From the NCBI GenBank assembly GCA_025362495.1, contig JANYGI010000182.1, positions 1 through 33,225 on the forward strand: 33,225 nt of DNA, given 5' to 3'. Shown piece by piece: positions 1-33,225 of this stretch (position 1 is its first letter; the number at the start of each line of letters is the position of its first letter). Both the position numbers and the translations under genes were made by a program. Origin of the DNA: Byssovorax sp. Its GTDB lineage: Bacteria > Myxococcota_A > Polyangia > Polyangiales > Polyangiaceae. The notes beneath the pieces were generated by a model. It did no database searches and was not told where the DNA came from. It saw nothing but the letters and a program-made list of their open reading frames with translations.

Positions 1-186
1 ATCCTGACCGAGCTCGCGAAGAAGGACCTCGTGGCCAGCGCCGAGGGCTACGCGACGCTCGCGAAGCTGCACGAAGCGATGGGCGAGGGCGCGCCGCGCG
101 ACGCCGCGGTGAAGCGCTGCGAAGGAATGACGAAGACGCCGAAGGCCTGTCAGGTGCCGACGAGCCCGGCGACGACCAGCTCTTGA
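1..186 (+). CDS. C-terminal end of an unrecognised protein (5' partial)
   Basis: The frame is open from the first base to a TGA at 184-186 and gives 61 residues; the start lies outside the window. The segment is helical in character and alternates Ala, Lys and Glu (for example EGYATLAKLHEAMGEG), with two Cys near the end and a Ser/Thr/Pro tail. I do not recognise a family from this fragment. The stop overlaps the TTG start of the next gene by four bases (TTGA), so the two are probably translationally coupled and in one operon. Confidence 0.6.
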   Translation: MLTELAKKDLVASAEGYATLAKLHEAMGEGAPRDAAVKRCEGMTKTPKACQVPTSPATTSS

Positions 187-1499
187 GACCCGCGGCGCGA
201 CCGGCTCTCGTCGCAGGATCCGGGGCGCTGCTCCTGATCCTCGCCGCCTGTCGCGGGCACGATCCGCCCGGCGCCGGGCCGGCGCCGACGCTCTCGTCAA
301 CAGCAGCAACAGCGTCAACATCGTCGCCCGCTGTCGCCCCGACGACGACGACGCTCGCCGAGGCCGCGACCGACGTCGAGCGCGGTCACCAGCTGGCGAT
401 CAAGTTCGAGTGCAACCGCTGCCACGACGGCGTCGGGCCCGAGCCCGCGGCCGCCTTCGAGCTCCAGTGCTTTCACTGCCACCAGCAGATCCTCTCGGGG
501 AAGTTCAAGCCGCCGGCGCGCCAGGAGAAGCGCTGGCGCGAGGGCGTGACGGGGCTGCGCGACGTGCCCTCGCTGACGTCGGCGAACCGGCGCTTCCGCC
601 GCGCGTGGCTCGGGAGCTTCCTTCAGAACCCCTTCGATTTACGGCCCCGGCTCGCTCCGACGATGCCACGCCTCGGGATCGACGCGGCCCAGGCGCGCGC
701 TCTCGCGGCGTACTTCGGCGCGCCCGACGACGCGGCGCTCCATGCGAACGGCGCGGCGGAGATCGCCCGCGGCGACGCGGCGCACGGGCGCGCGCTGATG
801 GAAGCGAAGGGGTGCCCGGCGTGCCACGTGTTCACCGGCGTGCCGGCGCTCGCGGGCGCGTCGAAGGTCGATCCGGGCGACAAGCGCGTCGCGACGAGCC
901 TCGCGCTGGCGCCGGATCTTCGCTACGCGCGCGACCGGCTCGAGCCCGACGCGCTGCTCCTGTGGCTCACCAGCGCGAGTAAGATGAAGCCCGACACGGC
1001 GATGCCCGAGCTCCCGCTGACGCCCGATGAAGTGCGAGACATCGCGGCGTACGTGACGCGGGCCGAGCTCGCGCCGATCGAGCCCGCACCGCCGCGCCCG
1101 CGGCTCCCGGTGCTGACGCGGGCGGTGACGTACGACGAGGTCAGCGAGAAGGTCTTCAAGCGGACGTGCTGGCACTGCCACGGAGAGCCGGACTACGCGG
1201 TGGGCGACGGCGGGCCGGGCAACACCGGAGGCTTCGGGTTCAAGCCGCGCGGGCTCAACCTCGTCGACTACGGCTCGGTCGCGTCGGGCTTCGTCGACGA
1301 CAAGGGCGAGCGCCACAGCGCGTTCGAGCCGCTCGCCGACAAGACGCCGCGCATGGTCGGCGCGCTGCTCGCTCGCGGCAGCGAAGAGGCAGGCCGGCCG
1401 GTGGCCGATGTGCGCGGGATGCCCCTCGGCTACCCGGCCCTTTCGCCCGAGGAGATCCAGCTCGTCGAGAGCTGGGTGGCCCAGGGGCGCCCACGCTAG
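183..1499 (+). CDS. Tetra-haem c-type cytochrome lipoprotein
   Basis: A 438-residue protein. The N-terminus is a lipoprotein signal with lipobox LAAC (Cys23), followed by a Ser/Thr/Ala linker to about residue 60. Four CXXCH haem-binding motifs are visible: CNRCH at 77-81, CFHCH at 96-100, CPACH at 211-215 and CWHCH at 329-333. Met-Pro pairs at 161, 274 and 413 sit where class I cytochrome c domains place the axial Met. The protein probably acts in periplasmic electron transfer while anchored to a membrane. The last segment (315-438) reads as a separate cytochrome c domain. The start is TTG at 183, chosen because it overlaps the upstream stop and gives a complete signal peptide. Redox partner and substrate cannot be told from the sequence; no oxidase or peroxidase gene lies beside it. 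Confidence 0.85.
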   Translation: MRPAARPALVAGSGALLLILAACRGHDPPGAGPAPTLSSTAATASTSSPAVAPTTTTLAEAATDVERGHQLAIKFECNRCHDGVGPEPAAAFELQCFHCHQQILSGKFKPPARQEKRWREGVTGLRDVPSLTSANRRFRRAWLGSFLQNPFDLRPRLAPTMPRLGIDAAQARALAAYFGAPDDAALHANGAAEIARGDAAHGRALMEAKGCPACHVFTGVPALAGASKVDPGDKRVATSLALAPDLRYARDRLEPDALLLWLTSASKMKPDTAMPELPLTPDEVRDIAAYVTRAELAPIEPAPPRPRLPVLTRAVTYDEVSEKVFKRTCWHCHGEPDYAVGDGGPGNTGGFGFKPRGLNLVDYGSVASGFVDDKGERHSAFEPLADKTPRMVGALLARGSEEAGRPVADVRGMPLGYPALSPEEIQLVESWVAQGRPR

Positions 1500-1562
1500 C
1501 GACCCGGCGCGCGCGAGGGTTTCACCGGGGAGCGGGCCTGTCGTTTGCGAGGACGGCGCGGG

Positions 1563-1850
1563 ATGAACGCGCGCACGCTCTTCGCGGGACTGGTGTCGTC
1601 GAGCCTGCTCGTCACGGGCTGTCCGCGTCCCGCGGCGGCGCCGGACGTCGTGGCGCCGGTGGCCGATCCAGCGAGCCCACGCCGACCGCCGCCAGGCGTG
1701 CGGATCGACACCTGGCCCGATCTCGGCACATGGCCCGTCACGGCGCGCGAGCTGCCGGGCAGCAACGATCTCTTCCTGTGGGAGGCGGCAACCGCGCCGG
1801 CGCCCCCGAAGGCCCAGGTCCCGCTGCGTCTCCATCGACCCGTGGAGTGA
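1563..1850 (+). CDS. Small lipoprotein of unknown function
   Basis: A 95-residue product if the ATG at 1563 is used (an in-frame GTG-type start at 1545 is less likely because it would put charged residues before the signal). It begins MNARTLFAGL and has a hydrophobic stretch ending in the lipobox VTGC (Cys20). The mature part is Pro/Ala-rich with a short conserved-looking patch (DTWPDLGTWPVTARELPGS) near residues 57-75. I recognise no family. It lies 63 bases after the cytochrome gene on the same strand and may share its transcript. Confidence 0.6.
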   Translation: MNARTLFAGLVSSSLLVTGCPRPAAAPDVVAPVADPASPRRPPPGVRIDTWPDLGTWPVTARELPGSNDLFLWEAATAPAPPKAQVPLRLHRPVE

Positions 1851-1894
1851 GCCACGGCACGCCTGATTCGCTCGCGCCCGCGGGCCGCCGCGCC

Positions 1895-1900
1895 TATCGT
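1895..1900 (+). promoter_or_regulatory. Candidate -10 hexamer of a leaderless promoter (kinase)
   Basis: TATCGT lies 8 bases before the GTG start at 1909, with no Shine-Dalgarno sequence between. The same TAnnnT arrangement recurs before several other genes in this window. No clear -35 box is seen. Confidence 0.3.
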
Positions 1901-1908
1901 GGCCGACG

Positions 1909-3291
1909 GTGGACTTCACTTTTCCAGCGCGCGCGGCGACGACGGCGAGGCCAGGCCAGCCCTGGCAGGCAGGCACGCTGCTGGGCGGTCGGTACCGGCT
2001 CGTCGTCAAGATCGGCGCGGGCGCGATGGGCGAGGTCTGGCGCGCGGAGCACCTCTCGCTCGGCACCACCGTGGCGATGAAGCTTGTCGACACGCGAGCG
2101 CAGGACGACAAGCCGAGCTTGCTGGCGCGCTTCCAGCTCGAGGCGCGGTCCGCCGCGCAGCTCAAGAGCCCGCATGTCGTGCAGATCCTCGATCACGGGA
2201 TCGACGGATCGATCGCCTTCATCGCGATGGAGATGCTCGAAGGCGAGAGCCTGGAGCAGCGCCTCGAGCGCCGCGGCGCGCTGCAGCCGGCCGAGGTCGC
2301 GCACGTCCTCGGCGAGATGGCGCGCGGCGTGGAGCGCGCGCACGCCGCGGCGATCATCCACCGCGATCTCAAGCCGCCGAACGTGTTCCTCGCGCAGAGC
2401 GACGGGCGCGAGATCGTCAAGGTCCTCGACTTCGGGATCGCCAAGCTGCTCTCGACGCCGCGCGACGCGCACCTGCAGACGCAGAACGGATTCGTCGTCG
2501 GGACGCCCGCGTACATGAGCCCGGAGCAGGTGCTGGGCAGGGAGCTCGGCGTCGCGTCGGACCTCTGGCAAATGGGCATCATCGCGTTCGAGTGCCTCAC
2601 GGGGCGGCGCCCGTTCGACGGCGAGACGCTGGGGCAGCTCTTCGTGGCGATCTGTTCGGCGCCGCTGCCGAAGCCCTCGGACGTCGCGCGGGTGCCGGCG
2701 GGGTTCGACGCGTGGTTCGCGCGGGCGGCGTCGCGCGATCCGCGCCAGCGCTTCCGCAGCGTGACCGAGCTCGCCGAGGCGCTCCGGGCCGTGCTCGCGC
2801 CGGGCGGCGTGGGCGAGGCCGCGATCGCCACGCTGGCGTCGCCGCGGCGCTCGCACGCGGGCACGCCGCTCGGAGCCGACGACGGCGCGGCGCGCGGCCC
2901 CGGGCACACCGCGACGGGGGCGTCCGCGGCGTGGTCGGGCAGCCCCTCGCTCCGGCCGCGGACCTCGACGAAGACGTGGCTGCTCGTCGGCGCGCCGCTG
3001 CTCGGGGGCGCCCTCGCCGCGGGCCTCTTCTGGGCGCTTCATCACGACGCCGCGCCCGGGCCCGCCGCCACGGCGCCGCCGAGCGCCGCGCCGATCGTTG
3101 CAGCTGCAACGGTTGCAGCTGCAACCAATCGCGTCGTCGCACTTCCGCCGTCCGCGAGCGCGCCGGCGTCGCCGGCGATCGCCGCGCCGATCACCAGCGC
3201 CTCGGCGGCGGCGGCGGTGGTCTCCGTCAAGCGCTCTCCGCGCGCGCCGAAGCCCGCGCCGCGCGCCGGGGATCCGGATTTCGGCTTCTGA
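1909..3291 (+). CDS. Membrane-anchored Hanks-type Ser/Thr protein kinase
   Basis: A 460-residue protein starting at GTG 1909. The kinase domain spans about residues 28-297: glycine loop GAGAMG at 36-41, ATP-anchoring Lys58 in VAMK, catalytic loop HRDLKPPN at 151-158, DFG at 174-176 and SPE at 204-206. All catalytic residues are present, so activity is expected. A Ser/Pro/Ala linker follows, then a single membrane helix at about 357-377 and a roughly 80-residue Ala/Pro-rich tail placed outside the cytoplasmic membrane. Its stop overlaps the ATG of the next gene by one base (TGATG), so that TPR/PEGA-like protein is a likely partner. The ligand of the external tail and the phosphorylation targets are unknown. 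Confidence 0.92.
   Translation: MDFTFPARAATTARPGQPWQAGTLLGGRYRLVVKIGAGAMGEVWRAEHLSLGTTVAMKLVDTRAQDDKPSLLARFQLEARSAAQLKSPHVVQILDHGIDGSIAFIAMEMLEGESLEQRLERRGALQPAEVAHVLGEMARGVERAHAAAIIHRDLKPPNVFLAQSDGREIVKVLDFGIAKLLSTPRDAHLQTQNGFVVGTPAYMSPEQVLGRELGVASDLWQMGIIAFECLTGRRPFDGETLGQLFVAICSAPLPKPSDVARVPAGFDAWFARAASRDPRQRFRSVTELAEALRAVLAPGGVGEAAIATLASPRRSHAGTPLGADDGAARGPGHTATGASAAWSGSPSLRPRTSTKTWLLVGAPLLGGALAAGLFWALHHDAAPGPAATAPPSAAPIVAAATVAAATNRVVALPPSASAPASPAIAAPITSASAAAAVVSVKRSPRAPKPAPRAGDPDFGF
3097..3125. repeat. Two tandem copies of a 14-bp perfect palindrome
   Basis: GTTGCAGCTGCAAC occurs at 3097-3110 and again at 3112-3125, separated by one base; each copy equals its own reverse complement, and the second extends to 16 bp (3111-3126). 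The repeat lies inside the kinase gene and encodes a VAAAT repeat in the Ala-rich tail. It may be codon-level low complexity or a small dispersed palindrome. Confidence 0.6.
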
Positions 3292-4286
3292 TGCGCGCCG
3301 CCTCCTCTCGCACCACGCGCCCGCTCCGCCTCGCCGCGGCCTCGCTGCTCGCGTTCGCCGCGCTGACGATCGCGGCGGCCGAGGCGCGCGCCCAGCCCGT
3401 CGATCTCGAGACGAAGAGCGCCGCGCGCAAGCTCGGCGTCGAGGGCCAGAAGCTCTTCGAATCGGGCGACGTCGCGGGCGCCCTCGAGAAGTTCAACCTC
3501 GCCGACTCGCTCGTCCCCGCGCCGACGCTCGGCCTCCGCGCGGCGCGCTGCCTCTCGCTGCTGGGGCGCCTCGTCGAGGCCTCGGAGCGCTACCTCGACG
3601 TGACGCGGATGCAGCTCGATCGCAGCGCGCCGGCCGTGATGCGCAAGGCCCAGGTCGACGCCCTCACCGAGCGCGAGAAGCTCCTGCCGACGATCCCCAG
3701 CCTCGAGGTCACCATCGAGGGGCCCACGGGCGCGGGCGTGACGGTGATCATCGACGCCAAGGCCCTGCCGCCGGCGCTCCTCGGTCAAAAGCGACCGGTC
3801 GATCCCGGCACGCACCGCGTGGAGGCCAAGCGCGCCGACACCACGGTCGCGCGCGACGTCACGGTCAAACCGAGCGAGGCCGGCCAGGTGATGCTCAAGC
3901 TCCCGCCGCTGCCCGCGAAGCCGAAGCCGCCCGACACCTTCCCGTACCGCGCCGTCGGCTTCAGCGGGCTCGCCGTCGGCGTCGCGGGGATGCTCTTCGG
4001 CGGCATCAACGGCATCCTCGCGCTCACCACCGATCAGAAGCTGGTGACCCGCTGCGGGAGCGATCACAGCTGCCCGCCGGCCGCGTGGCCGCAGGCGGAC
4101 GCGTTCGATCTGATGCGCGCTTTCACCACGGCGGGCCTCGTCGTCGGCGTGAGCGGGCTCGCGGTCGGCATCCCGTTTCTCCTCGCCGCGCCCGGCCCGC
4201 CCAGGCCGACGACGGAGACGCCGCAGGCCGCGCGGATCGATCCCTGGATCGGCCTCGGCGCCGCGGGCGTCCGCGGGACGTTTTGA
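3291..4286 (+). CDS. TPR/PEGA-like exported membrane protein
   Basis: A 331-residue protein from the ATG at 3291, which overlaps the kinase stop by one base. Residues 1-34 form a signal peptide with a likely cleavage after ARA. Residues about 40-105 form paired helices like TPR units (EGQKLFESGDVAGALEKFNL). Residues about 137-193 form a beta-rich section like PEGA domains, including a DPGTHRVEAKR turn. Two hydrophobic helices follow at about 220-246 and 279-300, with a Cys pair (255, 261) between them. This architecture is common in myxobacteria beside kinases; I infer an envelope scaffold or sensor working with the upstream kinase. The exact function is unknown. Confidence 0.8.
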   Translation: MRAASSRTTRPLRLAAASLLAFAALTIAAAEARAQPVDLETKSAARKLGVEGQKLFESGDVAGALEKFNLADSLVPAPTLGLRAARCLSLLGRLVEASERYLDVTRMQLDRSAPAVMRKAQVDALTEREKLLPTIPSLEVTIEGPTGAGVTVIIDAKALPPALLGQKRPVDPGTHRVEAKRADTTVARDVTVKPSEAGQVMLKLPPLPAKPKPPDTFPYRAVGFSGLAVGVAGMLFGGINGILALTTDQKLVTRCGSDHSCPPAAWPQADAFDLMRAFTTAGLVVGVSGLAVGIPFLLAAPGPPRPTTETPQAARIDPWIGLGAAGVRGTF

Positions 4287-4300
4287 CGGCGCCGTTGGTA

Positions 4301-4306
4301 TAGACT
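4301..4306 (+). promoter_or_regulatory. Candidate -10 hexamer of a leaderless promoter
   Basis: TAGACT sits 6 bases before the GTG start at 4313, within TATAGACT. A transcript starting the usual 6-8 bases later would begin at or next to the start codon. No Shine-Dalgarno sequence is present. Confidence 0.4.
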
Positions 4307-4312
4307 CGCGCG

Positions 4313-5431
4313 GTGCGCCTCTCGCGGATCTGGCTTGCCTCGCTCCTGCTGCCGCTCGTGGTGCTCCCGGTCAGCTGCATCCTCGATGGCTACGGCCGCG
4401 ACGTGATCACCACCGTCGACGCGGGCCAGGACGTCGACGTGCCCGACGTCGTCGGCTGCCCCCACCGCTCGCCGCCGCCGCTGCCCACCGACGCTCCGCC
4501 CGGCGCCTCCGAAAGCTTCGTCGTCGCGCTCCGCAGCGTCGATCTGCGCGAGGGCGCCGGGGCCCTGCCAGTCGGCTTCGATCTCGACAAAACGTGCTCG
4601 TGCCAGGGCGAGACCGCCAGCTGCCGCGAGCCCGGGAAGATGCCGATCTGCGACGGCGCCGAGGGCATCGACAACGCGGCCTCGAAGCTCTTCACGCTGA
4701 TCCAGGGCGCCGTCGGGGGCACCGACAAGTTCGGCTCGTCATTCTTCAGCAACGAGGCCAACCAGGGCATCTGGTCGATCCTCATGCGCGTCCGCGGCTA
4801 CAACGGGCAGGCCGACGACGACAAGGTCGAGTTCGATTTCTACCCGACGGCGGGCGGCGTCGATAAACCCGACGGCGGCGCCGCGGCGTGGGACGGCCAG
4901 GATTCGTGGCCGATCACCACGACGGCGCTCGCCGACGGGAAGACGATCGACGACCCCAGATTCAAGAACCTCCAGGCCTACGTCGCGAACCACGTCCTCG
5001 TCGCGAGCCTGCCGCAGTCGTCGTTCACGCTCGGCGGCTCCGGGGTCAGCACGGTGACGATCCGTCTCACGGGCGGCCTCGTGACGGCGGAGATCGTCAA
5101 GACCGACGCGGGCGGCTGGGCGCTCACCAGCGGCGTGCTCGCGGGCCGCTGGACGCTGCCCGACATCTTCCTTTCGCTCAGCACCTTCCGCGACAACAAG
5201 GGCGAGCCGATCTGCAAGGGGAACGTCGCCTACGAGTTCGGCAAGACGACGATCTGCGGCGGCGCCGACATCCTCGGCGGCACCGGCGTGCCGTCCGACG
5301 CGTGCGACGCGCTCTCGTTCGGCGTGGCGTTCACCGCGGATCCCGCGCAGCTCGGCTTCCCCGTCGATCCGACCAACCCCGCGAAGGAGTGCCCCGACGG
5401 CGGCGATCCCGCGGACGACACCTGCCCCTGA
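4313..5431 (+). CDS. Lipoprotein with Cys-rich N-terminal domain, unknown function
   Basis: A 372-residue protein starting with GTG. The signal peptide ends in the lipobox PVSC (Cys22). A short Asp/Val-rich linker is followed by a section with the pattern GFDLDKTCSCQG...CREPGK...CDGAEGIDNAASKL (residues about 86-126), which I associate from memory with repeated hypothetical lipoproteins in myxobacteria; this is an impression, not a search result. The rest is beta-rich with a few Cys (for example around residues 300-335) and an Asp/Pro-rich C-terminus. It is probably displayed on the cell surface or periplasmic. No catalytic motif is visible. Confidence 0.75.
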   Translation: MRLSRIWLASLLLPLVVLPVSCILDGYGRDVITTVDAGQDVDVPDVVGCPHRSPPPLPTDAPPGASESFVVALRSVDLREGAGALPVGFDLDKTCSCQGETASCREPGKMPICDGAEGIDNAASKLFTLIQGAVGGTDKFGSSFFSNEANQGIWSILMRVRGYNGQADDDKVEFDFYPTAGGVDKPDGGAAAWDGQDSWPITTTALADGKTIDDPRFKNLQAYVANHVLVASLPQSSFTLGGSGVSTVTIRLTGGLVTAEIVKTDAGGWALTSGVLAGRWTLPDIFLSLSTFRDNKGEPICKGNVAYEFGKTTICGGADILGGTGVPSDACDALSFGVAFTADPAQLGFPVDPTNPAKECPDGGDPADDTCP

Positions 5432-5486
5432 CGTAGAACTGCACGAAATCGCGCGCGAAACGGGCGACGGCGCGCGCGCGTTTCAC

Positions 5487-5492
5487 TATGCT
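5487..5492 (+). promoter_or_regulatory. Candidate -10 hexamer before uppP
   Basis: TATGCT lies 9 bases before the ATG at 5502, with no Shine-Dalgarno sequence between. It fits the leaderless pattern seen elsewhere in the window. Confidence 0.4.
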
Positions 5493-5501
5493 CCGCGGCC
5501 G

Positions 5502-6377
5502 ATGAACTGGCACAACGCCGTCCTCCTCGGCATCCTCGAGGGGCTGACCGAGTTCCTTCCCGTGTCCTCGACCGGCCACCTGATCTTGCTCGGGGACTAC
5601 CTCGGCGCGAACGGCGAGGCCGGCAAGACGCTCGACGTGGTCATGCAGCTCGGCGCCGTGCTGGCCGTCGTCGTGTACTTCCGCGCGCGGCTCGGGGCGC
5701 TGCTGCGCGGCCTGATCGCGCGCGAGCCCGAGCAGATCGCGCTCGCCAAGGCGGTGATGATCGCCTTCGTCCCCGCGGCGGTGTTCGGCCTCGCGTTCCA
5801 CAAGAAAATCGAGGACGCGCTCTTCGCTCCGGCGCCCGTCGCCGCCGCGCTCATCGTCGGCGGCGTGGTGATGATCGGCGTCGAGGTCTGGCGAAAGCGC
5901 TCGGCAAATCAAGGCGAAGAGGGGCTCGCCGCGGTGACGCCGAAGCGCGCGGCCGGCATCGGCTTCGCGCAGTGCCTCTCGCTCTGGCCGGGCGCCTCGC
6001 GCTCGATGACGACCATCGTCGGCGCCCAGCTCGGCGGCGTCAGCACCGCAGCGGCGGCCGATTTCTCGTTCCTCCTCGCCATCCCGACGCTCGGCGCGGC
6101 CACCGTCTACAAGCTGCTCAAGGGCGGGCGCGCGCTCCTGGCGATGCCGGGCGGCGCCTCGTCCCTGGTGATCAGCATGGTGGTCTCGTTCGTGGTCGCG
6201 CTGATCGTGATCGCCGCGTTCCTCCGCAATTTGAAGCGTTTCGGGCTCCTCCCCTTCGGCGTGTACCGCATCGCGCTCGGGGTGATCGTCCTGGTGACGC
6301 TCGGCGGGACCATGGCGCCGATCAAGGGCGCGGCCGCGCCCGGAGCGCCGGCGAGCAGCAGCAGCGCGGCGCCGTGA
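5502..6377 (+). CDS. uppP: Undecaprenyl-diphosphate phosphatase
   Basis: A 291-residue integral membrane protein of the UppP/BacA family, which converts undecaprenyl diphosphate to the monophosphate carrier used for peptidoglycan and other cell-wall polymers, and whose overproduction gives bacitracin resistance. The family signatures are present: the Glu pair in EGLTE (13-17), PVSSTGH (20-26) and PGASRS (163-168) with the catalytic Arg167. Several hydrophobic helices fill the rest (about 50-62, 85-100, 112-128, 185-205, 222-242 and 255-272). The length is slightly above the usual 270 or so because of an Ala/Ser tail. It stands as a single gene between two lipoprotein genes, 70 bases after the upstream stop. 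Confidence 0.96.
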   Translation: MNWHNAVLLGILEGLTEFLPVSSTGHLILLGDYLGANGEAGKTLDVVMQLGAVLAVVVYFRARLGALLRGLIAREPEQIALAKAVMIAFVPAAVFGLAFHKKIEDALFAPAPVAAALIVGGVVMIGVEVWRKRSANQGEEGLAAVTPKRAAGIGFAQCLSLWPGASRSMTTIVGAQLGGVSTAAAADFSFLLAIPTLGAATVYKLLKGGRALLAMPGGASSLVISMVVSFVVALIVIAAFLRNLKRFGLLPFGVYRIALGVIVLVTLGGTMAPIKGAAAPGAPASSSSAAP

Positions 6378-6433
6378 TCACCTCGCGCGGGGCGGGAGAT
6401 CGAACGACAACGGCGACCCGGGTCGGAATTGAC

Positions 6434-6439
6434 TAAGCT
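6434..6439 (+). promoter_or_regulatory. Candidate -10 hexamer of a leaderless promoter
   Basis: TAAGCT lies 9 bases before the ATG at 6449, the same spacing as the TATGCT before uppP. The region between holds GC-rich sequence without a Shine-Dalgarno motif. Confidence 0.4.
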
Positions 6440-6448
6440 CGCGGCCCG

Positions 6449-9400
6449 ATGAAGCCGCACTCGAGATCCCTCGCCGCGACGACTCCGGCGATCGTCGCGC
6501 TCTTCCTCGGCGGCTGCGCGGCCGCTCCGGCACCGACGCCGATCCACGTGGCCGAGCGCGTGGATCCGCCGGCCCCACCCCCGCCCGTCGCGGCCGCGCG
6601 CTGGGTCGAGAGCGGCGGCGCGACGCTGGTCGGGCCCACGCGGAGCGACGGGACGCTGGTGCTGCTCGGCGGTCGCCGCGCCCTCGTGGCCAGCGACGGA
6701 TCGCTCCGCAACGAGACCGTCGCCGCGCCCGAGCCGCTGATCGAGCTTGTCGAGATCCCCGCCGCGGAGGGCAGCGCCAGGGCGAGCCTCGTCGGCCGCG
6801 GAGCGCACGGCATCTATCGCTTCGACGAGCCCCTCGGTGCCGGCGTCGCGCTCGCTCGATCCAGCGTCGAGCTGGCCCGCCTCGGGGCGCTGCCCGGCGT
6901 CGTCGCGGTGTGGACGACGTTCTCGGATCTGCCTCATTTTCTCGACGTTTCGACGGGTCGCGCGCGCGAGATCGCCGGGCTGCCGAAGCTCCCGATGCGA
7001 TCGGTGAGCTTCGTCGACGCCCGCCGCGGCGCCGCGATCTTCGAAGCGGTCGGCCTCGTGACGAGCGCCGACGGCGGCGCCACGTGGAAGCTCGCCGAGC
7101 CCGCGATCCCCGGCGACGGCCTCCGCATGAGCGGGCTGCGCCGCCGCGGCGACGCGCTCCGCGCGTTCACGTACCCCGACGGACCGGAGGCCGCGATCGA
7201 CGCGTCCGCCGGCAAGCTCGGCCCCCTCGAAGCGCCCGCGGCGCTGCCGAAGAGCGCGTCGCCGCTCCTCCGCTGGATCCAGACCACGGCGCGCGATCCG
7301 CTGGAGGCCGCGGCCTCGTCCGGGATCGATCTCGGCGCGCGCGGCGCCCTCGTCGCGAGCCACGGCCTGCTCGCCCGCGTCGATCCGACGAGCGGCGCGA
7401 TCCTCGAGCTGGTCGAGTTCGCGCACGGCAAATGGATGAACGCGTGCAGCGCCGCGGCGACGGTCGACGGGGCCCTCATCGCGTGCCCGCTGTCGGAGGA
7501 CCAGGGCGGCGCCGATCTCTTCGATCCCTTCGGCGTCCTCCGCGTCAGCACCGGCGATCCGCTCCGCGTCGATCACCCGATCGTGATCCGCAACGGCGAC
7601 GTCGAGCTGCGCTCCTCGCCGAGCGGCGGCGCGATGATCCTCGGCTCGTGCGCGCCCGAGAGTGACGGCGAGCTCTGCGTCCGGCAATCCGACGGGAAAT
7701 GGCTCCCGTTCCGCCCCGACGTCGAGACCAACGATCGCGGCGTCGGCCCCCTCGCCGACGGGCGGATCGCCTTCCTGCGCGGCGTCAACGACGCCGACAC
7801 CACCGCCGAGACCGAGCCGGATCCGCAGGCGGCGTCGGGCAGCGGCGACGTCGCGCGGGCGCGCCGCCTCCACGTCGCGACGCTCGATCTCGCAGGGCAC
7901 GAGCGCGCCGTCGGATCGATCCCGCTCCCCGACGGGCAAGACCTCACCCGGGTCGAGAGCCCGATCGAGGAGGACGCCGATCACGCGCTCCACCTGGTGA
8001 TCGAGGCCGGCGACGCGCTCATCGCCGTGACGCAGCCGCCGGGCCGCGACGTCGCCACGACGCAGCCGCTCGCGGGCATGACGGCGGCGCGCATCCACGC
8101 CGGGCGCGGCATCGCCGTGGGCGAGTCGCGGGTGCTGGCCTCGCCCGACGGCGGCACCACGTGGACCGAGGTGCCCGTCGCGCCGCGGGTGCTCGCCGAC
8201 TTCCGCGAGAGCCCGACGACCGATCCGACCGCGATCGCCGTGAGCGCCGTCGGCGCGCGGGTAGGCTCGGATCTCCGCCTCGGCTGGGGCCCGGCCGCGG
8301 CGCTGTCAACGCCGTCAACGCCGTCGTCCATCGTCGCGCCGCCCCTCGACGAAGGCCCCGCCGCGACGCGTCCCGCCGAGCGCCGGCTCGCGTGCACCTC
8401 GTCCGGTCCGGCCACCGGCGCGGGGCCGCTCCTCGGCTCGACGCAGATCAAGGCGCTGCTCGGCAGCAAGCCGGCGCGCAAGGGCACGCGGCGCGAGTCG
8501 AGCGCCTGGGCCAGCGGGCGCGCCGGCATGCTCGACACTGTCGCGCTGCTCGAGGAAGACGGCGACGCTCTGCGCGGCTCGGCCCCGTCGAGCTGGACGC
8601 TGCGCTGGTTCGATCCCACCGAGATCGGCGCCAGGCCGCGCAGCCTCACGCGGCCCAGCGCCGCGGCCGACGCGGGCGCGGCGCCGTGGGGCGCGAGCCT
8701 GCGCTTCGCGGCGGCGGCGGGCCCGCGCGCGCTCTTCGCGCTCCACGTCGGCGCGCGCTATCTCCTCGTGCGCACCAGGCCCGGCGGCGGCAGCGAGACC
8801 GCGGCGATCGAGGCCGACATGCTCCCCTCGAACGAGGTCGTCTTCGGCGCCGACAAGGGCGAGGCGATCGCCTGGATGCACGAGTCGGATCTGATCGTGT
8901 GGATCGCCGGCGAGGCCCCGCGCGCCATCGCGCAGGTCGCGGCGCACGCGGGCCGCTGGCTCGGTCAGCCGACGCGCGAGGCGGTGCCGATGCTCCTCGG
9001 CGGGCCCGACTGGGCGATCGCCCGCGCCCTGCCGATCCCGCCGCGCGGCGCCGCCAGGCCCGCGCCGCCGACGCTCGACGGGTGGACGCGCGCGCCCAAC
9101 CTCCGCCGCGACGTGGGCTCGCTCCCCGCGTGCTCCGCGAAGCCCGCGGGCGCGAGCTTCCTCGTCGCGCGATCGTTCATCGGCGTGCGCGTCGACGGCC
9201 TCGAGCACGGCGGCGCGACGAGCCTCTACGACGTGCGCGTGTCCGGCGAGAGCGCCTGCATCGCGGCGATGAGCGCGCTGCTCTCGGCGCCGCGCGGCGC
9301 CGCGTCAACGAGCTCCGCGAAGAAGCCGCCGAAGCCCGCGGCCTCCGGCCCCGTCGCGTTCGTGCGCGTCGACCTCGCGGGCAAGCGCGCCGAGGGCGGC

Positions 9401-9472
9401 GATCGCGGCACGACGCCCGCGGCGATCCGCCGTCTCGCGTGCGCGCTCGAGCCCGTCGTGACGAAACCGTGA
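6449..9472 (+). CDS. Large lipoprotein with Asp-box (BNR) repeats, probable beta-propeller
   Basis: A 1007-residue protein. The N-terminus is a lipoprotein signal ending LGGC (Cys23), followed by a Pro/Ala linker. Two clear Asp-box motifs (S-x-D-x-G-x-T-W) occur: SADGGATW at 206-213 and SPDGGTTW at 565-572. Such motifs sit on beta-propeller blades in sialidases, Ycf48-like and related proteins. Much of the remainder alternates short beta strands and Gly/Asp turns, consistent with one or two propellers. No sialidase catalytic set can be assigned, so I make no enzyme claim. It is likely a surface-exposed or periplasmic binding or assembly factor. It stands between uppP and an acyltransferase gene, each with its own probable promoter. 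Confidence 0.75.
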   Translation: MKPHSRSLAATTPAIVALFLGGCAAAPAPTPIHVAERVDPPAPPPPVAAARWVESGGATLVGPTRSDGTLVLLGGRRALVASDGSLRNETVAAPEPLIELVEIPAAEGSARASLVGRGAHGIYRFDEPLGAGVALARSSVELARLGALPGVVAVWTTFSDLPHFLDVSTGRAREIAGLPKLPMRSVSFVDARRGAAIFEAVGLVTSADGGATWKLAEPAIPGDGLRMSGLRRRGDALRAFTYPDGPEAAIDASAGKLGPLEAPAALPKSASPLLRWIQTTARDPLEAAASSGIDLGARGALVASHGLLARVDPTSGAILELVEFAHGKWMNACSAAATVDGALIACPLSEDQGGADLFDPFGVLRVSTGDPLRVDHPIVIRNGDVELRSSPSGGAMILGSCAPESDGELCVRQSDGKWLPFRPDVETNDRGVGPLADGRIAFLRGVNDADTTAETEPDPQAASGSGDVARARRLHVATLDLAGHERAVGSIPLPDGQDLTRVESPIEEDADHALHLVIEAGDALIAVTQPPGRDVATTQPLAGMTAARIHAGRGIAVGESRVLASPDGGTTWTEVPVAPRVLADFRESPTTDPTAIAVSAVGARVGSDLRLGWGPAAALSTPSTPSSIVAPPLDEGPAATRPAERRLACTSSGPATGAGPLLGSTQIKALLGSKPARKGTRRESSAWASGRAGMLDTVALLEEDGDALRGSAPSSWTLRWFDPTEIGARPRSLTRPSAAADAGAAPWGASLRFAAAAGPRALFALHVGARYLLVRTRPGGGSETAAIEADMLPSNEVVFGADKGEAIAWMHESDLIVWIAGEAPRAIAQVAAHAGRWLGQPTREAVPMLLGGPDWAIARALPIPPRGAARPAPPTLDGWTRAPNLRRDVGSLPACSAKPAGASFLVARSFIGVRVDGLEHGGATSLYDVRVSGESACIAAMSALLSAPRGAASTSSAKKPPKPAASGPVAFVRVDLAGKRAEGGDRGTTPAAIRRLACALEPVVTKP

Positions 9473-9528
9473 CCGCTCCGCCGCGCCGCGTCGCGAGGCC
9501 TTGGCGAGACGGAATCGACGTTCTGTAC

Positions 9529-9534
9529 TAGCCT
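9529..9534 (+). promoter_or_regulatory. Candidate -10 hexamer before the acyltransferase gene
   Basis: TAGCCT lies 10 bases before the GTG start at 9545, within TACTAGCCT. A TTGGCG at 9501-9506 is too far away (22 bases) to be a confident -35 box. Confidence 0.3.
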
Positions 9535-9544
9535 CGCGGATCTC

Positions 9545-10330
9545 GTGAAACTCCGCGAAAATAGCCTGGATTGGGCCGCCACCGTCGGCGCCGTCGGCGG
9601 CGTCTTCGGCGCGCTGTTCGCTTACGACGTCGTGCAGCGCGTGGCGATCCGCTTCGGCTCGCACGCGCACCAGCGCGCGGTGTCGCGCATGGCGCGCTGG
9701 ATCAACCGCGCCGCCTCGCTCGCCGCGGGCACGCGCTACCACGTCGAGGGCCTGCACCACGTGGAGGCGGGCCGCGCCTACCTCGTCGTCGCCAACCACC
9801 AGTCGCTCTACGACATCGCGATGGCCTCGGATTTCCTCGAGCAGCTCGAGCCGCGCTACGTGTCGAAGCACGAGCTCGCGCGCGGCGTCCCCGGCGTGTC
9901 GTATAACCTCCGCCGCGGCGGCTCGGCCTGCATCGATCGGCGCGATCCCGCGCAGGCCGTCGCGGCGATCGAGGACATCGGGCGACGCGCGCAGCAGGGC
10001 GGCTTCAGCGTGGTGATCTTCCCCGAGGGCACGCGCTCGAAGACGGGGGCGATGCGCCCGTTCCGCGAGGCCGGCCTGCGCGCCCTCGTCCGCAGCGCCC
10101 CGGGGATGGAGATCCTCCCGGTCACGACCGTCGGCGGATCGAAGCTGTTTCGCCACGATCTCAAGCCGATCACGCGCAACGTGGAGCTCGGGTTCATCGT
10201 CCACGCGCCGGTCGCGGCGCCCGATCCCGACGACGCCGAGGCCTTCACGGCCTTCGTGCACCGGCTCGAGGCGACCATCGCCTCGGCGCTCCCGGAGCGC
10301 GATCGTCAGGGCCGCGCCGCCGAGGAGTGA
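9545..10330 (+). CDS. 1-acyl-sn-glycerol-3-phosphate acyltransferase family protein
   Basis: A 261-residue protein of the PlsC/LPLAT family, which moves an acyl chain to lysophosphatidic acid or a related acceptor during membrane lipid synthesis. Motif I is NHQSLYD (84-90), with the catalytic His85 and Asp90 in HX4D. The family's second block appears as CIDRRD (129-134), and the substrate-binding block as FPEGTRS (159-165), followed by a PVT turn at 192-194. A hydrophobic N-terminal segment (about 11-27) probably anchors it to the inner membrane. GTG at 9545 is the best start because it follows a -10-like hexamer. The exact acceptor cannot be told; I avoid calling it plsC because myxobacteria carry several paralogues. 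Confidence 0.9.
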   Translation: MKLRENSLDWAATVGAVGGVFGALFAYDVVQRVAIRFGSHAHQRAVSRMARWINRAASLAAGTRYHVEGLHHVEAGRAYLVVANHQSLYDIAMASDFLEQLEPRYVSKHELARGVPGVSYNLRRGGSACIDRRDPAQAVAAIEDIGRRAQQGGFSVVIFPEGTRSKTGAMRPFREAGLRALVRSAPGMEILPVTTVGGSKLFRHDLKPITRNVELGFIVHAPVAAPDPDDAEAFTAFVHRLEATIASALPERDRQGRAAEE

Positions 10331-10335
10331 CACTC
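10325..10335. promoter_or_regulatory. Small palindrome GAGTG-A-CACTC, possible operator
   Basis: An 11-base dyad overlaps the stop of the acyltransferase gene and lies about 32 bases before the next start. A similar motif sharing GAGTG-n-CACTCTCG occurs at 19858-19874. Confidence 0.25.
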
Positions 10336-10353
10336 TCGCCACGGCAGATCGGG

Positions 10354-10359
10354 TAACGT
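10354..10359 (+). promoter_or_regulatory. Candidate -10 hexamer of a leaderless promoter
   Basis: TAACGT lies 7 bases before the ATG at 10367; no Shine-Dalgarno sequence is present between them. Confidence 0.3.
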
Positions 10360-10366
10360 CGGCGCG

Positions 10367-11689
10367 ATGGATCCCCTCCTGCTCCCGCCGCCGGACGAGG
10401 CCGAGTGGCTCCTCGACGGCCTCGCGCGGCTCGTGGCGGCGCGCGGCCCGGCGCAGCTCGTCAGTCACGCGATCATCGAGCCGACGAAGCAGTATTTCCC
10501 CGACGTCTGGGCGGGGACCCCGCGCGCCGTGGAGATCCTCGCGCGCCGCCTCCTCGGCTACGCGGGGATCCAGCACCTCGAGGCCATCGTCGACACCGAC
10601 GCTCTGCTCGACGAGCGCGAAGCGGGGGAGTGCGCCCTCGATCAACCCGATCTCCCGATCTGGTTCGCCGGCCTCGCCGAGGGATCATGCCTGTTCGGGG
10701 TGCGCGAAGACGCCCTGGAAGACGCGGAGATCGCCGCCGCGGCGCTCGCTCACGCGGTGGCGCACGCGTTCCGGGCCCACCTCGGCATCGCGGCGGGCGG
10801 CGCGTCGGAGGGCACCTATCGCGAGCGGCCGGCGGCGGCGAGGCAGCTCGACGCGCTCGAAGAGCGCCTCACCGACGTCACCACGGTGTACCTCGGCTTC
10901 GGCGTCATCATGGCCAATGCCGCGGAGCGAAAGCGCTCGCAGGGCGAGGTCCGCGGCTCGATGGCCACGTGGAAGATCACCACGACCTGCGTCGGCTCGC
11001 TGGAGCCCCAGGCGATGAGCTATCTCCTCGCGGCACAGGCGCTGGCAAGAGGGATGACGGCGCGGGAGCGCAAAGCCCTCTCCGGGCGCCTCGACACCAA
11101 CCAGGCTGCGTTCTTCGAGGCCGCGTGCAAGTCGATCGGCGCGGAGAACATCGACGGCCTGCGAGCGCGGCTCGGCGTCCCTGCGCCCGAGAAATGGCCG
11201 GCCCCACCCGATCTCGACGCGCTCACCCGCCCCGATCCTGATACGTCGGGCGCGCTCGTCAGCCGTGGGCGCCCGGACACCCCGCTCGCGAACCAGGGAC
11301 GGCCCGTCTTCCGCGTGGTCGGCCACCAGGGCGTGAGCTTCACGATCCTCTTCGTGCTGCTGGGCATGTTCCCGGCGGGGATCGCCTTCAGCTTCACCGT
11401 CGGGTGGACCGCCGCCGCGATGGCGGGGCTCGGCGTGATTGGCTATTTCGTCGGCAAGGCCCGGAGGCGTGACGAGTGCTCCGACGGCCAGTGCGGCGGC
11501 CCGCTGGCGCGCGGCTTGAAAGAATGCCCGAAGTGCGGTGGAAAAATCGTGGGCGAAATCGAGCGTCGCGAGGACCGTCTCGCCGCGCTGGAAGCGCTGG
11601 AGGACGACCGGCGCGCCCTGTCATCGGGGAAGCGAGAGCTGGAGAGCAAGATCAAGAGCGCTCCCCGCGCCCCGCGCGCTGGTGGCTGA
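10367..11689 (+). CDS. Membrane protein with degenerate HExxH site and C-terminal zinc ribbon
   Basis: A 440-residue protein. The N-terminal 320 residues are soluble and include HAVAH (129-133) and ERLTDVTTVYLGFG (166-179). This pair resembles the HExxH plus Glu/Asp helix of zinc metallopeptidase-like proteins, but the catalytic Glu is Ala, so peptidase activity is not expected; the family link is an inference from pattern. Two membrane helices follow at about 323-341 and 345-363. Then come four Cys (371, 376, 387, 390) forming a likely zinc ribbon, a charged coiled coil (about 398-430) and a basic tail. Both termini are probably cytoplasmic. The gene has its own -10-like hexamer and no obvious partner. 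Confidence 0.7.
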   Translation: MDPLLLPPPDEAEWLLDGLARLVAARGPAQLVSHAIIEPTKQYFPDVWAGTPRAVEILARRLLGYAGIQHLEAIVDTDALLDEREAGECALDQPDLPIWFAGLAEGSCLFGVREDALEDAEIAAAALAHAVAHAFRAHLGIAAGGASEGTYRERPAAARQLDALEERLTDVTTVYLGFGVIMANAAERKRSQGEVRGSMATWKITTTCVGSLEPQAMSYLLAAQALARGMTARERKALSGRLDTNQAAFFEAACKSIGAENIDGLRARLGVPAPEKWPAPPDLDALTRPDPDTSGALVSRGRPDTPLANQGRPVFRVVGHQGVSFTILFVLLGMFPAGIAFSFTVGWTAAAMAGLGVIGYFVGKARRRDECSDGQCGGPLARGLKECPKCGGKIVGEIERREDRLAALEALEDDRRALSSGKRELESKIKSAPRAPRAGG

Positions 11690-11717
11690 GGCCTGTACGA
11701 CCCGTCGGCGCGCGAAG

Positions 11718-11723
11718 TAAGCT
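11718..11723 (+). promoter_or_regulatory. Candidate -10 hexamer before the GST gene
   Basis: TAAGCT lies 6 bases before the ATG at 11730. There is no Shine-Dalgarno sequence, so a leaderless transcript is likely if this is used. Confidence 0.4.
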
Positions 11724-11729
11724 GCGCGC

Positions 11730-12368
11730 ATGCTCAAAGTCTATGGCTTCTCCCGGGTGAACAAGATGGCCCGCGGCAAGACCCGCGATCTGCGCGTGCT
11801 GTGGGCGCTGGAAGAGATGGGTCTGCCCTGCGAGGTCGTGGGGATGGATCATCCACAGCACGATCTCGACACGCCCGCGTTCCGCGCGCTCAATCCCTTC
11901 GGCCAGATCCCGGCGATCGACGACGACGGCGTGATCGTGACCGAGTCCGGCGCGATCCTGCTCTACCTCGCCCGCAAGAGCGGCAAGCTGATGCCGCGCG
12001 ACCTCGCCGGCGAAGCCCAGGTGCTGCGCTGGCGCGTCGCGGCGCTGAACACCATCGAAGTCCCGATCCTGACCGCGTGGTTCGTCGATCTGTACGGCGG
12101 CAAGGGCACGAAGCAGAGCGATGCGCTCCACCAGTGGGGCGACATGCGCCTGAAGCAACTCGACGGCTGGCTCGAAGGCAGAGAGTTCATCGCCACGAGC
12201 GAGTTCACCGTCGCCGATATCCTGATGACGCACGTGCTGGGCGCCGGCACCGACGAGAGCGTCGTCAAGGACTATCCCAACGTGCTCGCCTTCCAGAAGC
12301 GCGGTATCGCGCGCCCGGCCTGGAAGAAGACGTTCGACGCCTACTGCGACCGCGTGGAAGGGGCCTGA
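11730..12368 (+). CDS. Glutathione S-transferase family protein
   Basis: A 212-residue cytosolic GST-fold protein. The thioredoxin-like N-terminal domain (1-82) carries the family hallmarks: NPFGQIPAI (55-63) with cis-Pro61, and TESGAILLYLA (71-81) with Glu72-Ser73, which bind the gamma-glutamyl part of glutathione. The helical C-terminal domain (about 92-208) has the FTVADILM helix with its conserved Asp (N-capping box). A catalytic Ser8 in YGFSR is plausible. It may detoxify electrophiles or isomerise a substrate; the substrate is unknown. The length is normal for the family. It is transcribed alone and converges on the sigma-54 activator gene. Confidence 0.9.
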   Translation: MLKVYGFSRVNKMARGKTRDLRVLWALEEMGLPCEVVGMDHPQHDLDTPAFRALNPFGQIPAIDDDGVIVTESGAILLYLARKSGKLMPRDLAGEAQVLRWRVAALNTIEVPILTAWFVDLYGGKGTKQSDALHQWGDMRLKQLDGWLEGREFIATSEFTVADILMTHVLGAGTDESVVKDYPNVLAFQKRGIARPAWKKTFDAYCDRVEGA

Positions 12369-12488
12369 TCCTTCACGGCGTCGCCGCTCGGCCTCGGCCC
12401 GGTCGCGAGCCTGAGGAGCAGGCTGGCGCTGTCGCCGTCCGGCCGATCGATGCGGAAACGGGCGCGCCGCGCGAGGCCGCCGGCTCAG

Positions 12489-12506
12489 CGCCGCTCTCGA
12501 GCGGCG
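12489..12506. terminator. Hairpin between convergent genes, weak terminator candidate
   Basis: Arms CGCCGCTC and GAGCGGCG pair perfectly over 8 bp around a two-base centre, inside the 189-base gap between the GST gene and the sigma-54 activator gene. There is no T-tract on either side, so factor-independent termination is uncertain. Nothing else stands out in this gap. Confidence 0.2.
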
Positions 12507-12557
12507 TCCTCGTCGCAGAGTGCCAATCGCCCGAGGCCCGCCGTCGGCGCGGCGCTC

Positions 12558-14612
<2,055 letters not shown>

Positions 14613-14624
14613 GATCGAACCGGG

Positions 14625-14639
14625 CCTGACGTCGTCAGG
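14625..14639. promoter_or_regulatory. Odd dyad CCTGACG-T-CGTCAGG before the activator gene
   Basis: Perfect 7-bp arms with a single central base lie in the 27-base gap between the stop of the upstream lipoprotein gene and the activator start, both on the minus strand. The one-base centre makes a stable RNA hairpin unlikely; a protein-binding site is the better guess. Confidence 0.3.
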
Positions 14640-15299
14640 TCAGGGCGAGCAGATGGGGGTCTCGAGGATGAACGGCGTCTCTTTGGTGATCAGGTTACAC
14701 AGCTTGTCGCAGTTGCCCTTCTGATCGCCTTCGCAAGCGCGCTCGGCCACCGTGGTGCCCTTGCAATCACCCGGCACGACCCAGCACGAGGCGAACGTGG
14801 CCGGCGTACCACAGCCCTGCTTGAGATTGGCGCAGCGCTGGCCTTCGCCGCAGCCCGCGGCGCAGGGCTTCGCGTGGATCGGATCGGACGCCACGCACGC
14901 GTCGAGCTTGTGGATGACCTTGCCGTGCCCCGCGACGAAGGAGCTGTTCCAGAACGTGACGCCGCCGCAGTCGCAGACCGGCGAGTACTGGTTCACGTCG
15001 GTGATCGCGGCCGTGCAAATCCCGACGATGCTGGCCAGGCAGCCGTCCTTGAGGCAGAACTCCTTCGCGCCACACTCGGTGCCGGTCGTGCACATGACCG
15101 TTCCACCCGACGTCGACGAGGCGCTCGACGCCGACACGGTCGTGGTCGTCGTCGTGGCCGCCGCGGCCCCGCCGGATCCACCGGCGCCTCCCGAGAGCGT
15201 GAAGGCCTCACCGCAGCCGCTGGCAGCGATCGTCGCGGCGGAGACCAGAGAGAGCAGACCAAGCAGCGCGGCGCTGGACGGAAGGAATCGGTGCGTCAT
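14640..15299 (-). CDS. Cys-rich lipoprotein with Kazal-like segment
   Basis: A 219-residue exported protein. The signal peptide ends at AASGC (Cys29), followed by a Gly/Ala/Thr/Ser spacer (about 34-66) rich in TTTTTT and SASSASS. The remainder is Cys-rich, with about 18 Cys. One section reads YSPVCDCGGVTFWNSSFVAG, which resembles the core of Kazal-type inhibitor repeats (PVCGCDGxTYxNxC) but has lost a Cys, so inhibitor activity is doubtful. The start ATG at 15299 is supported by GAGAGGAG about 12 bases upstream. It lies 27 bases before the sigma-54 activator gene on the same strand and may be cotranscribed with it. It is probably anchored in the outer membrane. Confidence 0.75.
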   Translation of the reverse strand: MTHRFLPSSAALLGLLSLVSAATIAASGCGEAFTLSGGAGGSGGAAAATTTTTTVSASSASSTSGGTVMCTTGTECGAKEFCLKDGCLASIVGICTAAITDVNQYSPVCDCGGVTFWNSSFVAGHGKVIHKLDACVASDPIHAKPCAAGCGEGQRCANLKQGCGTPATFASCWVVPGDCKGTTVAERACEGDQKGNCDKLCNLITKETPFILETPICSP

Positions 15300-15401
15300 C
15301 GTGGGCCAAGGCTCCTCTCAAAGAATGCTTTCATAGTACCCGCGCCAGCCGAGCCTGCGACCGAAAAGTGGGCCAGCGCCGCATGGAAGAACCCTTCAAT
15401 G

Positions 15402-15926
15402 TCACCCGGCGGGGCTTTGTCGCCCGCGCGGGTCCTTCCGCCGCGCCCACTCGCACATCACCATTCCGGCTGCGATCGCCACCGGGTACGAGTGATTGAT
15501 GCCGTACATGGGGATCGCCACGACGCTCGAACAGGCCTCGATCAGGACATCGGGCAAGCCGTCGTTCTCGCTGCCGAAGAGGAACACCAGCCCTGGTGGC
15601 ATCTGCGCCTCCCAGATCGTCGTCTTCGCGTGATCGCGCTCCACGCCGAGGAGCGGGCGCCCCGCCGTCGCCGCGAGGAACGCCGCCTCGTCGGGGCACT
15701 CGACGATCGTCTCGTACTTCTGCATGCCCATCGCGGCGCGCTCGTAGAACGGCTCGGTACCGATGAGGAAGATTTCGCGCACCAGGAACGAGTGCGCGAC
15801 GCGGATGATGGCGCCGATGTTGAAGGGGTTCTTGGCGCGGCAAACAGCGATGGAGAAGTCGTTGCGGAGGGGCGCGAGCTCGCCCTTGATCTCCTCGGTG
15901 CTGAGCCCGAACGGCGTGATCTTCAC
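15402..15926 (-). CDS. SpoU/TrmH-family RNA methyltransferase
   Basis: A 174-residue SPOUT-fold protein. Family blocks seen: NIGAIIR (36-42), in the position of motif 1; FGSENDGLP (117-125), motif 2; and IPMYGINHSYPVAIA (138-152), motif 3, ending in AAGMVMCEWARR. In most TrmH proteins motif 3 reads SLNVSVA; here the Asn position is Pro, which is unusual. It probably methylates a ribose in tRNA or rRNA using S-adenosylmethionine, but the target is unknown. The start is GTG 15926, two bases after the TAG of the C2-PDZ lipoprotein gene, so translation is probably coupled. There is no N-terminal substrate-binding domain, as in minimal TrmL-sized members. Confidence 0.85.
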   Translation of the reverse strand: MKITPFGLSTEEIKGELAPLRNDFSIAVCRAKNPFNIGAIIRVAHSFLVREIFLIGTEPFYERAAMGMQKYETIVECPDEAAFLAATAGRPLLGVERDHAKTTIWEAQMPPGLVFLFGSENDGLPDVLIEACSSVVAIPMYGINHSYPVAIAAGMVMCEWARRKDPRGRQSPAG

Positions 15927-15928
15927 CG

Positions 15929-16732
15929 CTACTCGAGCGATCCGAACTGATCGTAGAGCGGGTAAATCGGCCCTTCCTTCAGCTTCAACACGAGGACCGC
16001 GCCGTCCTTCGCGTGCTTGACGAGGAGCGGCAGGCCCACGAACGGGATGGCGTTCATCGCGCTCTTCACCTCGTCCGAGGTCATCGTCGAGACCTTGCGG
16101 CCGCCGATCTCCAGGAGATCGTCGCCGGGCTCGAGGCCAGCGCGCTGGGCGGGGCTGCCGTCGAGCATGCGCGTGACGCCGGCCGCGTCGGCGCGGAGCT
16201 CGTACCAGAGGCCGGCGCCCTGCACCGCGTGCGCCTCTTCGTACTGGATCACCACGTCGCCGCCGCCGTCGCACGTCACGCGGATGCGCCGCTCCATCAG
16301 CACGTCGTCGGCGACCTTGCCGATGTCTTGCACGCAGATCGGTTTGTCGTTGATCGGGTTCGAGTCCCAGACCTCGATGCGGAGCTTGTCTTCGGCGCCG
16401 ATCTTGAAGTTGCCCCTGGGCCCGTCGGGCCACGTGGGCGCGAGGGTGTTCGACTGCACCGGCGTGCGGAACAGCTCCTTGCCGTTGACGAAGAGCTTGG
16501 CGTAGGGATCGCTCTTGCCGTTGGCGGCCCAGGTGCGGCCGTCGCGCGTCTTCTCCGGCACGGTCGCCGACGCCACCTTCAGCCAGCGCACGTCGGGCGG
16601 CGGCGGCGGATCGAGCTGCCGGCCCGAGGGGATCGCGTGGGTGCGGGTCCCGAGCTCGGGGTACACGGCCGGGCAGCCGCCGAGGACGAATGGCAAGACG
16701 ACGAGGGCTGTGGCGAGGTGGCGCGAGATCAT
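15929..16732 (-). CDS. Lipoprotein with C2-like and PDZ domains
   Basis: A 267-residue protein from the ATG at 16732. The signal peptide ends in LGGC (Cys20). Residues about 48-150 match a C2 domain pattern: [15 protein letters not shown], then [15 protein letters not shown], then [16 protein letters not shown]; in C2 domains these loops bind Ca2+ and lipid. Residues about 174-254 form a PDZ domain ([30 protein letters not shown]), which binds C-terminal peptides. It is therefore a probable envelope adaptor protein. GGAG about 8 bases before the ATG is a plausible ribosome binding site. An upstream in-frame extension exists but would overlap asnS and lacks a signal peptide start, so I reject it. 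It is divergent from asnS. Confidence 0.8.
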
Positions 16733-16786
16733 CGTGGCGCTCCAGGAACTATCAGATTTTCGCCGCGCTCGTGAGGAGTTCCATGC

Positions 16787-16792
16787 TAATCG
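16787..16792 (+). promoter_or_regulatory. Weak -10-like TAATCG before asnS
   Basis: TAATCG lies 7 bases before the asnS ATG at 16800, in the 67-base divergent gap. It resembles the leaderless pattern, although the last T is missing. A GAGGAG at 16773-16778 is too far (21 bases) to serve the asnS start. Confidence 0.2.
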
Positions 16793-16799
16793 GGCGCTC

Positions 16800-18161
16800 A
16801 TGGAAGAGGTCGAAGAGGTCTCCGTCGTGGCGAGCGACCACATCGGCGCTCAGGTCGGCAAGCGCGTCACCTTGCGCGGCTGGCTCTACAACAAGCGGTC
16901 GAGCGGCAAGCTCCACTTCCTCGAAGTGCGGGACGGCTTCGGGATCGTGCAGTGCGTGATGGCCAGGGCCGACGTCGGCGACGAGCTCTTCGCCGCCGCC
17001 GACAAGGTCACGCAGGAGAGCGCGATCGAGGTCACGGGCGAGGTCCGCGCCCACCCGAAGCGCCCCGGCGTGTTCGAGCTCAGCGCGACGGGCTTCAAGC
17101 TCCTCGCCGCGACGACGGGCGAGTACCCGATTTCGCCGAAGGAGCACGGCACCGATTTCCTGATGGACCACCGCCACCTGTGGCTGCGATCCAAGCGCCA
17201 GCACGCCATCCTCCGCGTGCGCCACACCATCATCCAGGCGGTGCGCGACTTCTTCGACGACGGCGGCTTCACGCTCGTCGACGCGCCGATCTTCACGCCA
17301 AACGCGTGCGAGGGCACGAGCACCCTCTTCGAGACCGAGTACCACGGCGACAAGGCCTACCTCACGCAGTCGGGCCAGCTCTACATGGAGTCGGCGGCCG
17401 CCGCGTTCGGCAAGGCCTACTGCTTCGGCCCGACGTTCCGCGCCGAGAAATCCAAGACGCGCCGCCACCTCGCCGAGTTCTGGATGGTCGAGCCCGAGGT
17501 GGCCTTCATGGACCTCGCCGGCGACATGGATCTCGCCGAGGGTCTGCTCACGTTCGTGGTCGCGCGCGTGCTCGAGAAGCGCCGCGCCGAGCTGGCGATC
17601 CTCGAGCGTGACGTGACCAAGCTCGAGGCCGTGAAGGGCCCGCTGCCCCGCATCCGCTACGACGAAGCCGTGAAGATCCTGAACGAGCACCGCGCGGACA
17701 AGCGCGCGAAGGGCGAGAAGCAGGAAGACGGCACCGAGCTCGCCGACTTCCGCTGGGGCGACGACTTCGGCGCCGAGGACGAAACGGTGATCTCCGGCCG
17801 CTTCGACCGTCCGGTGATGGTCCATCGCTACCCGGCCGAGTGCAAAGCCTTCTACATGAAGAAGGACCCTGAAAACCCGAAGATCGCGCTCTGCGTCGAC
17901 GTGCTCGCGCCCGAGGGCTACGGCGAGATCATCGGCGGCGGCCAGCGCGAGGACGATCTCGCGACGCTCGAGCGCGGGATCGAGGAGCACAAGCTGCCGA
18001 AGGAGCCCTTCGAGTGGTACCTCGATCTGCGACGCTACGGCACCTTCCCGCACGCCGGCTTCGGCCTCGGGATCGAGCGCGCGGTCGCCTGGATCTGCGG
18101 CCTCCCCCACGTGCGTGAGACCATCCCCTTCGCGCGCATGCTCAACCGCCTGTCGCCGTAG
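16800..18161 (+). CDS. asnS: Asparaginyl-tRNA synthetase
   Basis: A 453-residue class IIb aminoacyl-tRNA synthetase that charges tRNA-Asn with Asn. The N-terminal OB fold for anticodon binding spans about 22-105 ([25 protein letters not shown]). Class II motif 2 is [15 protein letters not shown] (213-227), with the AsnRS-type WMVEPEVAF following. Motif 3 is GFGLGIER (420-427), with the ATP-binding Arg, and the C-terminus [10 protein letters not shown] is typical of AsnRS rather than AspRS, which is longer and carries a GAD insertion. The length is close to the usual 460 or so. The start is ATG 16800; no in-frame alternative lies close upstream. Confidence 0.96.
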
Positions 18162-18357
18162 GCGTCGCGCTCGACGAAAACTTTTCGGTGCCCACGCGCG
18201 AGCGGGCCCGCGCACGAAAGGCACGTCATTCCCGCCCGGCGGCGCCCAAGACGGCCTCAAGTCTGCTTGCCGCCCGCCGTCCCAGAATCCAAAGAAGAGG
18301 TACGCTTCTTCGGCGTGGGTCGCGACATCGACTCACCCGAGCGGAGGAGGACACGAC

Positions 18358-19197
18358 ATGGCTCGACTCGTCGGCTTCATCGGTAACCGTCCAGATCTCG
18401 GGGCGCGCGTGATCGAGCTCGAGGGGCGAGCGCTCGACGTTCGCAGGCGATCGGGCGTGACGCCGGGCTGGGGAGTCGGCTTCTACCAGGGCGGCGAGAT
18501 CCTCCTGAAGCGGCGCCCGCTCGACGACCGCGCCGAGATCAAGATGACGGATCTCACGCGCGACATTCGCGCCGACGTCGCGCTGGCGCAGGTCCGGCTC
18601 GCCACCGTCGGGCCGCTCCGCACCGAGAACACGCACCCGTTCCGCTACCGCACCTGGCTCTTCGCCAACACCGGCACGGTCGAGGCGTTCACCACGCTGC
18701 GCGGCCGCCTGGCCGAGTCGCTGCCGCAGTTCCTCATGCGCGACGTGCGCGGCGAGACGGACAGCGAGCTCGTGTTTCATCTGTTCCTCTCATTCCTTCA
18801 CGACGCGGGGCAGCTCGATCGTCCGCAGGTCGACGCGCCGACGGCCGCCGCGGCGCTGCGATCCACGATCGCGCTCGTCGATCGCCTCTGCGCGGAAGAG
18901 GGCGCGGCGGCGACCGCGCTCAACGTGATGGTGTCGAGCCCCGAGTACGTGCTCGCGCTCAACGGCGGCCCGCCGATGGCCTACCGCATCTTCCAGGGCC
19001 AGCGCGATCTCGAGCGGCTCTTCGGCGACGGCGGGCTCGGGCGCATGCGCATCCCCGACTACGCGTCGAGCCGCCTCACCCTCATCGCGTCGGACTTCGA
19101 GGACGACCGCATCCCGGAAGGGTGGACCCCGGTGCGCGAGCGTGCGATCGTCACGTTCACCCGCGCGAATGAGCCGCTCATCGAGAACGTGTCCTGA
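18358..19197 (+). CDS. Class II glutamine amidotransferase-like protein lacking the catalytic Cys
   Basis: A 279-residue protein with the Ntn-type class II amidotransferase layout of the YafJ/EgtC group: MARLVGF at the N-terminus, GWGVGFY (38-43), QVRLATVG (79-85), NTHPF (91-95), ETDSELVF (133-140) and LIASD (242-246). In active members the second residue is the nucleophilic Cys (MCRLLG); here the codon is GCT, Ala2. The usual FAHNG oxyanion block is FANTG (102-106). Hydrolysis of Gln is therefore not expected. The start is secure: GGAGGAGG lies 7 bases upstream of the ATG. A TACGCT at 18301-18306 could be a -10 box. I infer a binding or regulatory role. It precedes a lipoprotein gene and a patatin gene. 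Confidence 0.85.
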   Translation: MARLVGFIGNRPDLGARVIELEGRALDVRRRSGVTPGWGVGFYQGGEILLKRRPLDDRAEIKMTDLTRDIRADVALAQVRLATVGPLRTENTHPFRYRTWLFANTGTVEAFTTLRGRLAESLPQFLMRDVRGETDSELVFHLFLSFLHDAGQLDRPQVDAPTAAAALRSTIALVDRLCAEEGAAATALNVMVSSPEYVLALNGGPPMAYRIFQGQRDLERLFGDGGLGRMRIPDYASSRLTLIASDFEDDRIPEGWTPVRERAIVTFTRANEPLIENVS

Positions 19198-19210
19198 TCA
19201 GCTGTCGCGC

Positions 19211-19849
19211 TTGCAACGCGCCGTCGCGCTGATCGTCCCCCCCCTCGTCTGCCTCGGCTGCGCGGGCGTCCCCGGGTTCGCGACGAAGAGCTCGATCGAG
19301 CAAGCACGCCGACGGCCCGACGGGGTCGCCGTCGATCCCACGGGCGCGCCACCCCGCGCGCGCGAGAGCGCCGACGCGTCCGACCGGCTCGTCACGCTCC
19401 GCACGCCGCTCGGCGCCGATCGCGCCGTCGACACCGTGAGCGAGCTCTTTCGCAAGATCGTGATCGAGGACAGCGACGGCCTCGAAGCGCTCTTCACGCG
19501 CGAGGCCCTCGCCACCACGGGCAACCCCGGCGCCAGCTCGACGCCGCTCGCCGTCCTCTGGTGGCAGCAGCGCTTCCGCCGGCTCGACTACACGCGCCTC
19601 GCGGGTGAGCCGATCTTCCGCGAGGCCGAGCTCGAGATCTACCGCGCCGAGGACGACGTCGACGCGCCCACGAACCCCGCGATCCACCTCGAAGCCCTGG
19701 GCGAGACCGACGTGGTCATTCGCCTCCCGATCCTGACGTCGCACGTGGGCGCCGATCGGCTCTTCGGCGACGAGATGATCTTCTGGCTGCGGCGCGAGGG
19801 CGACCGCTACAAAATCTACCGGGTGCTCGAGGACTTCCAGCTCAGCTGA
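19211..19849 (+). CDS. Probable lipoprotein of unknown function
   Basis: About 212 residues if the TTG at 19211 is used; this places the start 13 bases after the previous stop and gives a hydrophobic segment ending CLGC. The only other in-frame candidate is a GTG at 19142 inside the upstream gene, which would add a Ser/Arg-rich extension of unlikely origin. The C-terminal part (about 70-212) mixes helices and strands (SELFRKIVIEDSDGLEALF, FWLRREGDRYKIYRVLEDF), which looks like an NTF2/SnoaL-like fold; this is inference only. No Shine-Dalgarno sequence is obvious, and the start is uncertain. Coupling to the upstream amidotransferase-like gene is likely. Confidence 0.65.
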   Translation: MQRAVALIVPPLVCLGCAGVPGFATKSSIEQARRRPDGVAVDPTGAPPRARESADASDRLVTLRTPLGADRAVDTVSELFRKIVIEDSDGLEALFTREALATTGNPGASSTPLAVLWWQQRFRRLDYTRLAGEPIFREAELEIYRAEDDVDAPTNPAIHLEALGETDVVIRLPILTSHVGADRLFGDEMIFWLRREGDRYKIYRVLEDFQLS

Positions 19850-19857
19850 CGGCGCTA

Positions 19858-19874
19858 CGAGAGTGCCACTCTCG
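19858..19874. promoter_or_regulatory. Palindrome CGAGAGTG-C-CACTCTCG, possible operator
   Basis: Perfect 8-bp arms around one base lie in the 74-base gap before the patatin gene, about 50 bases from its start. It shares GAGTG-n-CACTCTCG with the dyad at 10325. A further GCGATCGATCC...GCGATCGA repeat follows directly. Confidence 0.35.
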
Positions 19875-19923
19875 CGATCGATCCTTTTGCGATCGACCAC
19901 GATTTCAGGCACCTTGTCCGGGA

Positions 19924-20841
19924 ATGACCCGACTCAAAATTGCCTTCGTCGGCTCGGGCGGAGCGTCGCGCGGCCTCGCTCACCTCGGCGTGCTCAAAGC
20001 CTGTGAAGAGCTGGGGATCGCCCCGGAGATCTTCGTCGGCGCGAGCGCGGGCGCGATGGTGAGCGCCACCTACGGGCAGGACATCCCGCTCGACGTGCTG
20101 CTCGACGGATACCGCCTCCCGTGGCGTCGAAGGCACACGGGTCCGCGGCTCGACGTGTCGGCGTTCCTCGGGATGCCGAGCCTGCGCGACCTGGCCGATC
20201 CGGGCTACCTGCTCTCCGGGTTGTTCTCGATCGACAAGCTCGAGCGCTACCTCGCCAAGCATCTGCCCATCAACGATTTCCGCGCGCTGCCGCGCTCGAT
20301 CTTCGTCACCGCCGTCGACCTCGACAGCGGGCAGCGCACCATCTTCGGCCCCGGCTACGAGGACAGCGTCCCGGTGAGCCAGGCCGTCGCCGCGAGCTGC
20401 TGCGTGCCGGGGATCTTCCGGCCGTACCGCATCGGCGAGCGCTACTTCCTCGACGGCGAGGTCGCGCGCACCGTCTCGGCCGACGTCGCCGTCGCCGCGG
20501 GCGCCGACGTGGTGATCATCTCCAACAGCTATCGACCGGAAGAGCACACGAGCGATCGCCGCGCCATCGCGCGACGTGGAGCTCCGTCGGTGCTGCGGCA
20601 GGCGCTCAACATCCTCGTCACCGAGAAAGAGCGCCGCGACGTCGAGCTGCTCTCGCGCCTCTACCCGAACATCACCTTCCTCGACGTCGCGCCCGACATC
20701 GGCGGCTTCAGCGATTTCAACCGCTTCTCGGCGCGTCCGCTCATCCTGCGCGGCTACCGCACGGGGCTGCGCGTGCTCGCCAAGGCCAAGGAGCGCGGCG
20801 TGTTCGAGGACCGCGCGCTCTCGCGCGGGACGCTGAACTGA
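19924..20841 (+). CDS. Patatin-like phospholipase
   Basis: A 305-residue lipid acyl hydrolase. The oxyanion block GSGGASRG (10-17), the nucleophile motif GASAG (39-43) with Ser41, and the catalytic Asp in LDGEVART (Asp177, DGE where DGG or DGA is usual) give a complete Ser-Asp dyad. Patatins cleave acyl chains from phospholipids or neutral lipids. There is no signal peptide or membrane helix, so it is probably cytoplasmic or membrane-peripheral, as in the RssA/YlbK-type bacterial group. Basic segments (for example RLPWRRRHTG, 64-73) may contact membranes. The ATG at 19924 is preceded by no clear ribosome binding site. It converges on the FHA gene. Confidence 0.92.
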   Translation: MTRLKIAFVGSGGASRGLAHLGVLKACEELGIAPEIFVGASAGAMVSATYGQDIPLDVLLDGYRLPWRRRHTGPRLDVSAFLGMPSLRDLADPGYLLSGLFSIDKLERYLAKHLPINDFRALPRSIFVTAVDLDSGQRTIFGPGYEDSVPVSQAVAASCCVPGIFRPYRIGERYFLDGEVARTVSADVAVAAGADVVIISNSYRPEEHTSDRRAIARRGAPSVLRQALNILVTEKERRDVELLSRLYPNITFLDVAPDIGGFSDFNRFSARPLILRGYRTGLRVLAKAKERGVFEDRALSRGTLN

Positions 20842-20855
20842 AGGGGATCTGCGCG

Positions 20856-20882
20856 GCGCGGGGGCGACGGCGCCCCCCGCGC
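20856..20882. terminator. GC-rich hairpin between convergent genes
   Basis: GCGCGGGGGCG pairs with CGCCCCCCGCGC (one bulged base) around a four-base loop, in the 49-base gap between the patatin and FHA genes. It is a probable bidirectional terminator stem, although no T-tract follows. Confidence 0.4.
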
Positions 20883-20890
20883 AACGAGGC

Positions 20891-22099
20891 TCAGGAGACC
20901 AGGAGCTTCACGACGAAGGTCGTGCTGCCAAGGCGCAGACGGTCGTTGTCACGCAGTTGACGGCGATCGCCGGGGGACAGGCGCTGCTCGTTGAGGAAGG
21001 TCCCGTTGCGCGAGCTGTCGTCCTCGACGAAGGCCTGGCCCGTCGCCGAGTCAGCGTGGACGCTGGCGTGGCGCGACGAGGCGCTCGCGTCCTGGAGCGC
21101 GATGTCGACGCCCTCGCTCGCGGAGCGCCCGAGCTGGGTGCGGCCGCTGTGGATCGCCCAGAAGCTGCCAGCAGGATCGTTCTGGAACGTGACGAGGAAG
21201 CCGACGAGCACGCGGCCCTGCGTGCCGATCGGCGAGCCCACCGGCGGCGGGCCCGAGAGCACGCCGGGCGACATCATCGGCGGGGGCGTGAACACCGGCG
21301 GCGGCGCGATGCCGCCGGGCGCCATCGGCGGCGCGCGGCCCGGCATCATCGGCGGCGGCGCGGCCACGCCGCCCGCGGACGAGGGCATCATCGGCGGCGG
21401 CGATCCGAAGCCGACCGCGGCGGGCTGCGGTACGGCGCCCATCGCTCCGGCCGCCATCCCCCCGAAGCCGCCTGGAGGCGCCTGCGGGGCTTGCTGCGGC
21501 GCTCCCATCGGTGCCGCGGGCGCCTGGCCGCCGACCGGGCCCGCAGGCGCGGCAACCGGCGCAGCGCGCGCCCACGGCGACGGCGAAAAATTCGCCTCCT
21601 GGGGCGCCGACGACGCGAACGCGACCGGCACGCCGGAAGGCGCCTGCTGGATCGGCGGCGGCGGCCCGTAGCCGCTCGACATCGGCGGCGGAGCCGCGCC
21701 GTAGCCACCGGAAACGGGCGGCGGCGGAGCGCCATAGCCCCCTGAAACGGGCGGCGGCGCGGGCACCCCACCACCGAAGCCGATCACGGGCGGAGGCGCG
21801 GGCGCACCCCCACCGAAGCTCATCACGGGCGGAGGCGCGGGTGCACCGCCGCCGAACCCGCCCACCGGCGGAGGCCGACCGCCACCGCCGACGCCGACCG
21901 GCGGTGGAGCCGGATAGCCTGCATTTGCAGGCCCGGAGGGCCCATAGGCGCCGCCCATGGCCATCGGTGGAGGCGCGGCCGGCGCGCCTCCGTGAGCAGG
22001 AGGAGGCGGAGGCGCGCCCCCACCCACCGACGCCCCGCACATGTTGCAGGACGAGTCGGTGTCCTTGAGCATCCACTGACAGCTGGGACAGGGCTTCAT
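20891..22099 (-). CDS. Zinc-ribbon protein with Pro/Gly-rich linker and C-terminal FHA domain
   Basis: A 402-residue protein. The N-terminus holds two CxxC pairs (CPSC at 4-7, CNMC at 18-21), a likely zinc ribbon. A long low-complexity linker of Pro, Gly and Ala (about 26-295) includes three 13-residue repeats at 82-120. The FHA domain covers about 305-402 with the expected motifs: LGRSASEG (323-330), SSRHASV (341-347) and NGTFLN (365-370); the Arg, Ser and Asn that hold phospho-Thr are present. It probably reads phosphorylation by kinases such as those at 1909 and 25003. There is no membrane segment or signal peptide. It is separated from lon by a terminator, so it is probably its own transcript. 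Confidence 0.88.
   Translation of the reverse strand: MKPCPSCQWMLKDTDSSCNMCGASVGGGAPPPPPAHGGAPAAPPPMAMGGAYGPSGPANAGYPAPPPVGVGGGGRPPPVGGFGGGAPAPPPVMSFGGGAPAPPPVIGFGGGVPAPPPVSGGYGAPPPPVSGGYGAAPPPMSSGYGPPPPIQQAPSGVPVAFASSAPQEANFSPSPWARAAPVAAPAGPVGGQAPAAPMGAPQQAPQAPPGGFGGMAAGAMGAVPQPAAVGFGSPPPMMPSSAGGVAAPPPMMPGRAPPMAPGGIAPPPVFTPPPMMSPGVLSGPPPVGSPIGTQGRVLVGFLVTFQNDPAGSFWAIHSGRTQLGRSASEGVDIALQDASASSRHASVHADSATGQAFVEDDSSRNGTFLNEQRLSPGDRRQLRDNDRLRLGSTTFVVKLLVS
21740..21856. repeat. Three tandem 39-bp coding repeats
   Basis: The units encode FGGGAPAPPPVMS, FGGGAPAPPPVIG and FGGGVPAPPPVSG within the FHA protein. Period 39 bp, with high DNA identity between the first two units. An 11-residue GYGAPPPP variant follows. 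Copy number could vary between strains. Confidence 0.75.
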
Positions 22100-22114
22100 T
22101 CCGTCTTTCGGTCG

Positions 22115-22120
22115 AGGCTA
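22115..22120 (-). promoter_or_regulatory. Candidate -10 hexamer before the FHA gene
   Basis: On the minus strand TAGCCT lies 15 bases before the ATG (22099). The transcript would have a very short leader containing GACGGA. Confidence 0.3.
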
Positions 22121-22152
22121 CCCATTCGCCAAATGCTCGCAAGCAAAACGAA

Positions 22153-22190
22153 AAGGCGCGCCCACCCCGATCGGGATTTGGGCGCGCCTT
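22153..22190 (-). terminator. Rho-independent terminator after lon
   Basis: A 12-bp perfect stem (22153-22164 with 22179-22190) around a 14-base loop lies 26 bases past the lon stop. Read on the minus strand it is followed by TTTTCGTTTTGC. This separates lon from the downstream FHA gene. Confidence 0.8.
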
Positions 22191-22215
22191 CCGCGCAACA
22201 ATCGACCTCGGGGGC

Positions 22216-24657
<2,442 letters not shown>

Positions 24658-24826
24658 GTCGATCTCCTGTGGGGCTCCGGCGGGTTCACCGGGGACCGGT
24701 CGGCTCGGGATGGAGCCTCGGGGCTGCTTTTCGGCTTCCTGATGAACTACGTGAATGTCGACTTCCGCTCGAATCCCGCGACGGGCCTCGCCGGGCGGGA
24801 CGAATGGGCTTGACCTTAAACACTAC

Positions 24827-24841
24827 GCATCGCGCGTGCCA
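24827..24841 (-). promoter_or_regulatory. Sigma-54-like promoter candidate for lon
   Basis: The minus strand reads TGGCAC-GCGCG-ATGC, one mismatch from TGGCAC-n5-TTGC, with the GG and GC at the proper spacing. Transcription would start about 158 bases before the lon ATG. It overlaps the palindrome at 24833-24848. Confidence 0.25.
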
Positions 24842-24848
24842 GCACGCG
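24833..24848. promoter_or_regulatory. Palindrome CGCGTGC-CA-GCACGCG, possible operator
   Basis: Perfect 7-bp arms with a two-base centre in the divergent gap between lon and the kinase, flanked by AT-richer sequence (TTAAACACTA and TTGCATTTTT). It is placed to affect either gene. Confidence 0.35.
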
Positions 24849-24988
24849 ATTGCATTTTTGGATTTCTTCACAGCAGCCCGGCGACGCGTCGCGCGGATCC
24901 TCGCCGGTTCCCTCGGGTTTCGCTCGCGTCGCCGCGCACCGGCCTGGCCCGCGCGACGCCCCCGTGGCGCCCGCCGCGTCAGCCCGGT

Positions 24989-24994
24989 TAGGAT
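24989..24994 (+). promoter_or_regulatory. Candidate -10 hexamer before the second kinase
   Basis: TAGGAT lies 8 bases before the ATG at 25003, with no Shine-Dalgarno sequence between. It fits the leaderless pattern. Confidence 0.35.
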
Positions 24995-25002
24995 GCCGCC
25001 CG

Positions 25003-26724
25003 ATGTCCCGCGTTCCCCTTCCCCCCGCCGAGCCGATGAAGCTGGGGCGGCTGGCCGAGATCGCCCGCGGCGGCATGGGATCGGTCGAGCTTTCGCGCGT
25101 CGAGGAGGGCCGCCTCGCCGGCCAGATCGTCGCCGTCAAGCGGCTGCATCCGAACATCGCCTCGGATCCCCAGTTCGTTTCCATGTTCCTCGACGAGGCG
25201 TGGCTGACGGCGGCGCTCCATCACGTCAACGTCGTCGCCGTGGCGGCCTGGGGCGACGACGACCGGGGCATGTTCCTCGCGATCGAGTTCGTGCAAGGCG
25301 TCTCGCTCCAGCGCTTGCTCAAGGAGTCGAAGGTCAACAAGGAGATGTTCGCCGAGCGCACCGTGGCGAACCTCTGCTCGCAGATCTGCGCGGGGCTCAC
25401 CGCGGCGCACAGCCTCCGCGGCGACGACGGCGCGCTGCTCGGCCTCGTCCACCGCGACCTCACGCCGGGCAACGTGCTCGTCACGTTCGACGGGCTCGTG
25501 AAGATCGTCGACTTCGGCATCGCCAAGGCCGAGGAGCGGATCAGCCACACGCGCACCGGCACGCTCAAGGGCAAACCCGCGTACATGGCGCCCGAGCAGG
25601 CGCGGGGCGGCAAGGTCGACGCGCGCGCCGACATCTTCTCGTTCGGCGTGCTGATGTTCGAGCTGCTCGCCGGCCGCCGCCCGTGGCTGTCGAAGGCCGC
25701 CTTCGACGTGATGATGGAGATCGCCGGCGACCCGCCGCCGAAGCTCTCGGATCTGCGCCCCGCGCTCAACCCCGAGTTCATCGCCATCGTCGAGAAATGC
25801 CTGGAAAAGAAGCCTGAAGATCGCTTCTCGTCCGCGGCCGAGGTCCAGGCGCGGCTCGACGCTTGGCGCGCGCAGAAGGGCTTCATGAGCGACGATCGGC
25901 AGTCGCTCGCGGCCTTCGTGGTGCGCAACTCGGACGCGCAGATCGCCTGGTATCAGGCGGCGCTCCGCGGCGACTTCATCAAGGTCGCCAAGGCCGAGAC
26001 CTTCAAGGAGCTCGAAGAGAAGATCGACGCCCAGCGCGAGGACCGGGACAAGCCGAAGAAGAAGCCGCCGCCGCTGCGCCCCGCCGCCGGTCGCCCGGCC
26101 GATCCGCCTCCCCGACCCGCCGCGGGCGCGCCCGCCGAGGCTGCCCCGACGAGCGCCGCAGCGGCCACGAGCGGGCCCGCGCCGACCAGCAGGCCGGCGC
26201 CGACCAGCGGGCCCATGTCGGCTCGCAACGACGCGCCGCCGTCGAGCGGGAGCCCCGCCGTCAGCACGCTCGACGCGTCGCCCTCGTCGCGCCTGCTCGC
26301 GGGCGCGGGCACCGAGTACATGGTCATGTCGCCGTTCGCGACCGGCGAGATCAAGCTCCCGCCGATGCCGTCGCCGCCGGGCGCGCGCTCTCGGGCGGAG
26401 GTGCCGCCCGCGCCGCCTCCTCCGCCGATCACGAGCACGGGGCTCGGCAGCGGCGTGTACGCGGCGCCTCCGCCGACCGCGAGCTCGCCGCCCACGCTCG
26501 ATCCTCGCTTCAGCACGGCGCCTCGCCTGACGGCCCCCGCGCCAGTCGCGCCGCAGAGCTCGAGCCTCAAGCTCATCGTGCTGCTGTTGCTCATCGCCGT
26601 GCTCGGCGCCGGCTCGGTCGCCGCGTGGCAGATCATCGTGCGGCGCAGCGCCCTCGGCGCGCCGCCTCCCGCGACGCCGGCCGTGGCCGCGCCGACGCCC
26701 GTGCCCGCGCCGGCGGGGAGCTGA
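25003..26724 (+). CDS. Membrane-anchored Ser/Thr protein kinase
   Basis: A 573-residue protein from the ATG at 25003. The kinase domain spans about 14-288: glycine loop ARGGMGSVEL (21-30), Lys46 in VAVK, catalytic loop HRDLTPGN (150-157), DFG (170-172) and APE (197-199). The Thr in HRDLTP is common in myxobacterial kinases, and all catalytic residues are present. A charged helix (about 330-352) leads into a long Pro/Ala/Ser linker with TSGPAPTS-type repeats. A single membrane helix at about 522-546 precedes a short Ala/Pro tail. The upstream extension of the frame has no coding look, so the ATG behind the -10-like box is preferred. The next gene starts one base after the stop; an operon is likely. 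Confidence 0.92.
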   Translation: MSRVPLPPAEPMKLGRLAEIARGGMGSVELSRVEEGRLAGQIVAVKRLHPNIASDPQFVSMFLDEAWLTAALHHVNVVAVAAWGDDDRGMFLAIEFVQGVSLQRLLKESKVNKEMFAERTVANLCSQICAGLTAAHSLRGDDGALLGLVHRDLTPGNVLVTFDGLVKIVDFGIAKAEERISHTRTGTLKGKPAYMAPEQARGGKVDARADIFSFGVLMFELLAGRRPWLSKAAFDVMMEIAGDPPPKLSDLRPALNPEFIAIVEKCLEKKPEDRFSSAAEVQARLDAWRAQKGFMSDDRQSLAAFVVRNSDAQIAWYQAALRGDFIKVAKAETFKELEEKIDAQREDRDKPKKKPPPLRPAAGRPADPPPRPAAGAPAEAAPTSAAAATSGPAPTSRPAPTSGPMSARNDAPPSSGSPAVSTLDASPSSRLLAGAGTEYMVMSPFATGEIKLPPMPSPPGARSRAEVPPAPPPPPITSTGLGSGVYAAPPPTASSPPTLDPRFSTAPRLTAPAPVAPQSSSLKLIVLLLLIAVLGAGSVAAWQIIVRRSALGAPPPATPAVAAPTPVPAPAGS

Positions 26725-26725
26725 C

Positions 26726-27514
26726 GTGCTCTCGCCGCTGCTCGATCTCGGCGCCTTCGCGCTCACGTTCCTGAACATCGCGGCGGCGCCCTCGCTCGAT
26801 CCGGGGCCGTCGCCGCAGTGCCCCGCCGACATGCGCCTCGTGACCGGGCAGCACCACGACGAGATGGAGCACTACTGCATCGATCCGCGCACCGACTCGA
26901 AGACCACGCACTGCTTCGCCTACTTCGAGGGCGTCTCCGCCGAGGAGGGCGCCGTCACCGACGTCAACGTGTGCATGGATCAGTTCGAGGCGCCGAACCT
27001 CCGCGGCGAGAAGCCGTTCGTGATGAAGTCGTTCAACGCCGCGACCAAGTGGTGCGGTGAGCGCAACAAGCGCGTGTGCTCCGAGCAGGAGTGGGAGACG
27101 GCGTGCGAGGGCCCCGAGCTCCGCCCGCTCGCGTACGGCTGGCACGTCGACACCGCGCTCTGCAACAGCAACAAGGGCTGGCGGCCGTTCGATACCACCA
27201 AGCTCTACAGCGAGGGCGCCGCCGCCACGAAGGAGATCGAGCACCTGTGGCAGGGCTCGCCGAGCGGCGCGTACGCCACGTGCGCGAGCTCGTTCGGCAT
27301 CTACGACATGATGGGCAACGTGGAAGAGTGGGTGGCCACGCGCCATGGCCGCAAGTTCCCCGGCGCGCTCATGGGTGGCTTCTGGGCCAAGCCGTGGACG
27401 GGGTGCCGCGGCACCAACGACGCGCACGAGCCCACGTTCACCTTCTACGAGACGGGGTTCCGCTGCTGCGCCGACGCCGGCTCGCTCGACGACGACGGCA
27501 AGAAAAAACGCTGA
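26726..27514 (+). CDS. SUMF1/FGE-sulfatase-domain protein, probably non-catalytic
   Basis: A 262-residue protein starting with GTG one base after the kinase stop. A hydrophobic N-terminus (about 5-22) acts as a signal peptide or anchor. The domain matches the formylglycine-generating-enzyme fold: RVCSEQEWETACEG (116-129), YDMMGNVEEWV (193-203), GGFW (217-220) and the terminal GFRCC (244-248). Canonical FGE needs two Cys in a CxxxxC arrangement near its active site; here only Cys227 (TGCRGTN) is in place, so sulfatase maturation is unlikely. Many Cys suggest disulphides and an exported protein. Such domains are often found next to or fused with Ser/Thr kinases, so a kinase-associated extracytoplasmic partner is my inference. 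Confidence 0.82.
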   Translation: MLSPLLDLGAFALTFLNIAAAPSLDPGPSPQCPADMRLVTGQHHDEMEHYCIDPRTDSKTTHCFAYFEGVSAEEGAVTDVNVCMDQFEAPNLRGEKPFVMKSFNAATKWCGERNKRVCSEQEWETACEGPELRPLAYGWHVDTALCNSNKGWRPFDTTKLYSEGAAATKEIEHLWQGSPSGAYATCASSFGIYDMMGNVEEWVATRHGRKFPGALMGGFWAKPWTGCRGTNDAHEPTFTFYETGFRCCADAGSLDDDGKKKR

Positions 27515-27542
27515 ATTCCAGCGGACAAACCGGGGTATTTTC

Positions 27543-29393
27543 ATGAGCTACGCGCCCGCGCTCCGACTGGCGATCGAGGCCGCGCTGGCCGCGGGGGCGA
27601 CGTTCCGCGCCGAGCTGCACCGCCCCGGCGGGCCGCGCGGCGCCGGCGACAGCGCGCCCGCGGACCGCGAGGTCGAGCTCCGGATCCGCGACGCGCTGCT
27701 GGCGGCGACGCCGTGGAGCTACCTCGGCGAAGAGAGCGGCGACGGCGTCATTGGCGCCGATCCATCGCACGTGTGGATCGTCGATCCGAACGACGGAACG
27801 GCTGCGTTCTTGAAGGGTCGGCGCGGGGCCTCGGTGTCGATCGCGCTCGTTCACGCGGGCACGCCGGTGCTCGGCGTGGTGTACGCGTATGCCTGTCCCG
27901 ACGACGACGGCGATCTGATCGCCTGGGCCGAGGGAGCGGGATCGATCACCCGCAACGGCGTCGCCGTGGACCACCGGCTCGACGACGGCCAGCTCGCGCA
28001 GGGCTCGATCGTGATCGTCTCGCAGGACGCCGACGAGCGATCGATCGCCAACGCGCGCTGCGTGGCGCCGGCGCGCTTCCTCGCCCTGCCGAGCATCGCG
28101 TACCGGCTGGCGCTGGTGGCCGTGGGGGACGGCGTCGCCGCGGTGTCGCTCGCGGGATCGAGATCGTGGGACTACGCCGCGGGGCACGCGCTGGTGCGTG
28201 GCGCGGGCGGCGATTTTATCGACGGCGAAGGCCGCCCCGTCACCTACGACGCCTCGGGCAAGAGCTTCGCGAAGCCCTGCTTCGGCGGCACGTCCGCCGT
28301 GGTCCGCGAGCTCGCGACGCGGCCCTGGAGCGACGTCGCGCGCGCGCCCGCCGCCGAGACACCCTCGCCCTTCGCGCTCGCGCGAGCGAGGCGCGGACAC
28401 CACGAGCGCGACGCCGGCCGGCTCCGACGCGCGCAGGGGTGCCTCCTCGGTCAGCTCGCGGGCGACGCGCTCGGCCAGCTCGTCGAGTTCCAGACGGCCG
28501 CGGCGATCCTCGCGCGCTACCCGGGCGGCGTGCGCGATCTCGTCGACGGCGGCGAGTGGGACACGATCGCCGGACAGCCCACCGACGACTCGGAGATGGC
28601 GCTGATGCTCGCGCGATCGATCCTGAAGGAAAGCCGCTACGATCGCGCCGCCGCGCTCGACGCCTACGTCCACTGGCACGACTCCGATCCCTTCGACATG
28701 GGCGGCACCACGCGGGCCGCGCTCCAGGCCGCCTCGGGCGCGCCGACACGCGAGGATCGCCTCGCCCGCGCCGCCGCGTCGGCCAAGCAGGACAGCGAGG
28801 CCAACGGATCGCTGATGCGGATATCGCCCCTCGCGATCTTCGGCGCCGGCGATCCCGCGGCCGCGGCGGAATGGGCCCGCGAGGACAGCGCGCTCACCCA
28901 CCCTCACGTGGTCTGTCGCGAGGCCTGCGCGGCGTTCGTCGCGGCGATCGCCACGGCGATCGGTACGGGCGCGGACGCCGAGGGGGCCTATGCGGCTGGC
29001 CTCGCGGAGGCGCGACGCGGCGGGAACGAATTCGTGATTGGCTGTCTCGAGCGCGCCCGCCACGAGCTGCCGGCGGATTTCTCGCGGCAAATGGGGTGGG
29101 TGCGGATCGCCCTGCAAAACGCCTTCTATCAGCTCCTGCACGCGCCGACGTTCGAGGCGGGTTTGACGGCAACCGTGATGGCCGGCGGAGACACCGACAC
29201 CAACGGTGCCATCGCCGGGGCGCTGCTCGGCGCGGTACACGGGCGCGAGGGGGTGCAGCGGCGCTACCGAGAGCAGGTGATCACCTGCCGGCCGCTGCGC
29301 GAGATCGGCGCCCAGCAGGCGCGGCCGCGGGAATTCTGGCCCGTCGACGCCATGGTGCTGGCAGAGGGCCTGTTGCTCGCGGGGCGGGGATGA
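27543..29393 (+). CDS. Fusion of inositol-monophosphatase-family and ADP-ribosylglycohydrolase domains
   Basis: A 616-residue cytosolic protein. Residues about 5-262 form an IMPase/CysQ-type phosphatase: GEESG (62-66), WIVDPNDGT (78-86) with the metal ligands Asp81 and Asp84, and WDYAAGHALVRGAGG (209-223). Residues about 293-613 form an ADP-ribosylglycohydrolase (DraG/ARH): GCLLGQLAGDALGQ (299-312), PTDDSEM (346-352), EANGSLMR (419-426) and GGDTDTNGAIAGALLGA (548-564), with the Asp residues of both Mg2+ sites present. Both halves look active. The first domain would remove a phosphate from a sugar or nucleotide, the second would cleave ADP-ribose from a protein or other acceptor. The gene lies 28 bases after the SUMF1-like gene, probably in one operon with the kinase. 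Confidence 0.9.
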   Translation: MSYAPALRLAIEAALAAGATFRAELHRPGGPRGAGDSAPADREVELRIRDALLAATPWSYLGEESGDGVIGADPSHVWIVDPNDGTAAFLKGRRGASVSIALVHAGTPVLGVVYAYACPDDDGDLIAWAEGAGSITRNGVAVDHRLDDGQLAQGSIVIVSQDADERSIANARCVAPARFLALPSIAYRLALVAVGDGVAAVSLAGSRSWDYAAGHALVRGAGGDFIDGEGRPVTYDASGKSFAKPCFGGTSAVVRELATRPWSDVARAPAAETPSPFALARARRGHHERDAGRLRRAQGCLLGQLAGDALGQLVEFQTAAAILARYPGGVRDLVDGGEWDTIAGQPTDDSEMALMLARSILKESRYDRAAALDAYVHWHDSDPFDMGGTTRAALQAASGAPTREDRLARAAASAKQDSEANGSLMRISPLAIFGAGDPAAAAEWAREDSALTHPHVVCREACAAFVAAIATAIGTGADAEGAYAAGLAEARRGGNEFVIGCLERARHELPADFSRQMGWVRIALQNAFYQLLHAPTFEAGLTATVMAGGDTDTNGAIAGALLGAVHGREGVQRRYREQVITCRPLREIGAQQARPREFWPVDAMVLAEGLLLAGRG

Positions 29394-29438
29394 CGCGGCT
29401 TGACCTCGCGCTGACCGGACACCAGCGGAGGCCTGAAG

Positions 29439-30089
29439 GTGAGACACGAATTCGTGCGCAGGCAGGGCATTGGCGCTCGCCCCTCTTTCACGATCTCCAT
29501 CCTGCTACTGTGCTCGCGCCGCTCGCTGGCGCGGGCCTTCCAGGTGCAGATCCAGGTCTTTCTCCGCTCCGGCGCGCGGATCATCGACGCCGAGCCCGAC
29601 GGCGCCGTCGCTCTGCACCGCATCCGGATCGTGTCGTGTCCGTTCCTCGGCGGCGTGGCGCTCAACCACTACAACCCGCTCACCACCGTGGCTCCGCCGC
29701 CGGCCCCGCTCTTGCCGCAGCTGCCCGGCCGCAAGGGAGATCCCAGCCTCTACTGGGCGGGATCGCCCGAGCAGATGGCGCTCTACGTGCCACCCATCTT
29801 CCACGGGCAGTACCTGGTCTATCCGCCCAGACCCGGCATCGGCGCCTCGATCTCGAGCCTGTTCGTCTCGTTCACCAACTCCAACGTCACCGACAAGCCG
29901 GTTCAAGACGTGCTCAGCGTCGTGATCCGCACGGCCATGGGCAAGCAGGCGCCCGTCCTCTCGCTCTCGTACCGCTTCGCCGATTTCGACGTCGCGGGCG
30001 ACACCTGCCCTGCCCTGCGGAGCGTCGGTACGGTGTTCCCCACCCCCTGGGAAATCAACAAGTACCGCAAAGAGAACCTCTATCCGTAG
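29439..30089 (+). CDS. Unknown exported-type protein, N-terminal half, ended by an in-frame amber codon
   Basis: 216 residues from a GTG at 29439 that has a good ribosome binding site (GGAGG, 7 bases upstream). A short hydrophobic stretch (FTISILLLC) may be part of a signal peptide. The body is beta-rich with Pro-rich patches (APPPAPLLPQLPG). I recognise no family. The frame stops at TAG (30087-30089) in the middle of what looks like a continuous helix: ...YRKENLYP, stop, AIRDRCETILMPRG.... The same frame then runs on to 30755, so this is probably the first half of one gene of about 438 codons. It follows the IMPase/ADP-ribosylglycohydrolase gene by 45 bases. Confidence 0.65.
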   Translation: MRHEFVRRQGIGARPSFTISILLLCSRRSLARAFQVQIQVFLRSGARIIDAEPDGAVALHRIRIVSCPFLGGVALNHYNPLTTVAPPPAPLLPQLPGRKGDPSLYWAGSPEQMALYVPPIFHGQYLVYPPRPGIGASISSLFVSFTNSNVTDKPVQDVLSVVIRTAMGKQAPVLSLSYRFADFDVAGDTCPALRSVGTVFPTPWEINKYRKENLYP

Positions 30090-30119
30090 GCCATCCGCGA
30101 TCGCTGCGAGACGATCCTG

Positions 30120-30755
30120 ATGCCACGCGGCAGCGGCTTCTATTCAGGGCTGAACGCGGTCGGCTGCGGTCAAGAGTTCTTCGGGGTGCTCTTCTCGGGC
30201 AGCGGCCAGCCGAGCCTCGGCTTCAGCTACGATTTCGACAAGCACATCGACGGCTACCTCTCCCGCGCCCGCAAGCGCGATCCGGGCGAGGTGTCGGTGA
30301 CGTTGCTCGATTATCGCGCCAGCATTTTCGGCACGTACCGCTGCAACGACACCGAGATCGAGGATCAGAACGAGGACGGGATGGCCACCCTGCTCGATCT
30401 CACGCTCAAGGGCGATCCCCGCCTCCGCGACGACAAGAAGGCGCACAGCCGCGTGGCGATCCTCGACGGCCTCGGCAGGGGGCTTCACGCCCAGCTCTCC
30501 GGGATTGCGTTGCCCGTGCTCGAGACCCCTGGATTCTTCACCTGCGAGAAGGCCGAGCTCGGGGTGGCTGGCCACAACGACAAGCGCTGGCTCTTCGTCC
30601 CCATCCCCGAGCCCGTGAAGAGCAGCAGCGGGAGCAGCGGTAAGCCCAAGGGCGATGAGCCCGTGAAAGACGTGCTCGACGCGCTGCCCGAGGAGCCTCC
30701 GATCCTGGCGCCGCACGACAAGCCCGGCGACAGCGGCTCGGCGAAGGACCTTTGA
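30120..30755 (+). CDS. C-terminal half of the amber-split unknown protein
   Basis: Same reading frame as the preceding gene. The first ATG after the TAG is at 30120, giving 211 residues, but coding character begins immediately after the stop (30090), and there is no good ribosome binding site. The sequence (MPRGSGFYSG, FSYDFDKHIDGYLSRARKRD, YRASIFGTYRCNDTEIEDQN) is soluble and mixed alpha/beta, ending in a Ser/Lys/Asp/Pro-rich tail. No family is recognised. Either the gene is a recent pseudogene, the amber codon is read through, or the base is an error. Confidence 0.55.
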   Translation: MPRGSGFYSGLNAVGCGQEFFGVLFSGSGQPSLGFSYDFDKHIDGYLSRARKRDPGEVSVTLLDYRASIFGTYRCNDTEIEDQNEDGMATLLDLTLKGDPRLRDDKKAHSRVAILDGLGRGLHAQLSGIALPVLETPGFFTCEKAELGVAGHNDKRWLFVPIPEPVKSSSGSSGKPKGDEPVKDVLDALPEEPPILAPHDKPGDSGSAKDL

Positions 30756-30788
30756 CGATCTGCGGCCCCCGGACGCTGGTTCAGCCCT

Positions 30789-31554
30789 TCACTGAAGCGG
30801 GCGGAGCGGCGCGGATCCGAGCACCGAGCCGAGGTGCAGGTCCCACCCGCTGGGCCCGCCGGCGAGGAGGCGCTCGGCGACGCAGAGCGTGTTGCCCTTT
30901 TGCCGGAGCGCGATGAGCGAGCCCCGGCCGCCGGGCTCCGCGAAGTAGAGCGACTTCCCTTCAAAGGCACCTTCGACCCACGCCCCCGAGCCGAGGTGGC
31001 CTCGAATGAAGTCGACGAAGCCGTTCTTCGTCGTCGTGTCGCCGGCCGCGACGAGGTCGAGCGCCGCACGACTCGCCACCTCTTCGGCCGGGGTGTCGGA
31101 GAGCGGCGAGAAGGTCCCCGTCGACGTCACCTTGCCCACGCGCTTGGCCCGGAAGATGACGAAGCGCGTCTTGTCCGCCCGGTGCCCCTGCTCGGGGACC
31201 GAGGCCTCGGTGCCGAGCGTCCAGGCTTCGGTCGCCGCGAACCGTGGGCGCTCGCCGGCGAGAGAGCCGCTGGCCGAGGCGCACACCTCGGGTGTCTACC
31301 GCAGGGCACGTGGCCGCGGCGATGTCGGTGAGGGCCTTTTCGTAGATGGCCTCTGCGGCTTTTCGATCGGAGTCACCGTGGCGCTTTTCGGCGCGCGCTT
31401 CGCTCGCCGGCGGCCGATCGGCAGGAGGCGCGGAGGGCGCAGGCGCAGCGCCGGAGCGAGGTTCGGTGGCCCGGAGTGCGGCTGTCGTACTGGTATTACC
31501 GCCGCAGAAGGGCCCTCGATGGCACGCGTAGCTGGTGCGATCGAAGGGGATCAC
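30789..31554 (-). pseudogene. Frameshifted remnant of an exported protein gene
   Basis: Two minus-strand frames carry one coherent protein. The upstream part (to about 31290) includes ADRPPASEARAEKRHGDSDR and AAEAIYEKALTDIAAATCPA. The downstream part begins VCASASGSLAGERPRF and runs to a TGA at 30789. The switch occurs near 31287-31296, where removing one C from ACCC would join VDT to EVCASA; the second frame has its own TAG just upstream. No good start is found: the 5' end given is a GTG close to the inverted-repeat element at 31574. Function is unknown; the Ala/Pro spacer and Cys suggest a lipoprotein or secreted protein. A sequencing error is possible. Confidence 0.55.
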
Positions 31555-31573
31555 GAGCAGAGATGGAGAATGT

Positions 31574-31669
31574 TCACAGGGAGGCGAGGAGACAGGGAGG
31601 CCGGAGAAAAAAGCGCGGAGATCAATCGAAATTCCGATCTGACCTCCCCGCCTCCTCGCCTCCCTGTGA
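31574..31669. repeat. Perfect 18-bp inverted repeat with 60-bp spacer, MITE-like
   Basis: The left arm TCACAGGGAGGCGAGGAG (31574-31591) is the exact reverse complement of 31652-31669. A run of seven T follows at 31670-31676. The spacer holds a second, partial copy of the arm (ACAGGGAGGCC) and a run of six A that mirrors the outer T run. It could be a mobile palindromic element remnant; the T run also allows terminator activity on the plus strand. It adjoins the broken 5' end of the pseudogene. Confidence 0.65.
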
Positions 31670-31785
31670 TTTTTTTCTCCCTCCGGGCCCGATCCGCATC
31701 GAGCGCGCCTACCAGGACGCCCTTCTGCGGTTGTAGTATCAGGTGGGCAGAAGAGATTGACGGCCACACGGTCGTCTTCGCACAG

Positions 31786-31867
31786 GCCCTCACCCTCCTG
31801 ACGGGCGAGGGAGGGAGACGTTCGAGGGGCAATCACCCCCTCGCCCTCCGGAAGAGTCGGTGAGGGC
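31786..31867. repeat. Imperfect inverted repeat, REP-like
   Basis: The left side starts GCCCTCACC and ends GGGCGAGGG (31786-31811); the right side starts CCCTCGCCC and ends GGTGAGGGC (31838-31867), so outer and inner 9-mers pair while the middles differ. CCCTCACCCTCC / GGGCGAGGG-type palindromes are a common dispersed intergenic element in high-GC bacteria. Confidence 0.5.
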
Positions 31868-31996
31868 TCCCGGGAGAGGCGCCCGCGAACGTCGGGATGG
31901 TCCCGCGCGACGCGCCTGGCGCGCGCCGCTCGAATGCCCTTGCGCAGCCGGGACAATCCAGAGAGCATCCGTGAGCTACCCCACGGGAGGAAACAC

Positions 31997-32731
31997 ATGA
32001 TTGCTGGCCCCACCTCGACGATCGCCACCATGGCGGACGCCGTCACGACGACGATGGATTCCTTCGACGCCGCCTCGGATCTCGACCTCGATCGGTCGGA
32101 TGAAGATCGGCAGTTCTTCGCGGCGCGCCGGGCGCTGCTCGTGCCTCACAAGGCCCAGCTCGTGGCCGCGCTGCGGGCCATCGAGGATCACGATCTCGAC
32201 ATCGGACGTCGGCTCCAGGCGCGCGTCGTGTTCGGCGATCAGGTGCTCGACCACGGCGTCATCGACGGCAACGCGCGCACCAAGCTCGGGTTGAAGGGGA
32301 AGTCAGGGCTGGAGGCGGCGCACGTGTTCGGAAAGAACGTGGCGACGCTGACGCGCGAGAAGCTGGCGCTGGAGCCGCAGAAGGTCCTGGAGGCCGTGGG
32401 GCGAATGGAGGATCTGCCGGACTTCGCCGAGCGCTCGGCCATCGCTGCGGACCTGACGAAGCGGGCGAACCGACAGCAGAGCTGCCTTGATGAGCGCTCC
32501 GACGGGGATCTGGCGCGCGCGAAGCTCGTGAGCACGGGGATCCGCCTGGTGCTCGAAGCGGCGCAGGCGCTCGCCGCGACCAAGGGCGCGCTGGACGAGC
32601 GGTTTCCGCGGCAGCGGGACTATGTGGCGGCGTTCTTCCTCGACGTGACGTCGGTGGCGCGCCCGAAGGCGGCCGCGGCGCCCGATGCGGCGCCCGCGGA
32701 GCCGCCGGCCCCGGCTGACCTCACGGGCTGA
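31997..32731 (+). CDS. Helical protein of unknown function
   Basis: A 244-residue cytosolic protein from the ATG at 31997, with GGGAGG 6 bases upstream. It is almost entirely helical and rich in Ala, Leu, Asp and Arg (RRALLVPHKAQLVAALRAIE, LALEPQKVLEAVGRMEDLPD, ANRQQSCLDERSDGDLARAK), with one Cys and no membrane segment. The C-terminus is an Ala/Pro-rich tail. I do not recognise a family or active site. It stands alone, between a repeat-rich stretch and a strong terminator, which suggests an accessory location. Confidence 0.75.
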   Translation: MIAGPTSTIATMADAVTTTMDSFDAASDLDLDRSDEDRQFFAARRALLVPHKAQLVAALRAIEDHDLDIGRRLQARVVFGDQVLDHGVIDGNARTKLGLKGKSGLEAAHVFGKNVATLTREKLALEPQKVLEAVGRMEDLPDFAERSAIAADLTKRANRQQSCLDERSDGDLARAKLVSTGIRLVLEAAQALAATKGALDERFPRQRDYVAAFFLDVTSVARPKAAAAPDAAPAEPPAPADLTG

Positions 32732-32771
32732 AGCACGCGCGCTCGCGGTGCATGCCGCGACTTCGAAAGGC

Positions 32772-32805
32772 AAAACGCTCCCGGCAACGCTGCCGGGAGC
32801 GTTTT
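32772..32805. terminator. Strong bidirectional rho-independent terminator
   Basis: AAAACGCTCCCGGC pairs perfectly with GCCGGGAGCGTTTT over 14 bp around a six-base loop (AACGCT). GTATTT follows. It lies 40 bases past the stop of the helical protein gene. Confidence 0.85.
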
Positions 32806-32822
32806 GTATTTCCATCCGGCGG

Positions 32823-32881
32823 GCGGCAGCAGCGCAGGGAGCATCTTCGGGATCGGGAATGCTCGCGGCAGCAGCGCAGGG
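32823..32881. repeat. Direct repeat of 17 bp with 42-bp period, each followed by a hairpin
   Basis: GCGGCAGCAGCGCAGGG occurs at 32823-32839 and 32865-32881. The first copy leads into a GAGCAT...ATGCTC stem, the second into a GCGTCC...GGACGC stem (to about 32914). These hairpins lie between two terminator-like stems. Confidence 0.5.
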
Positions 32882-32942
32882 GGCGTCCGCGACCGCGTGA
32901 ATGGTCGGGGACGCGTTGCCGCGGGCATTTCCGGAGGCGTGG

Positions 32943-32973
32943 ATGCTCCCGCAGCGCGAGCGGGAGCATTTTG
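32943..32973 (+). terminator. Second terminator-like hairpin
   Basis: ATGCTCCCGC pairs with GCGGGAGCAT over 10 bp around a seven-base loop, followed by TTTGTGTCTC. Its stem core (GCTCCCG) matches that of the terminator at 32772. Confidence 0.6.
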
Positions 32974-33030
32974 TGTCTCTCGGGCACGCGTGCCCCGCGC
33001 GCTCCTGATCCCCTCCCCTGCCCGACCCGC

Positions 33031-33036
33031 TAAGCT
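33031..33036 (+). promoter_or_regulatory. Candidate -10 hexamer before the nucleotidyltransferase gene
   Basis: TAAGCT lies 12 bases before the ATG at 33049, with no Shine-Dalgarno sequence between. Confidence 0.35.
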
Positions 33037-33048
33037 ACGCCCGCCGCG

Positions 33049-33225
33049 ATGAAGACCAGCCTCGATCACCTCACCGAAAGCAAGCAGCGCAAGCTCGCCG
33101 CGCTCGCCGACCTCATCCGTGCCGAGGCCGAGGTCGAGATGATCATCCTGTTCGGCAGCTTCGCCCGCGGCGACGCCGTGGAGGATCCCATCGGCGGCTA
33201 CTTCAGCGACTTCGACGTCCTGGTG
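33049..33225 (+). CDS. MNT-type nucleotidyltransferase, 3' partial
   Basis: The first 59 residues are present; the gene runs off the window. After a charged helix (MKTSLDHLTESKQRKLAALA) comes the nucleotidyltransferase signature: IILFGSFARGD (32-42), then FSDFDVLV (52-59), giving the G-S and D-x-D metal-binding residues of the pol-beta superfamily. The N-terminal phrase and GGYFSDFD insertion resemble stand-alone proteins in which such a domain is fused to a C-terminal HEPN domain, related to MNT/HEPN antitoxin-toxin pairs; this is from memory and the HEPN part cannot be seen. It could AMPylate a partner. Its position after repeats and a pseudogene suggests an accessory region. Confidence 0.75.
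   Translation, partial: MKTSLDHLTESKQRKLAALADLIRAEAEVEMIILFGSFARGDAVEDPIGGYFSDFDVLV

Follow-up and report, generated by a model that had tools for sequence, protein, structure and literature searches.

What might an inositol monophosphatase (IMPase)-family phosphatase and an ADP-ribosylglycohydrolase accomplish when they are made as one protein? The question is raised by a gene of the window, by which we mean the whole stretch of Byssovorax DNA that was analyzed, 33225 bases long and identical with the entire contig C22 of a 10.8 Mb source genome in 240 contigs. Both active sites of this protein persist in one polypeptide across phyla, making it more than one genome's curiosity, and the fusion would allow the proposal that bacterial conflict systems couple the removal of ADP-ribose to dephosphorylation to be tested on a single enzyme, along with the question of which phosphate takes part.

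Reading frame and predicted structure

Positions 27543 to 29393 of the forward strand translate without a stop into 616 amino acids, and the translation, the Pfam matches, and the motif positions bear out the reading in the earlier note that two catalytic sets share one unbroken frame. The frame stays open upstream as far as 27345; with the starts that we chose, several homologues begin at the position equivalent to 27543. Inositol_P (PF00459) matches residues 9-238 (E 3.5e-27, 96 bits against a cut-off of 27) and ADP_ribosyl_GH (PF03747) matches residues 299-573 (E 2.3e-61, 208.5 bits against a cut-off of 26.2). With the AlphaFold2 model, the protein divides into an IMPase-fold phosphatase domain (27552..28343, +; residues about 4-267, with E63, D81, D84, and D210), a variable linker with few conserved columns (28344..28409, +; residues 268-289), and an ARH/DraG-fold ADP-ribosylglycohydrolase domain (28410..29390, +; residues about 290-616, with D308, E315, T347-D349, D385, H453, and D550-T553). 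The motifs GEES, DPNDGT, and WDYAAG occupy residues 62-65, 81-86, and 209-214 of the phosphatase half, and GDALGQ, TDDSEM, and GDTDTN occupy residues 307-312, 347-352, and 549-554 of the hydrolase half.

Built with 49 homologues, the AlphaFold2 model has high confidence throughout the two halves (mean pLDDT 96.5, pTM 0.95), and the relative placement of the two halves is therefore predicted with confidence. Confidence dips in the linker, where the mean pLDDT over the ten-residue block 271-280 at the domain boundary is 85, which is still high. The earlier note had raised the possibility of a frameshift or assembly join at this boundary and had suggested structure prediction of the interface; no sign of either artefact was found, because single-ORF relatives from other genomes and other phyla span the same boundary and the model is confident there.

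Comparison with solved structures (VIA-align, with a Foldseek list) placed the C-terminal half close to Tri1 (6dre; Z 39.4, 24% identity), DraG (2woc; Z 38.8, 27% identity), Thermus ARG (2yzw; Z 38.0), and ARH3 (Z 34-36), and the N-terminal half close to IMPase 2p3n (Z 30.1) and SuhB (Z 29.8). No solved structure spanning both halves was among the matches listed. The entry 8za7 was rejected as a two-half match, as its range runs from 13 to 615 but comprises 311 aligned residues of a 332-residue chain. Within the source genome there are five ADP_ribosyl_GH matches, and the query is matched across both halves only by the fusion gene.

Families and active-site residues

The fusion belongs to the inositol monophosphatase family, passing the PF00459 cut-off and keeping the motifs GEE, DPxDGT, and WDxAAG, and to the ADP_ribosyl_GH / ARH superfamily, passing the PF03747 cut-off and having the ARH fold and the metal-site Asp motifs. 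It reaches none of the NCBIfam equivalog cut-offs, falling short of those for CysQ (80.1 vs 228.8 bits), HisN (70.2 vs 275.15), inositol-1-monophosphatase PRK10757 (45.8 vs 332), DraG TIGR02662 (134.9 vs 337.05), and Tri1 immunity NF041672 (86 vs 490). The N-terminal half thus has the same fold and motifs as IMPases of the CysQ, HisN, and SuhB type but misses their equivalog cut-offs widely. Going by IMPase structures, we take E63, D81, D84, and D210 to be its metal ligands. Across 53 aligned fused proteins, E63, D81, D210, D308, E315, T347, D348, H453, D552, and T553 are kept in 53/53, and D84 (52/53), D349 (51/53), D385 (49/53), and D550 (52/53) are near-invariant.

In DraG, according to passages of PMC7050489, an Asp97 near metal I is specific to the class, adenine stacks on Tyr212, and an ExxA motif (Glu121) reads the adenine edge. 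Like DraG, the hydrolase half of the fusion has the metal-site motifs and, by pairwise alignment to DraG and among the 53 fused proteins, an equivalent of Asp97 in D385. Unlike DraG, it lies far below the NCBIfam cut-off, has a phosphatase attached, carries Trp519 at the position of Tyr212 (Trp in 47/53, aromatic in 53/53), and does not conserve ExxA/Glu121, the position aligned with it in the pairwise alignment (416) being variable and the family having SQANG instead. S[QE]ANG is found in 12 of the 16 standalone hydrolases examined, 11 of which also have a GWV motif, and the carriers of both include the close viral relatives L183, L184, L186, L187, and L188. Judged by these residues, the hydrolase half is probably a separate ARH subclass, and it may hold its ligand in a way different from that of DraG. 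One fused protein (L092, from genome G070) has altered hydrolase metal motifs, with TDG for TDD and GAHADT for GGDTDT, and its hydrolase half is perhaps inactive.

The structural comparison raises the prospect of an immunity or antidote enzyme that acts against ADP-ribosyltransferase toxins in the manner of Tri1, with the IMPase half stabilizing the protein or widening its substrate range. The top structural match is indeed the Tri1 toxin/immunity pair, with which DraG ties, and the two proteins share a fold, but the score against the Tri1 equivalog is far below its cut-off, a general Pfam scan not specifically aimed at toxins recognized no toxin family among the scanned window neighbors, and the conserved catalytic residues of the IMPase half argue against a purely structural role. 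We consider an immunity enzyme distinctly improbable.

The active-site comparison also bears on the main rival to the reading that we favor below, namely a salvage or metabolite-repair enzyme with no role in conflict. Its IMPase half would dephosphorylate a damaged or unusual nucleotide, candidates being phospho-ADP-ribose, an NADP or NAADP derivative, and PAP, and its hydrolase half would split the N-glycosidic bond of the product. Such an enzyme would be in keeping with CysQ and HisN being the nearest NCBIfam models for the IMPase half, with the weak match of that half to a bifunctional NADP phosphatase/NAD kinase model (20.4 bits, E 1.9e-4), and with the absence of the adenine-binding ExxA of DraG, which allows a different ligand.

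Distribution and history of the fusion

The fusion is a conserved architecture with a patchy distribution. Homologues fused in a single ORF, 39-65% identical to the query, are spread over Myxococcota, Planctomycetota, Chloroflexota, Acidobacteriota, Armatimonadota, and Pseudomonadota, a breadth that had escaped the earlier note, as had the broken-up derivatives described below. Among the best 80 of 161 relatives in a genome-collection scan, the nearest named homologues are from Minicystis and Sorangium, most of the loci L006-L037 together with L040 span both halves (in these phyla and in candidate phyla), and L042 to L085 are IMPase-only matches (21-27%) from SAR11-type bacteria. Within the order of the window, 45/183 genomes match at E <= 1e-20, of which 26 have both halves (including the genome of the window, G166 with the protein in two pieces, and G002 with a match short of the end) and 19 have the hydrolase half only. 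Within the order of a Roseomonas genome, 19/299 match at E <= 1e-60, 12 of them full-length or nearly so and 7 partial. Three annotated plasmid copies bear the name 'inositol monophosphatase family protein' only.

Viral collections hold mostly the hydrolase half. No phage-encoded fusion was found in INPHARED, where the matches were to the hydrolase part only (12 records at E <= 1e-5). The 36 loci from IMG/VR comprise one full fusion (L182), one IMPase half (L190), nine hydrolase-half relatives at 47-54% identity (L183-L189, L194, L195), L191 at 39-42%, and more distant loci with at most 45% over short stretches. The full-length fusion L182 is on a 27 kb contig that is classed as viral and is possibly a provirus or a miscalled island, and the nine hydrolase-half relatives are on contigs of 18-170 kb with no IMPase half within the fetched flanks.

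Trees were made by quick searches with SH-aLRT support only and midpoint roots, leaving out partial and near-duplicate rows. In the IMPase-half tree, which has seven standalone rows, the fused domains are set off by a long branch (2.2, support 93) that parts them from four other IMPases. Two Pseudomonas plasmid IMPases and one viral-contig IMPase group with the P. luteola fusion (SH-aLRT 99) and thereby nest among the fused rows. Four proteins whose hydrolase half is missing or degenerate are likewise placed inside the fused clade. Since the closest separate IMPase domains lie within the fused clade, they look like break-offs, that is, derivatives of fused proteins. In the hydrolase-half tree, L180, L184, L186, L187, and L188 form one group with L120 of an Agrobacterium plasmid (98). 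A fused row from Bryobacteraceae joins this group with support of 84, and the standalone hydrolases L183 and L137 are placed among fused rows. Not nested in this way are the standalone L111 and L112 and the viral pair L189/L191, with which the fused rows L109 and L110, of the family f4, lie outside; inner support is often low in this tree. These trees suggest a single old fusion that was later split more than once, with good support for the IMPase half and mixed support for the hydrolase half; distances in one half correlate with distances in the other, with a Pearson coefficient of 0.70 and a Spearman coefficient of 0.61. In the whole-protein tree, members of the order of the window are scattered at several places among other phyla, and the gene has therefore apparently been transferred horizontally.

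Some copies depart from the intact architecture. In L138, L139, and L140 of the Acetobacterales, and in L038, the IMPase half is intact and the hydrolase half is degenerate or replaced, with the TDD and GDTDT motifs lost and the C-terminal tail motif still recognizable in some. As L138-L140 have lost the hydrolase catalytic motifs and kept the IMPase half, these copies can do without the coupling. In L040 and L134, the hydrolase half is in two frames (tblastn), and these copies look frameshifted or misassembled.

Gene neighborhoods and candidate functions

Directly upstream of the fusion, across a 28 bp gap, is a gene for a SUMF1/FGE-sulfatase-like protein (26726..27514, +; PF03781, 6.5e-14), whose GTG start lies one base after the stop of a Ser/Thr protein kinase gene (24850..26724, +; PF00069, 7.8e-38). 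This close spacing on one strand is what speaks for the idea, put forward in the earlier note, that the fusion is a regulator tied to the kinase and the SUMF1-like protein in a pathway where phosphorylation and ADP-ribosylation meet, but the arrangement is absent from the other loci examined. In 70 other loci, which include some duplicates or half-domain loci and 27 with flanks of at most 1.5 kb, phmmer found no match to the SUMF1-like protein and matched the kinase in five only (L007, L022, L024, L028, and L036), in all of which adjacency of the kinase to the fusion in the same order is absent. The two genes are neighbors rather than conserved partners, and we regard such a regulator as highly improbable. 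Downstream of the fusion, the scanned ORFs of the window have no Pfam match, and the contig ends at 33225, 3.8 kb away. Pfam recognized no WYL, Nudix, vWA, or other conflict-type partner beside the gene of the window.

A framework for such a protein exists in a study that, from its contributions line, we take to be from the group of Aravind. Section 3.8 of that study (PMC9503650; Viruses 2022) predicts ARG-centered conflict systems that have no coupled ADP-ribosyltransferase or sirtuin gene. Somewhat more than 55% of them couple the ARG to a phosphatase, either within one protein or through a neighboring gene, and over 42% have a WYL or Nudix transcription factor beside it; apart from these regulators, the companions described are vWA and TY-type chaperones, REases, helicases, and ARPP. 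The phosphatases that it names are of the rhodanese-phosphatase, calcineurin-like, HD, and HAD kinds, searching its main text for inositol, IMPase, and monophosphatase gave no occurrence, and the anti-phage or anti-ADP-ribosylation role of the systems is itself a prediction. The earlier note, which knew of no defined biochemical role for such a fusion, had missed that this section of the study already covers couples of an ADP-ribosylglycohydrolase and a phosphatase; as to the pairing with an IMPase itself, literature searches naming it turned up two unrelated papers and none that describes it. The fusion is like the systems of section 3.8 in that a single polypeptide holds both the ARG domain and a phosphatase, and some of its relatives are near WYL, Nudix, vWA, YbjN/TY-chaperone, restriction-type nuclease, or ARPP genes. 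It is unlike them in that its phosphatase has the IMPase fold, from a superfamily other than those named there, and in that most fusion loci are without the regulator and the chaperone.

All-against-all clustering of ORFs from 64 sources revealed no operon partner common to all loci, and of the clusters in at least four loci, none was common beyond close relatives; two further large clusters were set aside as partners, as they look like antisense reading frames of the fusion gene. Each of the four f4 genomes that hold the fusion (G016, G019, G020, and G025) has two WYL genes and no more, which form a tandem pair immediately before the fusion on the same strand (G016:C80, G025:C85, G019:C62, and G020:C175; L099, L104, L109, and L110), and in L109, the single f4 case scanned, one of the pair has a PafC-type HTH. 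In the other 17/21 Polyangia genomes, the contig of the fusion carries no WYL gene within 10 kb, a distance cut short by the end of the contig in 7 of these 17, including the genome of the window. Because f4 is one family, the four genomes may represent one event, and the same may hold for the Acetobacterales loci L030 and L027, where a vWA protein, the fusion, a McrB-like AAA+ protein, and McrC follow one another with gaps of -4 to 43 bp; the same vWA protein is also present in L026, L034, and L039. Three loci have a same-strand Nudix gene, which shares 4 bp with the end of the fusion in L162 and L166 and starts 8 bp after it in L117. Of these three Nudix proteins, only that of L117 has the full Nudix-box pattern, and none matches an HTH family.

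Other conflict-type genes occur more sporadically. WYL genes are also present in some Acetobacterales loci. WYL and RecB-like nuclease/SF1 helicase genes are near the fusion on P. luteola and Rhodobacter plasmids (L115, L117), a YbjN/TY-Chap1-like gene adjoins it in L016 and L018, an Mrr-type endonuclease is near L116, and a YhcG-type and a VRR-NUC nuclease are near L009 and L010, which were left out of the partner count. ARPP-1 is upstream of the fusion in L108; it was rejected as a linkage, since it is present in 30/177 genomes of the order and beside the fusion only in G002, and a literature search on ARPP-1 found no paper. The fusion itself has no match to a defense model in PADLOC at E <= 0.001. 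Five scanned Chloroflexota loci have transporter or metabolic neighbors, and the other scanned neighbors in Chloroflexota/Planctomycetota are transport, metabolic, or structural genes.

By hand count, a conflict-type partner is among the called neighbors in 14/56 loci of the tallies: 4/21 in set A (L151, L156, L159, L160), 5/14 in set B (L027, L162, L163, L166, L181), and 5/21 in set C (L016, L018, L115, L116, L117). Among the top 25 families listed in the three tallies (97, 123, and 145 proteins), WYL is the most frequent in Polyangia (5), and Nudix shares first place in Acetobacterales (3). In a control of 145 proteins from 20 arbitrary windows of 4 of these genomes (4/149 proteins left out), none of WYL, NUDIX, VWA, YbjN, McrBC, and RNase_H_2 reaches two members. 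For WYL, 7/220 in sets A and B against at most 1/145 in the control gives a one-sided Fisher p of 0.11 (for 1) or 0.03 (for 0), a contrast that is weak alone; the strongest items of context are the synteny in f4 and the Nudix genes that overlap the fusion. Tally A is without the Sorangium loci L007, L008, L035, and L143 and without the outermost neighbor on each side, tally B is without L030 and L032, any protein longer than 900 aa was truncated to that length for both tallies and control, and the gene calls come from a GC-codon heuristic that contains errors (the annotated Nudix gene in L117 was missed).

Given this evidence, we tentatively favor, at close to an even chance, the reading that the fusion belongs with the ARG-phosphatase couples as a variant whose phosphatase is an IMPase, a two-step ADP-ribose eraser in conflict or repair modules. 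Encoded by a mobile accessory gene, it would be a rigid two-domain enzyme that reverses ADP-ribose chemistry in two stages: the ARH-fold domain at the C-terminus would hydrolyze the glycosidic bond by which an ADP-ribosyl (or related ribosyl) adduct is attached, and the N-terminal IMPase-fold domain would take a phosphate off the same substrate or the released product. This phosphate might be on the ribose (ADP-ribose-1''-phosphate type) or on a phosphorylated nucleic-acid end, or it might be that of ribose-5-phosphate/AMP once a neighboring Nudix enzyme had cut ADP-ribose. An ARH-like Streptomyces enzyme takes ADP-ribose off RNA phosphate ends, as described in passages of PMC11833690, which is one way for a phosphate and ADP-ribose to occur on one substrate. 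That two complete catalytic sets are kept in one polypeptide across phyla favors successive work on one substrate or product, and to this extent the proposal of sequential action in the earlier note stands, whereas its tie to the kinase and SUMF1-like protein does not. The catalysis, substrate, order of steps, and protective role of the fusion are what we infer from these comparisons.

The salvage or metabolite-repair enzyme would agree with there being no conserved partner, either in the window or in most loci from Polyangia, and with the transporters and metabolic enzymes that adjoin the five scanned Chloroflexota loci. It agrees less well with the patchy spread, the apparent horizontal transfer, the plasmid and viral-contig copies, and the conflict-type neighbors in several lineages; these features fit an accessory rather than a housekeeping use, and we rate salvage as rather unlikely. 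Quite unlikely, in our estimation, is a two-step de-phosphoribosylation eraser belonging to an undescribed defense or repair module. The IMPase half would then dephosphorylate a phosphoribosyl or phospho-ADP-ribosyl adduct, whether this arose directly or through a Nudix enzyme like those next door in three loci, after which the ARH-fold half, without the adenine-recognition motif of DraG, would remove the bare ribosyl from protein or nucleic acid. If this were true, the fusion would be a complete de-phosphoribosylation enzyme, and its eraser chemistry would be new.

Two further observations concern individual genomes. In L165, L167, and L171, from three related genomes, the fusion is followed by a gene for a 2OG-Fe(II) oxygenase. 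The Roseomonas genome G183 has two different fusion copies on contigs C1 (L026) and C556 (L170), the former preceded by the vWA gene and the latter near a CarD-type gene.
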